Positions 1 through 64,000 of a DNA stretch of 64,000 nucleotides are shown piece after piece. The position numbers and the translations under genes are program-made. Source of the DNA: Archangium gephyra. Lineage in GTDB: Bacteria > Myxococcota > Myxococcia > Myxococcales > Myxococcaceae. Location: assembly GCF_001027285.1 (NCBI RefSeq), contig NZ_CP011509.1, positions 10,378,501 to 10,442,500 on the forward strand, given 5' to 3'. Positions within the stretch are counted from its first letter, which is position 1; the number at the start of each line of letters is the position of its first letter. A model generated the notes under the pieces. That model saw nothing but the letters and a program-made list of their open reading frames with translations. It searched no databases and had not been told where the DNA came from.

Positions 1-1606
1 CTGCAAGCACGAGGAGGAGAGCTTCCGCCGCACGCTCAACCGCGGCATGAAGCTCATCGACGAGGAAGTGGCCCGGATGAAGCAGTCCGGGGCCAAGGTC
101 CTCTCGGGCGAGAAGGTCTGGGAACTGCACGGCACCTACGGCTTCCCGTGGGACCTGACGGAGATCATCCTCAAGGAGCGCGGCTTCGAGGCCGACATCG
201 CGGGCTACGAGAAGCTCAAGAAGGAGGAGGCCGAGAAGGGCACGGACGAGGGCGGCATCAGCAAGGACAAGGCCATCGCCACGGTGCACCTCAAGCTGCT
301 CGAGCGCCTGGGCCCCACCGAGTTCCTCGGCTACGAGGGCGTGGGCCACGAGGGCGAGGGCTCCGTGCGCGCCATCATCAACAAGGGCGGCGTGGAGCTG
401 ACCGAGGCCCAGGAGGGTGACGAGGTGGAGCTGGTGCTGGACCGCACGCCCTTCTACGGCGAGTCCGGCGGCCAGGTCGGTGACACCGGCCGCATCGTGG
501 GCCACGGCGGCAAGGCGGTGGCGCAGGTGCTGGATGCGCAGCGTCCGGTGCAGGGCCTCATCGTCCACCAGGTGAAGGTGACCCAGGGCACCCTCAAGGT
601 GGGTGACATGGTGCAGGCGGGCGTGGACGGCCAGCGGCGCTCGTCCATCCGCGCCAACCACTCGGCCACGCACCTGCTGCACAAGGCGCTCAAGATGGTG
701 CTCGGCGAGCACGTCAAGCAGGCCGGCTCCGTGGTGGCGCCGGACTACCTGCGCTTCGACTTCTCGCACTTCTCGCCCATGACGCCCGAGCAGCAGGAGC
801 AGGTGGAGGACCTGGTCAACGGGTGGATCCGCGAGAACGCCGAGTCCCAGACGCGCGTGATGAACCTGGAGGACGCGAAGAAGTCCGGCGCCGTCGCCAT
901 GTTCGGCGAGAAGTACGGCGAGACGGTGCGCGTCGTCACCGTGCACCCGCAGTCCACCGAGCTGTGCGGCGGCACCCACGTGCGGCGCAGCGGTGACATC
1001 GGGCTCTTCAAGGTGACGGGCGAGAGCGGCGTGGCCTCGGGCGTGCGGCGCATCATCGCCGTCACCGGCCTCGGCGCCATCCAGTACATGCGCGAGACCG
1101 AGCGCGAGCTGAAGAAGGCCGCCGAGCTGCTGAAGACCTCGCCCAAGGACCTGGTCAAGCGCGTGGAGTCCACGCAGAAGCGCGTGAAGGAGCTGGAGCA
1201 CAAGATCGAGGAGATGGCCGTCAAGGCGCAGGCCGGCTCCAGCAAGGATCTGCTCGAGCAGGCGCGCGACATCAACGGCATGAAGGTGCTCGCCACGCGG
1301 ATGGATCCGGCGGATCCGAATGTGTTCCGCGGGCTGGCGGACCAGCTGAGAGATCGCATGAAGTCCGGCGTGGTGGTCATCGGCGGAGAGAAGGACGGCA
1401 AGGTCGTCCTGCTGGTGGCGGCGACCAAGGACGTGGTGGCCCGGGGCATCCACGCGGGCAACCTGCTCAAGGAGATGGCCAAGGAGGTCAACGGCCGCGG
1501 CGGTGGCAAGCCGGACCTGGCCCAGGGCGGTGGCGAGGATCCCTCGCGCATCCCCAACGCCTTCGACAAGTTCTACGAGCTGGTGAAGGGGACGAACCTC
1601 TCATGA
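1..1606 (+). CDS. alaS: alanyl-tRNA synthetase, 3' part (5' end outside window)
   Basis: Charges tRNA-Ala with alanine and hydrolyses mischarged Ser/Gly-tRNA. The frame is open from base 2, so about 535 C-terminal residues are visible of a family length near 870-900; the catalytic core is upstream of the window. The zinc site of the editing domain is complete: HSATH at 659-673 and CGGTH at 965-979. The C-terminal C-Ala/DHHA1 domain follows a coiled-coil (about 1095-1260), with its glycine-rich GGGKPDLAQGGG stretch near 1500-1535 and the family-type FDKFYELV end. The internal ATG at 47 is not the start, because the conserved reading continues upstream of it. The stop overlaps the next gene by 4 bases (ATGA), which suggests translational coupling. 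Confidence 0.97.
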   Translation, partial: CKHEEESFRRTLNRGMKLIDEEVARMKQSGAKVLSGEKVWELHGTYGFPWDLTEIILKERGFEADIAGYEKLKKEEAEKGTDEGGISKDKAIATVHLKLLERLGPTEFLGYEGVGHEGEGSVRAIINKGGVELTEAQEGDEVELVLDRTPFYGESGGQVGDTGRIVGHGGKAVAQVLDAQRPVQGLIVHQVKVTQGTLKVGDMVQAGVDGQRRSSIRANHSATHLLHKALKMVLGEHVKQAGSVVAPDYLRFDFSHFSPMTPEQQEQVEDLVNGWIRENAESQTRVMNLEDAKKSGAVAMFGEKYGETVRVVTVHPQSTELCGGTHVRRSGDIGLFKVTGESGVASGVRRIIAVTGLGAIQYMRETERELKKAAELLKTSPKDLVKRVESTQKRVKELEHKIEEMAVKAQAGSSKDLLEQARDINGMKVLATRMDPADPNVFRGLADQLRDRMKSGVVVIGGEKDGKVVLLVAATKDVVARGIHAGNLLKEMAKEVNGRGGGKPDLAQGGGEDPSRIPNAFDKFYELVKGTNLS

Positions 1607-2235
1607 GCCCGAGCACCCGAGGCCTCACGGTGCTCCTCTGCGCGGCGGCCCTGCTCGGGGGCTGCAAGAAGGAGGAGCAGCCCGCGGCGAGCGAGGACCG
1701 CACCCTGGAGAAGCTGCGCCAGGAGGTGGACCGCGTGAACCAGGGCGGGGCTCCCTCCGCCGCGCCCGACGAGAGCGATCCCAACGCCCGGCTGGCGGGC
1801 CTCGCCGCCGGCCAGGAACAGGAGAAGCCCAGGACGTACACGCTGCCCTCCAAGGAGAAGGTGAAGGTGGACACGCTCGCGCTCCAGCCCACCGGGTTGG
1901 AGTCGCTGCACTCGCTGCGCGGCACGGGCAAGGTGGCCCTCACCACCGACGAGCTGTTCCTGCGCGTGAAGTTCGACGCGGAGAACGTCGGCGAGAGCGC
2001 CGTGCACGTGCCCTTCTCGACGGCGCGGCTGGTGGACGCGGGGGGCAAGGAGTACCCCCTCGCCCGGGATGCCCAGACCGTCGCGGGGACGCGCAAGCTG
2101 GACCGGACCTGGGAGAACGAGCAGCGCGACTCGATGGACCTCCTCTTCGAGGTGCCGCCGGACGCCATCGCTCCAGGGCTGTCCCTCCTGATTACCAACA
2201 GCAGCGGCGCGGACGTTCGCATCCCGCTGCAATGA
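1603..2235 (+). CDS. predicted lipoprotein, DUF4352-like fold
   Basis: A 210-residue protein with a short hydrophobic signal and lipobox LLGGC, so it is probably acylated and exported. A charged, flexible segment follows (about residues 23-75). The C-terminal half (about 80-210) looks like the Ig-like extracellular fold of the DUF4352 type, which in other proteins mediates envelope contacts. The start codon overlaps the alaS stop (ATGA), so it is probably translated from the alaS message. No catalytic motif is visible. The lipoprotein call is firm; the fold assignment rests on pattern only. Confidence 0.75.
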   Translation: MSPSTRGLTVLLCAAALLGGCKKEEQPAASEDRTLEKLRQEVDRVNQGGAPSAAPDESDPNARLAGLAAGQEQEKPRTYTLPSKEKVKVDTLALQPTGLESLHSLRGTGKVALTTDELFLRVKFDAENVGESAVHVPFSTARLVDAGGKEYPLARDAQTVAGTRKLDRTWENEQRDSMDLLFEVPPDAIAPGLSLLITNSSGADVRIPLQ

Positions 2236-2261
2236 GGCCCTCCGGGAGACGGTGACGCACG

Positions 2262-5200
2262 GTGACGGTCGGGCCCAAGCTGATCCCGCTGCGCATCCGC
2301 CTCCCGTACGCGACGGAGGAGGACTTCGTCGAGAAGTACGGCTCCAACGTCGCGCGTGGGGGCCTCTTCATCGCCACGCGCTCGCCCAAGCCCGAGGGCA
2401 CGGGACTCGCCTTCGAGCTGGTGCTGGCCGATGGGGGGCGCCTGCTGCGCGGCGAGGGCGTGGTGGTGAAGTCCCAGGCCGAGGGCCCTCGCGCCGGGAT
2501 GACCGTGCGCTTCGTGCGCCTCGATGCGTACAGCAAGGCGCTCATCGACCGCATCCTCGCCCGCCGCAACAACCCCGGCACCGAGAGCACCGCCAGGACC
2601 ACTGACGTGGCGGCCGGGACTCCCGCCGAGGTGCCCGAGCCGCCCGCGGGCCCGCCCGTCGAGACTCCACGCGCGGAAGAGCCCGCGCCGCGGGAGCCGG
2701 CTCCGCGCCCGGAGGCCGCGACGGGCATGGCGAAACGCGGCCGGCCCGTCATCTCCGCGGAAGCGCTTCGCAAGCAGGCCGCGACGCCCCCAGCGCCCAT
2801 CGCGTCTCCACCGGCGGCCACCAGCCCAGCGGCTCCCGACGTCCCAGCCGCACACGAGCCGGCCGCGCCCGGGGTGCCTCCGCGTCCGGAGCCCGTCGCA
2901 CCGGCCCAGGTGGCCGCGAAGCCCGCAGCGCCCAAGCCCGCCGCACCGGCCCAGGTGGCCGCGAAGCCCGCAGCGCCCAAGCCCGCCGCCGCGAAACCGG
3001 CCGCTCCGAAGCCGGCATCCACGGCCGCTCCGGGACCCGTGTCACCGGCACCGGCGCCAGGTCCGGCGAAACAGACGGCCCCCGCCGCGCCCACCCGTGC
3101 GCCTGAGCCGAAGACCCCTGCGCCCACGCAGGCACCGCCTCCGGCCTCCGCGAAGCCGGCCACGCCCGCCGCCCCACCCCGAACGCCTTCTCCGAAACCC
3201 GCCGCGCCCCCTCCGCCCCAGGCGGTGACTCCTCCCGCCGCCCTCCCCGCGCGACAGGAAGTCCCGCCCACGCCGAAACCGGCGGCGCCCACCGCCCCCG
3301 CGTCCGCGCCCGCTCCAGCGAGAGTGCCCACGCCCGTGGAGGTCCCCGCGGCTCCCGCGCGGCCCACGACCCAGGACCTCATCGCCCATGCCGTCCTGGA
3401 TCATCTCGCCCCCGACGAGGAGCTGATCTCCCCCGAGAGCATCACCCTGGAGCCCGAGCCCCCCACGCCTGCTCCGCCCGTGAACGTGGCGCCCCCGGCT
3501 CCCGCTCCGGTGGTGCCTCCCGTCTCCGTGCCACCGGATCCGCCCGTCGCCGAGACTCCGGCCCCGGCGGCCCCCACCCCGCCTCCAGCGGAGGAGCCCC
3601 GCCGTTCCGTCTCGCCCGAGTCCAAGGGCCGCCGGCGCGCCATCCTCGACGTGCCCGTCTCCACGCCCGTGGTGGCCGCGCTCCCCGAGGTGGTGCTCGG
3701 CATCGACCTCGGCACCTCGCAGGCGCGCGTCGCCGTCCACCACCAGGGCACGCTCCAGCTCATCCCCCTGGGCGAGGCCAGGTCCCTCCCCGCGCTCATC
3801 GCCGTGGACGCCTCGGGCCAGCTCCTCGTGGGTGCCGCCGCCAGGGCCGAGGCCGAGCGCTCCCCTCGCCACGCCATCCACGGACTGCGCCGCTTCCTCG
3901 GCCTGCGGGCCCGCTCGCCCCTGGTGCGCGCGCTCGGCGGTCCCCTGCCCTTCCCCATCTCCACCGGTCCTCACGGAGATGCCAGCATCGAGCTCCAGGG
4001 CCGCGGCCACCGCCTCCCCGAGCTCGCCGCCCAGCTCCTGCGCGAGCTCAAGTCCGCCACCACCGCCTTCCTCGGCCACGAGGCCACGCGCGCCGTCCTC
4101 TGCGTCCCCGCCCACTTCGACGACCGCCAGCGCGCCGCCATGCGCGAGGCGGGAGCACTCGCCGGGCTCGATGTCCTGCGCATCCTCAACGCGCCCTCGG
4201 CCGCGGCGCTCGCCTTCGGTCATGAGCGGGGGCTCGCCCGCAAGCGCCTGCTCGTGGTGGAGCTCGGTGGCGGCGGCCTCGACGTGTCCGTCGTCCAGCT
4301 CACCGGGGATGATCTCGAGGTCATCACCACCGGGGGAGATCCCACCGTGGGCGGCATGGACTTCGACGCGCGCATCGCCGAGGCGCTCGCCAGCGAGCTC
4401 CAGGCCCAGGGCCTCCCGCGCCCCGAGCACCCCGCCGACTGGCTCCCCCTGCTCACCGCCGCCGAGGCCGCCAAGGTGGCCCTCAGCGAGCGCGACGAGG
4501 TCTCCTTCCCGCTCCCCGGCGCCGCCGCTCCGTTCTCGCTCAACCGCGAGCGCCTGGAGGCCCTCACCGCGGACCTGGTGCAGCGCATCACCCTCGTCGT
4601 GCGCCACGTGCTCGAGTCCAGCGCGCTCTCGCCGCAGGGGCTCGACGAGGTGCTGCTGCTGGGAGGCCAGGGCCGCTCGCCGCTGGTGCGCCGCCGGCTG
4701 GAGGAGAGCCTGGGTGTGCCCGTGCGCGCGGACAGGGAGTCCACCCACGAGGCCACCCACTCGGTGGCGCTTGGCGCGGCGCTGCTGGGACAGGGACTGC
4801 TCGATGCGGCCGCGGGCAAGCCCGGCGCCACCGTCTCCGAGGTGCTCTCCGTCCCCATCGGCGTCGCCGAGCGCGGGGGCACGCTGCGCCGCGTCCTCGA
4901 GCGCAACACGCGGCTGCCCGCGGAGAAGACGCTCGTGCTGCCCGTCACACCCGGGCCGCTCACGCTCGCCCTCTTCCAGGGGCCCTCTCCCGTCGCCGCG
5001 GAGAACGAGTACCTCGGCACGCTCGCCTTCACCATCGAGCGTCAGGGCGAGGCCGAGGTGCACTTCAGCCTCTCGCAGGATGGCATCCTCTCGCTCGCGG
5101 CCACGCTGCCCGGCGTGAAGCGCCACGCCGTCACGCTTGCCCTGGACATGCCCGAGGACGCGGAGCTGGAAGCCGTCATGTCCCGCTCGCCGCTGGAGGG

Positions 5201-5264
5201 CGAGCCCGAGGCGCGTCCAAGTGGTCTGCTCTCCGGCCTGCGCAAGCTCTTCGGCCGCCGCTAG
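2262..5264 (+). CDS. PilZ-like domain / Pro-Ala linker / Hsp70 (DnaK-like) fusion
   Basis: A 1000-residue protein starting at GTG 2262. Residues 1 to about 115 resemble the PilZ-like domain found in many myxobacterial proteins (TIGR02266 type; c-di-GMP binding not shown). About 360 residues of Pro/Ala-rich linker follow, including a perfect 45-bp tandem duplication (2898-2987). From about residue 476 there is an Hsp70 ATPase: phosphate-1 motif GIDLGTSQA, phosphate-2 motif ELGGGGLDVS, and adenosine motif LLGGQGRSPLV. A shortened substrate-binding part follows. It is probably a cytoplasmic chaperone-like ATPase with a signalling or docking N-terminus. No DnaJ or GrpE partner is adjacent. The GTG choice is supported by GGGAGAC about 11 bases upstream and by the domain beginning immediately. 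Confidence 0.82.
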   Translation: MTVGPKLIPLRIRLPYATEEDFVEKYGSNVARGGLFIATRSPKPEGTGLAFELVLADGGRLLRGEGVVVKSQAEGPRAGMTVRFVRLDAYSKALIDRILARRNNPGTESTARTTDVAAGTPAEVPEPPAGPPVETPRAEEPAPREPAPRPEAATGMAKRGRPVISAEALRKQAATPPAPIASPPAATSPAAPDVPAAHEPAAPGVPPRPEPVAPAQVAAKPAAPKPAAPAQVAAKPAAPKPAAAKPAAPKPASTAAPGPVSPAPAPGPAKQTAPAAPTRAPEPKTPAPTQAPPPASAKPATPAAPPRTPSPKPAAPPPPQAVTPPAALPARQEVPPTPKPAAPTAPASAPAPARVPTPVEVPAAPARPTTQDLIAHAVLDHLAPDEELISPESITLEPEPPTPAPPVNVAPPAPAPVVPPVSVPPDPPVAETPAPAAPTPPPAEEPRRSVSPESKGRRRAILDVPVSTPVVAALPEVVLGIDLGTSQARVAVHHQGTLQLIPLGEARSLPALIAVDASGQLLVGAAARAEAERSPRHAIHGLRRFLGLRARSPLVRALGGPLPFPISTGPHGDASIELQGRGHRLPELAAQLLRELKSATTAFLGHEATRAVLCVPAHFDDRQRAAMREAGALAGLDVLRILNAPSAAALAFGHERGLARKRLLVVELGGGGLDVSVVQLTGDDLEVITTGGDPTVGGMDFDARIAEALASELQAQGLPRPEHPADWLPLLTAAEAAKVALSERDEVSFPLPGAAAPFSLNRERLEALTADLVQRITLVVRHVLESSALSPQGLDEVLLLGGQGRSPLVRRRLEESLGVPVRADRESTHEATHSVALGAALLGQGLLDAAAGKPGATVSEVLSVPIGVAERGGTLRRVLERNTRLPAEKTLVLPVTPGPLTLALFQGPSPVAAENEYLGTLAFTIERQGEAEVHFSLSQDGILSLAATLPGVKRHAVTLALDMPEDAELEAVMSRSPLEGEPEARPSGLLSGLRKLFGRR
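2898..2987 (+). repeat. 45-bp perfect tandem duplication in the PilZ-Hsp70 linker
   Basis: Two identical adjacent 45-bp units (2898-2942 and 2943-2987) encode repeats of the type APAQVAAKPAAPKPA. The unit is a multiple of three, so the frame is kept and only linker length changes. It is a recent in-frame duplication. Confidence 0.9.
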
Positions 5265-5269
5265 CGGCC
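5253..5269. terminator. hairpin at the stop codon of the PilZ-Hsp70 gene
   Basis: GGCCGC (5253-5258) pairs with GCGGCC (5264-5269) across the loop CGCTA, and the stop codon lies in the loop. There is no T-tract, so it is only a weak terminator candidate. Confidence 0.3.
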
Positions 5270-5427
5270 CGTGCCTCCCCGGAGACCAGGAGACCGGACG
5301 AGCGCCGTATGCCCTGCTGGGAGCGTGCCCGACCATCCAGACTGTTTCGCAGTCCAGTCCTTCTCATTCCGGACGAATGGCCAGATTCCCGCAAGCAGAC
5401 ATCCGAAGTGCTTGATGGGAGGACGAG

Positions 5428-6075
5428 ATGAAGATCCGTTCGTGGATGGGTGGTATCGCGATGGTTGCCCTCTGCACCGCTGGCTCGGCCCTCGCGGCAA
5501 TCGAGGCCTCGGATGTCGGGCAGCGGCTCGACTTCAATCCGGACCAGACGAAGGTGGGCCTCGACGTGCGCCTGGGCCTCGGTGGTCTCACCGGAGATCT
5601 CGGCGCGCGCACGGCACCGGGCCCATTGCTCGGCATCACGGCGGGTGCACAGCCCTGGCAGTTCATCGGCGTCGAGGCGGGTGTCGAGGGACAGCGCATC
5701 CCCATCGATGACGACCGCGTCGGGGACGAGCAGGCCCTGTACCGCTACAACCTGGGCGTGCTGGCCAAGGCCGGTCCGCTCGTCATGCAGGAGAAGCTGC
5801 GTCCCTACGTGGGCCTGGGCGTTGGCGTGAGCTACCTCAACGCCACCGATGAGGCGGAGACCATCTACGACAACGACATCCTCGCCGAGGTGCCGCTCGC
5901 CGCGGGCCTGGACTACCGCTTCACCGACAACATCTTCGCCGGTGCGCGCGCCTCGTACCGGGTCCTCGTGGGTGACGAGTTCGCGGACACCGCCAGCGTG
6001 ACGTTGGATCCGACCGACGACAACCCGGATGGCAACCTGCTCAACTTCGCCCTCACGGTGGGGGGCCGCTTCTAG
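5428..6075 (+). CDS. outer-membrane beta-barrel protein, OmpA/OprF-barrel-like
   Basis: A 215-residue protein with a clear Sec signal peptide (about residues 1-23, ending SALA). It then shows alternating amphipathic strands, glycine-rich turns and a terminal Phe (GGRF), the usual signature for BAM recognition. The size fits an eight-stranded porin-like barrel. GGGAGGA lies 6 bases upstream of the ATG. It sits alone after a 160-bp gap, which is less G+C-rich than its surroundings and probably holds the promoter. No specific substrate can be named. Confidence 0.8.
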   Translation: MKIRSWMGGIAMVALCTAGSALAAIEASDVGQRLDFNPDQTKVGLDVRLGLGGLTGDLGARTAPGPLLGITAGAQPWQFIGVEAGVEGQRIPIDDDRVGDEQALYRYNLGVLAKAGPLVMQEKLRPYVGLGVGVSYLNATDEAETIYDNDILAEVPLAAGLDYRFTDNIFAGARASYRVLVGDEFADTASVTLDPTDDNPDGNLLNFALTVGGRF

Positions 6076-6144
6076 TCCTCGCGCACTCGCGCCTCATGAA
6101 GTCGAGCCCCGCCGCGCCTCCACCGGGAGCGGCGGGGCTTCCTG

Positions 6145-7509
6145 ATGGCCGGAACACCCACTCTCTGGAGCGCTTCCATCCTTTCCGAGATCGCCATCCT
6201 CCTCATGCTCGTGCTCGCCAACGGAGTCCTCGCCGGGGCGGAGCTGGCCATCATCTCCCTGCGCAAGACGCGGGTGCGCGAGCTGGTGGAGTCAGGCAGC
6301 CGGTCCGCGCGAGCCGTCTCGGGGCTGAGGGAGAACCCGGACCGTTTCCTGGCCACGGTACAGATTGGCATCACGGTGGTGAGCGCCACGGCGGGAGCCT
6401 TCGGCGGCGCCTCCATGGCCCAGCCGCTCGCGGGCGCCCTGCAGGGGCTCGGGGTGCCCGCGCAGACCTCCGCGAAGCTGTCCCTGGCGCTGGTCATCGG
6501 GCTCATCTCCTACCTGTCGCTGGTGCTGGGCGAGCTGGTGCCCAAGTCCCTCGCGCTGCGGTACTCGGAGCGGTACGCGCTGGTCATCGGCCGGCCGCTG
6601 CGGCTCCTGTCCCGGCTGGCGCGGCCCCTGGTGTGGCTGCTCACCGCCAGCTCCAACCTGGTGCTGCGCTTCTTCAAGGACCGGACCTCCTTCAGCGAGG
6701 GCCGCATCACCCCGGAGGAGGTGCAGCAGACGGTGGAGGATGCCTCCCGGTGTGGCGCGCTCCATCCCCGCTCCGGCGACATCGCCTCGCGCGCCCTCGA
6801 GCTGGCGGACCTGAGCGTCGCGGACGTGATGGTGCCGAGGCCCAAGGTGGTGGGGCTGCGCAGGCACGCGCCGCTGGAGGAGTGGAAGCAGGTGCTCCAG
6901 CAGCGGGGCCACTCCCGCCTGCCCGTCTACGAGGACACCGTGGACCGGGTGGTGGGGTATGTCGTGGGCACGGAGCTGTTGAGCATCGTGCTGGAGCAGG
7001 GCACGGTGAACCTGGAGGACGCCCTGCGCCCGGCCTACTTCATTCCGGAGACCACAAGGGCCCTGGACGCGCTCCAGCAGATGCAGGTGCGGCGCACGCC
7101 CATGGCGCTCGTGGTGGATGAGCGGGGCGGGCTCGCCGGGCTCGTCACCCTGGAGGATCTGCTCGAGGAGCTGGTGGGGGAGATCTTCAGCGAGAACGAC
7201 GTCCCCCCCGACACCCTGCACCCGGAGCCGGACGGAACCATCCTCGCGGATGCCACCCTGTCCGTGCGCGAGGTGAACCGGGCGCTCGAGCTGGAGCTGC
7301 CGGAGGGCGAGGCCTTCTCCACGCTCGGCGGGCTCTGCATGGCAATGGCGGGCGTCATCCCCGCGCCGGGCACCCTGCTCACCACGGACGACGGAACGGA
7401 GCTGGAGGTGGTGGAGGCCTCGGCCCGCCGGGTGAAGCAGGTGCGCATCCGCCCACCGGCCCGTCCTCCCGAGGAGGCGGACCCCGAGGCGCAACACCCG
7501 CCCGTGTAG
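6145..7509 (+). CDS. CNNM/CorC-type membrane protein (DUF21 + CBS pair + CorC_HlyC)
   Basis: A 454-residue 'hemolysin family' protein. The N-terminal DUF21 region (about 1-190) has several membrane helices and the typical ANGVLAGAELAI start. A CBS pair follows (about 210-335; for example MVPRPKVV and VDERGGLAGLVTLEDLLEE), then a CorC_HlyC domain (about 350-430). Members of this family are linked to Mg2+/Co2+ efflux or homeostasis; haemolysis is a historical label. It converges with the kinase gene downstream, with a shared hairpin in the 21-bp gap. Confidence 0.9.
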   Translation: MAGTPTLWSASILSEIAILLMLVLANGVLAGAELAIISLRKTRVRELVESGSRSARAVSGLRENPDRFLATVQIGITVVSATAGAFGGASMAQPLAGALQGLGVPAQTSAKLSLALVIGLISYLSLVLGELVPKSLALRYSERYALVIGRPLRLLSRLARPLVWLLTASSNLVLRFFKDRTSFSEGRITPEEVQQTVEDASRCGALHPRSGDIASRALELADLSVADVMVPRPKVVGLRRHAPLEEWKQVLQQRGHSRLPVYEDTVDRVVGYVVGTELLSIVLEQGTVNLEDALRPAYFIPETTRALDALQQMQVRRTPMALVVDERGGLAGLVTLEDLLEELVGEIFSENDVPPDTLHPEPDGTILADATLSVREVNRALELELPEGEAFSTLGGLCMAMAGVIPAPGTLLTTDDGTELEVVEASARRVKQVRIRPPARPPEEADPEAQHPPV

Positions 7510-7513
7510 AGCG

Positions 7514-7532
7514 GAGCCCTCCTGGAGGGCTC
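7514..7532. terminator. bidirectional hairpin between convergent genes
   Basis: GAGCCCT (7514-7520) pairs with AGGGCTC (7526-7532) around CCTGG. It lies in the short gap between two convergent genes, so it probably terminates both; no strong T-tract is present. Confidence 0.5.
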
Positions 7533-9176
7533 AGGCGGCCATTGCTCCGGCCGCCGCGGGAGCCTCTCCAGCGGTGTGCACCGGCAGGGCGATGCGGAAG
7601 GTGGTGCCCCGGCCCGGCTGGCTCTCCACGGTGATGTCGCCGCCGTGCATGGTGATGATGCGCTGGCACACCGAGAGCCCCAGCCCGCTGCCCACGCCCG
7701 CGGGCTTGGTGGTGAAGAAGGGCCGGAAGATGCGCTCCAGGTTCTCGGCGGGAATGCCGCTGCCGGTGTCACTCACCTCCACGAGCACCCGCGCGTCCGG
7801 GGCCTGCCGGGCCACCAGCCGGATCTCGTTCTGATCCACCTGCCCCGGGGGAATCGCGTGCGCCGCGTTGATGATCAGGTTGAGGAACACCTGGCACAGG
7901 CGGGCCGCGTTGCCATGCGCACGGGGCGCTCCCTCCGTCTGCATCACCACCCGCGCCCGCTGGCGGACCTCGTGCGCCGCCATCTTCGACGCGCTCCGCA
8001 GCACCGACTCCAGGTCCACCGGGCCACTCACCGCGTCGTCCGCGCGCGCGAGCATCTTCAAGTCCTGCACCAGCAGCTTCACCCGCTCGGCGCCCTCGTG
8101 TGCCTCGGAGAGCGCCGCCAGCAGCTCCTCGCGCTCCAGTGGCGAGGGCGCGCCCTGCATCCGATCCAGCTCCTCGCGCGCGTAGCTCAGGTTGCCGAGG
8201 ATGAAGGCGAGCGGGTTGTTGATCTCATGGCCCACGCCCGCCGCCAGCTGGCCCACCGTCACCAGCCGGTCCGCGAAGAGCAGCTGCGCGTTGGCCTCCT
8301 CCAACTGGGTGGTACGCTGGCGCACCGTCTCCTCCAGCAGGGTGTTGTAGCGGCGCATCTCCCGCTCGGAGGACTCGGCCTCCGCCTTGGCCAGCCGCTC
8401 CTTCTCGCGCACGGTGTCGCGCAGCTCCTCCATCATCCGGTTGAAGGCCCGCGCCAGCATGGCGTACTCGTCCGCGCCCTTCACCGGCAGCTCGGTGGTG
8501 AAGTCCCCCCGGCCGATGCGCGCCGCCCCCCGCAGCAGCTCCCGCGACGAGCGCCTCAGGGTGATGAGCACGGTGGCCGCCAGCGACAGCACCAGGCCCA
8601 GGGCCACGAGCGGCACGGCCACGCCGAACACCTGGTTGGCCCGCAGCGCCACGAGCCGATCCCTCTTGTGCCGCGCCAACCGCTCGCGATTCATCACCCA
8701 GGCCGTGTCCAGGTGCGGCATCACCTCCGTGCGGAAGGAGTCGATCGACTCGTGCAGCACCCGGTCCTCCCCTTCCGTCCCGGCCTGCCGCACGCGCGCC
8801 TCCTGACGCTCCATCCATCCCAGGTGCGCCCGCTGGGCCGCGTCGACGAGGGCGAGCACGCCGGGGACATCCTCGGGCGTCCGCTCGATCGTGACCAACT
8901 CCCGGAGGTGAGCGAAGTCCGCCTCGGCGCGCCGCCGCTCGGCCGCGAGCACCGCGTCAGGCTCCTGCCCCTTGCCGCGCGCCTCGAGCAGCGAGTGCGG
9001 CACCCAGACGGCGTCACCGGTCAGCTTGCCGTACAGGGTGTTCTGCTCCTGCATGGCGAAAACCTGCTCCGTGCTCCGCAGTCCCCGGCTGGCGAGGGAG
9101 TACAGCGCCCCCCCACCACGGCGACGAGCCCCACCGCCACCGCCGCGAACAGCAGGATTCTGGTGCGCACCGTCAT
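7531..9176 (-). CDS. membrane sensor histidine kinase (TM-sensor-TM-HAMP-HisKA-HATPase), apparent frameshift
   Basis: The long frame starts at ATG 9054 (507 aa): an extracytoplasmic helical sensor (to about 140), a membrane helix (143-166), HAMP (167-220), a coiled-coil, a HisKA with phospho-acceptor His276 (GVGHEINNPLAFI), and HATPase_c (N box INAAHAI, G boxes DTGSGIP and GVGSGLGLS). A second frame begins at ATG 9176 after a GAGAGG site and encodes the missing first helix, then runs off-frame at a run of seven G (9108-9114 on the + strand as C). Adding one G joins them into about 548 aa with a normal two-helix topology. So this is either a homopolymer sequencing error or an inactivated gene. 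No response regulator is adjacent. Confidence 0.85.
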
Positions 9177-9269
9177 CGCATTGGCCTCTCGGATGGGACC
9201 CCCGGGGCTACCCCAGTGCCCGAAACCCGGCCGCCAATACCCTAAACCCGCTATTCAAGCTAGACGAGA

Positions 9270-9299
9270 ATTATCCAGCAGGACGGTATTTGTCGACAA
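9270..9299 (-). promoter_or_regulatory. candidate sigma-70 promoter of the 7531-9176 kinase
   Basis: Reading the minus strand: -35 TTGTCG (9299-9294), an 18-base spacer, and -10 GATAAT (9275-9270), in an AT-rich island of otherwise G+C-rich DNA, about 90 bases before ATG 9176. The -35 overlaps the perfect palindrome TTGTCGACAA (9290-9299), a possible operator. Confidence 0.45.
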
Positions 9300-9328
9300 C
9301 CCACCAGAGTGACGATCCGGTGAACGAC

Positions 9329-9351
9329 GGGGGCCGCCCGCGGCGGCCCCC
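9329..9351 (-). terminator. strong hairpin downstream of gshA
   Basis: GGGGGCCGCC (9329-9338) pairs perfectly with GGCGGCCCCC (9342-9351) across a 3-base loop, just after the glutamate-cysteine ligase gene. A T-tract is missing, so it may only stabilise the 3' end. Confidence 0.5.
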
Positions 9352-9362
9352 GGAGGCCCTGC

Positions 9363-10700
9363 CTAGAGCGCGGCGCGGTCCAGCAGCGCCTCGGGGCGGG
9401 GATCCTTCTCCCACGCCTCCAGCACGGACTGGCCGGGCGAGCGGCCCGAGGCGGCCACCTCGGCGAGCGGCTCGAGCAGGGGCACATCCTCGCGATCCAG
9501 GCGCTCCAGGCCGCGGCGGGCAATGGCCACCATCTCCCCGGCCAGCCGGTGGAGCTCCTGGTTACGCAGCCGTCCGGCCACGCCCTGGCGGCGCGCGGTG
9601 TCGTGGAAGGCCAGGTGCTCGTCGAAGGAGAGCTGGGGCAGCAGCTTCTCGGCCTCGTCCATGGCGCCCGGGCCGTAGAGCAGCCCGCGCCAGAGCGCCG
9701 GGAGCGCCCCCGTCATCGCCGCCGACACGCAGTCCGCGCCCCGCACCTCCATCACCTTCTTCAGCCGCACCTCGGGGAAGAGCGTGGAGAGGTGATCCGT
9801 CCAGTCGGACATGTCGGCGGGCACGCCCTCGAAGCCGTCCTTCATGAACTGGCGGAAGGTCATCTTCGGGCGGAGGTACTCCCCGCGCCGGCGCAGGAAG
9901 AGGATGGGGGCGTCCAGGGCCCAGTCCACATAGGCGCGGTAGGAGAAGGAGCCGTCGAAGAAGGAGCGCAGGTAGCCGCAGCGGGTGGGGTCCACCTCGT
10001 CCCAGACGCGGTTGCGGAAGGACAGGTAGCCCGAGGGCTTGCCGTCCACGATGGGGCTGTTGGCGTAGAGGGCCACCATCAGCGGGGCCAGGCGCGCCGT
10101 CAGCACCGTCTTGCGCACGCAGTCGGCCTCGCTCGACCAGTCGAGGGACACCTGGCCGGTGGAGGTCATCAACATCATGTTGAGGGCCAGGCGGCCGCGC
10201 TCGGGCAGGGACTGGCGCATGGCGAGGTAGCGCGTCTTGGGCATCCACGGCATGTCGGCCGGGGTGGCGAAGGGCCGGTAGCCCAGGGCCACCAGCCGCA
10301 GCCCGAGCGCCCCGGCGGCGTTCTTCACCTCGGCCAGGTGGGCGAGGTTCTCCGCGTGGGCCTCGCGCGCGGTGCGCAGGGGCGAGCCGGACAGTTCCAG
10401 CTGCCCGCCGGGCTCCAGGGAGATGGTGAGCATCCCCTTCTGCAGGGCGATGGCGGGGGAGGACGGCGTCTCGCGGAAGGGGGTGTAGCCGTTGGGCGCC
10501 AGGCGCTCCAGCAGCGCCCCGATGCCCGAGGGGCCCTCGTACGGCACGGGCCGCGCGGCGTTGATGGGATAGACGAATTTCTCGTGCTCGAGCCCCAGCA
10601 GGTGCTGTGACGGGGGCTTCTCCGCGGAGCGGAAGCCCGCCAACAGCATGTCGACGGAGGTGATGGGCTCGGAGGAGGCGCGCTGGAGATCGAGAGACAT
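9363..10700 (-). CDS. gshA: glutamate-cysteine ligase, plant/proteobacterial type
   Basis: A 445-residue enzyme of the GCS2/plant-type family. It makes gamma-glutamylcysteine from glutamate, cysteine and ATP, the first step of glutathione synthesis, in the cytoplasm. Visible family features: LGLEHEKFVYP near the N-terminus, SLEPGGQLELSG (about residues 95-106), and ALNMMLMTSTGQVSLDWSSE in the middle. The length matches the family (about 440-460). The start at ATG 10700 opens directly into the fold. No glutathione synthetase gene is adjacent. The short divergent gap to the EI24 gene contains a TATATA stretch and a palindrome. Confidence 0.92.
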   Translation of the reverse strand: MSLDLQRASSEPITSVDMLLAGFRSAEKPPSQHLLGLEHEKFVYPINAARPVPYEGPSGIGALLERLAPNGYTPFRETPSSPAIALQKGMLTISLEPGGQLELSGSPLRTAREAHAENLAHLAEVKNAAGALGLRLVALGYRPFATPADMPWMPKTRYLAMRQSLPERGRLALNMMLMTSTGQVSLDWSSEADCVRKTVLTARLAPLMVALYANSPIVDGKPSGYLSFRNRVWDEVDPTRCGYLRSFFDGSFSYRAYVDWALDAPILFLRRRGEYLRPKMTFRQFMKDGFEGVPADMSDWTDHLSTLFPEVRLKKVMEVRGADCVSAAMTGALPALWRGLLYGPGAMDEAEKLLPQLSFDEHLAFHDTARRQGVAGRLRNQELHRLAGEMVAIARRGLERLDREDVPLLEPLAEVAASGRSPGQSVLEAWEKDPRPEALLDRAAL

Positions 10701-10713
10701 GGCGGCCCTATAT

Positions 10714-10723
10714 AACGATCGTT
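10714..10723. promoter_or_regulatory. palindrome AACGATCGTT between gshA and the EI24 gene
   Basis: A perfect 10-bp palindrome overlapping an AT-rich TATATAACG stretch, 14 bases upstream of the gshA ATG and in the only promoter-sized space for two divergent genes. It could be an operator; no known consensus is claimed. Confidence 0.3.
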
Positions 10724-10746
10724 GACCCCACCGCCCTCATTTGCGC

Positions 10747-11571
10747 ATGGTGCCGACAATGACCCCCCCCTCACCGGTGCCCCCCTTCTCCCCCCGGGCC
10801 GGTCCAGCGGACGTGTTCCAGGGGCTTGGCCTCCTGTTCCGGGCCGGGAGCCTCATCTTCCGCACCCCCGCGCTCAAGCGGCTGTCGGCCCTGTGCGCCG
10901 CCGTGACCCTGGTGGCCCTGGGCGCCCTCTTCGCCCTGCTCTGGCGCTATGCCCCGGACCTGCTGGGGTGGCTGTGGACCCGCCCCACGCCCTGGTACGG
11001 CCAGGCCCTGTGGTACCTCGTCCTGGTGTTGATGTTCCTGGTGCTGCTGGTGGTGGGGGCCAACGTGCTGGTGCCCGTGGTGCTGGCGCCCCTGCAGGAT
11101 CCCCTGTCCGAGCTCACCGAGGCCCAGTGCGGCGGCTACAGCCCGCCCCCCTTCCGGCTGGGCTCCTTCCTCCAGGGGCTGGCCACCAGCCTGGGGCACA
11201 CCCTGGCGCGCGTCCTCCTCCTGGTGCTGGGGCTGGCGGTGATCTTCCCGCTCAACCTGGTGCCGGTGGTGGGCAGCATGGCGTGGACGGTGCTGGGCAC
11301 CTTGTGGACGATGCTCTGGCTGGCGGGCGAACACCTGGCCGCGCCCATGACGCGCCACCAGTACCCCTTCTCCGAGGTGCGCCGGGTGCTGCGCCAGCGC
11401 TGGCTGCTCTGCCTGGGCTTCGGGGCGGGCGTCTACGTCCTGCTCTGGGTGCCGCTCCTCAACAGCCTCTTCCTGCCGGTGGCCGTGGTGGGCGGCACCC
11501 TGCTCTACCGGGGGCTGCTCGCCGTGGGCAACGTGCCTCCTCCCCCCTCGTCCGGGCTCCTCGGGAAATAA
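10747..11571 (+). CDS. EI24/CysZ-like integral membrane protein
   Basis: About 274 residues with four or five hydrophobic helices and the EI24-family pattern: a cytosolic N-terminus (VFQGLGLLFRAGSLIF), a paired hairpin helix region, and LAPLQDPLSELTEA in the middle. The best-known bacterial relative, CysZ, brings in sulfate for cysteine synthesis. Placement divergent from gshA, which uses cysteine, makes a sulfur-related role attractive but unproven. Starts at ATG 10747 or 10759 are both possible; the 6-base extension to TTG 10741 is less likely. Confidence 0.75.
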   Translation: MVPTMTPPSPVPPFSPRAGPADVFQGLGLLFRAGSLIFRTPALKRLSALCAAVTLVALGALFALLWRYAPDLLGWLWTRPTPWYGQALWYLVLVLMFLVLLVVGANVLVPVVLAPLQDPLSELTEAQCGGYSPPPFRLGSFLQGLATSLGHTLARVLLLVLGLAVIFPLNLVPVVGSMAWTVLGTLWTMLWLAGEHLAAPMTRHQYPFSEVRRVLRQRWLLCLGFGAGVYVLLWVPLLNSLFLPVAVVGGTLLYRGLLAVGNVPPPPSSGLLGK

Positions 11572-11763
11572 TCCCTGGAGCCGGTTGTCTCGTCCGGAGG
11601 CTCCGCGGCGGGAACGCGGCGGGCCTTGGTGGCGTTATCGAACGCTGCGGGAAGGCGTCGGCTTGAAGCACCAAGGAGCCATGATTAGGCTTGCCCGGTT
11701 GCCCCCGGCACTCGTTCTTCACGCCAACTGCTCGGATTTGCTGGGCTTTTCACGCATCACCCC

Positions 11764-11781
11764 TGGGGCCCACGGGCCCCA
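11764..11781 (+). promoter_or_regulatory. perfect hairpin in the leader of the S41 protease gene
   Basis: TGGGGCCC (11764-11771) and GGGCCCCA (11774-11781) are perfect inverted repeats with a 2-base centre, 13 bases upstream of ATG 11795. In mRNA it would sit next to the ribosome site. The rest of the 223-bp gap (11572-11794) shows no gene. Confidence 0.4.
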
Positions 11782-11794
11782 CCCTGGATGAACC

Positions 11795-14700
11795 ATGCCG
11801 CGACTCTTTCGCCGGATCACCGCCGTCGCCGTTCTCCTTGGCGCCTGGGCCCTCGTGGGCAACGACCGGGCACCTCTGCCTCTGACACTCGGCGTGGCGG
11901 AGGCCGGCCAGGGAAGCTCGGACTCCACCCGCATCGCCGGTGAGAAGGGAGGCCCGACGCACGACCTCTCCTCCCTTCGCGTCTTCACCAAGGTCATCCT
12001 CTATGTGAAGGACAACTACGTCGATCCCAAGCGCGTGAAGCCCAAGGAGATGATGATCTCCGCGCTGGAGTACGTGGAGAAGAGCGTCCCGGACGTGCTG
12101 GTGGACGGCAACGCCGAGTCCGGCAAGCTCAACGTCAACGTCAACGGCAAGACGCGCGAGTTCGACATCAGCCACGTGGACTCGCTCTGGAAGATGTCCT
12201 TCACGCTCAAGGACGTCTTCGACTTCGTGAACAAGAACATGCGTCCCATGGATGACACCCGCGACATCGAGTACGCGGCCGTCAACGGGATGCTCTCCAC
12301 GCTGGATCCGCACTCGGTGCTGCTGCGCCCCGAGGTGTACCGGGAGATGAAGCTCTCCACCAAGGGCGAGTTCGGCGGCCTGGGCTTCGTCATCCAGATG
12401 CGCGAGGGCAACCTCACCGTGGTGAAGGTGCTGCCCAAGACGCCGGCGGCGCGCGCGGGCATCCAGAAGGATGATCAGATCAAGAAGATTGGCGAGGAGT
12501 CCACGGTCAACATGGACCTCAACGAGGCCGTGTCCAAGCTGCGCGGCCCGGTGGACAGCCGCGTGGGCATCACCGTGGAGCGCAAGGGCTGGGAGAAGCC
12601 GCGCCCCATGACGCTCAGCCGCGCGATGATCTCGATCGAGAGCGTCCAGCACAAGCTGCTGGCCGGCAACGTGGGCTACGTGCGCCTGAAGAACTTCCAG
12701 GGCAACACCACGCGCGACCTCCAGTCGGCCCTCAGCGAGATGCGCCGGCAGACCGAGGCCAAGGGCGGCCTCAAGGGTGTGGTGCTCGACATGCGCGGCA
12801 ACCCGGGCGGTCTGCTGGAGCAGGCCATCCAGGTGTCCGACACGTTCCTGTCCAGCGGCACCATCGTCTCGACGGTGGGCCTGTCCGACAAGCTGCGCGA
12901 GGAGAAGCGCGCCCGTCCGGACGAGGGCGAGGACACCTACCCGGTGGCCGTGCTGGTGAACGCGGGCAGCGCCTCGGCGTCGGAGATCGTCGCCGGCGCG
13001 CTCAAGAACCTCAACCGCGCCGTCATCATCGGCCGCCAGACGTTCGGCAAGGGCAGCGTGCAGGTGCTCTATGACTTCCCGGACGACAGCGCCCTGAAGC
13101 TGACCATCGCCAAGTACCTCACCCCCGGTGACGTCTCCATCCAGGAAGTGGCCATCGTCCCGGACATCGAGCTGATCCCCTCGGCCGTCACCGACGAGCG
13201 CGTGCTGGTGTTCGCCCCGCGCAAGACGATTGGCGAGGCGGACCTGGATCAGCACTTCGGCAACCCCAACTCGGACTCGGTGGCCAAGAAGCGCGAGGAC
13301 GTGCTGGGCCGCGAGAAGCCGCTGGAGACGGTGAAGTACCTCAAGCTGGACGAGAAGCAGCAGCAGGCGCTCGCCAAGAAGCAGGAGGAGGCCGCCAAGA
13401 ATCCCGAGACGGCCGCCAAGCAGGGCACGGGCGCCAACCCGCTGCTGGACATCGACGCGGTGAGCACCGGCGAGGAGCTCGACGACCAGATGGACGCCGA
13501 GAGCCAGGACGAGGTGAAGGAGGACTTCGAGGTGCAGTTCGCCCGCGACTACGTCCTGCAGATGCCCTACGCCGACCGCCGGCAGATGCTGCAGAAGGGC
13601 AAGGGCTTCGTGGAGAAGAAGCGCGAGGAGGAGGAGCAGCGCATCAACTCCGCCATCCAGGCGCTCAACGTGGACTGGAGCGCGGGCAGCACGCCCAAGG
13701 ACGTGAAGCTCGCGGCCACCTTCACCCCCGCCGCCGATCAGCGCATCGCCGCGGGTGAGACCTTCGACCTGACGCTCACCGCCGAGAACAAGGGCGCCGA
13801 GCCCCTCAAGCGCGTGCGCGCCTGGACGGAGAGCGACAACTACTACCTGGATCGCCGCGAGTTCCTCATCGGCAGCCTGGCCCCCGGGGAGAAGAAGACC
13901 TGGAAGGTGAAGGTGAAGCTGCCCAAGGATCTGACGTCCCGCCGGGACGAGGTGACGGTGAAGTTCCACGACGACCACGGGGCCCTGCCCACCACGCTGG
14001 TGAGCGAGCTCAACTTCGCCGAGCTGCCGCGTCCCGCCTTCGCCTTCAACTGGCAGGTCCTCGACGACTGCGAGTCCTGCAACCGCGACGGCACCGCCCA
14101 GCGCGGCGAGGACATCACCCTGGTGATGGACGTGACGAACACGGGCAAGGGCAAGGCGCTCGACTCGTTCGCGCAGATCAAGAACCTGGGGGATCCGGAC
14201 ATCTTCATCGAGAAGGGCCGCTTCAAGATTGGCGAGCTGGCCCCGGGCGAGACGAAGACGGCGCGCTTCCAGCTGGAGGTGAAGAAGGGCTACGAGGGGA
14301 AGACCTTCCCGCTGCGCCTGGCCATCGTGGACGAGCCGCTGGAGGAGTTCGCCATGGAGAAGCTGGAGCTGCCCGTGACGGACGCGCCGGTGGCGAAGCT
14401 GGAGCCCAAGAAGGGCCTGGTGAAGGTGTCCGAGAAGGCGGCGCTGCTGGCCTCGCCGGAGCAGGGCGCCACGGTGGTGGCCCGGCTGTCGCGCCCGGCG
14501 GTGCTCGCCACGGACGCGGCCACCAAGGGCTACTACCGGGTGGAGCTGGACAAGGACCGCTTCGCCTTCGTGAGCGCCGAGGACGCCCGCGACACGCGTG
14601 GCAAGGCGGCGGCTCCCCAGGGGCTGACGTACGTGGCGCGCCGCTCGCCGCCGGAGATCAAGCTCGACGTGGACCTGGCCCAGGGGGGCCTGGTGGCCAA

Positions 14701-15016
14701 CGGCGAGAAGTACACCCTCTCCGGTGAGGTGGACGACGCCCAGGGCCTGCTGGACATGTACGTGCTGGTGAACGACCAGAAGGTCTACTTCCAGGGCGTG
14801 GACGCCAAGGCCAAGGCGGGGGGCGAGCCGCAGAAGCTGAAGTTCAGCACCGAGTTCTCCCTCAAGGAGGGCAACAACAGCGTGCTGGTGGTGGCCCGCG
14901 AGAGCACCGACTTCGCCAGCCGCCGCACCCTGGTCATCCGCCGCCGTCCGGCCGAGGTGGCCCAGAAGGTGACGCCGGCCTCGGCCAACAAGCCGGCCAA
15001 GTCGGCCACGCCGTAG
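11795..15016 (+). CDS. S41 tail-specific protease with long C-terminal extension
   Basis: A 1073-residue exported carboxy-terminal processing protease. It has a signal segment (about 1-37), then an N-terminal helical region, a PDZ domain (about 190-270, FGGLGFVIQMREG and GIQKDDQI), and an S41 peptidase core (about 290-450). The catalytic pair is visible: Ser394 in SASASEI and Lys419 in TFGKGSVQ, with the 25-residue spacing seen in Tsp/Prc. The protein then continues for about 600 residues: an acidic/lysine-rich helical stretch (505-630), two Ig-like CARDB-type segments (640-850), an SH3-like part, and a further beta domain. That is about twice the usual Ctp length, so the tail may recruit envelope substrates. 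A terminator follows. Confidence 0.9.
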   Translation: MPRLFRRITAVAVLLGAWALVGNDRAPLPLTLGVAEAGQGSSDSTRIAGEKGGPTHDLSSLRVFTKVILYVKDNYVDPKRVKPKEMMISALEYVEKSVPDVLVDGNAESGKLNVNVNGKTREFDISHVDSLWKMSFTLKDVFDFVNKNMRPMDDTRDIEYAAVNGMLSTLDPHSVLLRPEVYREMKLSTKGEFGGLGFVIQMREGNLTVVKVLPKTPAARAGIQKDDQIKKIGEESTVNMDLNEAVSKLRGPVDSRVGITVERKGWEKPRPMTLSRAMISIESVQHKLLAGNVGYVRLKNFQGNTTRDLQSALSEMRRQTEAKGGLKGVVLDMRGNPGGLLEQAIQVSDTFLSSGTIVSTVGLSDKLREEKRARPDEGEDTYPVAVLVNAGSASASEIVAGALKNLNRAVIIGRQTFGKGSVQVLYDFPDDSALKLTIAKYLTPGDVSIQEVAIVPDIELIPSAVTDERVLVFAPRKTIGEADLDQHFGNPNSDSVAKKREDVLGREKPLETVKYLKLDEKQQQALAKKQEEAAKNPETAAKQGTGANPLLDIDAVSTGEELDDQMDAESQDEVKEDFEVQFARDYVLQMPYADRRQMLQKGKGFVEKKREEEEQRINSAIQALNVDWSAGSTPKDVKLAATFTPAADQRIAAGETFDLTLTAENKGAEPLKRVRAWTESDNYYLDRREFLIGSLAPGEKKTWKVKVKLPKDLTSRRDEVTVKFHDDHGALPTTLVSELNFAELPRPAFAFNWQVLDDCESCNRDGTAQRGEDITLVMDVTNTGKGKALDSFAQIKNLGDPDIFIEKGRFKIGELAPGETKTARFQLEVKKGYEGKTFPLRLAIVDEPLEEFAMEKLELPVTDAPVAKLEPKKGLVKVSEKAALLASPEQGATVVARLSRPAVLATDAATKGYYRVELDKDRFAFVSAEDARDTRGKAAAPQGLTYVARRSPPEIKLDVDLAQGGLVANGEKYTLSGEVDDAQGLLDMYVLVNDQKVYFQGVDAKAKAGGEPQKLKFSTEFSLKEGNNSVLVVARESTDFASRRTLVIRRRPAEVAQKVTPASANKPAKSATP

Positions 15017-15044
15017 CAGGTAGACGGGCTGATCGTCCGCATTC

Positions 15045-15097
15045 CGGGCGGCTTTCGTCGGGGCGCAGGTGCCTCCTCGGAAGCCGCCCGTTTTATT
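15045..15097 (+). terminator. rho-independent terminator after the S41 protease gene
   Basis: CGGGCGGCTT (15045-15054) pairs with AAGCCGCCCG (15081-15090), followed by TTTTATT (15091-15097). This is the clearest intrinsic terminator in the window. Confidence 0.75.
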
Positions 15098-15125
15098 GAC
15101 GCTTTCCTCGAACGCACGCTAGCGT
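15096..15125 (+). promoter_or_regulatory. candidate promoter for the 15177 gene
   Basis: TTGACG (15096-15101) and a -10-like TAGCGT (15120-15125) with an 18-base spacer. It lies right behind the terminator and about 50 bases before the next start codon. Confidence 0.3.
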
Positions 15126-15176
15126 CGCTCCGATTGGCGCCGCCGCCGGACGCGCGCCTGGGAGGCGGTACTGAGG

Positions 15177-16129
15177 ATGCGGACGTTCAGCCGTGGGATG
15201 GCCCTCGCGGTTCTGGTGTGCGGCTCCGCCGCGTACGCGGACCGCAACGACATCAGGATCACGAATCTCGGCAACCCGAGCCCCGTCGCGAGTGCGGGCT
15301 CGACCACGCCGTCGGCCAACTTCAACGCCGAGGCCAACGGAGACTTCCGGGCCTTCGCGCGCACGTTCGCCGCGGTGATGACGTCGGCGAACCTGATGCC
15401 CCCGGAGACGCTGGGGCACGCGGGCTTCTCGCTCAACGCGGAGCTGAGCGTCCTCGGCCTGCCCACGCCGGGCCGCGAGGACGGCCAGGTGACGATCCCC
15501 ACGGAGGGCACGCCGACCAATCCGCTGCTGCTGCCCTCGGTGCACGTGCGCAAGGGCCTGCCCTTCTCCTTCGAGCTGGGCGCTCGCGTGGGGTGGATCG
15601 ACCGCAGCGACATGTTCGCCGCCACCGGTGAGCTGAAGTGGGCCGTCAACGAGGGCTTCACCTGGCTGCCGGACATCGCCGTGCGCGCGCACGTGACGCG
15701 GCTGATGGGCAACAAGGACTTCGATCTGACGGCGGCCGGCCTCGACTTCGGCGTGGGCAAGCAGTTCCCGCTCGGGGCATGGTGACGCTCACCCCGTACG
15801 GCGGCCTCGACCTGACGGGAGTCGCGGCCAGCACGGACACGCTCGACTTCGACCAGGCCCGGCAGCGCAACACCACGACCAATCCGGCCAACCCCTACGC
15901 GGGCCTGGACAACACCGGCGTGTACCAAGAGGTGAAGCTGATGGAGAACATCAACAGCCGCCTCTACGGAGGTGTGCGCTTCATCGGCGGCGCGCTGCAG
16001 CTGGGTGCCGAGGTGTCGCTGAGCAACCAGGGCTTCATCGAGGTGGCCAACACCCAGACGGGCGCGACGCGCAGCCGCGCCCTGCCCGCGGTGCTGGGCT
16101 TCAGCACCACGCTCGGCCTGGACTTCTAA
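15177..16129 (+). CDS. outer-membrane protein, frameshifted in two frames
   Basis: The first frame (15177-15785) gives a signal peptide (to about residue 22) and a beta-rich protein that stops after KQFPLGAW. The frame one base away continues the same protein without a break from LTPYGGLDLTG to a terminal GLDF at 16129. Inserting one G in the run of four at 15774-15777 joins them as QFPLGGMVTLTPY, about 317 residues ending in Phe as outer-membrane barrels do. This looks like a lost base (sequencing) or a recent pseudogene. Function unknown; the 5' half has the GVGKQF turn typical of barrel strands. Confidence 0.75.
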
Positions 16130-16170
16130 AGTCCGCGAAGGTGTGCCCCCGGGCACATGCACGGCCATTT

Positions 16171-16309
16171 CCCCTCTCCCCTCGGGAGAGGGACGGGGTG
16201 AGGGTGCCACGCATCCCGGGTTGAATCCCCCTTGTCCACACTGGGGTCCACGGGTTGAAGAACGGGCCCGGACACCCTCACCCTGACCCTCTCCCGAAGG
16301 GAGAGGGGG
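16171..16309. repeat. composite palindromic repeat A (two inverted copies)
   Basis: The left copy (16171-16205) and the right inverted copy (16274-16309) share the core CCCTCTCCC..GGGAGAGGG followed by ACGGGGTGAGGGT. About 70 bp between them contains GGGTTGAA, TGTCCACACT and CACGGGTTG. The same arrangement recurs at 31850-31992. There is no open frame; it occupies the gap 16130-16361. Confidence 0.85.
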
Positions 16310-16342
16310 TAGTAGGGGCAGTGAGGGGGTAGTAGGGGCAGT
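16303..16342 (+). repeat. 20-bp tandem repeat, two copies
   Basis: The unit starting GAGGGGGTAGTAGG occurs at 16303-16322 and 16323-16342, with a partial third. It begins inside the right end of composite repeat A, so it looks like a local slippage product of that end. Confidence 0.8.
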
Positions 16343-16361
16343 AGGGAGCAGTGACCTCGGC

Positions 16362-17090
16362 TCAGGCCGCCTTGCCGCGCAGGGCCTCGCGCATGGCGCG
16401 GGGCTTGTTGGTGATGAGGTAGGAGACGCCCATCTCCTCCAGCTGCCGGGCACGCGTGGGGTCATCCACCGTCCACACCGCCACGCGCAGGCCCCGGCGG
16501 CGCCACTCCTCCACCCGCTCCGGCGTGCACTGCCCGTGGTAGGGGTGCACCGAGTGCGACGAGACGAGCGGCGTCACCACGTACGCCTGCGGCCCCCAGC
16601 GCTTGTCCGGATCGATGAGGAAGCCCCGGCGCAGCGACGGCGCGGCGGCCGCCGTCCGGAAGAGGCACAGCGGGTTGAAGCTGGAGATGACCACCCGCCC
16701 GGCCAGCCCGCGGCGCGTGACGAGCTCCGCCACCTTCTGGGACAGCCCCCCGTCATCCGCGTGGTCGCACTTGAGCTCGATGTTCACGAGGAAGTGCGAG
16801 GGCAGCGCGTCCAGCACCTCCTCGAGCAGCGGAATGCGCTCGGGCTTGAAGCCGAGCCGGCTGCCCACGTCCGCCCCCTTCAGCTTCCAATAGGACGTGG
16901 TGCGCACCTCCCAGGGCAGGCCGGCCAGCCGCTGCAGGTGCTCGTCGTGGCACACCACCACCTCGCCGGAGCCACACACCATCGCGTCCAGTTCCACGCC
17001 ATCGGCCCCCTGGGCCACGGCCTCCTGGAAGGCGGCGAGGGTGTTCTCCGGGGCATCGGCGCTGGCACCTCGGTGGGCGAGCAGGAGCAT
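16362..17090 (-). CDS. glycerophosphodiester phosphodiesterase
   Basis: A 242-residue GDPD-family TIM barrel that cleaves glycerophosphodiesters to glycerol-3-phosphate and an alcohol. Family residues are visible at the N-terminus: LAHRGASADAPENT, GVELDAMV and VVCHDEHLQR, which provide the His/Glu/Asp metal and catalytic set. It ends GVSYLITNKPRAM, the usual C-terminal strand of the family. The start was set at ATG 17090 because the barrel begins at once (MLLLAHRG); the 17-residue upstream extension to 17141 has no family character. No signal peptide, so cytoplasmic. Confidence 0.9.
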   Translation of the reverse strand: MLLLAHRGASADAPENTLAAFQEAVAQGADGVELDAMVCGSGEVVVCHDEHLQRLAGLPWEVRTTSYWKLKGADVGSRLGFKPERIPLLEEVLDALPSHFLVNIELKCDHADDGGLSQKVAELVTRRGLAGRVVISSFNPLCLFRTAAAAPSLRRGFLIDPDKRWGPQAYVVTPLVSSHSVHPYHGQCTPERVEEWRRRGLRVAVWTVDDPTRARQLEEMGVSYLITNKPRAMREALRGKAA

Positions 17091-17203
17091 GCCTCCCAAT
17101 GTGCAACAGCCCGGCCCCCAGGGCGAGCGTCCTGAAGCCACCCGCCGTCCAGGGGGCGACAGGCGGCTTGCCTCACCCCCGGCTTTGCTGCACTGTGCGC
17201 GGC

Positions 17204-17434
17204 ATGCTGGGGCTGCGGACCGGGGAGATTCTTTTCATTGGGTTCATCCTGGTGGTGGTGTTCTCCGCCGCCCGGATGGGTCAGCTCGGCAATGCCGTGG
17301 GCAAGTTCGTCTACTCGTTCAAGAAGGCCTCGAAGGGGGAGGATCTCGTGGACGTGAAGACGCTGCCCCGCTCCAAGCGCGGCCAGGACGTGTCCGACGC
17401 CGACTACACCGACTCCGGCCCCAAGCGCGGCTAG
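17204..17434 (+). CDS. tatA: TatA/E-type twin-arginine translocase subunit
   Basis: A 76-residue protein with a short N-terminus (MLGLRTGE), one membrane helix (about 8-22), the hinge and amphipathic helix (ARMGQLGNAVGKFVYSFKKA), and a charged tail. This is the TatA plan: it forms the pore-like part of the Tat pathway for folded proteins. The start at ATG 17204 was chosen over the longer frame from 17099, whose first 35 residues are unrelated to the family. No tatB or tatC is adjacent. Its 3' end overlaps the convergent gene by 4 bases. Confidence 0.85.
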   Translation: MLGLRTGEILFIGFILVVVFSAARMGQLGNAVGKFVYSFKKASKGEDLVDVKTLPRSKRGQDVSDADYTDSGPKRG

Positions 17435-18192
17435 TTCTTCGCGCCGGGCGTCGGCCCCCCCGCCAGCAGACGCTCGGCCTGCTCGCGCAGCGAGGGGTGC
17501 ACGGACGCGTCCCGGGCCAGCTCCTCCAGGTCATTCGCGTTGAGCAACGGGACGATCTTCACCCCCACCTCCGGCGGCAGGTATGGGTTGAAGACGAGCG
17601 CCCGGCGCACCCCGTGACGCGAGGACCAGCGCGGCGACTTCCAGATCTCCACCAGCGGCTCCGGACGGGCCGGACGGCGCGCCGCCATGCGCACCACCAG
17701 CGGCTCGGTGAGACGGGGATTGAGGAGCGCGTTGCGCACCACCGCCGGGTTGCTCGCCGTCACCAGACGCGCGAGCAGGTCCGGATCCCTCGTGAGCCGC
17801 GCCTGCTGCTTGAGGTGCCCCAGTGACTGGGTGAGCAGCTTCGCGTCCGCCTTGGCCGCCGCGCCCTCGTCGAACTCCTTGTGGGCCGGTGCCGTCTCGA
17901 AGAGATCCGCCACCGACTCCAGCGACTGCACCTCGGCCATGCGGCGCATGGAGTCCGCGTAGGGGATGCTCGCCGCCTCCCGGCCCAGCGCTGTCACGAA
18001 GGCCGAGAGCACGCAGGTGGCCGGCTCCCAGCCTCCCCGGGCCAGGAGGATGACCTCGTTGAGCAGCTCGTTCGCGTCGAGTGGATCCCGCCGCGCGAGC
18101 TCCCGCGCGGCGGCCTTGCGAACGATCTCCGCGCTCCCGCTCAGGGCGTGGAGCTTCTGGATGACGGTCTTGGTCTCCTCACGGCTGGCCAT
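17431..18192 (-). CDS. HEAT-like helical repeat protein, unknown function
   Basis: A 253-residue, almost all-helical cytoplasmic protein. From about residue 20 on it shows pairs of helices with patterns such as DPDLLARLVTASNPAVVRNALLNPRLTE and VHPSLREQAERLL, typical of HEAT/ARM-like scaffolds. No signal peptide or catalytic motif. Its start overlaps the end of the zinc-ribbon gene by 14 bases, so the two are probably one operon and act together. The function cannot be named from the sequence. Confidence 0.65.
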   Translation of the reverse strand: MASREETKTVIQKLHALSGSAEIVRKAAARELARRDPLDANELLNEVILLARGGWEPATCVLSAFVTALGREAASIPYADSMRRMAEVQSLESVADLFETAPAHKEFDEGAAAKADAKLLTQSLGHLKQQARLTRDPDLLARLVTASNPAVVRNALLNPRLTEPLVVRMAARRPARPEPLVEIWKSPRWSSRHGVRRALVFNPYLPPEVGVKIVPLLNANDLEELARDASVHPSLREQAERLLAGGPTPGAKN

Positions 18193-20431
18193 TGCCGGTG
18201 CTTCCCTCCTTCGCTCCTCCGCTGGCGACCGCCGTCTGCGGCTCGAGCGTCACCTCGAGCCGGAAGTTCGCCAGGTCCGAGGGGTACTCGTAGAAGAAGA
18301 CGACGAAGGGAGCCCGGGCCCCGGGAGCCACTTCCTTGGCGGCGGCGTCCAGGCGGGCCCGCAGCGTCTCGGCGTCCGCCGGGCTCGCGAGCTGGTAGAG
18401 CTCCTCGGGCGTGGGCACCGCGCCCGCGATGCCTTCCGCGGACTTCACCCGCTGATCTCCTTCGTACAGCGCGACGCCCGCCTTCACGCGGATGGCGGAG
18501 GTGCCACGGTTCTCCACCTCGCCGCGGACGAAGAAGAGGCTGTGCCCGGCCCCCGTCTCGTAGAGACCGTTGGACAGGTCCTTCGCCACCAGGGGCCGCG
18601 TGGGCGACACCAGCTCGCGCATGCGCGTGGGCGACAACTCCACCCGCCCATCGTTGAGCCAGGCCATGGCCACGGCGAGCAGGCCGACCACCAGCACCGC
18701 CGCCACCATGAACTGGGCGGCCACCGAGGCCAGACGCCGCGCCATGCCCGGACCCGAGCTCTCGCCAGACGCCTGTGCCACCTGGGGAGGCGTCGGCGCG
18801 GCGATCACCGGCGGCGGGGGCGCGGGCGGCAGATCCGCGAGCACCTCGCGGCCCGACGAGCCCTCGCCCGGCCCCGGGAAGTCCGGGAACGGGTTGCGCT
18901 CCGTGGGCGCGTTCGCCTTGGCGATGGGCGTGGCCGCGACCGTCTGCGGCGCACCCCAGTCCGGGATGCCCGACGGCGCGCCCTGCTGCGGAGCGCCCCA
19001 GTCCGGAATGCCCGAGGGCGGCGCCTGCTGCGGAGCACCCCAGTCGGGAATGGCCGAGGGCGCGGCGGGCGCGGGGCTCGGAGCGGGCGCCGGGGCCTTC
19101 GCGGAGGCAGCCGGAGGCAGTGCCGCCACCGGATCGAACGCGGCGAACGGGTTGCCCTCCATCCCACCGGAAGCCGGCGCGGAGGCCGGAGGCAGCGCCG
19201 CCACCGGATCGAACGCGGCGAACGGGTTGTTGCCGTCGAGCCCCTCCATCTCACCCGGCGTCGCGGAGGACACCGGGACGGGCGCGGCGCGGGCCGGCTT
19301 GGGGGCCGGCGCCGGCGCCGGCGGCTCGAACGAGACGAACGGGTTGTTGCCCTCGAGGCCCTCCATCTCCTCGTAGACCGGAGCCGTGGGCGTGGCCTGC
19401 ATCGTCGGCGCGTCGTCCGGCGGCAGGGAGAACGGATCCGGCTCCTCGTAGGACACCGGCGCGCTCTGGCGAGGCGCGGGCGCGGCACCGCGAGGCGGCA
19501 GCGTGGGCGTGGCTGGAACCGTCGGCGCGTCCTCGGGAGGCAGGGAGAACGGATCCGGCTCCTCGTAGGACACCGGCGCGGCGGCGCGAGGCGCGGGCGC
19601 GGGGCTCCGGGCCGGGACCTGCACGGGCACGGGCGCGGCGGCCTGGGCCGGCTTGGGCGCGGGCGGAGCGCTCCGGGCGGGCACGGGCGTGGGGGCCGGC
19701 TTGGGCGGCAGCGTGGGCACCGGGGCCGGGAGCGTCGCCTCCGTATCGGTCGCGCCGAACGGGTTGTTCTCGTCGAAGGAGAACGGAGCGCTGCTCACGG
19801 GCGCGAGCGCGGGGCTCTTCGCCGGCACCTGCACGGGAGGGCTCTTCGCTGGCACCTGCACGGGCGCGGCGGCCTGGGCCGGCTTGGGCGCTGGAGCCGC
19901 GGGCCGGGGAGGCTGGGCCGGTCCGGTCGCGAGTGCTCCGGCGGGCTTGTTCGGAATGGGAGCCTTGGCCGCGAGCTTGAGCGCCTCGGCGGGCGTGGGG
20001 GTGTTCTCCCCCATGAACTCCATCAAGGGGTCCAGGTCGATGGTCGCTGGAGTCTTGGGAGGCTCCAGCGAGGTGGCGCGTGGCAGCACGGAGGGGGCAC
20101 CCCCGCGAGGCGAGGCGACCCCCGGAACCGATGCGGCGCTCACGGGCCCATCGAAGAGGTTGTCCAGACCCGCGGGGCGAGCCGGGGCCTTCCCGGCGGG
20201 CGGGGCGGCCCGGGGGGCCTCGAGGGGCGTGCCCGCACGAGGTGTGGCCGGCGGCTTCGTGGCCGGGTCTGGGGAAGGCACAGCCGGGGCCGGCGCGGCG
20301 GACGCAGGGTCCTCGCGCACGACCTTGAAGGTGTGCTGACACTTCGTGCAGCGGACCTTGACCCCCTTGTCCGTCACCTTCTCATCGGGGATCTTGAACC
20401 GCGTCTGACACCGCTCACACTTGACGATCAT
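18179..20431 (-). CDS. MJ0042-type zinc-ribbon protein with Pro/Ala repeats, one TM helix and DUF3426-like tail
   Basis: A 750-residue protein. The N-terminus is an MJ0042-type zinc ribbon with Cys5, Cys8, Cys28 and Cys31. Residues about 40-565 are a low-complexity Pro/Ala region with internal repeats: YEEPDPFSLPP twice, NPFAAFDPVAALPP twice, and GIPDWGAPQQ three times. One membrane helix (about 568-590) is followed by a 160-residue DUF3426-like domain (beta-rich, ending before the 3' overlap). So the zinc ribbon is cytoplasmic and the tail probably periplasmic. Myxobacterial motility and polarity proteins often have such ribbons, but nothing here assigns that role. Confidence 0.75.
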   Translation of the reverse strand: MIVKCERCQTRFKIPDEKVTDKGVKVRCTKCQHTFKVVREDPASAAPAPAVPSPDPATKPPATPRAGTPLEAPRAAPPAGKAPARPAGLDNLFDGPVSAASVPGVASPRGGAPSVLPRATSLEPPKTPATIDLDPLMEFMGENTPTPAEALKLAAKAPIPNKPAGALATGPAQPPRPAAPAPKPAQAAAPVQVPAKSPPVQVPAKSPALAPVSSAPFSFDENNPFGATDTEATLPAPVPTLPPKPAPTPVPARSAPPAPKPAQAAAPVPVQVPARSPAPAPRAAAPVSYEEPDPFSLPPEDAPTVPATPTLPPRGAAPAPRQSAPVSYEEPDPFSLPPDDAPTMQATPTAPVYEEMEGLEGNNPFVSFEPPAPAPAPKPARAAPVPVSSATPGEMEGLDGNNPFAAFDPVAALPPASAPASGGMEGNPFAAFDPVAALPPAASAKAPAPAPSPAPAAPSAIPDWGAPQQAPPSGIPDWGAPQQGAPSGIPDWGAPQTVAATPIAKANAPTERNPFPDFPGPGEGSSGREVLADLPPAPPPPVIAAPTPPQVAQASGESSGPGMARRLASVAAQFMVAAVLVVGLLAVAMAWLNDGRVELSPTRMRELVSPTRPLVAKDLSNGLYETGAGHSLFFVRGEVENRGTSAIRVKAGVALYEGDQRVKSAEGIAGAVPTPEELYQLASPADAETLRARLDAAAKEVAPGARAPFVVFFYEYPSDLANFRLEVTLEPQTAVASGGAKEGSTGNGQP

Positions 20432-20580
20432 TCAGGGCTCGGCCGGTCCGGGAGTATAGGCGCAGAGGGGCGGCACCGCGAGCATGCCTCCACCCGGCTT
20501 GCCCGCCCCCCACCCCTCTGCTACAGGCTTCTGTCCCACACCGTGTGCTCAAGCATCCGCAGTGGGCGGGGAACGAGATT

Positions 20581-21231
20581 ATGAGCGAGCCAGAGCAGGC
20601 AGGCGTGCCGGGCAAGGAGCCCAAGGTCATCAAGCGGTACACCAACCGCAAGCTCTACGACACCGTCGAGAGCCGGTATGTGACCCTGGATGAGATCGCC
20701 GCAATGATCAAAGACGGGGTGGAGGTCCAGATCGTCGACAACCGGACGAAGGAGGACCTCACCTCGGTCACGCTGGCGCAGATCATCTTCGAGGAGGAGA
20801 AGAAGCGGAACCGGATGCCGCTGACGGTGCTCCGGGAGATCATCCGCCACCCGGGCGAGTCGCTGACGGGCTTCATCCAGAAGGAAGTCACCCCGCGGGT
20901 GGCCTCCATCCGGGAGGAGGCCGAGTCGCGGCTGGACAAGCTGCTGAGGCGCGAGAAGGAGGACGGCACGGAAGAGGCCGCGCCCCCGTCCGCCGAGCAG
21001 CCGGCCGAGCAGCAGGACGCCAACGCGCCAGGAGGCCCGGCGGAGCTGCTCAAGGCGAGCCAGCGGGCGCTGGAGGACTGGCAGCGGAAGATCGACGAGC
21101 GGGTGAAGCACGCCGTGGAGAACCTGGCGGGCAACCTGCCGGCGCTGGGCCGCGACATGGCGGTGCTGACGCAGCGGCTGGAAGAGCTCGAGAAGAAGCT
21201 GGACGAGCTCGAGAAGAACAAGCAGCAGTAG
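20581..21231 (+). CDS. polyhydroxyalkanoate-accumulation-type regulator (PHB_acc N-domain)
   Basis: A 216-residue protein. Residues about 8-70 match the PHB/PHA accumulation regulator DNA-binding domain: KVIKRYTNRKLYDTVESRYVTLDEIA and VQIVDNRTKEDLT. The family member PhaR represses phasin genes and binds PHA granules. The rest is acidic, then a coiled-coil (about 160-216, ending LEELEKKLDELEKNKQQ). The start at ATG 20581 was chosen over the upstream GTG 20545 because the domain begins there. A gene for a phasin-like protein lies 3 kb away at 24012-24317, so a granule-related network is possible. Myxobacteria are better known for lipid bodies, so the true target is open. Confidence 0.8.
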   Translation: MSEPEQAGVPGKEPKVIKRYTNRKLYDTVESRYVTLDEIAAMIKDGVEVQIVDNRTKEDLTSVTLAQIIFEEEKKRNRMPLTVLREIIRHPGESLTGFIQKEVTPRVASIREEAESRLDKLLRREKEDGTEEAAPPSAEQPAEQQDANAPGGPAELLKASQRALEDWQRKIDERVKHAVENLAGNLPALGRDMAVLTQRLEELEKKLDELEKNKQQ

Positions 21232-21280
21232 CCGCCGCACCGCCCACCCCGCCCCGCCTGCCTCCCCTCACCGCCAATCT

Positions 21281-21315
21281 CCCCTCTCCCCCCGGGAGAG
21301 GGACGGGGTGAGGGT
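21281..21315 (+). repeat. dispersed palindromic repeat, single copy C
   Basis: Same 35-bp core as composite A (CCCTCTCC..GGGAGAGGG then ACGGGGTGAGGGT), between convergent genes. Confidence 0.85.
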
Positions 21316-21342
21316 TTCGAGGCCCGTGGGTTGCCCCCCGCG

Positions 21343-21696
21343 TCACTTCGCCGGAGCGCGAGGGTGGGCCGCGTCCCAGGCCGCCACCACGCGCTTGGGA
21401 GCGATCCGCCGCCACGCCTCGACGAGCAGCTTGCCCAACAGCGCCCGGTCCACGCGCGCGAGCTCGACGCTCGTCCACCCCTGGTGCCCCCACGGCGTGA
21501 CGGCGAAGACCTCGGGCTGCAGCTTCACGAAGGCCTCCTGCTCCTCGAGGGACAGCTTGAGGACGGCGCGCTTCTCCTTCTCCCAGAGCGTCGCGAAGAT
21601 CTTCCCCCGCACCCGGAACGACGGCTTGTCGAAGTGCGCCTGCTCCTCGGCCTCGGGCAGCGACAGCGCCAGCTTCCGGACGTCGTTGGGAGTCAT
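21343..21696 (-). CDS. MmcQ/YjbR family protein
   Basis: A 117-residue YjbR/MmcQ-family protein with the double-wing fold pattern: a helical N-terminus LPEAEEQAHFDKPSFRV, the strand IFATLWEKEKRAVLKL, and a central GHQGWTSVELA. The family is often annotated DNA-binding, but its role is poorly known. Its start overlaps the antiporter stop by 4 bases (ATGA), so they are co-translated. Confidence 0.8.
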   Translation of the reverse strand: MTPNDVRKLALSLPEAEEQAHFDKPSFRVRGKIFATLWEKEKRAVLKLSLEEQEAFVKLQPEVFAVTPWGHQGWTSVELARVDRALLGKLLVEAWRRIAPKRVVAAWDAAHPRAPAK

Positions 21697-22997
21697 GCCT
21701 TGGCCTCCTTCTGGGCCTGGCGGCGCTCGTAGCGCTGCATCAGGGGCGTCACCGAGATGCCATGCACCACGATGGAGATGGCCACCACGGTGAGCACGAA
21801 GGGCACCAGCCGGTGCGCCAGCGACTCGTCCAGGCCATGACCGAGCGCATAGAAGAGATAATAGAGCGAGCCGATGCCCCGGATGCCGAACCAGCTCATC
21901 AGCCAGCGCTGGGAGCGTGAGGTGCGTGTGCCGGCGAGCGTGACGAGCACGACGGCGGGCCGGATGACGAGGAAGAGCAGCGGGGTGAACCAGAGCGCCT
22001 CGGACGGCAGCTTCAAGCCCGCCAGGAGGATGCCGAGCACCAGCACGAGACTCACCTCGCCCAGGCGCTCGAGCTGCTCGTTGAAGTCGAGCACCGCGTT
22101 GGCCATGTAGGCCGGGGCATGCTCCGGGTCGGTGGCCGCATCCGGCGAGGCGCGGGCGTGCGCGAGCACCTCCTCTGGAGGCTTGCCCGCGTTGGAGCGC
22201 TTCTCGATGCGCCGCAGCGCGAGCCCGGCGGCGAACACGGCGAGGAAGCCATAGGCGTGCACCAGCAGCGCCAGCCCATAGGAGAGCGAGATGAGCCCCA
22301 GGGCGAGGAAGTCATCCAGCCCCACGGCCTCGCGGTGGGTGCGCCGCAGGTAGAGCACGAGCCGTCCGACGGCGCCTCCCAGCAACGTGCCCACACCGAG
22401 CCCCGCCACCACGGCCCACAGCACATCCACCACCACCCAGCGCCACAGCCCCTCGCCCAGCGGGTGAAGCCCGAGCAGGCCCAGGCCGAGCATCACGAAG
22501 GGAAAGGCGGTGCCGTCATTGAAACCGGCCTCGCCGGTGAGTCCGAAGCGCAGGGCATCCCGCTGCAGGGGGTGCACCATCTGCACGTCCGAGGCGAGCA
22601 CGGGATCCGTCGGCGCGAGCACCGCGCCCAGCAGCACGGCCGCGCCCAGGGGCAGCCCCAGCCACCCCACGCCCACGGCGGTCACGAGCCCCACGGTGAG
22701 CGCCATCGCCAGGAAGGCGAGCCGCACGGCGATGCGCCACTGTGGGTCCTTGAAGGGCGCTCGCAGCTTCAAGCCCGCGGTGAAGAGGGAGATGAGCACG
22801 CCCACCTCCGTGAGGCGCTCGAGCAGCGCCGCCTGCGCATAGGCATCGAGCCGGCCGAGGCCCACGCGGCCCAGGACGAAGCCCACCACCAGGTAGAGCA
22901 GCGAGGTGGACAGGGGCAGGCGCTTGAGCACCGAGCCCCCCAGCGACATGCCGACGAGGAGCGCGCCGGCCACGATGAACCACACCGTCATCTGCAT
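21693..22997 (-). CDS. Na+/H+ antiporter, CPA1/NhaP type
   Basis: A 434-residue integral membrane protein with about 12 hydrophobic helices. The CPA1 ion-binding signature is present as LAPTDPVLASDVQ, followed by LTGEAGFNDG. These proteins exchange Na+ or K+ for H+ across the inner membrane. The C-terminus is short, without a TrkA-type tail. Together with the downstream YjbR gene it forms a two-gene unit. The 191-bp upstream gap holds nested inverted repeats. Confidence 0.88.
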   Translation of the reverse strand: MQMTVWFIVAGALLVGMSLGGSVLKRLPLSTSLLYLVVGFVLGRVGLGRLDAYAQAALLERLTEVGVLISLFTAGLKLRAPFKDPQWRIAVRLAFLAMALTVGLVTAVGVGWLGLPLGAAVLLGAVLAPTDPVLASDVQMVHPLQRDALRFGLTGEAGFNDGTAFPFVMLGLGLLGLHPLGEGLWRWVVVDVLWAVVAGLGVGTLLGGAVGRLVLYLRRTHREAVGLDDFLALGLISLSYGLALLVHAYGFLAVFAAGLALRRIEKRSNAGKPPEEVLAHARASPDAATDPEHAPAYMANAVLDFNEQLERLGEVSLVLVLGILLAGLKLPSEALWFTPLLFLVIRPAVVLVTLAGTRTSRSQRWLMSWFGIRGIGSLYYLFYALGHGLDESLAHRLVPFVLTVVAISIVVHGISVTPLMQRYERRQAQKEAKA

Positions 22998-23048
22998 GCG
23001 GCACGAACCTCCCGGGGCGGAGAGCCCGTACGGCTCAGCCAGAAGGGG

Positions 23049-23177
23049 TAAGTCCTTTCAGGGGGGAGGCTCCGGCCGCGATGTGGAGCAACTGGTCCGA
23101 TTGTCGGACCAGTCGGCACGCCGCGCGACCGGAAGGCGCTTCGTGCCTTCATGCGAGTGCACCCCTGAAAGAACTTA
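23049..23177. repeat. nested inverted repeats between parA and the antiporter gene
   Basis: Outer arms of 16 bp (23049-23064 and 23162-23177, one mismatch) enclose a perfect 10-bp inverted repeat ACTGGTCCGA/TCGGACCAGT with 3-base loop (23091-23113) and a smaller GAAGGC/GCCTTC hairpin (23132-23150). No gene lies here. It could be a parA terminator, an antiporter operator, or a small element remnant. Confidence 0.6.
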
Positions 23178-23188
23178 CTTCCGCTGGC

Positions 23189-24001
23189 TCAGGCCACGCG
23201 GGAGGCCTTCTTCCCGCGCCTGGCGGCCTTGGCGGGCGCCCCGTCGAAGATCTCCGTGGCGATGGCGGCGAGCATCCGGGCGCCGGTGCTGCTCGGGGCG
23301 TACTCCCAGATGGTCTTCCCGTGGCTCTGCGCCTCATCCACCTTGACGTTGTAGCCCAGCGGCGTGGCGGCGAGGGTCTCAGGGAAGTAGGCCTTGAGGC
23401 GCTCGAGAATGGCGGTGGCGAGCGCGGTACGGCGGTACAGGGTGGGCACCACCTTGGTGATGCGCAAGCCGGGACGGCCCTCGGTCTCGGCGACCTGACG
23501 CACGGTGTCGGCCACCTCGGCGCACCCGTCGAGCGCGAAGTACGTGAGGGCCACGGGCACCACCACCTCGGTGGCGGCCACGAGGATGTTGCGCGTGGTG
23601 ATACCCATGGAGGGCGGCGCGTCGAAGACGATGACGTCGAAGCCGGCGGCCTCCGCGGCCTCGAGCCGCTCGGAGAGCCGGTGCGCGCGGCGCTCGTCCG
23701 GGGCCACCACCAGGGGGAAGTCCGCCATCTCCTTGTAGGCGGGCAGGACGGACAGGCCCTCGACGGCCGAGGGATGCACCACATCCTCCAGGCGCACGGC
23801 CGGGTCGGTGAGCAGGTGGAAGACGTTGCGCGGCAGGGTGCGCACGTCCAGGCCGAGCGACTTGCCCGCGTGCCCCTGCGTGTCCAGGTCCACCAGCAGG
23901 ACCTTCAGCCCGCGCTCCCGCGCGAGCCACGCCGCGGTGTTGACCGCCAGCGTCGTCTTGCAGGTGCCACCCTTCTCGTTGATGAAGGCGATGCGCCGCA
24001 T
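23189..24001 (-). CDS. ParA/MinD-family ATPase
   Basis: A 270-residue ParA-type ATPase. It has the deviant Walker A NEKGGTCKTT with Lys10 and Lys15, the Walker A' aspartates Asp38 and Asp40 (LLVDLDTQG), and a later VIVFDAPPSMG Walker B-like motif. Such ATPases place DNA, protein clusters or organelles by patterning on the nucleoid. No parB gene or parS-like site lies next to it, so it is probably an orphan positioning ATPase rather than the chromosome-partition copy. It begins 10 bases after the phasin-like gene on the same strand, which makes that protein the likely partner. Confidence 0.9.
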   Translation of the reverse strand: MRRIAFINEKGGTCKTTLAVNTAAWLARERGLKVLLVDLDTQGHAGKSLGLDVRTLPRNVFHLLTDPAVRLEDVVHPSAVEGLSVLPAYKEMADFPLVVAPDERRAHRLSERLEAAEAAGFDVIVFDAPPSMGITTRNILVAATEVVVPVALTYFALDGCAEVADTVRQVAETEGRPGLRITKVVPTLYRRTALATAILERLKAYFPETLAATPLGYNVKVDEAQSHGKTIWEYAPSSTGARMLAAIATEIFDGAPAKAARRGKKASRVA

Positions 24002-24011
24002 GGAGGGCCCT

Positions 24012-24317
24012 CTACTTCTTCTTCTGGGCCGCGGCCGTCAGCGTGTCCAGCTTGGATTCCACCGAGGACAGCAGCCGCTCCAGGTCATCCACCTTGTTGC
24101 GCAGCTGCTCCACGTCCGCGCTGGAGGGCAGGTTCATCGCCGACAGCGCCGAGCGCAGCGCACCGTCCAGCGTGCCCTTGGCCGCCAGCGAGCGCGACAC
24201 CAGCGTCTGCACCGCGGCCACGAACTTCTCGTTGGACATCAGCTGCTGCGCCAGCTTGCCGGCGCGCTCCTCGCCGGTCTCGACGAGCTTCTTCACCACG
24301 GGATTGTCTTTGAGCAT
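24012..24317 (-). CDS. phasin-like coiled-coil protein
   Basis: A 101-residue protein, no signal peptide. The N-terminal half is amphipathic helix (KLAQQLMSNEKFVAAVQTL). The second half has the phasin/PhaF-type layout: a helix ending in ALSAMNLPSSADVEQL, then a heptad coiled-coil of about 35 residues (VDDLERLLSSVESKLDTL) and a lysine tail. Phasins coat storage granules; small coiled-coil partners also connect ParA-family ATPases to cargo. It is first of a two-gene unit with parA. Start ATG 24317 is preferred over TTG 24329. The family call is by pattern only. Confidence 0.65.
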   Translation of the reverse strand: MLKDNPVVKKLVETGEERAGKLAQQLMSNEKFVAAVQTLVSRSLAAKGTLDGALRSALSAMNLPSSADVEQLRNKVDDLERLLSSVESKLDTLTAAAQKKK

Positions 24318-24441
24318 GGGGGTGTCCAATCAGTCCGCGAGATTCGACACGGGGGGCGCGGAAGGTTCTGGAGAAAACGCGCGAACTCTGGAAGGACGCG
24401 ACGCGACGTGTCAAGCGATGGAATCCAGATGACAGAGCGCG

Positions 24442-24470
24442 TTGACAGGGGGGAGGGGCGTCCTTACGGT
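24442..24470 (+). promoter_or_regulatory. candidate promoter of the ArsA-like gene pair
   Basis: TTGACA (24442-24447), a 17-base spacer, and TACGGT (24465-24470). It would start transcription only a few bases before ATG 24483, making a nearly leaderless message; weak -10. Confidence 0.3.
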
Positions 24471-24482
24471 TCGCCGCTCCCG

Positions 24483-25403
24483 ATGGCCGGCCTGCTCGAC
24501 AAGAGGGTGTGGATCGTCTCTGGTAAGGGTGGCGTGGGCAAGAGCACCATCGCCGCGGCGCTGGCGTTGCGCTCGGCGCGCGCCGGCAGGCGTACCCTGG
24601 TGTGTGAAATCAACACCCAGGAGCGCATCAGCCGCCTGCTCGGGCATCAGCCCGTGGGCCCTGAAGTGACGAAATTGGAGGACAACCTCTGGGCGGTGGA
24701 CGTGCGCCCCCAGGAGGCCATGCGCGAGTACGCGCTCATGGTCCTGCGCTTCGAGACCCTCTACAAGACGGTCTTCGAGAACAAGGTGGTGCGCTACTTC
24801 CTGCGCTTCATCCCCTCGCTGCAGGAGCTGGTGCTGCTGGGGAAGATCCTCTACCACGCCCAGGAGAAGCGGCCGGATGGCAAGCCCTTGTGGGACACGC
24901 TCGTCATGGACGCGCCGGCCACGGGCCACGCCATCACCTTCCTGCGGGTGCCGCAGGTGCTGCTGCAGACGCTGCCGCCCGGGCCCATGACCCGCGAGGC
25001 CATGAAGATGCGTGACATCCTGGAGGACCCGGCGACGACGGCCGCGGTGCTGGTGTCGCTGCCCGAGGAGCTGCCGGTGAACGAGACGCTGGAGCTGCAC
25101 GCGGCCCTGCGGGACCAGGTGAAGGTGCGCACGCACGCGGCGGTGCTGAACGCGGCCTTCCACGAGCGCTTCACCGAGGATGACCTGGAGGCGCTGGTGG
25201 ACCAGCCGGAGCTGCTGCGGGTGGCGCGCTCGCACCATGACCGGGCGGCGCAGACGGTGCTCGCGGAGATGAAGCTGGAGCGCAACCTGCACGTGCCGGT
25301 GTACCAGGTGCCCCGCATCTTCACGCCGGGCTTCGATCGCTCGGCCATCGAGCAGGTGATGGGACACCTGGAGCCCCTGGTGACGGGGAAGGCAGGGGCA
25401 TGA
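24483..25403 (+). CDS. ArsA/GET3-like ATPase, subunit with intact KGG motif
   Basis: A 306-residue ATPase of the ArsA family. The P-loop is SGKGGVGKST with both the signature Lys15 and Lys20, and VMDAPATGHAITFLRVP is a switch II-like DAPxTGH motif. ArsA/GET3 proteins are ATPases for arsenite pumps or tail-anchored protein targeting. It lacks the second ArsA half and the cysteines of a metalloid site, so arsenic resistance is unlikely. It resembles one subunit of the actinobacterial paired ArsA-like ATPases (Rv3679/Rv3680 type). ATG 24483 was chosen; ATG 24429 in the same frame is a less likely alternative. Its stop overlaps the next start (ATGA). Confidence 0.85.
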   Translation: MAGLLDKRVWIVSGKGGVGKSTIAAALALRSARAGRRTLVCEINTQERISRLLGHQPVGPEVTKLEDNLWAVDVRPQEAMREYALMVLRFETLYKTVFENKVVRYFLRFIPSLQELVLLGKILYHAQEKRPDGKPLWDTLVMDAPATGHAITFLRVPQVLLQTLPPGPMTREAMKMRDILEDPATTAAVLVSLPEELPVNETLELHAALRDQVKVRTHAAVLNAAFHERFTEDDLEALVDQPELLRVARSHHDRAAQTVLAEMKLERNLHVPVYQVPRIFTPGFDRSAIEQVMGHLEPLVTGKAGA

Positions 25404-26572
25404 ACGCGCTCTCCGAGGCCTTGAAGACGAAGCGCGTGCTGGTGTGTGTCGGCTCGGGAGGCGTGGGAAAGACGACCATCTCCGCGACGCTGGCGCTGCG
25501 CTCGGCGGTGGATGGGCGCACCAGCCTGGTGTGCACCATCGACCCGGCCAAGCGGCTGGCCAACTCGCTGGGGCTCAACGCCCTGGGCAACGTGGAGGCC
25601 GAGGTCCCCGCCTCCGCCCTGGAGCCCCTGGGCGTCAAACCCCGGGGCCGGCTCCACGCGATGATGCTGGACATGAAGCAGACGTGGGACGACCTCATCC
25701 TCAAGTACGCCCCACCGGACAAGCGCGAGAAGATCCTCTCCAACCGCTTCTACCAGTCGCTCTCCAGCGCGCTCGCGGGCAGCCAGGAGTACATCGCGAT
25801 GGAGAAGCTGTGGGAGCTGCGCACCAAGCGCGACTACGAGCTCATCGTGCTCGACACGCCGCCCACGGCGCACGCGCTGGACTTCCTCGAGGCGCCCAAC
25901 CGGGTGCTGGACTTCCTCGACAACGAGGCGGCCAAGTGGCTGCTCACGCCGGCGCTGGCGGCGGGCCGGATTGGGCTGTCCCTGTTCAGCCTGGGCAGCA
26001 GCTACGCGGCGAAGACGATCTCCAAGTTCACCGGCACGGAGACGCTGCAGGAGCTGGCGGCCTTCATGATGGCCATCGCGCCGATGAACGAGAGCTTCCG
26101 GGAGCGGGCGCGCGGGGTGCGCGAGCTGCTGGAGGCGAAGCAGACGGGCTTCGTGCTGGTGACGAGCCCGGGCCGCGAGCGGCTGGACGAGGTGATGCAC
26201 TTCCACCGGCTGCTCAAGCAGAACGAGATGGACGTGGTGGCGGTGGTGGTCAACCGCGTGCACCCGATGCCGGGAGCGCAGCTGTGGGAGGAGATGCGGA
26301 GCCTCATCCCGGCGCGGCGAGCGAAGATGGAGCAGACGCTGCGGGAGCTGACGCTGCTGGCGGAGCAGGACGCCCGGGGCATCGCCGAGCTGCAGGCGGC
26401 GGTCGGGAACACGCCGCTCATCCAGGTGCCGCGCTTCGAGCTGGACGTGCATGACATCGGGGCGCTGTGGCGGACGGGACGCTACCTGATTGGAGAAGAA
26501 GTGATTCCCGGCCCCACTTCCCCTCTCCCCTCGGGAGAGGGACGGGGTGAGGGTTCCAGTCCCCCGGGTTGA
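25400..26572 (+). CDS. ArsA/GET3-like ATPase, partner subunit lacking the signature Lys
   Basis: A 390-residue ATPase, co-translated with the previous gene (4-base overlap). The P-loop reads GSGGVGKTT: Lys24 is present, but the KGG signature lysine is replaced by Ser19. Switch-type motifs include LDTPPTAHALDFL, and the middle (SNRFYQSLSSALAGSQEY, then MEKLWEL) matches the Rv3680-like subunit pattern. The last about 18 residues (PLPSGEGRGEGSSPPG end) are encoded by a dispersed palindromic repeat at 26520-26554, so the native C-terminus probably ended near residue 372. A heterodimer with the upstream subunit, one catalytic lysine donor, is the likely state. Confidence 0.85.
   Translation: MNALSEALKTKRVLVCVGSGGVGKTTISATLALRSAVDGRTSLVCTIDPAKRLANSLGLNALGNVEAEVPASALEPLGVKPRGRLHAMMLDMKQTWDDLILKYAPPDKREKILSNRFYQSLSSALAGSQEYIAMEKLWELRTKRDYELIVLDTPPTAHALDFLEAPNRVLDFLDNEAAKWLLTPALAAGRIGLSLFSLGSSYAAKTISKFTGTETLQELAAFMMAIAPMNESFRERARGVRELLEAKQTGFVLVTSPGRERLDEVMHFHRLLKQNEMDVVAVVVNRVHPMPGAQLWEEMRSLIPARRAKMEQTLRELTLLAEQDARGIAELQAAVGNTPLIQVPRFELDVHDIGALWRTGRYLIGEEVIPGPTSPLPSGEGRGEGSSPPG
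26520..26554 (+). repeat. dispersed palindromic repeat, copy D inside a coding end
   Basis: A 35-bp core repeat that provides the C-terminal codons of the second ArsA-like gene; its extension to the TGA at 26572 matches copy E at 29826. Together D and E flank the ELWxxDGT gene. Confidence 0.85.
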
Positions 26573-26675
26573 GCCCTTCCCCTCGGATCCTCCAAAGTAC
26601 GCCCCACCTCGAGGATCGCGACAGGTCCCGATGGAGACACGCCGCGAGCACGCGGCGTGGAGAGGGAATCCGAAC

Positions 26676-29600
26676 ATGCAGAGGAGGAGATACCCAGGTC
26701 CCGAGGCCATCCTGTTGGCCCTTCTGACGGGACTGATAGCCGGGTGTGCGCCGTCCCAGCCCACCGGTCCGGACGAGACCCAACTCCAGGAACGCCACCA
26801 GCGCCTATCCGGCAGCGAGCCGTATCTGGTGCGCGACCTCAATCCCACGGGGCAGGGCTCGCGGCCCGATGGAGGAGCCGTGGCCGCCCAGGACCGGGTC
26901 TTCTTCGCCCGCAACGCCGCGGAGTCGGAGCTGTGGAAGAGCGACGGCACGCAGGCGGGCACGGTGCTCGTGAAGCGATTCCAGTACGATCAATACAAGC
27001 TCCAACTCCTCAGCGCCATGGAGGGCACGGTGTTCTTCCAGGACCTCCTCCACTCCACCTTGTGGAAGAGCGACGGCACCGAAGCCGGCACGGTGCGCCT
27101 CACGCCTGTGAATCACTCTACCAACATGGGCAACCTTCCCCTGGTGCGGGACTCGGCGGTGCTGAACGGCCGACTCTATCTGCTCACCGCCACCTCGCTC
27201 TGGGTGAGCGATGGCACGGCGACCGGCACCGTGTCCATCAAGACCCTCCCAGTCGACAGCACATCCCCCTCTGGCCGGCTGGTGGCCGCCAATGGCCTGC
27301 TCTTCTTCACCGTCTATCCCCCGAGTGGTGGCGCCGAACTATGGAAGAGCGACGGTACAGCGGCAGGCACGGCGCGGCTCAAAGCCATCTCGAACGAGCC
27401 AGTCCTCTCCCGCGCCTCCACTCACGAGTTGGTGGCCCTCAACAGCACCCTCTTCGTCACCGCCTATTCCGACAGCCTTTGGAGCCTCTGGAAGAGCGAC
27501 GGCACGGTGGATGGCACCGTCATCCTCCAGGACGGACTTCCCTCCATCGGCGGCCTGACGATCTCGAATGGGCGGCTCTACTACGAAACCACCAGCGCTC
27601 TGTGGACGACGGATGGAACGAAGGACGGGACGCGGAGCCTCACGAGCCGCGCTGTCACCACCAACAGCCTGATGGCCACGAGCGGAGGTCTCGTCTTCTC
27701 CCTCTACCAGGACGATACCGGCGTGACGCTGTGGCGCAGCAACGGGACGGTGGCTGATACGACGCCATTGGCAGACCCCTGCCCCGGCAGCACCCATGGG
27801 TCCCCGGCCCGCCTGGCAGGTGTGAATGGTGTGGCGTTCTTCTCCCTTTCCTGCGGAACCGCTCATACCGGGCTGTGGAAGAGTGATGGCACGGCGAGCG
27901 GCACGAGGCGTGTGACGGACACCTCCCTCTGGACTGGTGACAACAGTACGCCCACTCCCACTGGCACCATCTCGGTGGACATGGGCGGGACACTCTTCTT
28001 CTGGGCCGATGATGATCGACACGGCCTCGAGCCGTGGAAGAGCGACGGCACGGCGAGCAGCACGGTTCTCGTGCGCGACATCATTCCCACCCCGGCGAGC
28101 TCCAATCCGCATGACTTCGTGGCGATGGGCGGCTCGGTCTTCTTCACGGCGGAGGATAGCCGCAATGGCCTGGGACTCTGGAAGAGCGATGGCACGGCGG
28201 ACGGGACAGTGCGCTTGACGAGCCTCTCCCCGTGGGACAACACCGCCTTGCTGACCCCCGTCAACGGTACACTCTTCTTCGCCCAGCACAGCGGCCAGTT
28301 GTGGAAGAGCGATGGGACGACAGCAGGCACGCTGAAGGTCAGATCCTTCACGCCCAGCATGGGCTCCGACGTGAAGCTCCTCGCGTTGACCGACTTCGGC
28401 GGAACGCTCTTCTTCGCCCTCCAGGACGATGGCCGCACGGAACTCTGGAAGAGCGATGGGTCGGAGGCCGGCACGATGCGTGTAAAGGAGTTGCCGCGCA
28501 TCAGCATGGAGGAATTGCCGAACTCCGGTAAAGAGACACAAGTCGCCTACCCAAGGGTCGTGAACGGAAGCCTCTTCTTCATCGTGGGCTATCCCGCGGA
28601 AAACATGGAGCTGTGGAAAAGCGATGGAACGGAGGCCGGCACGGTGCGCGTGAAGACCCTGTTCAACGGTTACTCCAGATTCTGGACTTGGATGCACTCA
28701 GTGGCGGTGGCGGACGGGAAGTATTTCGCGCTCATCGGCTCGGATCTGTGGATGAGTAATGGAACCGAAGCCGGCACCACCCTGCTCACGAATGTCATGG
28801 AGCGAGTCCACCCCATAGCGCTCGCGGAGGCGAACGGAACGCTCCTGCTGCTCTCCTCCGAGACAAACTCACGCGGCGATAGCGACATTGGGCTGTGGAA
28901 GAGCAACGGAATGGCGGGGGGAACGACCCGGCTTCGCACGCTCTTCTCTAAAGCCAACCAGCTGGTAGGCTTCCTTTACAGCGCCAATGTGAGGGGAAGG
29001 CAATACCTCATCCTCTACTCCCCCGAGCGCAAGGACTACGAGCTGTGGCGCAGCGATGGGACGGCGGAGAGCACGAGCTTCGTGTATCCCATGGAACTCA
29101 GCTCCAGCACCTCCACCGGACTGATTGACTTCGCGCCGCTCAGCCAGACCCCTCCGCTCTTCGCAGAAGTGGGCAAGCGGCTCTTGTTCGTGCGCAACGG
29201 GGGGCAGGGCCGGGAACTGTGGGCACTGCCGCTGGCTCCCGTCGATTGTCCATCCCCCGCCCTCGTGGTCCAGGCTTCAGGCCCAAACGGCGCCCACGTG
29301 GAGTTCCCTACCATCCGTCGGGCTGATGACGTCGACCCCGCCCTGTCCATTACCTACAGCCATGCCTCGGGGAGCCTGTTCCCGCTGGGGGACACCCCGG
29401 TGACGCTCACCGCGTCCCACCCGGCGTACCCGGCCAACACGTGCACCTTCTCCATCTCCGTCCGGGACTCGCTCGGCCCCACGGTGCAGTGTCCGGCGAA
29501 TCTCTCCGTGGACGCTCCGCTCGGCAAGGACGGTGTGAGCATCCAGTACCCGCCGGCCACGGCGGCGGACGCCGTGTCCACGCCGGTCCTGGAGTACAGC

Positions 29601-29813
29601 CACGCGTCCGGGAGCACCTTCCCCATCGGCATCACCACCGTGGAGGTCAAGGCGACGGACGCGGCCGGCAACGTCACCACCTGCGCCTTCAAGGTCGACG
29701 TCGCGCCTCCCCTCCAGCGGTGCGGCTGCGGCTCCACGTCGCCCGCCGCGGCCTTCGGCTGGTTGATGGTGCTCGTGCCGCTGGTGCTGCGCCGCCGTGG
29801 CGCACGGGGCTGA
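26676..29813 (+). CDS. ELWxxDGT-repeat lipoprotein with HYR domains and MYXO-CTERM-like tail
   Basis: A 1045-residue surface protein. Lipobox LIAGC gives Cys24 after a 23-residue signal. Residues about 60-840 hold 16 repeats of the ELWKSDGT.AGT type, a beta-propeller-like family common in myxobacteria, each blade near 40-50 residues. Two HYR domains follow (each with CTF/CAFK and SHASGS-type motifs), then a CGCGS..WLMVLVPLVLRRRG end that fits MYXO-CTERM surface sorting. Start ATG 26676 was chosen for the lipobox and GAGGG upstream; the track could also start at 26631. It has lower G+C and less strict third-position bias than neighbours and is flanked by copies D and E of the repeat. Adhesion or sensing is possible. 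Confidence 0.85.
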   Translation: MQRRRYPGPEAILLALLTGLIAGCAPSQPTGPDETQLQERHQRLSGSEPYLVRDLNPTGQGSRPDGGAVAAQDRVFFARNAAESELWKSDGTQAGTVLVKRFQYDQYKLQLLSAMEGTVFFQDLLHSTLWKSDGTEAGTVRLTPVNHSTNMGNLPLVRDSAVLNGRLYLLTATSLWVSDGTATGTVSIKTLPVDSTSPSGRLVAANGLLFFTVYPPSGGAELWKSDGTAAGTARLKAISNEPVLSRASTHELVALNSTLFVTAYSDSLWSLWKSDGTVDGTVILQDGLPSIGGLTISNGRLYYETTSALWTTDGTKDGTRSLTSRAVTTNSLMATSGGLVFSLYQDDTGVTLWRSNGTVADTTPLADPCPGSTHGSPARLAGVNGVAFFSLSCGTAHTGLWKSDGTASGTRRVTDTSLWTGDNSTPTPTGTISVDMGGTLFFWADDDRHGLEPWKSDGTASSTVLVRDIIPTPASSNPHDFVAMGGSVFFTAEDSRNGLGLWKSDGTADGTVRLTSLSPWDNTALLTPVNGTLFFAQHSGQLWKSDGTTAGTLKVRSFTPSMGSDVKLLALTDFGGTLFFALQDDGRTELWKSDGSEAGTMRVKELPRISMEELPNSGKETQVAYPRVVNGSLFFIVGYPAENMELWKSDGTEAGTVRVKTLFNGYSRFWTWMHSVAVADGKYFALIGSDLWMSNGTEAGTTLLTNVMERVHPIALAEANGTLLLLSSETNSRGDSDIGLWKSNGMAGGTTRLRTLFSKANQLVGFLYSANVRGRQYLILYSPERKDYELWRSDGTAESTSFVYPMELSSSTSTGLIDFAPLSQTPPLFAEVGKRLLFVRNGGQGRELWALPLAPVDCPSPALVVQASGPNGAHVEFPTIRRADDVDPALSITYSHASGSLFPLGDTPVTLTASHPAYPANTCTFSISVRDSLGPTVQCPANLSVDAPLGKDGVSIQYPPATAADAVSTPVLEYSHASGSTFPIGITTVEVKATDAAGNVTTCAFKVDVAPPLQRCGCGSTSPAAAFGWLMVLVPLVLRRRGARG

Positions 29814-29825
29814 GCAGTGTCACTT

Positions 29826-29860
29826 CCCCTCTCCCTCCGGGAGAGGGACGGGGTGAGGGT
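29826..29860 (+). repeat. dispersed palindromic repeat, copy E
   Basis: A copy of the 35-bp core, direct orientation relative to copy D; the two share the further sequence TTCCAGT..CCCGGGTTGA. The remaining gap to endonuclease V (to 29993) shows nothing else. Confidence 0.85.
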
Positions 29861-29993
29861 TCCAGTCTCCCGGGTTGAACCCCGGGAGGACGCCCCGGCT
29901 CCGTGAGGCGGCCCACCTGCCCGCCCTGGGAGATTTGAGCATGCCGCACCCACGGAGGAGGGGCGGATGTCCTGATGGCCCGCTTCACATCCC

Positions 29994-30488
29994 TCACGAG
30001 TCCCGGCACAACCGGTCCACCCGGTTGAGCAGCGTGGGAAGCCTCGAGGCCCCGTGCATCCGCCGCACGCACTCCGCGGCGGCGCCGGCCTCCACCCCCA
30101 CCGCGGTGACGAACAGGGGACGCTGGCTCTGCCCGCGCAGCACCGGCACCGCGAACTGGCTGGAGTGGAACGCCGTCTTGGCCACGCCGATGACCGGCAC
30201 GCGCCGCCCGAGCGCCTCGTACAGGTGCGCGCCCAACCCGGGCCGCTCCTCGCCCAGCCACACGTACCCGTCGATGACCACCGTCTCCAGCGGCTCCGGG
30301 ACGCCCGCGAGCACCTTCAACAGGTGGGGCAGCTCGCGGCGGAAGAACTGGCCGGGCTCATAGGGCTCGGCGGGGGGGCCGCGCTCCACGAGGTGCGAGG
30401 CCTCGGCGGCATCGGCCCAGTCCCGGAAGAGCACACAGGCGGCCACGGTGACTTCCGTCCGGTAGTCCACGTCCATACAGGCCAGCAT
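29994..30488 (-). CDS. endonuclease V family protein, short form
   Basis: A 164-residue protein of the endonuclease V (Nfi) family, which cuts DNA (or RNA) near deoxyinosine. It keeps the expected acid residues: Asp in the first strand (MDVDYR), Glu in YEPGQFFRRELP, and Asp in VVIDGYVWLG. The VPVIGVAKTAF segment is also conserved. It is shorter than the about 220 residues of E. coli Nfi, mainly at the C-terminus. The start ATG 30488 has GGAGGAG six bases upstream; the longer frame to 30545 adds 19 residues without family character. Divergent from a TPR lipoprotein gene. Confidence 0.8.
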   Translation of the reverse strand: MLACMDVDYRTEVTVAACVLFRDWADAAEASHLVERGPPAEPYEPGQFFRRELPHLLKVLAGVPEPLETVVIDGYVWLGEERPGLGAHLYEALGRRVPVIGVAKTAFHSSQFAVPVLRGQSQRPLFVTAVGVEAGAAAECVRRMHGASRLPTLLNRVDRLCRDS

Positions 30489-30680
30489 CGTCGCTCCTCC
30501 AAGTGTCCACGGCTTCGCCCGCCCGGCCGCCGGGCATCGGGCCATGCGGGCGGGAAACGCGGGCCGAGGTTAAGCTGCGGGCCATTTTGGGAACCCCGGG
30601 ACCGCTCCTGCTGTCCTGGAGGCAGAAACGTGGACGGCCCCCCAGCGGGCCCCTGACGAGCTTCACAGCGGAGGACATAC

Positions 30681-31811
30681 ATGTTGGCCACCTGGCGCAA
30701 GTGGGTGTTGGTGGGAGTCCTGGGCCTGGTGGGGTGCCGGACGACGGGCACGGCGGTGCGCGAGACGCCGGAGACGCCCCGGCAGCAGGTGCAGTTCGAC
30801 CCCGTGACGGTGACGGCGGATCTGGAGCTGGCCTCGCTCAATGACGAGGAGCTGTTCGCCGGAGGCACGTCGGCCTTCGCGGCCAACGACTTCACCAAGG
30901 CGGCGCGCTACTTCGGCCGGCTGGTGGACTTCCACCCCCAGAGCAAGCACCGCGACGAGGCGCTCTACAACGCGGGCCTGGCCCACGAGCGGCTGGAGCA
31001 GTGGGAGGAGGCGTACCTGCGCTTCTCCGAGCTGGCGGACGCGGAGAAGGGCACCGGTGACGCGCTGGACGCGGCCTTCCGCATGGCCGAGACGCAGTAC
31101 CACCTGGAGCGCTTCGCGGAGGCCGCCAGGGTGCTGGGCACCATCGCCGGGCGCGCGGATCTGCCGGTGGGCAAGCGCCTGGAGGCCCAGGTGCAGCAGG
31201 GCGTGTGCGAGCTGGAGCTGGGGCAGAGCGAGAAGGCGGAGAAGACGCTGCGTCAGGCGCTCTCCACGTACGACTCCCTGGCGGACAAGGACGAGGTCGA
31301 GGACTACGTCCCGGGGCAGGCGCACTTCTTCATCGGGGAGATCTACCGGCAGCACTACGCCCAGGTGAAGCTGGACCCGGCCAAGGGCAGCGACGCGCTG
31401 GCGAACGACCTGAACTACAAGGCCGAGCTGCTGCTGTCGGCCCAGGGCAACTACCTGCGCGCCATCCGCGTGGGCAACGGCCACTGGGCGACGGCGGCCG
31501 GAGCGCAGATCGGCGCGATGTACGAGAACCTCTACGAGCACCTGGTGAACTCGCCGGCCCCGGCGGAGCTGGACGCGGAGGAGGCGGCCATCTACCGCGA
31601 GGAGGTGCGCAAGAAGGTGCGGATCCTGCTCACCAAGTCCATCAACATCTACGAGCGCACGCTGGAGGCGGCCGAGCGCATCGGCTCGCAGAACACGTTC
31701 GTGGACAAGACGCGCCAGAGCCTGGAGAAGATGAAGGCGCTGCTGCTCGCGGACACGGAGTCGGCGCCCGTCCCCGAGGACGAGTCCACCCAGTCCAAGC
31801 CGCACTCCTGA
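30681..31811 (+). CDS. TPR lipoprotein
   Basis: A 376-residue protein. Signal and lipobox LVGC give Cys19. A helical TPR array starts near residue 55 (GTSAFAANDFTKAARYFGRLVDFHPQ, then YNAGLAHERLEQWEEAYLRF) and continues to about 210 as six or seven repeats; helical ends follow to 355. Such lipoproteins sit on the outer membrane and scaffold complexes (BamD-like parts). It is not obviously BamD. The 192-bp divergent promoter space with endonuclease V holds no gene. Confidence 0.75.
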   Translation: MLATWRKWVLVGVLGLVGCRTTGTAVRETPETPRQQVQFDPVTVTADLELASLNDEELFAGGTSAFAANDFTKAARYFGRLVDFHPQSKHRDEALYNAGLAHERLEQWEEAYLRFSELADAEKGTGDALDAAFRMAETQYHLERFAEAARVLGTIAGRADLPVGKRLEAQVQQGVCELELGQSEKAEKTLRQALSTYDSLADKDEVEDYVPGQAHFFIGEIYRQHYAQVKLDPAKGSDALANDLNYKAELLLSAQGNYLRAIRVGNGHWATAAGAQIGAMYENLYEHLVNSPAPAELDAEEAAIYREEVRKKVRILLTKSINIYERTLEAAERIGSQNTFVDKTRQSLEKMKALLLADTESAPVPEDESTQSKPHS

Positions 31812-31849
31812 GCGGGCCCCCCCTGGGCCCACCAGGTGCTGACCCGCGG

Positions 31850-31992
31850 CCCTCTCCCCTCGCCCTCCGGGAGAGGGACGGGGTGAGGGTGTCGGGTGAA
31901 CCCGGGTTGAACCCCCTGTCCACACTCCGGGCCACGGGTTGGAGAACGGGCTCGGATACCCTCACCCTGACCCTCTCCCGAGGGGAGAGGGG
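31850..31992. repeat. composite palindromic repeat B (two inverted copies)
   Basis: Left copy 31850-31890 and inverted right copy 31958-31992 with an intervening segment that shares GGGTTGAACCCC, TGTCCACACT and CACGGGTTGGAGAACGGGC with composite A (16171-16309). Same length class (about 140 bp) and order, so this is one family element. It fills the gap 31812-32000. Confidence 0.85.
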
Positions 31993-32000
31993 ACAGTGGT

Positions 32001-34433
32001 TCACTTTCCTGAAGAGGACGCGAGTCTCGGCAGCCGCACCGTGAACGTCGTGCCCGTGGCCGCCTCGGAGTGCACGTCGATGGTGCCTCCGTGCGCATGG
32101 ACGATGTTGGCCACGATGAACAGGCCCAGGCCGATGCTGCGGCTGGCCGTGTCTCCTCCCGGCCTCCCCCGTGTCATCGGCTCGAACAGGTGCGGGAGCA
32201 GCTCGGGAGGAATGGGCCTGCCCTCGTTGTGCACGCCGAGCAGCACGGTGCCGTCCACCCCTCGCGTCTCCACGCGCACGGGCGTTCCCGGCGGACTGTA
32301 GGCCAGCGCGTTGTTCACCAGGTTGGTGATGACCTGGGCCAGCCGGTCCCCATCCCACTCCCCCCTGCCCTCCCCGCTCCGCACCACCTCCACCTCCCGG
32401 TCCGGATGCGCGAGCCGCACCTCCTCCACCACCTGCCGGCAGTGGGTGTGCAAGTCCAATGGCTTGCGCTCGATGGGAATGCCGCCTCCGAGCCGGGCCC
32501 GGGTGAAGTCGAGCAGATCATGGATGAGCCGGGTCGCCCGCTCCGTCGCCGCCGAGATGCGCGCGAGCCCCTTCGCCTGGCGCTCGCCCAGCTCCTCCTG
32601 CCGCATCAGCGCCGCCACGGACAGGGTGATGGCATTGAGGGGGTTGCGCAGGTCATGCGAGACGATGCCGATGAGCTGCTCGGCGAACTCCGCGCGCTTC
32701 TGTGACTCCTGCTGCTGGTGCTTGCGCTCGGAGATGTCCTGGGCCGTGCCGATGAAGCGCACGGCCCGTCCTCCCTCGAAGTAGGCCCGGCCGATGGCGC
32801 GCACCCAGCGCACCGCCCGGCCCTTGTGCCCCACGGGACGGAACTCGATGTCGTACTCCCCACCGCTGGCCGGTTGCAGCGCCAATTGCACCGCCGCGTG
32901 CGCGCGGTCGCGATCCTCCGGGTGGATCGCCGCCAGGAAGCCCTCGTACGTCACCTCGGGCTCCAGGGGCAGGCCGAAGAGCGCCTTGCACCGCTCGTCC
33001 CAGCGCAGCAGGCCCGTCACCGGATTGAAGTCCCACGTGCCCAGCTCCGCCGCGCGCACCGCCAGCCGCAGCCGGTCCTCACTCGCCCGGAGGGCCTCGC
33101 TCGCCGACTTGCGCGCGGTGATGTCCTGCATCGCCCCCACCATCCGCACGGCCTTGCCGCTCGCGTCCCGCTCGATGAGGCCATGGTCGATGACGTGGAC
33201 GTAGCCCCCATCCCCATGGAGGTAGCGGTACTCGTCTCGCCACCGCTGCCCGCCACCGGCGATGGTCTCGTGGATGCCGTGGACCACCCGCTCGCGATCC
33301 TCCGGGTGGATGTGGTCGTACCAGCCGGAGATGTGTCCTCCGAGCTGCTCCGGCGTCCGGCCAAACAGCGTCTGCACCCCTCCGCTCCAGGCGAGCGTGT
33401 CCGTCTGGAGGTTCCACTCCCAGACCGCATCGCTGATGGCCGCGGTCGCCAGCCGGTGGAGCGTCTCGGACCTGCGCAGCCGCTCATTGGCCTGCTGGAG
33501 CTGCTGGAGCAGGAGCGCCTTCTGGATGATGCCGGAGAGGTACTCCACCAGCGTCTCGAGGTAGCGCCGGGCCTGGGGCTCGAAGGGCCGGATTTCAGCG
33601 ACGCCCAGGTAGAGCACCCCGAGCAGCTTGCCGTGCGGCCACAGCCGGACCCCCAGCAGGGAGTGCAGGCCACTGAGGCGCACGCCCTCGGACACCGCGT
33701 GTCCGGCCCCCGCCGCGTCCGGCAACTCCAGCGGCTCCTCGGAGGCGGCCAGTCTGGCCACGAAGCCAGGCCCGTCCACCGCGATGGGCTCGGTCTCGGT
33801 CCGCATGTTCCACTGGCCCGTGTACATGGTGGGAAGGAGCGTCCGGCCGTCCGGGGACGCGAGCAGCAGCGCGATCCCCTGCGCCCGCATGGCCTCCCGC
33901 ACCACCTCCAGCAGGGGCTCCAGCCGTTCATGCAGGGGGAGGAAGTGCTCGCCATCCCCCATCACCTCGCTCGCCAGCGTGTTGAGGCGATGCAGGAAAC
34001 GCTTCTCCCGCTGCCGGTCCTCCTGGGAGTAGCCGCTGAAGGACACGATCACCTGGCCCATCGCGTCCTGGAGCTCCTCGAACAGCAGCCGCGTGTCCTC
34101 CTGCGCGGGCTGTTGCTCCAGGGGAAGCCCCTCCCAGAGGCCCGAGATGAGACGGCCCATGAGCACGTACTCGTCCGTCACCTCCTCCTGGTTGAAGCCC
34201 ACCCGCATGCGCAGGCTGATGTGCGTCCCCTCCAGCCGCGACTTCGTCTTCACCGGGTCGCCCCGGTGGCCCTGCCGGGAGATGGCCGCCAGCGTCGAGA
34301 GGTACTCGGGAAAGGTGTCCGTCAGCTCGTACGGACCGAGGCCCCGGGCGGGCTCCCACGTCCCCACCTCCGCCACGTAGCGCTCGATGAGCTGCTCCCG
34401 GTTCCTCTCGATGAACTCCGCGACTGTCGTCAT
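32001..34433 (-). CDS. histidine kinase: RsbRD_N - GAF - PAS - PAS - HisKA - HATPase
   Basis: An 810-residue soluble sensor kinase. The N-terminus (about 1-150) is RsbRD-type: FIERNREQLIERYVAEVGTW. A GAF domain follows (about 185-310), then two PAS domains (about 330-445 and 455-575; EWNLQTDTLAWSG, ELGTWDFNPVTG). Phospho-acceptor His is in GIVSHDLRNPLNAI; the N-box is ITNLVNNALAYS and the G2 box SIGLGLFIV. No membrane helix or receiver. ATG 34433 was chosen because the RsbRD fold begins directly. Partner regulator unknown; output perhaps to a distant regulator, as is common in myxobacterial orphan kinases. Confidence 0.9.
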   Translation of the reverse strand: MTTVAEFIERNREQLIERYVAEVGTWEPARGLGPYELTDTFPEYLSTLAAISRQGHRGDPVKTKSRLEGTHISLRMRVGFNQEEVTDEYVLMGRLISGLWEGLPLEQQPAQEDTRLLFEELQDAMGQVIVSFSGYSQEDRQREKRFLHRLNTLASEVMGDGEHFLPLHERLEPLLEVVREAMRAQGIALLLASPDGRTLLPTMYTGQWNMRTETEPIAVDGPGFVARLAASEEPLELPDAAGAGHAVSEGVRLSGLHSLLGVRLWPHGKLLGVLYLGVAEIRPFEPQARRYLETLVEYLSGIIQKALLLQQLQQANERLRRSETLHRLATAAISDAVWEWNLQTDTLAWSGGVQTLFGRTPEQLGGHISGWYDHIHPEDRERVVHGIHETIAGGGQRWRDEYRYLHGDGGYVHVIDHGLIERDASGKAVRMVGAMQDITARKSASEALRASEDRLRLAVRAAELGTWDFNPVTGLLRWDERCKALFGLPLEPEVTYEGFLAAIHPEDRDRAHAAVQLALQPASGGEYDIEFRPVGHKGRAVRWVRAIGRAYFEGGRAVRFIGTAQDISERKHQQQESQKRAEFAEQLIGIVSHDLRNPLNAITLSVAALMRQEELGERQAKGLARISAATERATRLIHDLLDFTRARLGGGIPIERKPLDLHTHCRQVVEEVRLAHPDREVEVVRSGEGRGEWDGDRLAQVITNLVNNALAYSPPGTPVRVETRGVDGTVLLGVHNEGRPIPPELLPHLFEPMTRGRPGGDTASRSIGLGLFIVANIVHAHGGTIDVHSEAATGTTFTVRLPRLASSSGK

Positions 34434-34515
34434 GCCGTGGGTCTTCCTCGCGCCCCTGAAAGGTGCTGAGGACCCACGGCTCATGCCAGCACGGCGAGAG
34501 GAAGGCGTTGTCCTT

Positions 34516-35388
34516 TCAACGCGCTCCGGCCGCGGGAGTCTCGTTCACGGACTCCGGCGAGGGCAGCAGGAAGCTGGTGCCGAGCAGCACCCCCGCCGCC
34601 CCGGCGAGCACGCCCGCGAGCAGCAGCTGACGGTTGGCCCCGTCCCTCAGCCCGGTCGCCTGCGCGTAGGTCCACCTGGACGCGCCGGACGACACCTCCT
34701 CCTGGAGCTGCGAGGCCTGGAGCAATCCCCTCACCAGGAAGAAGACGGCGGTCCCTCCGGCCACCGCGGCGCCGCCCCGGGTGAGGTACACGGGCAGCCG
34801 CGAGGGCTGGCTGGACGCGGTGAGGGCGGGAGACGGTGCCTGCACGGGCTCGGGCGTGAGGACCACGGGCGCGGGCTCCCGGGGCGCATCCGCGGGCGGG
34901 GTCTGCTCGAAACCGGGTAGCGCCGTGAGGCTCTTCTGGATCTCCTGGCTGACCTCCCGGAAGGCGGTGTCCAGCTCCGCCACCTGGGCGCCCGAGACGG
35001 TGTAGCTGCGCCGCAGGACGACCCGGCCCTGGCGGGAGTCGAGCAGCATGACGCGCATGGGCAGATCATCGAAGACCTTGCTCGAGTCGAGGGCCACCAC
35101 GGCCCCCACCCCGAGCACGCGCCCGCGCTCCGCGAGACACTCGGGCCTGGCCTGGCAGAGCTCCGGACGCCGCTCGGGGCCGAGCCGTGAGTTCGCCTCC
35201 TCGGGGCTCAGCGCGACCGGCACCCGTGCGTCCTGGAGCGCCTTGGACAACCGCTCCGCCAGCGCCACGGTCTCGATGGGCGTGAGCCCCTCGCTGCGCG
35301 AGCTCATCACCACCACCCCACGCGACAGGGCCACCTCCCGAGGAGCGGCAGTCTGCGCGGCGACCAGCGCCAGGACCAACGAAAGCAT
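34516..35388 (-). CDS. secreted/membrane protein of unknown function
   Basis: A 290-residue protein with a signal peptide (MLSLVLALVAAQTAA). The exported part has a conserved Cys pair in CQARPECLA (about residues 83-91) inside a nucleotide-fold-like segment (VGAVVALDSSKVF, MRVMLLDSRQGRVVL). A Pro-rich linker follows, then two hydrophobic helices near 210-230 and 255-275, so the C-terminus is membrane-bound. It lies 3' of the Ser/Thr kinase on the same strand. No family named; start ATG 35388 was chosen for the signal. Confidence 0.55.
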   Translation of the reverse strand: MLSLVLALVAAQTAAPREVALSRGVVVMSSRSEGLTPIETVALAERLSKALQDARVPVALSPEEANSRLGPERRPELCQARPECLAERGRVLGVGAVVALDSSKVFDDLPMRVMLLDSRQGRVVLRRSYTVSGAQVAELDTAFREVSQEIQKSLTALPGFEQTPPADAPREPAPVVLTPEPVQAPSPALTASSQPSRLPVYLTRGGAAVAGGTAVFFLVRGLLQASQLQEEVSSGASRWTYAQATGLRDGANRQLLLAGVLAGAAGVLLGTSFLLPSPESVNETPAAGAR

Positions 35389-35437
35389 GGGCGCATGGTG
35401 GCACACGCCGCGCTCACACTGTCAAGGCACGGGGCTC

Positions 35438-37054
35438 TCAGTGCCTCGGGAGGAATTGCCCCTTCCACCGGTCGAGTTGGATGGAGAGCCGTTTGCGTTC
35501 CTCGCGCGAATCCGCCTTCTCGGCCTTTTCCCGCGCCTTCTCCAGCAGGGCGAGTGCCTGCTTCCGCTCATCCTCCGGCAGCCCGGCCGAGCGCAGCCGC
35601 TTCTCCAGGAAATCGATGCGCGCGAGCAGCGGGTTGCGCTCGGTGCGTCCCCGGGTCGAGCCGCTCACCTGGGCGGTGTTGCTCGAGGGCCGGGTGCCCG
35701 GAGCCGGCACGGAAGAAGGCACGGGAGGAGGCAGCGGCGCGGGAGACAGCGGGGCGGGCTCGGCGGCGGGCTCCGGCTCGGCGGCGGAGGCCACGGCCCC
35801 GGCGGGAGGCGGGGACTCGGGCGCGACGCGGGGCTCGCTGGGAGGAGCGGCGGGGGCGGGCTCCGCCACGGCCGGGACGCGGACCTCGATGACGGGAGGG
35901 GCCACCGGCGGCGACTCCGGGCGCGGGAAGAAGAGCAACCCCATGCCCAGCGTGAGCAGGAAGCCTCCGCCCACCGCGATCAGCGGAGCCCGGGAGCGGC
36001 GCGCCACCGGAATGGCCGTCTGAGATATCACCGTCTTCGCCGTGGCGTGGTTCGCCTCGGGAGCGCTGGGAGGAGCGGGGAGCGGTTGCGGCGCGGGAGG
36101 GCGCTTCGCACCCCGCACGACCCGCGTCGGCTCGTCCGCCTCCTTCAGCAGGCGCGCGAGCCGTTGGAGCTCGGCGCGCACCTCCACCATCGAGGGCCGC
36201 TCCTCCGGCGCCTTGGCCAGCAGCTTGAGCACGAGCGCCGCGAGCTCCGGAGGCAGCTCCGGCCGCAGCCCCAGCGGCGAGGCCGCCGGCTGCGAGACGT
36301 GCTGGACGAGCATCTCCATGGACGACCGGGCGGCGAAGGGGAGCTGCCCGGTCAGCATCTGGAAGAGCATCACCCCGAAGGAATAGAGGTCCGTCTTGGG
36401 AGTGACCGGCAGCGCACAGGCCTGTTCGGGCGCCATGTACTCCGGCGTCCCCATGACGATCCCCTGCTGCGTCTGCGGCGTGTGCCCGTGGCTGCTGGAG
36501 GTCTGCTTGGCCAGACCGAAGTCCAGCACCTTGACGTAGGAGCCACCGCCGGGCTGCCGCACCAGGAAGAGGTTGTTGGGCTTGAGATCGCGGTGGATGA
36601 CACCGGCCTCGTGCGCGGCGGCCAGCGCGTCCAGCAGCTCCTCGGAGATGCGGAGCACCTCGCTCAGCGGCAGCAGGCCATGCTGGGCGAGGTGGGCATC
36701 GAGCGCGCTGCCCTGCAGGTACTCCATGACGAAGTACTGCCGGCCGTCCGGCGTCTGGCCGAAGCTGAAGATGTCGATGATGCCGCGGTGACGGATGGCG
36801 TTGACGGCACGGGCCTCGGCCAGCAGCCGCTCCACGTGCAGGGACTTCTCCCCCACCTCCGCGCGCAGCACCTTGACGGCCACCTGCTTGCCGATCAGCG
36901 GCTGCTCGCCCCGGTAGACGATGCCCATGCCGCCTTCGCCAATGCGCTCGCGGACGACGTACTCGCCCAGCTGTGCCCCGATGAGCGGGTCGCTCAGCAC
37001 GGTCCGCTCGAGCGGGGCGAGCCCGTCGTCACTGATGCTTGATGATCGTCCCAT
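35438..37054 (-). CDS. transmembrane Ser/Thr protein kinase (Hanks type)
   Basis: A 538-residue kinase. The domain (about 30-300) keeps all main motifs: P-loop GEGGMG (39-44), Lys61 (VAVKVL), HRDLKPNN with Asp156, DFG 178-180, and APE (MGTPEYMAPE). One membrane helix lies at 356-377; outside is a Pro-rich tail and a coiled-coil C-terminus (about 470-535). ATG 37054 has GGAGGG about 4 bases upstream, and lies inside the previous gene, which ends at 37029; thus the kinase is translationally coupled to the upstream propeller lipoprotein. That gene could be its sensory partner. Substrates not visible. Confidence 0.92.
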   Translation of the reverse strand: MGRSSSISDDGLAPLERTVLSDPLIGAQLGEYVVRERIGEGGMGIVYRGEQPLIGKQVAVKVLRAEVGEKSLHVERLLAEARAVNAIRHRGIIDIFSFGQTPDGRQYFVMEYLQGSALDAHLAQHGLLPLSEVLRISEELLDALAAAHEAGVIHRDLKPNNLFLVRQPGGGSYVKVLDFGLAKQTSSSHGHTPQTQQGIVMGTPEYMAPEQACALPVTPKTDLYSFGVMLFQMLTGQLPFAARSSMEMLVQHVSQPAASPLGLRPELPPELAALVLKLLAKAPEERPSMVEVRAELQRLARLLKEADEPTRVVRGAKRPPAPQPLPAPPSAPEANHATAKTVISQTAIPVARRSRAPLIAVGGGFLLTLGMGLLFFPRPESPPVAPPVIEVRVPAVAEPAPAAPPSEPRVAPESPPPAGAVASAAEPEPAAEPAPLSPAPLPPPVPSSVPAPGTRPSSNTAQVSGSTRGRTERNPLLARIDFLEKRLRSAGLPEDERKQALALLEKAREKAEKADSREERKRLSIQLDRWKGQFLPRH

Positions 37055-38990
37055 CGAGCCCTCCTGCCCAGACAGTGTCCCCCGCCACCACCACCGTGCC
37101 CAGGGCGCGGCCCCCCGTGACAATCTGCAGGGTCCAGGTATTTCCGTCCCCCGTCACGACGGAGCCATTGGCACCCACGGCCCAGAGCTCGCTCTCACTC
37201 CGTCCCGTAAGGGCGAGCAGGCCCGGGTTGCCCCCGCTGATGGGCTGATTCGTCCAGGTGCTGCCATTGTAGTGGTAGATGTCTCCCCCACCGGCCACGG
37301 CCCACACCTTGCCCGAGGGCGTCCCCCACACGTCGTTGAACCCGGCCGTCGTCGCCGGAGTCACGGTCTGCTTGAGCCAAGTGCACGAGACCGCGGTACA
37401 CGCGGGGTCACGGCGATAGACATTCCCACCAGTGCCCACGGCCCAGAGCTCGGTGGCGGACGAGCCCCAGATGGCGTTGAACCCGAAGGAGCTGCCGCCA
37501 TTCAGCGGCTCCGTGTCCCAGGTCCCATTGGCATTGCGGCGCCGGATGACGCCGCCGGGGCCCACGCCCCAGACCTGCTCGGGTCCCACGCCCCAGAGGG
37601 CGGTCAGGGTGTCACCGGGCAATTCCGTCGTCCAACGGCCGTCCCGGTACGCGTAGACCCTGCCACTCTCGCCCAGCACCCACAGCACGTTCCCGCTCCC
37701 CCAGACGTCCCGGAAGACGTTCTGCTCGGGAGGAGCCACCGTGCTCCAGCGCCCGCCCACGCGGCGCATGATCAACCCCCTGTCCCCGACCGCCCACAAC
37801 CCATCACTCGAGGACCACAGGCCGTGGACGGTGCGCACCACTCCACCCGGGGCCTCGGCCCATGACGAGCCGGTGCGCTGCACGATGACGCCGGACTCAC
37901 CGACCGCCCAGGCCTTCTCCCCCTGGCTCCACACGGAGTTCAGGACCTGCGCGGTGCCACTCGGCTCGGTGCCTCCGTCCTCCTGGTAGATGGACCCGGG
38001 TTCTCCGACGATCCACGTGCGGCCGGAGTCGTGCCAGATGCCGTTGAGCCGGGTGGTGGACGGCCCGATCCCAGACTTCCTCCACCCCGGCGTCAGCCCC
38101 CCGACCCAGCGCACGAGGAATCCCGTGCCCACGGCCAGGGGCTTGCCGTCCGGGTGTCTGACGGCTCCCGTGAGCGCGACTCCCGAGGCGGACTCCCGGT
38201 TCCAGCCGAAGGTCGGGTCATAGGACAAGATGTCGCCGTTCTCGGCGAACGCCCAGGCCTCATTGCGCGAGACGGCCGCGACCGCGGTGAGGTTGACGGA
38301 CGTCCCAGAGCTTTGCGTCCCCCAGCCCCCATCGACGAAGCGATGGAGGGTGCCACTGCTTCCCACCGCGAACGCGGAGCCGTCCGAGCCTCCCGAGATG
38401 TCACGAAGCGTCACCGTGCCGAGCTTGTCCTCCACCCAGCCGCCGTCCTCGGACCGCAGCAGGGTGCCGTTGATGCCGACCACCTGCCACCCAGGCCCGG
38501 GGGCGGGCCAGATGCCGCTCAGGGTCTGGCTCTGCTTCCCGGCCCGGCTCCGGTTCCAGCACGTCCCGTCCCAGGACAGCACGACGCCGTTCTCCCCGAC
38601 CGCCAGGATGTCGCTCTCCGACCGTCCCCGGATGGCGCGCAGCCCGCTGCCCGAGGCGAGCGGGTTGTCCCAGCACCAGCCCCCATCGGAAGTACAAGGC
38701 ATCAGGGCCGGCTCGTCCGGGCAGGCAACGGGTCCCGCGTCCGGGCCCGCGTCGTTTCCGCCATCACCGCCCCCGTCGGTCCCCGAATCCGGGACCGGAC
38801 CGGGACCGGGCTGGACGCAGAGGGTGTCCCTGCAGACGTACGCCGTCCCGTCGCGGCCCACCCCTTCGCAATCCCCATCCGTCGAGCAGGAGAAGAGCTT
38901 GTCGGGCAGCTCGATGCAGCCAGAGGACAGCGCCCCCACGGCCACGGCCAGAAGAGGCGCCCAGCGCCACGCTCGCGTGTTCGGTGTCAG
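37029..38990 (-). CDS. beta-propeller lipoprotein, probable CTG start
   Basis: About 653 residues. Repeated patterns of the type WAVGESGVIVQR, LWAVGDRGLIMRR, WGVGPGGVIRRR suggest one or two propellers (residues about 110-640) made of roughly 12 short blades. In the frame there is no ATG, GTG or TTG upstream of GTG 38945, which would cut the signal in half; the CTG at 38990, with GGGAG 8 bases upstream, gives a full signal MTPNTRAWRWAPLLAVAVGALSSGC with Cys25 in SSGC. A Cys-rich, Asp/Gly-rich stretch follows (CSTDGDCEG..). So CTG is the likely start. It overlaps the Ser/Thr kinase gene by 26 bases. Confidence 0.7.
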   Translation of the reverse strand: MTPNTRAWRWAPLLAVAVGALSSGCIELPDKLFSCSTDGDCEGVGRDGTAYVCRDTLCVQPGPGPVPDSGTDGGGDGGNDAGPDAGPVACPDEPALMPCTSDGGWCWDNPLASGSGLRAIRGRSESDILAVGENGVVLSWDGTCWNRSRAGKQSQTLSGIWPAPGPGWQVVGINGTLLRSEDGGWVEDKLGTVTLRDISGGSDGSAFAVGSSGTLHRFVDGGWGTQSSGTSVNLTAVAAVSRNEAWAFAENGDILSYDPTFGWNRESASGVALTGAVRHPDGKPLAVGTGFLVRWVGGLTPGWRKSGIGPSTTRLNGIWHDSGRTWIVGEPGSIYQEDGGTEPSGTAQVLNSVWSQGEKAWAVGESGVIVQRTGSSWAEAPGGVVRTVHGLWSSSDGLWAVGDRGLIMRRVGGRWSTVAPPEQNVFRDVWGSGNVLWVLGESGRVYAYRDGRWTTELPGDTLTALWGVGPEQVWGVGPGGVIRRRNANGTWDTEPLNGGSSFGFNAIWGSSATELWAVGTGGNVYRRDPACTAVSCTWLKQTVTPATTAGFNDVWGTPSGKVWAVAGGGDIYHYNGSTWTNQPISGGNPGLLALTGRSESELWAVGANGSVVTGDGNTWTLQIVTGGRALGTVVVAGDTVWAGGLDGTIIKHQ

Positions 38991-39139
38991 GTTCCCAGCT
39001 CCCTCGATGGCGGTGGGCGCAAGCTATCACAGCGGCTCCGTGACGCTCCGGTCACGCACCGGGTCCCGGATACACTCGGAGTGCTGGCGAGGCCCCCCTG
39101 GGAGAAGCTCCGGGGAAGGGTCTAGGCTCTGGCCCGCCC

Positions 39140-40381
39140 ATGGAGCCCATCTTCACCCCCGAGCAGCTCGCCGAGATCGAGGCCTACCACCTGCCGCTCT
39201 ACATCCGGAGCGCGGTGAGTCCGCTCGTCTACCTGGGCGTCCTGGCGCTCATCCTGGGCGTCCTGGTGCGGCCCTTCTACCGGTGGTCCGAGTCCAGCGC
39301 GGCCTGGCTGTCCCAGCGGCTCGCGTTCCTGCGGACGGCGCCGGTCCTCCGGGTCGTCGTCCAGGCCCTGGACCGGCTCTGGGGCGAGCCGGGCTGGGGC
39401 GCGGCGCTGCTCTTCGCGTTGCTCGTGGAGCTCTTCATCGAGCTCGTCTACATCCCGGCGAACATCTACTTCGGCTACGTGCTGGAGCACCGCTACGGCA
39501 TGTCCACGTACACGCCGCTGCGCTTCCTGGTGGACGAGCTCAAGGGCATCGCCCTGGAGGGTGTCGCCGTGTCGGCGCTGGCGCTGGGCATGTACGGGCT
39601 GGCCCGGCGGATGAAGCGCTGGTGGCTGGTGCTCGGCATCCCCACGGCGCTGCTGATGCTGGGGGCCTCCGCGCTCGACCCATACCGCAGCCAGGTCTTC
39701 TTCGAGCAGAAGCCCCTGGAGCAGGGCCCCCTGCGCGAGCGCATCACCGCGCTCATGGCCCAGGCGGACGTCCCCTTCCAGGACGTCCGGGTGGAGAAGA
39801 CGTCCGTGGCCAGCAAGCGCCTCCAGGCGTACTTCGCGGGCCAGGGCCCCACGCGCACCATCGTGCTCAACGACGTCATGCTGCGCGAGCTCCAGCCGGA
39901 CGAGGTCCTCGCCGCCGTCGCCCACGAGGCCGGTCACGTCCACGAGCCCAAGTGGCCGGGGCGCATCGCCGCCTCGGTGGCCCTGGTGGCGCTCCTCTAT
40001 GTCATCGACCGGATGCTGCGGCTCTCCGCGGCCCGGGGCTGGTTCGGCACCACGCGCTTCGCGGACATCCGCACCTTCCCCCTGCTCTGGCTGCTCTCCT
40101 TCTTCGTCTTCTTCCTGAGCACGCCCATCTCCTCGGCCTTCTCGCGCGAGCGCGAGCGCGAGGCCGACCGCTATGCCCTCCAGCTCACCCAGGATCCCGC
40201 CGCCTTCCGCCGCATGCTGGTGAAGGCCGCCCGGGTGAACAAGATGAACCCCGACCCGCCCCGCTGGATCGTCCTCAAGGGCCACAGCCACCCGCCCATC
40301 AGCGAGCGGCTCGCCGCCGTTCCCCGCGCTCCAGAAAAAAAGGCGCCAGCGGACGGGCCTCTCACAGCACCCACCCACTGA
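39140..40381 (+). CDS. M48 (Ste24/CaaX-type) membrane metalloprotease
   Basis: A 413-residue integral membrane protease. The zinc motif HEAGH (His262, Glu263, His266) lies between hydrophobic helices, with the third ligand Glu341 in EADRYA. The N-terminal half (PANIYFGYVLEHRYGMSTYT) fits Ste24-type members. Such enzymes clip membrane or lipidated proteins and take part in envelope quality control. Divergent from the propeller/kinase unit; the 149-bp gap contains no gene. ATG 39140 sits before the first helix. Confidence 0.9.
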   Translation: MEPIFTPEQLAEIEAYHLPLYIRSAVSPLVYLGVLALILGVLVRPFYRWSESSAAWLSQRLAFLRTAPVLRVVVQALDRLWGEPGWGAALLFALLVELFIELVYIPANIYFGYVLEHRYGMSTYTPLRFLVDELKGIALEGVAVSALALGMYGLARRMKRWWLVLGIPTALLMLGASALDPYRSQVFFEQKPLEQGPLRERITALMAQADVPFQDVRVEKTSVASKRLQAYFAGQGPTRTIVLNDVMLRELQPDEVLAAVAHEAGHVHEPKWPGRIAASVALVALLYVIDRMLRLSAARGWFGTTRFADIRTFPLLWLLSFFVFFLSTPISSAFSREREREADRYALQLTQDPAAFRRMLVKAARVNKMNPDPPRWIVLKGHSHPPISERLAAVPRAPEKKAPADGPLTAPTH

Positions 40382-40450
40382 CGCCCTCCCCCGGGCCGCC
40401 CATTCCCCTCCTCCCCTCCGCGGCCCGGCGGTCCCTCCCGGCTCCGCGGA

Positions 40451-40936
40451 CTACGCTTGCGCCCGCGGCTCCGGTTGCAACTTCTCCGCGGCGGCCAGCG
40501 CGATGGCCCGCACCAGCGCCTTCGCCCTCCGGCCCGCCGACGTCTCTCCCCTCGGGTCCGCCTCCACCGCGTGGGCCAGGTCCGTGAAGCCCTGCCGGTT
40601 GCCCCGCCGCAGGTACAGCTCGCCCCGGTTCACCAGCGCCACCGGATTGGCCGGATCCCTCTCCAGCGCCGCGCTGTACTCGGTGACGGCGTCCTCCAGC
40701 CTCCCCAGCTTCTGGTACACCGTGCCCAGCGCCGCGCGGCTCGCCGCGTCCTTCGGGTTCCCCTCCACCAGCCCCTCGAAGAGGATGCGCGCCTCCTCGT
40801 AGCGCCCCGCCGCCGCCAGATCACACCCCACCTGCGCGATGGCCTTCGCCTCCGCGAAGGTCATCCCCTCCACCTCCGCCCACGTCACCTCCCCGCGCAC
40901 GAACGCCTTCAGCTTCTCCGCCGTCGCCGTGTCCAT
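40451..40936 (-). CDS. TPR protein resembling type III secretion chaperones (SycD/LcrH-like)
   Basis: A 161-residue cytoplasmic protein. Three TPR motifs: GCDLAAAGRYEEARILFEGL, ALGTVYQKLGRLEDAVTEYSAAL, VNRGELYLRRGNRQGFTDLAHAV. Size, position of the repeats and the helical N-terminus match SycD/LcrH-type class II chaperones of translocators. GAGGGAGGA precedes ATG 40936 by 3 bases; the upstream ATG 40969 is an alternative. It follows the candidate secreted protein by 39 bases on the same strand. A plain TPR adaptor remains possible. Confidence 0.6.
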   Translation of the reverse strand: MDTATAEKLKAFVRGEVTWAEVEGMTFAEAKAIAQVGCDLAAAGRYEEARILFEGLVEGNPKDAASRAALGTVYQKLGRLEDAVTEYSAALERDPANPVALVNRGELYLRRGNRQGFTDLAHAVEADPRGETSAGRRAKALVRAIALAAAEKLQPEPRAQA

Positions 40937-40975
40937 GGCTCCTCCCTCGTACTTGATGACGCGTCCCATCGCCGC

Positions 40976-42025
40976 TCACGCGCTCCGCATGTTGGAGAGG
41001 GCCGTCTTCGCCATCTCGTTGAACTTCATGGACAGCGTGCTCATCATCTCGAACATCATCTTCCGCTTCTCCACCAGCTTCTGGAGCCGCAGGTTGAGGC
41101 GGTCGATGTCGCGCTGGGAGTCGGCGAGCGCCTTCTCGTCCCCCTTGCCGTTCTTGATGCCGGCCTGCTTGTCCTGCGCCGCCGCCAGGGCATCCATCGT
41201 CTGGAGGATCTCCCCGTCCATCTTCTCCGTGAGCGCCATGAGGATGGCCTCGATCTTCTCCTCCAGGCTCATGCTCGGGTCGTTGATGATGCCCTTCATG
41301 CTCGAGCTGGCCGTGCCACTCGTGGACCCGGACGGCGCCGGGCCGCCCGTGCCCGCGGGCTGACCGTACCGGGCGAAGTCCGCGCGCACCGTGTTGAGCT
41401 CGTTCTGCAGGCCGTGCGGGGTGAAGCGGTCGTCGTTGCTCGCGCCCTGCCTGGGCCCCCCGGTGTTGTCGAGCCGCTCGAAGTAGCCCGGGTTGTCCAC
41501 GAGGAAGCGGGCCGCCTGGCGCAGCCCGGGCGACACGCGCGCGTCCTCGGAGATGCGCTTCAGGTCCCCCCGCGACAGGTGGCCGTCCAGCTTCCCGTCC
41601 GTCGCATCGAGGTAGCGGAAGTTCTGCTGGAGCGTCTGCAGCGCGTGGAAATAGTCGTTCATCTTTGGATCCAGGTGGCTGCCCTGCGTGCCGCCACACG
41701 CCTGCGCCGGACCGCTCGTTTCCGCTGGCGAGCAGCCCCGCGCCGGAGGACTCGCGTAGCCCTCGCAGGCCCGCGCGCTGTCGGCGGGCGGCGTGTACTC
41801 GGTGGTGGCGGGCGGATTCTTCGTCAGCTCCTGCGCGAGCCCCATCGCGCCATCGGCCGCCAGCAGCACGTTGCCCGTCATCGCGCCCACGGCCACCTTC
41901 GCCGCGTGGGTGATGGCCGGCGGCAACCCCAGCGCGTTGCCCGCCGCGTCGATGAGCGCGCCCCCCGACAGCAGGCTCGTCACTCCCCCCAGCGCACTGC
42001 CCAGACCCTTCAAGAAGTCACTCAT
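40976..42025 (-). CDS. candidate secreted protein with EF-hand-like segment (T3S-type)
   Basis: A 349-residue protein. The N-terminus is Gly/Ala-rich and hydrophobic in parts (LGSALGGVTSLLSGGALIDAAGN), then Pro/Cys linker. Residues about 125-190 hold an EF-hand-like segment: DATDGKLDGHLSRGDL, then ARFLVDNPGYFERLDNT. This order (ISKxDL, LDNPxxFxxLD) is reminiscent of HrpF/NopX-type translocators of plant-associated bacteria. The C-terminus is a long coiled-coil with Met/Lys (about 250-349). No Sec signal. Start ATG 42025 has GGGAGG 5 bases upstream. Together with the SycD-like gene it could be a secreted-protein/chaperone pair; similarity is by pattern only. Confidence 0.5.
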   Translation of the reverse strand: MSDFLKGLGSALGGVTSLLSGGALIDAAGNALGLPPAITHAAKVAVGAMTGNVLLAADGAMGLAQELTKNPPATTEYTPPADSARACEGYASPPARGCSPAETSGPAQACGGTQGSHLDPKMNDYFHALQTLQQNFRYLDATDGKLDGHLSRGDLKRISEDARVSPGLRQAARFLVDNPGYFERLDNTGGPRQGASNDDRFTPHGLQNELNTVRADFARYGQPAGTGGPAPSGSTSGTASSSMKGIINDPSMSLEEKIEAILMALTEKMDGEILQTMDALAAAQDKQAGIKNGKGDEKALADSQRDIDRLNLRLQKLVEKRKMMFEMMSTLSMKFNEMAKTALSNMRSA

Positions 42026-42230
42026 GGTGCCTCCCGCGCGGCGCCGGGGCTCCATGCCTCCGGATGCCGCACCGTGTTCCGCGCCTGACGGATTGCAGCG
42101 GCGATGCCGGGCCCGGGCCCTCGCCTGGCCCAACGAATTCAACGGGTTGGCCCGCTCACCAGACGAGCACGGTCCTGCCTCGCGGACGGGGCGGTCCACG
42201 GCTGGGGATTGCGGTTACATTCCGCCGCGC

Positions 42231-42692
42231 ATGCGCACCCTCGGCCTCGACTATGGGACCAAGACGATCGGCGTGGCGGCCTCGGACGCCCTGGGCCTCA
42301 CCGCCCAGACCGTCACCACCATCCGCCGCACCAGCCTCAAGGCCGACCTCGCCGCCCTCAAGGAGCTGGTGAACGAGTACGAGGTCGAGCGCTTCGTCGT
42401 CGGCCTCCCCCTCAACATGGACGGCTCCGAGGGCCCTCGCGCCGAGGCCACCCGCAAGTTCGTGGACGCCCTCACCCAGGCGATCGGCCTGCCCGTGGAG
42501 CTGTGGGACGAGCGCCTGTCCACCGTGGCCGCCCAGCGCACCCTGCTCGAGGCGGACCTGTCGCGCGCCAAGCGCCGCGAGGTCATCGACCAGATGGCCG
42601 CCCAATTCATCCTCCAGGGCTGGCTCGACGCCCGTCATCCGCCCGCTTCGGGGGACGCCTATGACGATGGCGACTACGAGCCGGAGCCGTAG
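42231..42692 (+). CDS. ruvX: putative pre-16S rRNA nuclease / Holliday resolvase family protein
   Basis: A 153-residue RNase H-like protein of the YqgF/RuvX family, which trims 16S rRNA precursor. GLDYGTKTIGVAASD opens the fold with its catalytic Asp; VVGLPLNMDGSEG and DERLSTVAAQ are the other conserved segments. The start is ATG 42231 in a 205-bp divergent gap. The stop codon TAG is followed at once by the mltG start. Confidence 0.92.
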   Translation: MRTLGLDYGTKTIGVAASDALGLTAQTVTTIRRTSLKADLAALKELVNEYEVERFVVGLPLNMDGSEGPRAEATRKFVDALTQAIGLPVELWDERLSTVAAQRTLLEADLSRAKRREVIDQMAAQFILQGWLDARHPPASGDAYDDGDYEPEP

Positions 42693-43766
42693 GTGAAGAA
42701 GCTCCTGCTCTCCCTGCTCGTGCTCGGGGTGCTCGCGGTGGCCCTCGCGGGCACCTGGTACCTGCGCCGTGAGCAGCGGATCTCCGCGTTCGCCGCCGCG
42801 CCCATCACCCTGCCCGCCGAGGGCGTCACCCTGGCCGTGCCCACTGGCACCAGCCCGAGGACGCTCGCGAAGCTGCTGGCGGACGCGGGCATCGTCACCG
42901 ACCCGGAGCTGCTCTACCTCTACATCCGCCGCGAGCGGGTGGGCCCCCGGCTCAAGGCCGGCGAGTACCTCTTCGAGGGCACCCTCACCCCCGCCCAGGT
43001 GGTGGAGCAGCTCGCCTCCGGCAGGGTGAAGCTCTACCGCTTCACCGTCCCCGAGGGCCTGCGCGTCGAGGAGATCCTCCCCCTCCTCGCCGGCTCGGAG
43101 CTGAAGCTGGACCTGGAGGAGCTGCGGCGACTCGCCTCGGACCGGAACTTCCCGCGCGAGGCCGGCGTGCCCGTGGCGTCGCTCGAGGGCTTCCTCTACC
43201 CGGACACGTACGCCTTCACCCGCGGCGCCACCGCGAAGGAGGTGCTGACGAAGATGGTGGAGCGCGCGCTGGAGGAGTACCGGAAGGCGGACGCGCAGCG
43301 GAAGGACGGAGTGAAGCTCTCGCTGCTGGAGACGTTCACCCTGGCGTCCATCGTGGAGAAGGAGACGGGCCAGCCCCAGGAGCGGCCCCGCATCTCGTGC
43401 GTCTTCCACAACCGGCTGCGCCAGGGCATCAAGCTCGAGACGGACCCCACGGTCCTCTACGCCATGAAGCTGCTGCGCGGGGTGTACTCGCGCAACATCA
43501 CCCGGAAGGACCTGAGGACGCCGCACCCGTACAACACGTACACCACCCCGGGGCTGCCACCGGGACCCATCGCCAGCCCGGGCGCCGCCGCCCTCCAGGC
43601 CGCCCTCCACCCGCTGGACTGCGAGGATCTCTTCTTCGTGTCGCGCAATGACGGCACGCACATCTTCTGCCCCACGCTGGAGTGCCACGAGGCGGCGGTG
43701 CGCAAATGGCAGGTGGAGTTCTTCCGCGAGAAGCGCCGCCGGCAGCGGATGAACGGCACGCCGTAG
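42693..43766 (+). CDS. mltG: endolytic murein transglycosylase
   Basis: A 357-residue inner-membrane enzyme that cuts nascent glycan strands and sets their length. N-terminal helix (about 3-23), LysM-like part (about 40-130), and the YceG core: LEGFLYPDTY, then catalytic Glu222 in ASIVEKETG, NTYTTPGLPPGPI, and a C-terminal FFREKRRR. Start GTG 42693 directly touches the ruvX stop with a GGAG in the ruvX end, so the two are coupled; ruvX-mltG is a known order. Confidence 0.94.
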   Translation: MKKLLLSLLVLGVLAVALAGTWYLRREQRISAFAAAPITLPAEGVTLAVPTGTSPRTLAKLLADAGIVTDPELLYLYIRRERVGPRLKAGEYLFEGTLTPAQVVEQLASGRVKLYRFTVPEGLRVEEILPLLAGSELKLDLEELRRLASDRNFPREAGVPVASLEGFLYPDTYAFTRGATAKEVLTKMVERALEEYRKADAQRKDGVKLSLLETFTLASIVEKETGQPQERPRISCVFHNRLRQGIKLETDPTVLYAMKLLRGVYSRNITRKDLRTPHPYNTYTTPGLPPGPIASPGAAALQAALHPLDCEDLFFVSRNDGTHIFCPTLECHEAAVRKWQVEFFREKRRRQRMNGTP

Positions 43767-43925
43767 CGCCCACCGGCCGGCCCCCCTGCCACCAGGGAGG
43801 CGCGAGAGCCGCCGTCACCTCTGCGGTCGAGGGTCCGCCACGCGCAGGCCCGCTCTCCCGTCGAGCCAGGGTGTCCACATTTGGAAGACGAAGGGACTCC
43901 TCCCTTCCTTCCAGAGAGGTGGAGC

Positions 43926-44870
43926 ATGGCAACGGCGGCGCAGCAGAGAGCAGGCGTTGGATTCCTCGCGGGACCTCCGGTGAAGGTGAGCTGGGGCTCC
44001 ATCATCGCGGGCGTGGTCACCGCGTTGGGGCTCTGGGTCCTGCTCTACGCCTTTGGCCTGGCCCTGGGGTTGTCCACCATCAACCCGCAGGACGCGGGCA
44101 GCGCGAAGTCCTCGGGCATCTTCACGGGCGTCTGGGGCCTCGTCTCCCCGCTGATCGCCCTCTTCGTGGGCGGTATCGTGGCCGGCCGGTGCGCGGGAGT
44201 GCAGACGAAGGCGAGCGGCGGCATCCACGGGCTCGTGATGTGGGGCCTCACCACGCTGGTGGGCCTGTGGCTGCTCGGCAACCTGGTCTCCGCTCTGGCG
44301 GGCGGGCTGTTCTCCGTCGGCAAGTCGGCCGCGCAGGCCACCGGTGCGGCCGTCTCCGCGGGCGCCGCCGGGTCCGGGAACCTGGGCCAGGTGGCCAGGA
44401 GCTTCGGGCTGGATGCCAATGATGCCCTGCGCCCCGTCAACGAACGCCTGCGCGCGGAGGGCAAGCCCCAGGTGACGGCGGCCCAGCTCGAGGCCGCCAC
44501 GAAGGACGTGGTGCAGACGGCGGTGCAGCAGGGCCGGCTCGACCGGCAGATGCTGGTGAGCTCCATCGCGGAGAAGACGGCCCTCTCGCGCGCGGATGCC
44601 GAGGACGTGGCGAACCGTGTCGAGGCTCAGTTCAACGCCGCTCAGGGCAAGGCGGGACAGGCGGTGCAGACGGGCGCGCTGCAGGCGGCGGATGCCACGG
44701 GCAAGGCCTTCTGGGGCGTCTTCGGCGCGCTCTTCCTGGGGCTCATCTCCGCCATCCTGGGAGGCACCGTGGGCGTGAACAAGCGCCAGCGCATCTCCGC
44801 CGAGGGCGTGGTGGTGACGACTCCGCCCGAGGGTGGGCTGCCTCCTCCGCGCCGCGAGGTGTATCCCTAG
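43926..44870 (+). CDS. membrane protein of unknown function
   Basis: A 314-residue protein with four hydrophobic segments: three in the first half (about 24-45, 65-85, 100-130) and one at 250-275. Between them is a soluble helical part of Ala/Gln-rich heptads (SGNLGQVARSFGLDANDALRPVNE, and later VEAQFNAAQGKAGQ). The C-terminus is a short proline-rich tail. Start ATG 43926 has GAGAGGTGGAG upstream. The next gene is a PRC/YsnF stress-type protein in the same orientation. No known family was recognised. Confidence 0.6.
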   Translation: MATAAQQRAGVGFLAGPPVKVSWGSIIAGVVTALGLWVLLYAFGLALGLSTINPQDAGSAKSSGIFTGVWGLVSPLIALFVGGIVAGRCAGVQTKASGGIHGLVMWGLTTLVGLWLLGNLVSALAGGLFSVGKSAAQATGAAVSAGAAGSGNLGQVARSFGLDANDALRPVNERLRAEGKPQVTAAQLEAATKDVVQTAVQQGRLDRQMLVSSIAEKTALSRADAEDVANRVEAQFNAAQGKAGQAVQTGALQAADATGKAFWGVFGALFLGLISAILGGTVGVNKRQRISAEGVVVTTPPEGGLPPPRREVYP

Positions 44871-44899
44871 GCGCCCTCGCGCAAGCCCCCGTCGTCCGT

Positions 44900-44929
44900 G
44901 GGCCCGGTGCCTCGTCAGGTGCCGGGCCC
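44900..44929 (+). terminator. hairpin after the 43926 membrane gene
   Basis: GGGCCCGG (44900-44907) pairs with CCGGGCCC (44922-44929). No T-tract, so a moderate terminator candidate in the 204-bp gap; the rest of the gap shows no gene. Confidence 0.45.
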
Positions 44930-45074
44930 GTTCGCAACAGGGACAGTGGGAGAAGCCCGGGTTCCTGGACGAAGCCTGGACAGCAATGCGGCCGGGCGTC
45001 CGTCATGACGCGCTGTGCCGCTCCGGCCAACAGCCCCCATCCTGAGCGCTGGAACCAATCAACAGGAGGCAGCC

Positions 45075-45884
45075 ATGTTCCAGCGCACGCAGTTGAGGGA
45101 AGGCATGACGGTTCGCAGCATCGACGGCGAGAAGCTCGGCAGGGTCTTCTCTCTGGGCGATGACGCGTTCCATATCGAGAAGGGCCTCTTCTTCCCGAAG
45201 GACTACCTAGTCCGGTACGCGGACATCAGTGACATCCGCGACGGGGAGATCATCCTCACGCACGGCCGGGAGAGCCTCCGCAGCCTGTCGGGCGCGGACA
45301 AGTACGGCACGGCCAGCACCGGCTATGACACGACCACCACCGGCCTCGGCACGAGCGCGGGTCTCGGCACGAGCGCGGGTCTCGGCACGAGCGCGACGAC
45401 CGGCCTGGGCTCGGACCTGAGGGCGGACGCGAGCATCAAGGATCGCTCGTGGGACTCCCGCCGCACCGAGGAGGTGGCCATCCCGGTACACAAGGAGCAG
45501 CTGGAGGTCACCAAGCGCGACGTATCGGCCGGTGAGGTCCGCGTCCACAAGGACGTGGTGGAAGAGGTGAAGACGGTGGAGGTCCCCGTCCGCCGCGAGC
45601 GCGTCCGGGTGGAGCGCCGCGACGTCAATCCGGACCGGCCCGCCATGAACGCCTCCTTCCAGGAGGAGACGGTGGTGGTGCCCCTGCGCGCCGAGGAAGT
45701 GGACGTCCACAAGCGCGCGGTGGTGGATGAAGAGGTGATCATCCACAAGGACTCCATCGAGGAGGAGCGCCGCGTGGCGGAGTCGGTGCGCCGCGAGGAG
45801 GTGGAGATCAGCACTCCGGACGATGACAACAAGCGCTCGCTGAACCTCACTCCCGACGACGACCCACTCCTGCGTCGCCGGTAA
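45075..45884 (+). CDS. PRC-barrel plus YsnF/AvaK-type (DUF2382) protein
   Basis: A 269-residue soluble protein. N-terminus is a PRC-barrel (about 1-65: VRSIDGEKLGRVFSLGDD and IRDGEIILTHG). A Ser/Gly/Thr linker follows with an 18-bp tandem repeat. The C-terminal YsnF domain (about 140-260) shows HKEQLEVTKR, PVRRERVRVERRDV, VPLRAEEVDVHKR and related repeats. Family members are linked to stress tolerance; PRC-barrels are often found in RNA-processing and photosynthetic proteins. AGGAGG lies 5 bases upstream of ATG 45075. It converges with a kinase, with a shared hairpin between. Confidence 0.85.
   Translation: MFQRTQLREGMTVRSIDGEKLGRVFSLGDDAFHIEKGLFFPKDYLVRYADISDIRDGEIILTHGRESLRSLSGADKYGTASTGYDTTTTGLGTSAGLGTSAGLGTSATTGLGSDLRADASIKDRSWDSRRTEEVAIPVHKEQLEVTKRDVSAGEVRVHKDVVEEVKTVEVPVRRERVRVERRDVNPDRPAMNASFQEETVVVPLRAEEVDVHKRAVVDEEVIIHKDSIEEERRVAESVRREEVEISTPDDDNKRSLNLTPDDDPLLRRR
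45344..45397 (+). repeat. 18-bp tandem repeat in the PRC/YsnF linker, three units
   Basis: CTCGGCACGAGCGCGGGT at 45344-45361 and 45362-45379, and a third variant unit at 45380-45397. Encodes LGTSAG repeats in frame. Confidence 0.9.
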
Positions 45885-45908
45885 CACCGGACGCCAGGTG
45901 CCGGGCAC

Positions 45909-45940
45909 AGGGCCACTTCCAGGCGACTGGAAGTGGCCCT
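45909..45940. terminator. perfect 14-bp hairpin with GCGA loop
   Basis: AGGGCCACTTCCAG (45909-45922) pairs with CTGGAAGTGGCCCT (45927-45940) around GCGA, a GNRA-type loop, between two convergent genes. It probably serves both directions as terminator; no T-tract. Confidence 0.7.
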
Positions 45941-45949
45941 GCCTTCATC

Positions 45950-47074
45950 TCAGTGGTGGATGACGTCGTCCGAATCCGAGGCCCGTGCGTCAGCGGGGTG
46001 CCGCGGCAACCGCACGGTGAAGGTGGTGCCCTCCGCCTCGGACGAGCTCACCTCGATGGTGCCGTGATGGGCGAGGACGATCTGCTGCACGATGTAGAGA
46101 CCCAGCCCCACGCTCTTGTGCTTCGAGGAGCGGATCGCTCCGGCGCCCCGTCTCATGGGCTCGAAGAGGTGGGGCATCGCGTCGGGTGGAATGGGAGTCC
46201 CCCGGTTTTGAATCTCGAACACCACGGCGTCCGGTTCGCCCGAGACACGCAGCCGCACCGGCTCGTCCTCCAGGCCATGCTCCAGGGCGTTGTTGAGCAG
46301 GTTGGTGAGAAGCTGGGCGAGCCGGTCCACATCCCACGCTCCCCTTCCCTCTCCGGAGAACTCGAGCTGGATGTCCTGCCCGGGATGCGTCACCCGCACC
46401 TCCTCCACGAGGAGGCTCAGGTACTCCCGCAGATCGACGGGCGTGTAATGGAGGACGAACCCGCCGCCGACACGCGCCTGGGAGAAGTCGAGCAGGCTGC
46501 TGATCAGCCGCAGGGCTCGCTCGGAGGAAGAGAGGATGCGCCCCAGGACGGCCGTGTGCCGCTCACTGAGGATCTCGCTGCGCATCAGCAGCGCGGTGGC
46601 CAGGGTGATGGCGGACAGAGGGGTCCGCAAGTCATGGCTGACGATGCCGATGAGCTGCTGCTCGAACTCCGCCCGCTTGCGCAGCTCGGCCTCGGCGCGC
46701 TTGCGCACGCTGATGTCCCGGGTGACCTTCACGAAGCCCCGGTGGACGCCTCCCTGGTCCGCGAGCGCGCGCAGGGTCACCTCGGCCTCGTAGCGCGTGC
46801 CCCCCTTGCGGACCCGGACGCCCTCGCCCTGGAAGACGCCCTTCTCGCTGGCCTGCCGCAGCTCCCACTCGGGCACCCCCGCCTCGACATCCTCCGGGGT
46901 GAAGAGGACGGAGAAGGGCCGGCCGAGAATCTCCTCGGCGCGGTAGCCCTTGACGCGCTCGGCCCCCGCGTTCCAACTGACGATGAGGCCCTCGGGGCTG
47001 ATCCGGAAGATGGCGTACTCCTTGATGTCCTCCAGGTTCAGATGAAACCGTTCGTCCCGCTCCAACTCGGGCAT
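45950..47074 (-). CDS. histidine kinase: PAS - HisKA - HATPase
   Basis: A 374-residue soluble kinase with one PAS domain (about 10-130; EYAIFRISPEGLIVSWNAGAERVKGY, FTPEDVEAGVPEW). The HisKA motif is GIVSHDLRTPLSAI, the N-box LTNLLNNALEHG, and the G2 box SVGLGLYIV. It has no membrane helix or receiver. This is the shortest of the local kinases and lacks the RsbRD-type N-terminus. Start ATG 47074. The PAS domain is closely similar to the second PAS of the 52960 kinase. Confidence 0.9.
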   Translation of the reverse strand: MPELERDERFHLNLEDIKEYAIFRISPEGLIVSWNAGAERVKGYRAEEILGRPFSVLFTPEDVEAGVPEWELRQASEKGVFQGEGVRVRKGGTRYEAEVTLRALADQGGVHRGFVKVTRDISVRKRAEAELRKRAEFEQQLIGIVSHDLRTPLSAITLATALLMRSEILSERHTAVLGRILSSSERALRLISSLLDFSQARVGGGFVLHYTPVDLREYLSLLVEEVRVTHPGQDIQLEFSGEGRGAWDVDRLAQLLTNLLNNALEHGLEDEPVRLRVSGEPDAVVFEIQNRGTPIPPDAMPHLFEPMRRGAGAIRSSKHKSVGLGLYIVQQIVLAHHGTIEVSSSEAEGTTFTVRLPRHPADARASDSDDVIHH

Positions 47075-47194
47075 GGCGCCCCCCCTGTCTCCCACTCGAA
47101 GTGGGGCATCCGTTCCCAGGAAAGGTAATCCCTTCGGGAACGGCCTCCCGCGAAGGCTGGCGGAATGACACCGGGCAGGCGGCATGGCGCTCGC

Positions 47195-49267
47195 TCAGTG
47201 CACCGCCCCAGCGTCTTCTCGCGCCCGCGGACCGTGGCGCGGCAACCGCACGGAGAAGGTGGTGCCGTCCCCCTCGCTGGAGCGCACCTCCACGCTTCCC
47301 CCATGGGCCCGGGCGATCTCCTGGACGATGAAGAGGCCCAGCCCCAGCCCCGAGGTCGGATGGGCATCGCCCTCCACCGCCCGCCGGAAGGGCTCGAAGA
47401 TGCCCGCCAGCAATTCCCGGGGAATGGGCGCCCCCTCGTTGTGCACCTCCACGCGCAGGGTGTCGCCCTCGTCGAGGAGGGAGAAGTCCACCGGTGTGTC
47501 CGCCGGGCTGTAGTCCAGCGCGTTCTTGCCCAGGTTGCCCAGCAGCTGCGCCAGCCGGTCCGAATCCCACTCCCCCAGGAAGTCTCCCTCCGCGCGCAGC
47601 CGCAGCTCGCGGCTGGGGAAGCCGAGCTCCAGCTCCTCCAGCACATGGCGCGAGAGGTGCCGGAGGTTGACGCGCTGGGGATGGATGGGAATGCCGCCCC
47701 CCAACCGCCCCCGCGTGAAGTCGAGCAGCTCGCCAATCATCCGCCCCATGCGCTCGCCACTGGTGACGATGCGCCGCACCATCTTCGTGTGGCTGGCCGG
47801 AATGCCCTCGGTGCGCAGCAGCGCGTTGGCCGACAGCAGGATGGCGTTGAGCGGGTTGCGCAGGTCATGCGAGACGACGCCCAGGAAGCGCTCGCGGAAC
47901 TCCGCCGTCTGCCGCAGCCGCTCCTCCTGCTGCTTGCGCTCGGTGATGTCCACCAGGACGCCCCCCACCCCGAGCACCTGCCCGTCCCGCGCTCGCACCG
48001 GGAAGTAGTCTCCCAGCCAGTGGTGGAGCACGCCCGGGTCCGTGGCCGTGACGGCGCTGAACTCCTGGGCGCGCAGCGCCTCACCCGTCTCCAACACCCG
48101 CCGCAGCAGGGGCTCGACGAGCGACGCCCTGTCGGGAACCACCTCGGAGGGCGTCCGCCCCACGTGGGCCTCCACCGGCGCGCCGTTGGCGGCGGCCAGC
48201 GCCTCGTTGACGCGCACGTAGCGCAGCTCCGTGTCGAGCAGGGCCAGGCACGCCGGCGTGGCGGCCAGCAGCGAGTCCAGCAGCGCGAGCGTCTCGGCCT
48301 GCTGGCGCTCCACCTCCCGCTCCCGGGCGGCCAGCTGCGCCTGGACGATGAGGGCCGTGACCCGGCTCACCATGGCCCGGAAGAGCAGCTTGTCCTCGTT
48401 GGAGAACTCGAAGGTGGTGCGGCTGCCCATGTGCGCCACGCCGATGACCTCTCCCGCGTACAGCAGGGGCACGCCATAGAGGGCGCGCGTCCCCCGGGAC
48501 CGCACGGCCTCGCTCCTCACCAGCGGATCCGTCGCCGCGGAGCGCACCTCGCGTGGACACCGCTCGGCGGCGATCGTTCCGGAGAAACCCTCGCCCACCT
48601 TCAGGCTGAAGCCGGAGGCCACCAGTTCCTCCAACCCCACCGAGGCGTGCACGCGGAGCACGTCGCCCTCGCGCAGCAGCAACGTGACGGAGTCCACCGC
48701 CTCGGTCGTCTCCAGGATGACGCGCAGCAGCTTGGGCAGGAAGGTGTCCGCGTCCTCCGTCCCCAGCGACGCCTCGGAGATGCGGTCGAGCGCCACCAGC
48801 GTGCGCTCCCGTGCCCGTGCGTAGCGCGAGACGGCCGCGGCCACGGCCTCGTCGAACGTCCGGTTGAAGCGCACCACCTCCTGCATCGCCACGGCCAGCG
48901 ACGCCGCGCCCGCTTCCTCCACGTGCTCGGCGTAGAGCTGGAGGATGCAGCCCCGCAGCAGCGCGTACTCCCCGGCCACATCGTCCAGGTCGAAGCCCGA
49001 GTCCAACCGCTCCAGGGCGTGCACCTCTGGCAGGCCCTCGAGCGATTCGTCGCCTCCTCCCGTCCGCACCGTCTCCACCACCTGGGCGATGCGGTCCAGC
49101 AGGTCTGGCAGGTGATCGAGCAGGCGTGGCCGCGAGAGCTCCCGGGCATAGGGAAGCCGGCGCACGGCCCGCTCCCACTCCTGGAGCAGACGAGCGCGGT
49201 TGTCCCGAATGAACGTTCCGAGCTCCAACCGTTGCTGTTCCGCCCCAAGGCCTTCGTTCTTGCTCAT
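47195..49267 (-). CDS. histidine kinase: RsbRD_N - GAF - PAS - HisKA - HATPase
   Basis: A 690-residue soluble kinase. RsbRD-type N-terminus (about 10-165, FIRDNRARLLQEWERAV), GAF (about 185-330), one PAS (about 345-460, TPACLALLDTELRYVRVNE), HisKA with VVSHDLRNPLNAI, N-box LLGNLGKNALDYS and G2 SGLGLGLFIV. It is a paralogue of the next gene (49411-52242), near-identical over long stretches of the kinase core. No convincing ribosome site precedes ATG 49267; the first conserved residues follow within 20 codons. Confidence 0.9.
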   Translation of the reverse strand: MSKNEGLGAEQQRLELGTFIRDNRARLLQEWERAVRRLPYARELSRPRLLDHLPDLLDRIAQVVETVRTGGGDESLEGLPEVHALERLDSGFDLDDVAGEYALLRGCILQLYAEHVEEAGAASLAVAMQEVVRFNRTFDEAVAAAVSRYARARERTLVALDRISEASLGTEDADTFLPKLLRVILETTEAVDSVTLLLREGDVLRVHASVGLEELVASGFSLKVGEGFSGTIAAERCPREVRSAATDPLVRSEAVRSRGTRALYGVPLLYAGEVIGVAHMGSRTTFEFSNEDKLLFRAMVSRVTALIVQAQLAAREREVERQQAETLALLDSLLAATPACLALLDTELRYVRVNEALAAANGAPVEAHVGRTPSEVVPDRASLVEPLLRRVLETGEALRAQEFSAVTATDPGVLHHWLGDYFPVRARDGQVLGVGGVLVDITERKQQEERLRQTAEFRERFLGVVSHDLRNPLNAILLSANALLRTEGIPASHTKMVRRIVTSGERMGRMIGELLDFTRGRLGGGIPIHPQRVNLRHLSRHVLEELELGFPSRELRLRAEGDFLGEWDSDRLAQLLGNLGKNALDYSPADTPVDFSLLDEGDTLRVEVHNEGAPIPRELLAGIFEPFRRAVEGDAHPTSGLGLGLFIVQEIARAHGGSVEVRSSEGDGTTFSVRLPRHGPRAREDAGAVH

Positions 49268-49410
49268 GTGAAGAACTGCAACCCCCGTCGTGCCGTGGAT
49301 CTGGCCGCCGCCGCCGGGCCCCCGCTCCCCCGCCCGCTGACGGGCCACCCCACCCGCCTGGCCTCTCGCACGGAGGGCAGTGGCGCCAGCATGGCGCGTG
49401 CGTCAGGGGC

Positions 49411-52242
49411 TCAGTGCAGCGCCCGTTCCGGGGCCGGCGCGCCCGGGCCGTGCCGAGGCAACCGCACGGTGAAGGTGGTGCCCTGGCCCTCGCTGGAGCG
49501 CACCTCCACGGTGCCCCCGTGGGCCCGGGCGATCTCCTGGACGATGAAGAGGCCCAGCCCCAGTCCCGAGGTCGGGTGGGCGTCTCCCCCCACCGCCCGG
49601 CGGAAGGGCTCGAAGATGCCCGTCAGCAACTCCCGGGGGATGGGGGGCCCCTCGTTGTGCACCTCCACGCGCAGGGTGCCGCCCTCGTCGTGCAGCGAGA
49701 AGTCCACCGGCGTGTCCGCCGGGCTGTAGTCCAGCGCGTTCTTGCCCAGGTTGCCCAGCAACTGCGCCAGCCGGTCCGGGTCCCAGGCTCCCTGGAAATC
49801 TCCCTTCGCGCGCAGCCGCAGCTCCCGGCCCAGGTGGACGGCCTCCAGCTCCTCCAGCACGTGCCGGCAGAGGTCGCGGAGGTTGGCCGGCCGGGGCGTG
49901 ATGGGGATGCCCCCACCCAGCCGCCCCCGCGTGAAGTCGAGCAGCTCGCCGATCATCCGCACCATGCGCTCGGTGCTGGCGGTGATGCGGCGCACGGCCT
50001 TCAGGTGCTGCTTCACCACGCAATCCGAGCGCATCAGCGCATTGGCGGACAGGAGGATGGCGTTGAGCGGATTGCGCAGGTCATGCGAGACGATGCCCAG
50101 GAAGCGCTCGCGGAACTCCGCCGCCCGGAGCAGCTCGTCCTCCTTGCGCCGGGCCTCGGTGACGTCCGTCACCGCCGCGCCCACGCCCGTCACCCGCCCA
50201 TCCCGCGCGCGCACCGGGAAGTAGTCCGACACCCAGTGGTGGACGACTCCCGGCTCCTCGGCGGCCAGGCCACGCGCCTCGAGCCCCCTCAGCGGCTCCC
50301 CCGTCTCCAGCACCCTCCGCAGCAGCGGCTCCACCAGCGGGGCATGCTCCGGCAGCACCTCGGCCACCGTCCGTCCCCGGTGGGCCTCCACGGACAGGCC
50401 ATTGGACCGGGCCAGCGCCTCGTTGATGTGCACATAGCGCAGCTCCCCATCCAGCAGGGCCATGCCCGCGGGCGCGGCGGCCACCAGCGCCTCCAGCTGC
50501 GCCATCCGCTCCTCGGCCCGCTTGCGGTCGGTGATGTCCACCACCACCGCGCCCACCATGAAGACCTGGCCCCAGCGGTTCCACACCGGGTAGTAGCTCA
50601 CCAGCCAGTGTCCCTGGCCCCCCGCCAGGCCGGGCGTGGTCCCCGACACCTCCAGGTCCAACAGCGGCTCCCCGGTGTCGAGCACGTGCCGGTAGAACGG
50701 CTCCACGGTGGGCGCCAGCTCTGGGATGACCTCGCGCACGGTGCGCCCCAGCGTGCTGCCCACCGAGGAACCATTGAGGGCGGCGAGCGCGTGGTTGACG
50801 CGGACATAGCGCAGCTCCCGGTCCACGAAGGACAGGCCCACGGGAGCGGTGGCCAGCAACGTGTCGAGCAGGGCCAGCGCCTCGGCGGTCTCCACCTCGC
50901 GCATCAGCCGCTCCGTCTCGTCGCGGGCGGAGAGCACCGCCCCGGCGAGCGAGCCGTCCGGCCGGCGGATGGGCAGGGCGGTGCCGCAGAGCGTGCGCAT
51001 CGAGCCATCGGGCCGGCGCACCACCCAGTGCGCCCCCGTCACCGGCACGCCCTTCAGCGCCCGGGACAGGGGCGTCTCCTCCCAGGACAGGGGACGGCCA
51101 TCCACGGAGAGCAGGCCGGACACCAGGGGCCCCGCGAGTGTCCCCACCTCCTCGCGGCGCACCCCATGCAGCCGCTCGGCCTCGGCGTTGAAGATGCGCA
51201 CCTGGCCCCGCTCGTCCGCCATGATGATGGCGTCCCCGCTCTGCTCGATGACCATGCGCAGCAGCTGCTTGTGGGCCTCGGCTTCCTCGCGCGCCGCGCG
51301 CTCGCGGGCCACGAGCCGGGCCTGGACGATGAGGGCCGAGGCGCGCGTCACCATGGCCCGGAAGAGCAGCTTGTCCTCGCTGGAGAACTCGAAGGCCGTG
51401 CGGCTGCCCATGTGCGCCACGCCCAGCACCTCGTCGCCCTGCAGCAGGGGCACGCCATAGAGGGCGCGAAGCCCATGGCCCCGCGGCCCCTGGCGCTTCA
51501 CCAGCGGATCCGTCATCGCCGAGCGCACCTCCCGCGGGCGCCGCTCGGCGGCGATCGTCCCGGAGAAGCCCTCGCCCACCCGCACGCGGAAGCCGGAGAC
51601 GCCCAGCGCCTCCAGCCCCACCGAGGCGCGCACCCGGAGCTCGTCCCCCTCGCGCAGCAGCAGCGTGACGGTGTCCACCGCCTCCGTGGTCTCCAGGATG
51701 ACGCGCAGCAGCCTCGGCAGGAAGGTGTCCAGGTCCTCCGTCCCCAGCGCCGCCTCGGACAGCCGCTCCAGCGCCACCAGCGTCCGCGTGCGCGCCCGGG
51801 CATAGCGCGAGACGGAGGTGGCCACCGCCTCGTCGAACGTCCGGTTGAAGTACACCACCTCCCGCATCAGCACGCCTGGCTCCCACGCCCCCATCGCCCC
51901 CAGGTGCCCGGCATACAGCTCGAGGACGCAGGCGCGCAGCAGCGCGTACTCCTGGGCCACCTGCTCCACGTCCAGGCCCACGTTCAACCGCTCCAGCGCA
52001 TGCTCCTCGGGGAACGCACCGAGCGTCTTCTCCTCCCCGGTGTGGACCGTCTCCACCACCACGGCCACCCGCTCCAGGAACTCGGGCAGGTGGTTGATCA
52101 GCCGCGGACGGGAGAAGTCCCGGAGCACCGGGAGCAGACGAACCTCGCGCTCCCACGACTCCAGGATGCGGGCCACGTTCTCCCGGATGAAGTCGCAGAG
52201 GCGGTCCCGCCCCTGTGCGGTAGGGGCCTCGTGTTCAGCCAT
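49411..52242 (-). CDS. histidine kinase: RsbRD_N - GAF - three PAS - HisKA - HATPase
   Basis: A 943-residue soluble kinase. RsbRD-type N-terminus (about 12-165), GAF (about 180-320), three PAS domains (about 335-450, 460-575, 580-690), HisKA (IVSHDLRNPLNAI), then the catalytic core with N-box LLGNLGKNALDYS and G2 SGLGLGLFIV. It is a tandem paralogue of the 47195 gene, differing by the extra PAS domains in the middle. ATG 52242 was chosen although GGAGG is very near (1 base); the in-frame ATG 52290 is an alternative. Confidence 0.9.
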   Translation of the reverse strand: MAEHEAPTAQGRDRLCDFIRENVARILESWEREVRLLPVLRDFSRPRLINHLPEFLERVAVVVETVHTGEEKTLGAFPEEHALERLNVGLDVEQVAQEYALLRACVLELYAGHLGAMGAWEPGVLMREVVYFNRTFDEAVATSVSRYARARTRTLVALERLSEAALGTEDLDTFLPRLLRVILETTEAVDTVTLLLREGDELRVRASVGLEALGVSGFRVRVGEGFSGTIAAERRPREVRSAMTDPLVKRQGPRGHGLRALYGVPLLQGDEVLGVAHMGSRTAFEFSSEDKLLFRAMVTRASALIVQARLVARERAAREEAEAHKQLLRMVIEQSGDAIIMADERGQVRIFNAEAERLHGVRREEVGTLAGPLVSGLLSVDGRPLSWEETPLSRALKGVPVTGAHWVVRRPDGSMRTLCGTALPIRRPDGSLAGAVLSARDETERLMREVETAEALALLDTLLATAPVGLSFVDRELRYVRVNHALAALNGSSVGSTLGRTVREVIPELAPTVEPFYRHVLDTGEPLLDLEVSGTTPGLAGGQGHWLVSYYPVWNRWGQVFMVGAVVVDITDRKRAEERMAQLEALVAAAPAGMALLDGELRYVHINEALARSNGLSVEAHRGRTVAEVLPEHAPLVEPLLRRVLETGEPLRGLEARGLAAEEPGVVHHWVSDYFPVRARDGRVTGVGAAVTDVTEARRKEDELLRAAEFRERFLGIVSHDLRNPLNAILLSANALMRSDCVVKQHLKAVRRITASTERMVRMIGELLDFTRGRLGGGIPITPRPANLRDLCRHVLEELEAVHLGRELRLRAKGDFQGAWDPDRLAQLLGNLGKNALDYSPADTPVDFSLHDEGGTLRVEVHNEGPPIPRELLTGIFEPFRRAVGGDAHPTSGLGLGLFIVQEIARAHGGTVEVRSSEGQGTTFTVRLPRHGPGAPAPERALH

Positions 52243-52323
52243 ACCTCCAAGGATGCGTCGACCCACTCCGCCATGTTCGTCGGCGGGCACCGCGAGCAGC
52301 CGGCCTCGTGCCTGCCTGGCGGC

Positions 52324-52614
52324 CTACCCGCCCTGCGTCGAGCGGCGGGCGATCTCCCTCAGCGTGAGGCGCCTGCGCGACGGATCCACCTCATAGAGCG
52401 CGATGTGGTTCTCCAGCAGGAGGGAGCGGGTCTCGACGGGCCGGACGTACCGCTGGGGCACGGGAGCGGGCGTCTCCGGCCTCATCCGGGCGGCCACCGC
52501 GTCCAGCTCCTCGCGAATGCGCTGGTACGTCTCCAGGGGCAGATGGGCGATCTGCCTCCAGGCATTCGGACTCACTTCCACGGTGTATTTGTAGAGGCTT
52601 TCGGGTCGACGCAT
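52324..52614 (-). CDS. RelE/ParE-like small protein, no antitoxin seen
   Basis: A 96-residue protein with the alpha/beta order of RelE/ParE toxins: a first strand YTVEVSPNAWRQIAHLP, two helices (YQRIREELDAVAARM), and strands RSLLLENHIALYEVD and RRLTLREIARR. RelE/ParE toxins cut mRNA or inhibit gyrase. No antitoxin-like ORF lies immediately up- or downstream, so it may be solitary or a non-toxic relative. Start ATG 52614 or 52668. The 345-bp gap after it (52615-52959) holds no gene that I can support; it should contain promoters for this gene and the next kinase. Confidence 0.55.
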   Translation of the reverse strand: MRRPESLYKYTVEVSPNAWRQIAHLPLETYQRIREELDAVAARMRPETPAPVPQRYVRPVETRSLLLENHIALYEVDPSRRRLTLREIARRSTQGG

Positions 52615-52959
52615 TCCGCTTGCCCAACAAGCAGGAATCACGCCAGCCCCCTTGTCTGTCATCTTCAATACTTATCCCAGGGGTTGAGAGCCGGGCTGAA
52701 GTCCTTACAAGCACGAACCGGCAAACTTTTCAGCCTCCCGCCGAGAAGGGAGGAGCTCGGGCGGCCGGGAATTCGAGGGGCCGTCCGCTCTTCCCGGGTA
52801 GCCCCGGAGGCGAGCCGGAAAGCCCCTGCATCTGTCCCCTGAATGACGGGACTTCGCCTCCAGGCGCTTGTCTGGGAGTCGGGCCGGTTGCACGCCTGAG
52901 CCGGACATCCGAACTTCTCGCATGAGCCCACCTCCGACCCACACCGAGGGGGCACCTCC
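52615..52959. other. 345-bp gap without a gene
   Basis: Divergent intergenic space between the RelE-like gene and the 52960 kinase. It has a few AT-rich stretches (near 52670-52740) fit for promoters, but I saw no convincing -35/-10 pair, RNA gene or repeat family copy. Confidence 0.5.
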
Positions 52960-55761
52960 GTGAACTTCGATCCGCACGCCTCGGAGTCCCCGCCCCTCAC
53001 GCTGGCGGACGTGCTGGAGAGCCGGCACGAGGACATCATCCAGCGGTGGACGGGACGCCTGCGCGAGGGGCTCGCCCCCACGCCCCGGTCCCAGGCGGAG
53101 CTGGAGGATCACATCGGCGAGTACCTGTGGGAGATGGCCCGGGTGCTGCGGCAGCAGACGGCCGCCGGGGCGGGCCCCCTACCGGAGTGGCTGCCCGTGG
53201 CGCGCGAGCACGGAAGCCAGCGGCTGCGCATCGGCTTCGACGTGCAGGCGCTGGTGCGCGAGTACCACGTGCTGCGCGAGTGCATCCTGGACCTGGTGGA
53301 GGAGACGGGCGTGCGCGTCACCCTGGGGGAGGTGCGGGCGCTGACGGCCTTCATCACCACCGGCATCGCCGAGGGCGTGGCCGAGTACCTGCGCCAGCGC
53401 GACGCCGTCCAGCGCCTGAGCGAGGAGCGGCTCCGGACCCTGCTGGACCAGGCACCCGCCGCCATCTTCGCCAAGGACGCCGAGGGCCGTTACCTCTACA
53501 GCAACCGCCACCAGCAGCGGCTCGTGGGCCGCCCGCTCGAGGAGATCTTGGGCCGGGACGACGCCGCGCTCTTTCCCAAGGCGCTGGCCGACGCCCTGCG
53601 CCTCCACGACGCCCAGGTGCTCGAGGGCCACACCCTCACGTTCGAGGAGGTGGTCGAGTTCGACTCGGGCCCGCGCACCTACCTGTCCACGAAGTTCCCC
53701 CTGCCCGGCGGCGAGGGGCGCCCCACGGCGCTCGGGGGCATCTCCCTGGACATCACCGCGCGCAAACGGGCCGAGCAGGCCCTGCGCGAGAGCGAGCAGC
53801 GCTTCCGCCTGCTGGTGGAGGGCGTGGAGGACTACGCCGTCTACCTGCTGGACACGGAGGGCCGGGTCATCAGTTGGAACACGGGGGCCCAGCGCATCAA
53901 GGGCTACACGCAGCGCGAGGTGCTCGGCCAGCACATCGCCCTCTTCCATACCCCCGAGGATCGGGAAGCCGGGCTGCCCGAGCGGTGCATCAGGACCGCG
54001 GTCACCCAGGGCCACTGCCGGGTGGAGGGGCAGCGCGTGCGCAAGGACGGCAGCCGCTTCTGGGCGGAGATCGTCATCACCGCCCTGCGCGACGAGGCGG
54101 GCGTCCTGCGCGGCTTCTCCAAGTTCACCCGCGACATCTCCCGGCGCAAGCGCGCCGAGCAGACCCTGCGCGAGACGACGCAGCGGCTGCACGCCATCCT
54201 CGAGACGGCGGTGGACGGCATCATCACCATCGACGAGCGGGGCCGCATCCAGGGCGTCAACCCGGCCACCACGCGCCTGTTCGGCTACGCGCCCGAGGAG
54301 CTCATCGGCCAGAACGTCAGCATCCTCATGCCCGAGCCCTACCGCGGCGAGCATGACGGCTACATGGAGCACTACCTGCGCACCGGCGAGCGCAGGGTCA
54401 TCGGCATCGGGCGCGAGGTGGAGGGCCGGCGCAAGGACGGGAGCGTCTTCCCCCTGGAGCTCTCCGTCAGCGAGACGCTGCTGCCCCAGGGGCGGCTCTT
54501 CACGGGCATGGTGCGCGACATCACCGCGCGCAAGCGTGCCGAGCGGACCCAGGCCTTCTTCCTCGAGGCCGGCACCCTGCTGTCCCAGTCGCTCGACCTG
54601 GCCACCACCCTGAAGAAGCTCACCTCCCTGGCCGTGCGGCACCTGTGCGACTACTGCATGGTGGATCTGCTGGGGGAGGACGGACAGCTGCACCGCGTGG
54701 AGCTGGCGGCCCGCGACCCGGAGGTGGACGTCCTCCTGCAGCGCTCGCGGCCCTATCCACCCCTGATGGGGAGCAACAGTCCCGTGGCCCGGGCCCTGGA
54801 GAGCGGCGAGGCCGTGGCCGTGCCGGAGATCACCCCCGCGTGGCTGGATGCCGCCGCCCGCAACGCGGAGCACCGGGCCCAGCTGGAGGCGCTCGGCCCG
54901 AAGTCCGTGGCCCTCGTGCCCCTGGTGGCCCGCGGCCGCAAGCTCGGCATCGTCAACATGGCCTGGACCCGGACCCACACCGGCGACTTCGCCGAGGATC
55001 TGGAGGTGGCCCGGGGACTGGCGGACCGCGCGGCCGTGGCCATCGACAACGCGCGCCTCTACCAGCAGGCGCAGGAGGCCATCCGCGTGCGCGAGGACGT
55101 GGTGGCCATCGTCAGCCATGACTTGCGCAACCCCCTCAACGCCATCTCCCTGTCGGCCACGCTGCTCGAGCGCGAGGCCGTCAACGAGCGCACCACGAAG
55201 ACGGCCCACCGCATCGCCTCGGCGGCGGACCGGGCCACCGGGATGATCCGCGACCTGCTCGACTTCACCCAGGCGCGCGTGGGGGGCGGCATTCCCATCC
55301 ACAAGTTGCCCCTGGACTTGCACGAGCACGTGCGGCGCGTGGTGGAGGAGGTGCGGCTGGCCTGGCCCGGGCGCCGCATCGAGCTCCAGGCCAGCGGCGA
55401 GGGCCGGGTCGAGGCGGATGAAGGCCGGCTGGCCCAGGTCGTCACCAACCTGGTGGGCAATGCCCTGCAACACAGCCCTCCGGGCACACCCGTGCGGGTG
55501 TCCACCCGGAGCGTGGACTCGAGCCTCCTGCTGGAGGTGCACAACCAGGGACCCGCCATCCCCGCCGAGCTGCTGTCCACGCTCTTCGAGCCCTACCGGC
55601 AGGGAGCGGAAGCGGGCTCGGGCCGGGGCAGCCTGGGCCTGGGCCTCTACATCACCCGGCAGATCGTCCTCGGCCACGGGGGCAGCGTGGACGTGCGCTC
55701 CACCCCGGAGGACGGCACCACCTTCACGGTGCGCCTGCCCCGCCCGCCGCCCGCGGACTGA
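52960..55761 (+). CDS. histidine kinase: RsbRD_N - three PAS (one FixL-like) - GAF - HisKA - HATPase
   Basis: A 933-residue soluble kinase from GTG 52960 (GAGGGGG upstream). RsbRD-type N-terminus (about 15-145), PAS1 (about 160-270), PAS2 (about 285-400), PAS3 (about 405-520), GAF (about 530-690), HisKA with AIVSHDLRNPLNAI and a HATPase ending with TTFTVRLP. PAS3 closely follows FixL: ILMPEPYRGEHDGY..YLRTGERRVIGIGREVEGRRKDGS. His465 takes the place of the FixL heme ligand (His200 in B. japonicum), Arg485 that of Arg220. An oxygen- or redox-type signal is therefore possible but not shown. Confidence 0.9.
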   Translation: MNFDPHASESPPLTLADVLESRHEDIIQRWTGRLREGLAPTPRSQAELEDHIGEYLWEMARVLRQQTAAGAGPLPEWLPVAREHGSQRLRIGFDVQALVREYHVLRECILDLVEETGVRVTLGEVRALTAFITTGIAEGVAEYLRQRDAVQRLSEERLRTLLDQAPAAIFAKDAEGRYLYSNRHQQRLVGRPLEEILGRDDAALFPKALADALRLHDAQVLEGHTLTFEEVVEFDSGPRTYLSTKFPLPGGEGRPTALGGISLDITARKRAEQALRESEQRFRLLVEGVEDYAVYLLDTEGRVISWNTGAQRIKGYTQREVLGQHIALFHTPEDREAGLPERCIRTAVTQGHCRVEGQRVRKDGSRFWAEIVITALRDEAGVLRGFSKFTRDISRRKRAEQTLRETTQRLHAILETAVDGIITIDERGRIQGVNPATTRLFGYAPEELIGQNVSILMPEPYRGEHDGYMEHYLRTGERRVIGIGREVEGRRKDGSVFPLELSVSETLLPQGRLFTGMVRDITARKRAERTQAFFLEAGTLLSQSLDLATTLKKLTSLAVRHLCDYCMVDLLGEDGQLHRVELAARDPEVDVLLQRSRPYPPLMGSNSPVARALESGEAVAVPEITPAWLDAAARNAEHRAQLEALGPKSVALVPLVARGRKLGIVNMAWTRTHTGDFAEDLEVARGLADRAAVAIDNARLYQQAQEAIRVREDVVAIVSHDLRNPLNAISLSATLLEREAVNERTTKTAHRIASAADRATGMIRDLLDFTQARVGGGIPIHKLPLDLHEHVRRVVEEVRLAWPGRRIELQASGEGRVEADEGRLAQVVTNLVGNALQHSPPGTPVRVSTRSVDSSLLLEVHNQGPAIPAELLSTLFEPYRQGAEAGSGRGSLGLGLYITRQIVLGHGGSVDVRSTPEDGTTFTVRLPRPPPAD

Positions 55762-55774
55762 GGACTCCCGAGGA

Positions 55775-58078
55775 CTAAGGGAGGGCCCGCGCGAACAGCC
55801 GCGCGCGCTCGAGCGCCTGGGAGCACAGCTGCGCCAGGGCGGTGAGGAAGTCCCGCTCCTCTGGGGAGAAGCACCGCTTGTCCGGGAAGGACAGCCACAG
55901 GCACCCCAGGGAGTGCTCCTCGGCGCGCAGGGGCAGCCCGGCGCGCGCCTCGAAGGCCCCCGCCACCGCGGCGAGGTGGGGGTAGCGCGCCACCAGCTCC
56001 TCGGCGGAGGAGAACCAGCGCGCCTCCCCGGCGAGCGCCACGTCCAGCGGAGGCGACGGGCTCCCCGCGGGCAGGTGGCTCTGGGTGCGGACGACCTCCT
56101 CGGAGTAGCCCTGGAGGTGGAGGGCGCGCAGGCCGCCCTGGGGCTCGCGCACGTAGATGATGCCCGCGTGCGTGCCCGCGGACTCGAGGCCCGCGGTGAG
56201 GATGGCGCGAGCGACGTCCTCGGGAGTGGCCGCCCGGGAGAGCGCCGCCGCCACCGCCTGGAGCCGGGAGGCACGTCCCTGCGCCCCGCGCGCCTCGCCG
56301 TACAGCAGCGCGTTGTCCACCGCGAGCCCCGCCCGCCGCGCCAGCTCCTGGACGAGCGGCAGGTCCTTCCCGCTGAACCGCCGGTCGCTCTCGGAGTGGA
56401 CCAACGTGAGGGCCCCCAGCACCCGCCCGCGCGACAGCAGGGGCACACTCAGCGCGGATCTGAACCCCAGCGTGCGCGCCAGACGCAGGTGCTCCTCGCT
56501 GCGCGCCAGCGAGGGCAGCAGCTCGTCCGGCAGGTGCTCGAGCAGCAGGGGCTCGCCCGTCCGCAGCACCTGGCCAATCCCCCGATGGGAGGTGTCGATG
56601 GGCCAGCGGCGGGCGAGCTCGAAGGCGAGCGCCGCCTTCTCCGGCTCGCAGTGGTCCGCGGCCACCCGCTCCACCGTGCCCGTCTCGGAGAGCAGATCCA
56701 CCGCCGCCCAGTCCGCCAGGCGCGGCACGACCAGCTCCGTCAGCTTGCGCAGGACGGTGCGATCCTCCAGGGAGGAGAGCAGCTCGCTGGCCTCGGCCAT
56801 CAGCCGGAAGCGGCCCTCGCTCTCGCGCAGCGCCTGCTCGCGGTTGCGCGCCTCCGTCACGTCGCGGGCCACGGCGAGCACGGAGCGCACCTCCCCGTGG
56901 TCATCCCGCTCGGGCACCACGTGCGCCTCGAAGGAGCGGGGCCCGGAGGGCGTGGGGAAGACGAACTCGAGCGAGGCATTCCGCCCCGAGAACGCCTCGT
57001 GGAAGGCCCCCTCCCAGTGGGACATCTTCTCCAGCGGCATGCCGAGCTCGTCCATGGTGCGGCCCGGGAAGCGCTCCGGCGGCAGCCCCAGGATGCGCTC
57101 GACGACGGGGTTGACGTAGAGCAGGCGGTGCCGCCGGTCGAAGCGGGCCACCAGGTCGGGGATGTTCTCGGCCAGGCCGCGGAACTCGGCCTCGCGCTGG
57201 CGCAGCTCCACCTCGGTGAACTCGAGCTTGCGGCGCGCGCGCACCTGCTCTGTCACCTCCACCGCGTGGGTGAGCAGCCACGTCACCTCGCCGTGCTCGT
57301 CGCGCAGCGGCTGGTAGACGAGGTCGAAGAAGGTCTCCTCCGCGCTCCCCGTCCCCCGCCGGTCGAGCGTCACCGGGAACTCGCGGCCCACGAAGGGCTC
57401 GCCGGTGCGCATCGCGCGCCGCAGCGCCTCCATCACCCCCGGCTGGGAGATGACCTCGGGCAGCACCTCGCGCAGCGGCCGGCCCAGGGGGACGCTACGC
57501 CCCACCACCTTCTCGTAGAGCGGGTTGGCGAACTCGAAGACGAAGTCCGTCCCCCGGGTGAGGGCGATGGCCGCCGGCGTCTGCACCAGCAGGCTCAGCA
57601 GGCGCGCGCGTTCCGTCTCGGCCTTGTCCCGCTCCGCCTGCAGCTTGAGCCGCTCGCGGTGCAGGTACAGCTCGACGAACACCTCCACCTTGGCGCGCAG
57701 CACCTGCGGGTCGAACGGCTTGAAGAGGAAGTCCACCGCCCCCATGTCGTAACCCCGGGAGGTGAAGGCCGCGTCCGCCGTCAGCCCGGAGAGGAAGATG
57801 ATGGGCGTGCGGTGCGTGCGCTCGCGCTCGCGCATGAGGCGCGCCACCTCGAAGCCGTCGATGCCCGGCAGGTGCACGTCCAGCAGCACGAGGGCGCAGT
57901 CCAGCCCCAGCAACAGCCGCAGGGCCTCCTCCCCCGAGGACGCCTTGACGATGCGCTGCCCCAGGGGCACCAGCAGCGCCTCGAGCGCCACGAGCTGGTT
58001 GGGGTTGTCGTCGACGATGAGGATGCTCGCTGGAGCCGGAGCGGGGGCTGCCCCGGAGAGCGGTGCGGCGGACTTCAT
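55775..58078 (-). CDS. REC - PAS - PAS - GAF - GAF protein without an output domain
   Basis: A 767-residue response-regulator-like protein. REC domain (about 17-135) with the acid pair Asp23/Asp24, phospho-acceptor Asp67 (LLDVHLPGID), Ser97 and Lys120. PAS domains at about 155-275 and 290-410, then two GAF domains (about 425-590, 600-760). It stops at ERARLFARALP, where related hybrid kinases go on into HisKA. The stop lies 13 bases from the end of the convergent kinase. No kinase, DNA-binding or enzymatic output is visible. It may work by protein contacts or have lost the kinase part. Confidence 0.85.
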   Translation of the reverse strand: MKSAAPLSGAAPAPAPASILIVDDNPNQLVALEALLVPLGQRIVKASSGEEALRLLLGLDCALVLLDVHLPGIDGFEVARLMRERERTHRTPIIFLSGLTADAAFTSRGYDMGAVDFLFKPFDPQVLRAKVEVFVELYLHRERLKLQAERDKAETERARLLSLLVQTPAAIALTRGTDFVFEFANPLYEKVVGRSVPLGRPLREVLPEVISQPGVMEALRRAMRTGEPFVGREFPVTLDRRGTGSAEETFFDLVYQPLRDEHGEVTWLLTHAVEVTEQVRARRKLEFTEVELRQREAEFRGLAENIPDLVARFDRRHRLLYVNPVVERILGLPPERFPGRTMDELGMPLEKMSHWEGAFHEAFSGRNASLEFVFPTPSGPRSFEAHVVPERDDHGEVRSVLAVARDVTEARNREQALRESEGRFRLMAEASELLSSLEDRTVLRKLTELVVPRLADWAAVDLLSETGTVERVAADHCEPEKAALAFELARRWPIDTSHRGIGQVLRTGEPLLLEHLPDELLPSLARSEEHLRLARTLGFRSALSVPLLSRGRVLGALTLVHSESDRRFSGKDLPLVQELARRAGLAVDNALLYGEARGAQGRASRLQAVAAALSRAATPEDVARAILTAGLESAGTHAGIIYVREPQGGLRALHLQGYSEEVVRTQSHLPAGSPSPPLDVALAGEARWFSSAEELVARYPHLAAVAGAFEARAGLPLRAEEHSLGCLWLSFPDKRCFSPEERDFLTALAQLCSQALERARLFARALP

Positions 58079-58216
58079 GGCCTGGGAGCCTGTCGAGGGT
58101 GTGTCACGAGAGGGGGGAGTCTTGTGGACCCGGCGTACAGGGTTGTCGCATGGAGACGAGGGCCCCCGCCAGGGCTTCCTCGGCTCTGTTGGAACCCTGA
58201 CGAAGAACCCGGGGGC

Positions 58217-59800
58217 TCAGCGGCGCCGGTAGACGTGCAGCGGCGCGGAGAAGCCGTCCTGCTCCTCGTAGGCCACGCCGTCGAGCGTCAGCGTGCGGCC
58301 CTCGAGCTTCACGCCCGGGTCGCGCACCAGCGAGCCATTGTCGAAGCGCACGAGGTACTCCGGCTGGGCCTCGCGCAGGTGCTTGCGGAAGGTCTCCCAG
58401 CGCACGCGGGCCAGCCGCTCATCCGGCAGGCCGGAGAAGAAGGCGAGCTGGAGATCCATGTAGCTCGGATCCTGATCCACCACGGCCGCGCCCCCCTTGG
58501 GGGCCACCTCCTCCTTGAGGAAGCGGGCCACCTGCATGAGGGGCACCGGGTTGGTGGAGGTGGGGCTCACCGGGCGGAGGCTGTCCTGCCAGCGGCCATC
58601 GGCGCGGAAGGTGTAGAGGCCCATGGCCAGGGGCACGGCCACCGCCAGCACCGAGCACACGGCGGCCACGGCCTTGCGGGCGCCGGCGCCGCGCACCGCC
58701 TCGAGGCCCGGCACGACGAAGGGCAGCAGCACCGCCAGCTCCGTCACCGTGAAGCGGCCCAGGGGCTGGAAGTCGAGCAGCACCACGGCGCGGAAGGTGA
58801 AGTACGCGGCGGGCACCAGCGCGGCGAGCACCAGCCAGCGCGTGTCCGGGCGCTCGCGCCACGAGCGCCACATGCCCACCATGCCCAGCAGCGCCACGCC
58901 CGGCGAGAGCGTCAGCAGCGCCACGCCCGGCCAGAAGCCCAGGCTCTCCAGCCGGTAGCGCCACTCGCCCACCCGGGCCACGCCCTCGCGCGTCCAGTCC
59001 GCGTGGAACTGCTCCACCGCGTGGATGGGGAAGAAGGGATCTCCATGCGCCATCTCGTTGCCCTGCATCCACAGCAGCGGGAAGGGCAGGCACAGCAGGC
59101 CGAAGCCCACCGCGCGCGTGATGGCCGCCACCCGATCCTCGCCCCAGAAGAGCAGCGCCACGGACAGCAGGGGCATGAACATCCACGCGTCGTAGCGCGT
59201 GGCGCACGCCAGGTTGAGCACCAGCGCCGCCCCGAAGAAGGGCCCCAGGCGGTTGTCGTCCAGCCCCTCGGCGATGAGCGCGAACACCCACAGCATGAAG
59301 AAGAGCGACATGGCCTCGCTGGCCGCCGTCGTGGACATTTGCAAGTGCATGCCCCAGACGGAGAAACCCAGACAGGCCCACACCGCGGCGCGCCAGTCGA
59401 ACAGGCGCCGGGTGAGCGCGAAGAGCGGCACCACCGACAGCACCCCGAAGAGCAGGCTCACCAGCCGGCCCGCCAGCGCCTTGTCCTGCACCACCTTCAG
59501 CGCCGCCCCCACCACGTACAGGTGCAGCGGCCCGAACTGGTAGGCCCCATCCCCATACGAGGTGATGAGGTGCGGCTGGTTCGCCCAGCGCTCGGCCAGC
59601 TCCGTGCGCGCCACCGCGTCGCCGTAGAAGTTCTCGTTGAAGGGCATCAGCACCAGGCGCGGCAGCAGCGCCGCGGCCAGCAGCAACAGCAGCAGCAGCC
59701 GGGTGCTCGGCTCCGGGGCCACATCGGGCACCGCGGAGAGGATGGGAGAGGAGCCCGAGGGGCGCGGGGGGGTGGCGGGAACGGACGAAGCGGACGGCAT
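58217..59800 (-). CDS. GT39-like membrane glycosyltransferase
   Basis: A 527-residue integral membrane protein with about 10-12 helices after a Pro/Ser-rich cytoplasmic N-terminus. The first periplasmic loop (FNENFYGDAVARTELAERW) has the acidic position expected for the PMT/ArnT-type (GT39/GT83) fold, and GDGAYQFGPLHLYVVG follows. The C-terminus has a soluble part (about 430-527). It would move a sugar from a lipid carrier to a target outside the cytoplasm. Acceptor and donor unknown. 138 bases separate it from the downstream REC gene. Confidence 0.75.
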   Translation of the reverse strand: MPSASSVPATPPRPSGSSPILSAVPDVAPEPSTRLLLLLLLAAALLPRLVLMPFNENFYGDAVARTELAERWANQPHLITSYGDGAYQFGPLHLYVVGAALKVVQDKALAGRLVSLLFGVLSVVPLFALTRRLFDWRAAVWACLGFSVWGMHLQMSTTAASEAMSLFFMLWVFALIAEGLDDNRLGPFFGAALVLNLACATRYDAWMFMPLLSVALLFWGEDRVAAITRAVGFGLLCLPFPLLWMQGNEMAHGDPFFPIHAVEQFHADWTREGVARVGEWRYRLESLGFWPGVALLTLSPGVALLGMVGMWRSWRERPDTRWLVLAALVPAAYFTFRAVVLLDFQPLGRFTVTELAVLLPFVVPGLEAVRGAGARKAVAAVCSVLAVAVPLAMGLYTFRADGRWQDSLRPVSPTSTNPVPLMQVARFLKEEVAPKGGAAVVDQDPSYMDLQLAFFSGLPDERLARVRWETFRKHLREAQPEYLVRFDNGSLVRDPGVKLEGRTLTLDGVAYEEQDGFSAPLHVYRRR

Positions 59801-59961
59801 GAGGGCGCGCAGAATACGCAGGCCCGGCCCAAAGCCAAGCGACCATCCCCGGAGCGCGGGTCATTTCGCACCCTCCCCCAGGGTTGTCTACCCGACAAGC
59901 GGGCGTGTAGCCTGCGCGGGCTCCGCATCCAGGCGGACGTTTAAAGGGGGAATCACCCGAC

Positions 59962-60855
59962 ATGTTGTCTTCCCGTTCTCTGCGTCACGTCGTGCTGGCG
60001 TTGGCGGCCACCCTCGCGGTGGGCTGCGCTCCCAGTCTGAAGGTCAATGTCCTGCAGCCGGCCCGGGTCAACCTGGGTGCCGCCAAGCGGCTGACGGTGG
60101 TGCAGACCGAGGGCCGCAAGGGCGCCCGCGACTTCCTCATCGATGAGCTCACCCGCCAGGCGCGGGGCGAGGGCTATTTCCAGGTGGCGGACCGCTCCGA
60201 CGAGGGCATCGTCGTGAAGGTGGCCGGCCGCTCCGTGCAGATCCTCAGCACCGGCTCCGGCCCGGCGCAGACCCAGGACGAGATTGGCGTGCGCATCGAC
60301 GTCAACGACTGGGACGCCGAGAAGAAGACCGAGACCGTGAAGGACACGGACAGCAAGGGTGTCGTCACCGAGCGCGAGGTGAAGTTCTACGAGGCCAAGA
60401 CGGTGGTGAGCGTCACCGCCTTCAACGCCTCGGGCAAGGCGCTGCTGGCCGAGGAGGAGTACGAGATGGTCGGCCGTGGCGAGGACAAGGACGCCGCCCT
60501 CGGCAACGCGGCCCGCTCGCTGATCAGCCGCATCCTCTTCGACATCACGCCCAAGTACGTGACCAAGTCCATCCGCATGGACGGTGACGACAAGGCGCAG
60601 AAGCCCATCATCGAGGTGGCCGAGCAGGGCAACGTGCCGCGCGCCATCACGGAGATGGAGTCCTACGTGCAGACCAACCCGCAGAACTCCGCGGCGCTCT
60701 ACAACCTGGCGGTGCTGCTCGACGCCTCGGGCAAGTACTCGGAGGCCCTGGACCTGTACACCAAGGCCATCTCCCTGTCCGCCAAGGACTACTACGTGAG
60801 CATGAAGGCCGAGTGCGCCAAGCGCCTCGCCGATCAGCAGGCGCTCGCGCAGTAA
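59962..60855 (+). CDS. lipoprotein with CsgG-like N-part and TPR-like end
   Basis: A 297-residue protein. Lipobox AVGC gives Cys22. The N-terminal part (about 35-195: RLTVVQTEGRKGARDFLIDELTRQARGEGYFQVADRSD) resembles the CsgG-like nucleotide-binding-type fold found in outer-membrane factors. Two TPR-like units are at the C-terminus (NVPRAITEMESYVQTNP, YNLAVLLDASGKYSEALDLY). Divergent from the GT39-like gene. It is probably at the inner face of the outer membrane; no partner genes seen. Confidence 0.7.
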   Translation: MLSSRSLRHVVLALAATLAVGCAPSLKVNVLQPARVNLGAAKRLTVVQTEGRKGARDFLIDELTRQARGEGYFQVADRSDEGIVVKVAGRSVQILSTGSGPAQTQDEIGVRIDVNDWDAEKKTETVKDTDSKGVVTEREVKFYEAKTVVSVTAFNASGKALLAEEEYEMVGRGEDKDAALGNAARSLISRILFDITPKYVTKSIRMDGDDKAQKPIIEVAEQGNVPRAITEMESYVQTNPQNSAALYNLAVLLDASGKYSEALDLYTKAISLSAKDYYVSMKAECAKRLADQQALAQ

Positions 60856-61035
60856 TCCGCCCCCAAGCGGACGCACCCTCCGGGCCGTCTCCAGGACTCC
60901 GTGTCCGGGTGGCGGCCCGGTTGCCGTTTGGGACGGGGCCTATGTGTTACCGAGCCGACGCGGACGCCCTGATCCTTCGAACATGTCCCGAGGTACAGGC
61001 TGGCCATGGGGTAAGCGTCTCCCAAGACAGCCTGA

Positions 61036-64000
61036 ATGGATCCCTCCCCCCCGAGCACTCCCGCCCCCAGGCGCGCCAGACGGCTTCCCCTGCCGGTGCT
61101 CGCCGGGCTGCTCGCGGCCGCGCTCGCCGTGCTCCTCATCGCCGCCCTCTTCCTGCGCTCCACCCGGCAGCTCGCGTGGAGCTCGGGCCGCGTGACGCAC
61201 ACGCTGGACGTCATCAACGAAGCGGAGCAGCTGCTGTCGTTGATGAAGGACGCGGAGACGGGCCAGCGCGGCTACCTGCTCACCCGCGAGCGGCACTTCC
61301 TCGCGCCCTATGAGGACGCCCGGCGCTACATCCAACCCTCGCTGGAGCGCCTGCGCGCCCTCACCTCGGACGAGCCCCACCAGCGGCAACGGCTGGACGC
61401 GATGGAGTCGCTCATCCAGCGCAAGCTCGCGCTGATCGAGCGCACCTTGCGGCTCGAGCAGGAGGGCCAGTACGCCGCCGCGCTGGAGTCCGTCCACTCC
61501 GGCGAGGGCAAGCGGCTCATGGACGCGCTGCGCGTGCACGAGCGGGAGCTGCGCCAGGAGGCCGAGGGGCGCCTGGCGCGGGAGAACGCCCAGCTGGCGG
61601 AGGCCTCGCGGAGCGCGGACGTCCTCGTGCTCTCGGGCAGTGGCTTCCTGCTGGCCTTCATCGGGCTGAGCGCCGGCTCCTTCCTGCGAGACTTGCGCTC
61701 GCGGGAGCGCGAGGAGGCGGAGCGCGAGGCGCTGCTGGCGCACGAGCAGGCCACCCAGGTCCAGGCCGAGGCCGAGCGGCAGCGGGCCCGCTTCCAGGCC
61801 ATCCTCTCGCAGGTGCCCGCCGCGGTGGGTGTCTACCGGGCGCCGGACCAGCTGTGCGAGCTGGCCAACCCGGGCCTCCAGCGGCTCCACGGAGGCCGGA
61901 CGCTGCTGGGCCGCACGGTGCGCGAAGCCCACCCCGAGTTCGCGGGCTCCGGCCTCTTCGATACCTTCGACAATGTCTTCCGCACCGGACAGGCGTACTC
62001 GGCCACCGGGCGCCGGCTGATGCTGGACCGCAACGGCGATGGCCAGCTCACGGAGGGCTACTTCAACTTCACCTACCAGCCGCTGCTGGACGCGGGAGGC
62101 CGGGTGGAGGCCGTGCTGCTCTTCGCGGTGGAGGTGACGGAGCAGGTCCGGGCCCGGCAGGTGGCGGAGGAGGCCCTGGCGCACCGGCAGCGGGCGGAGG
62201 CCGCGCTGCGCGAGAGCGAGGCCCACCTGCGCCGGACGCTCAAGGCCGCCGAGGTGGGGGCCTGGGAGTGGGACCTGTCCAACCAGCGCATGGTGTGGAC
62301 CCCCAACGTCGAGCCCATGTTCGGCATGGCGCCCGGCACCTTCCTTGGAACCGCCGACGCCGCCCTGGCGCTCATCCATCCCGAGGATCGCGAGCGCGTG
62401 GCACGTGCGCTGGGACAGACGGCGCGGACCCAGGGCGAGAGCGAGCACCAGCTGGAGTACCGGGTCCTGCGCGCCGACGGCGGCGTGCGCTGGCAGGAGA
62501 GCCGCGGCCGGGTCCTGTTCGACGAGCGGGGAAGGCCCTCGAAGCTGGCCGGCGTGGTGATGGACATCACCTCGCGCAAGCACGCCGAGCAGCAGCAGCG
62601 CGAGTCCGAGGCACGCTTCCAGCTGCTCGCGGAGGCACTTCCCCAGCTCATCTGGAGGACCCGGGCGGACGGGTACACCGAGTACTTCAACCCGGGCTGG
62701 TACGAGTACACGGGGCAGACGCGGGAACAGGCGATGGGCGACGGCTGGTTCCAGGCCATCCACCCGGAGGATCTCTCGCACACGGAGGAGGCCTGGCGGC
62801 GCGCGGTCACCACGGGCGAGCCCTACTCCGTCGAGTACCGCGTGCGGCGGGCCGCGGATGGCGCGTACCGCTGGTTCATCGCGCGGGGCCTGCCCCTGAG
62901 GGATGGGACGGGCCGCATCACGCACTGGTTCGGCACCTGCACGGACATCGACGACCAGAAGCGCGGCGCGGAGACCCTGCGCTTCCTCTCGGAGGCGAGC
63001 GCGGCCCTGGCGGCCTCGCTGGACCAGGCGGCCACGCTCAAGCAGGTGGCCCGGCTGGCCGTGCCGGTGCTGGCGGACTGGTGCCTGGTGGACCTGCTGG
63101 GGGAGGACGGCGGCGTCGAGCGCGTCGAGGTGGCCCACGCGGACCCCGCCTGGACGGAGCTGGCGGACCGGTTGCGCCGCTTCCCGCCCGTCCAGAATCC
63201 CGAGCACCCCTCCGCCCGGGCCATGCGCCTGGACCAGACCATCCTCGTGGCGGAGGTGACCGGCGCCTTCGAGGAGCGCTCGGCCCAGAGCGCCGAGCAC
63301 CGGGTGGCCATCCGGGAGATGAAGTGCCTCTCCATGATGTCCGTGCCCCTGCTGGCGCGGGGGCGGACGCTCGGCGTGCTGACGTTCTTCACCACGGAGT
63401 CCTCCGGCCGCCGCTACGGGCAGGAGGACGTGCTGCGGATGGAGGAGGTGGCGCGCCGGGTGGCGATGGCGTTCGACAACGCGCGGCTCTTCGCCCTGGC
63501 CCAGGAGGAGCGCCAGCGCGCCGAGGAGGCCAACCGGCTCAAGGACGACTTCCTGGCCACCGTCAGCCACGAGCTGCGCACGCCCCTCACGGCGATGATC
63601 GGCTGGCTGAAGATGCTGCGCTCCGGGCGGCTGCCGCCCGACAAGCACGCCAAGGCGCTGGAGACGGTGGACCGCAACACCCAGGCGCAGGCCCAGCTCA
63701 TCGAGGATCTGCTGGACGTGAGCCGCATCATCTCCGGCAAGCTGCGGATGGAGACGCAGCCGGTGCACCTGGTGGACGTCCTCCAGGCGGCGATGGAGTC
63801 GGTGCGTCCCGCGGCGGACGCCAGGACCATCCAGCTGCTGGCGGAGCTCGAGCCGGGCGAGCACGTGGTGATGGGGGACGCGGGCCGGCTGCAGCAGGTG
63901 GTGTGGAACCTGCTCTCCAACGCGGTGAAGTTCTCCCCCGGAGGCAGCCGCGTCTGGGTCCGGCTGCGGCGCGTGGAGACCTCGCTGGAGGTGACGGTGA
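61036..64000 (+). CDS. membrane histidine kinase: CHASE3 - three PAS - GAF - HisKA - HATPase, cut at window end
   Basis: At least 988 residues. The N-terminus has a membrane helix (about 20-45), then a CHASE3-type sensor (about 46-190; DAETGQRGYLLTRERHFLAPY) and a second helix (about 194-215). Then PAS1 (about 255-370), PAS2 (about 395-515), PAS3 (about 530-645), GAF (about 650-820) and HisKA with His845 (TVSHELRTPLTAMIGWL). The HATPase N-box (VVWNLLSNAVKFSPGG) is visible; the G boxes lie beyond base 64000. The frame is unbroken from ATG 61036. CHASE3 senses an unknown extracytoplasmic signal. A REC domain may follow outside the window. Confidence 0.92.
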   Translation, partial: MDPSPPSTPAPRRARRLPLPVLAGLLAAALAVLLIAALFLRSTRQLAWSSGRVTHTLDVINEAEQLLSLMKDAETGQRGYLLTRERHFLAPYEDARRYIQPSLERLRALTSDEPHQRQRLDAMESLIQRKLALIERTLRLEQEGQYAAALESVHSGEGKRLMDALRVHERELRQEAEGRLARENAQLAEASRSADVLVLSGSGFLLAFIGLSAGSFLRDLRSREREEAEREALLAHEQATQVQAEAERQRARFQAILSQVPAAVGVYRAPDQLCELANPGLQRLHGGRTLLGRTVREAHPEFAGSGLFDTFDNVFRTGQAYSATGRRLMLDRNGDGQLTEGYFNFTYQPLLDAGGRVEAVLLFAVEVTEQVRARQVAEEALAHRQRAEAALRESEAHLRRTLKAAEVGAWEWDLSNQRMVWTPNVEPMFGMAPGTFLGTADAALALIHPEDRERVARALGQTARTQGESEHQLEYRVLRADGGVRWQESRGRVLFDERGRPSKLAGVVMDITSRKHAEQQQRESEARFQLLAEALPQLIWRTRADGYTEYFNPGWYEYTGQTREQAMGDGWFQAIHPEDLSHTEEAWRRAVTTGEPYSVEYRVRRAADGAYRWFIARGLPLRDGTGRITHWFGTCTDIDDQKRGAETLRFLSEASAALAASLDQAATLKQVARLAVPVLADWCLVDLLGEDGGVERVEVAHADPAWTELADRLRRFPPVQNPEHPSARAMRLDQTILVAEVTGAFEERSAQSAEHRVAIREMKCLSMMSVPLLARGRTLGVLTFFTTESSGRRYGQEDVLRMEEVARRVAMAFDNARLFALAQEERQRAEEANRLKDDFLATVSHELRTPLTAMIGWLKMLRSGRLPPDKHAKALETVDRNTQAQAQLIEDLLDVSRIISGKLRMETQPVHLVDVLQAAMESVRPAADARTIQLLAELEPGEHVVMGDAGRLQQVVWNLLSNAVKFSPGGSRVWVRLRRVETSLEVTV

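Follow-up and report, generated by a model that had tools for sequence, protein, structure and literature searches.

The window analyzed here, a stretch of 64,000 nucleotides from the chromosome of Archangium gephyra, contains a gene for a small phasin-like coiled-coil protein, which we call CC, directly followed by a gene for a solitary ParA ATPase, and this pair suggests an undescribed way of positioning a cell component. The reading that we prefer, to which we give somewhat less than an even chance, is that the operon serves a surface protein of the phasin type, lies next to the gene of a PhaR-type regulator, and includes ParA as an optional distributor. CC would most likely coat some hydrophobic body or surface, or assemble there, and its amount would most likely be tuned by the adjoining regulator; in PHA producers, PhaR tunes the amount of phasin. 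In the lineages that keep ParA, this Soj-like ATPase most likely acts on the CC assemblies, and would use ATP-driven binding and release to spread them across the nucleoid. The genes of the locus are listed in Table 1.

Table 1. Genes of the locus and their neighbors in the window (positions count from the first nucleotide of the window).
Gene product	Position	Strand	Evidence and remarks
CC, 101-aa phasin/PhaE-like helical coiled-coil protein	24012..24317	-	ORF; PF05597 and TIGR01837 matches; AlphaFold2 helices
Solitary ParA ATPase, Soj-type fold, 270 residues	23189..24001	-	Subfamily motifs NEKGGTCKTT / TYxALDGCAE / DEAQSHG
BagA-like (ArsA/Get3-type) ATPase	24483..25403	+	Divergent from CC; NF053622, E 7.7e-41, 140.6 of 400 bits
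BagB-like (ArsA/Get3-type) ATPase	25400..26572	+	NF053621, E 2.4e-92, 309.9 of 521 bits
PhaR-type (PHB_acc_N) regulator with C-terminal coiled coil	20545..21231	+	Convergent with ParA/CC; PF07879, 94.5 bits against a cut-off of 25
TPR-type protein	30681..31811	+	Frequent downstream neighbor of BagAB; named from the ORF, without a family search
YjbR-like protein and Na+/H+ exchanger	21343..22997	-	Between PhaR and ParA; outside the conserved locus

Both genes of the pair are read from the minus strand, CC upstream (ATG at 24317, stop codon at 24012-24014) and ParA, which starts at 24001, after a gap of 10 bp, so that the first-pass annotation of this DNA had placed them correctly. Conservation of the pair across myxobacteria had been set beforehand as a check. 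Among 59 genomes of the order, its own included, CC was found in 58 (E<=0.001), with a score of >50 bits against the family profile in 56; the matches in G042 and G051 are weak, and none was found in G055. Orthologues of ParA (E<=1e-55) occur in 42 of the 59 genomes. In 41 of these, CC is the gene immediately upstream, read from the same strand as ParA, and the remaining locus (G055) ends at a contig edge. With two loci from outside this set of 42 genomes added to the 41, ParA and CC are co-directional in 43/43 cases, at distances of -1 to 176 bp, and they look like one operon. In G036 and G041 the pair is kept together away from both BagAB and PhaR. Of 58 named loci, which were selected for their similarity to CC and are thus biased toward near relatives, 56 have ParA, and one of the other two starts at a contig end within CC; this set includes Myxococcus xanthus AM003 (L164), which carries the full PhaR-ParA-CC-BagA-BagB-TPR locus. 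In a sample of 193 genomes of the phylum, CC was matched in 167 (1e-5), ParA in 121 (1e-55), and BagB in 176 (1e-40), although some of the weaker hits for CC probably represent other phasins, as in G076, G082, G086, G089, and G095, where CC is absent beside ParA. We also came across a record titled Comamonas sp. KCTC 72670 (BNCN01000001.1, L172) which is probably mislabeled or contaminated, as it holds a complete myxobacterial PhaR-ParA-CC-BagA-BagB-TPR locus at 70 to 84% identity.

ParA begins with MRRIAFINEKGGTCKTT, a stretch that carries Lys10 and Lys15 of the deviant Walker A motif. The motif had been described as intact; among the 54 aligned orthologues, Lys15 is kept in all 54 and Lys10 in 52, the other two having a T and a gap. 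The predicted structure (pLDDT 91.6) superimposes on the crystal structure of Helicobacter pylori Soj (6iub) with a Z score of 36.5 and an rmsd of 1.4 over 250 residues, and it matches McdA with a Z score of 31.9. Asp38 and Asp40 are present as in Soj/ParA proteins, Arg190 is found in 54/54 orthologues, and the motifs NEKGGTCKTT, TYxALDGCAE, VVPTLYRxT, and NVKxDEAQSHG are common to the orthologues with few exceptions. The PRNVR stretch of Thermus Soj is GYNVK here, a difference that counts against the preferred reading, although Arg190 is invariant; in Soj, stretches such as these carry arginines for nonspecific DNA binding. The window ParA is a distinct subfamily of the Soj fold. It was also said to have no parB nearby, and this is right, because the sole ParB_N match of the whole genome (PF02195, E<=0.001) is far off, at G000:C1:462388 (G000 being the window genome), where it adjoins another ParA homologue at 463059.

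The description of CC as a phasin-type protein stands, with the window protein taken singly scoring under the family cut-offs. PF05597 and TIGR01837 were each matched (E<=0.01) by all 32 CC sequences compared, that is, the one from the window and 31 from relatives picked for diversity, with the next Pfam family matching 8/32, but the window protein scores 25.4 of 28.8 bits for PF05597 and 24.4 of 94.7 bits for TIGR01837, in both cases under the curated cut-off. The PhaE model was matched by five of the 32 and the class IV synthase subunit by three. Profile comparison with HHalign gave a probability of 87.9 between CC and the PhaE-like gene beside the PHA synthase of the same genome, 95.9 between CC and a small PhaE-like protein in the pha region of a relative, and 14.9 between CC and the coiled coil of the neighboring PhaR-like protein. 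Judged by the matches to the phasin models, the resemblance is more than a generic coiled-coil match, and CC is a phasin/PhaE homologue. AlphaFold2 predicts helices at residues 6-28, 30-60, and 66-100 with moderate confidence (mean pLDDT 72.4, pTM 0.33). Given to Foldseek, this model of low global confidence had no matches in the PDB, and a PDB profile search with CC returned short coiled-coil matches with no phasin among them.

Charged disordered N termini are a feature of the partner proteins of ParA-type ATPases, according to the accessible part of PMC10241942. None is obvious in the CC model, in which five residues precede the first predicted helix and the helix from residue 6 has a pLDDT of 63 to 72; this counts against the preferred reading. 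Over its first 14 residues, CC carries a net charge of +1 to +3 in genomes with ParA (n=40) and of 0 to +3 in those without (n=14); the means of 1.75 and 1.0, slightly more basic with ParA, come from counts that ignore relatedness, and a ParA-specific signature at the N terminus was rejected and not used. Relaxation of CC after loss of ParA was likewise discarded, with mean residuals of +0.019 when one genome of a pair lacked ParA and +0.023 when both did, against a spread of 0.046. Evolution of CC in the three ParA-less genomes concerned seems to be at most slightly faster, with no clear change.

The pair usually stands within a larger arrangement, in which a PhaR-like regulator is followed by ParA, CC, and then the divergent Get3-like BagA/BagB pair. 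Among the 56 order loci with CC at >50 bits, a PhaR-like gene is present in 48 (47 times convergent with the pair, 33 times within 300 bp) and BagA also in 48 (divergent from CC in all 48, within 400 bp in 47), while 21 further CC loci of the phylum have PhaR in 15 (convergent 15/15) and BagA in 17 (divergent 17/17); stretches cut by contig ends lower all of these PhaR and BagA counts. The PhaR-type gene, which the first-pass annotation had named as a possible controller, is thus a conserved neighbor of the pair. In the window its end lies about 2 kb from ParA, with the YjbR-like and Na+/H+ exchanger genes intervening. Queries with these two genes had no matches in the stretches of 58 relatives compared, and here they were seen in the window genome only. 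The regulator contains the PHB_acc_N DNA-binding domain (PF07879, over the cut-off) and scores 88.5 of 109.45 bits for TIGR01848, under the equivalog cut-off. The divergent BagA/BagB-like pair, absent from the first-pass annotation, is a conserved neighbor as well.

Some genes around this locus deserve mention in their own right. Positions 26547-29813 of the window code for a 1,088-aa protein with many copies of an LWKSDGT-type repeat, and a protein of this type also adjoins BagB in G002 and G005, of the same genus, at 48 to 50% identity. On the other side, positions 16362-20431 hold GDPD, TatA-like, and HEAT-like genes and one for a long Pro/Ala-rich protein, and many of the stretches from the 58 relatives keep their order next to PhaR; the names were taken from the sequence, without family searches.

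A two-gene module for positioning cargo had been proposed from the window, and here the conserved, operon-like pair stands, while an obligate two-protein module was not supported, since either gene can be present alone. A search for ParA orthologues found none in 15 of the 56 order genomes with CC, one of which (G007) may be a contig-end artifact, and none beside CC in the BagA-holding loci of families f19, f22, f24, f29, and f31. In G111, CC adjoins PhaR with no ParA match, while ParA is present in G034, of the same genus. Of the 69 BagA+BagB loci on a quickly built tree, 39 have ParA and CC, 7 have ParA only, and 23 have CC only; that none has neither is by construction, as the loci were picked for having one of them. 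The minimum number of changes on this tree is at least nine for ParA and at least two for CC, rough counts given its long branches (G061, G101, and others). In G007, counted among the 23 CC-only loci, the contig starts within CC, and a ParA may be missing for this reason; when G007 is left out, the figure for ParA is at least eight.

Which body CC may coat is the point at which two rivals enter, and since both are narrower versions of the reading we prefer, their likelihoods overlap with its own. As a classical PHA module, the pair would consist of a phasin of PHA granules and a ParA that segregates them, which we regard as very unlikely. The window genome does code for a class III PhaC (TIGR01836, E 1.4e-96, 323.6 of 365.3 bits, at L123:8992-10644) with an adjoining PhaE-like gene, some 6.6 Mb from the window, and raw counts that ignore relatedness link ParA to PhaC both in the order (22/41 genomes with ParA and CC versus 2/15 with CC only, p 0.013) and in the phylum sample (70/121 with ParA versus 18/72 without). 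A PHA-specific reading of this link was nevertheless not adopted, as tree rows gave 24/46 versus 8/22 (p 0.30) and independent pairs were split, with 1.4 for and 0.6 against over 45 rows and 2.0 for and 1.6 against over 68 rows, too few to decide. With one query at E<=1e-20, in genomes several of which are drafts, a PHA synthase was matched in 26/59 genomes of the order and 88/193 of the phylum; it was found in 24 of the 56 order genomes with CC and not found in the other 32, nor in 19 of the 41 with both ParA and CC. Because most order genomes with CC have no detected PHA synthase, PHA is unlikely as a general cargo; it may have a role in some lineages and cannot be the cargo where the synthase is truly absent. 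If instead CC coated triacylglycerol lipid bodies that ParA spreads, a version we consider quite unlikely, the locus in AM003 would fit the triacylglycerides that M. xanthus makes in lipid bodies during development, as described in the accessible part of PMC4048283. Against it, a WS/DGAT domain (E<=0.001) was found in 34/59 order genomes, and a link of this wax-ester/TAG synthase to ParA was discarded at 25/41 with ParA versus 8/15 without (p 0.76), a count that covers the WS/DGAT route to TAG, and both PhaC and WS/DGAT went undetected in 14 of the 56 CC genomes. The PHA-like or lipid cargo put forward in the first-pass annotation was therefore not borne out.

The chief rivals leave the positioning role aside. 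BagAB may handle hydrophobic or membrane-bound client proteins, and CC, ParA, PhaR, BagA, and BagB could together form one wider system for such clients, in which CC works with BagAB and ParA is an accessory, not the mover of CC. The regular divergence of CC and BagA described above, its extension to other families of the phylum, and the seven loci in which a ParA without CC is divergent from BagA (six f13 genomes and G108 of f10) all argue for this possibility, which we place well short of an even chance. Against it stand 14 more BagAB loci, selected for a CC that is absent, weak, or elsewhere: in 13 of them, PhaR, ParA, and CC are all missing within about 6 kb (the 14th has a 16-bit CC-like trace only). 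It is also at odds with the location of ParA-CC apart from BagAB in G036, G041, and G047. The other chief rival is mere operon neighborhood, that is, a ParA with an unrelated task and no functional contact with CC, the two sharing an ancestral locus. That either gene can stand alone in this slot is consistent with it, as is the absence of a clear change in CC in the three ParA-less genomes, but the co-directional adjacency in 41/42 genomes, the small gaps, and the joint presence away from the rest of the locus speak against it, and we hold an explanation by neighborhood to be rather unlikely.

Compared with described systems, the pair resembles McdA/McdB in joining the gene of a small non-ParB protein to that of a ParA-type ATPase of similar fold. 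It differs in that the window ParA keeps Lys10, which McdA does not have according to the accessible part of PMC9178275, and in that CC is phasin-like and occurs without ParA. PhaF, PhaM, and PhaH are phasin-type proteins for which a link between a hydrophobic body and the nucleoid has been proposed; in contrast, as far as the accessible part of the 2025 review PMC13052382 goes, they bind DNA themselves and have no ParA homology, and an ATP dependence is not known for them. Homology to the phasins of TIGR01837/PF05597 and to PhaE extends over much of CC, which differs from these families in its scores under the cut-offs and in not being tied to a PHA synthase. With the Soj/ParA partition ATPases, the window ParA shares the fold, the Walker A lysines, and Asp38/Asp40, but it lacks a nearby parB, has its own motifs (TYxALDGCAE and DEAQSHG), and has PRNVR replaced. 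In PomXYZ of M. xanthus, too, a myxobacterial ParA/MinD-type ATPase has non-ParB partners, as is proposed here for ParA and CC. The best NCBIfam matches of the divergent pair are BagA and BagB of Mycobacterium tuberculosis, from which the window proteins differ in scoring under both equivalog cut-offs.

The first-pass annotation knew of no system with exactly this pair, and our literature search, with most subscription papers beyond its reach, agrees in that no ParA-phasin pair was described in what it covered. A phasin homologue and a ParA in one operon are a directly testable case. It is conceivable, if on the unlikely side, that a new ParA subfamily with a phasin homologue as its adaptor represents the first ATP-driven positioning of phasin-coated bodies, encoded next to a surface sensor of the PhaR type and a Get3-like pair, the body often not being PHA in this phylum. 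Should the pair turn out to have no positioning role, a PhaR-phasin-BagAB locus conserved in genomes where a PHA synthase is not found would still raise the question of what phasin homologues do outside PHA.

Other phasin-type genes were also observed. Two relatives (L124 and L131) have stretches with two PhaC-type genes and a PhaR-like gene of their own, in L124 also with a small PhaE/phasin-like gene, and pha stretches of this type are a possible source of a paralogous PhaR-phasin pair. Many order genomes, including some with no detected PHA synthase, code for a close pair of phasin-type genes elsewhere, and every one of the 59 has at least one PF05597 match (E<=0.001).
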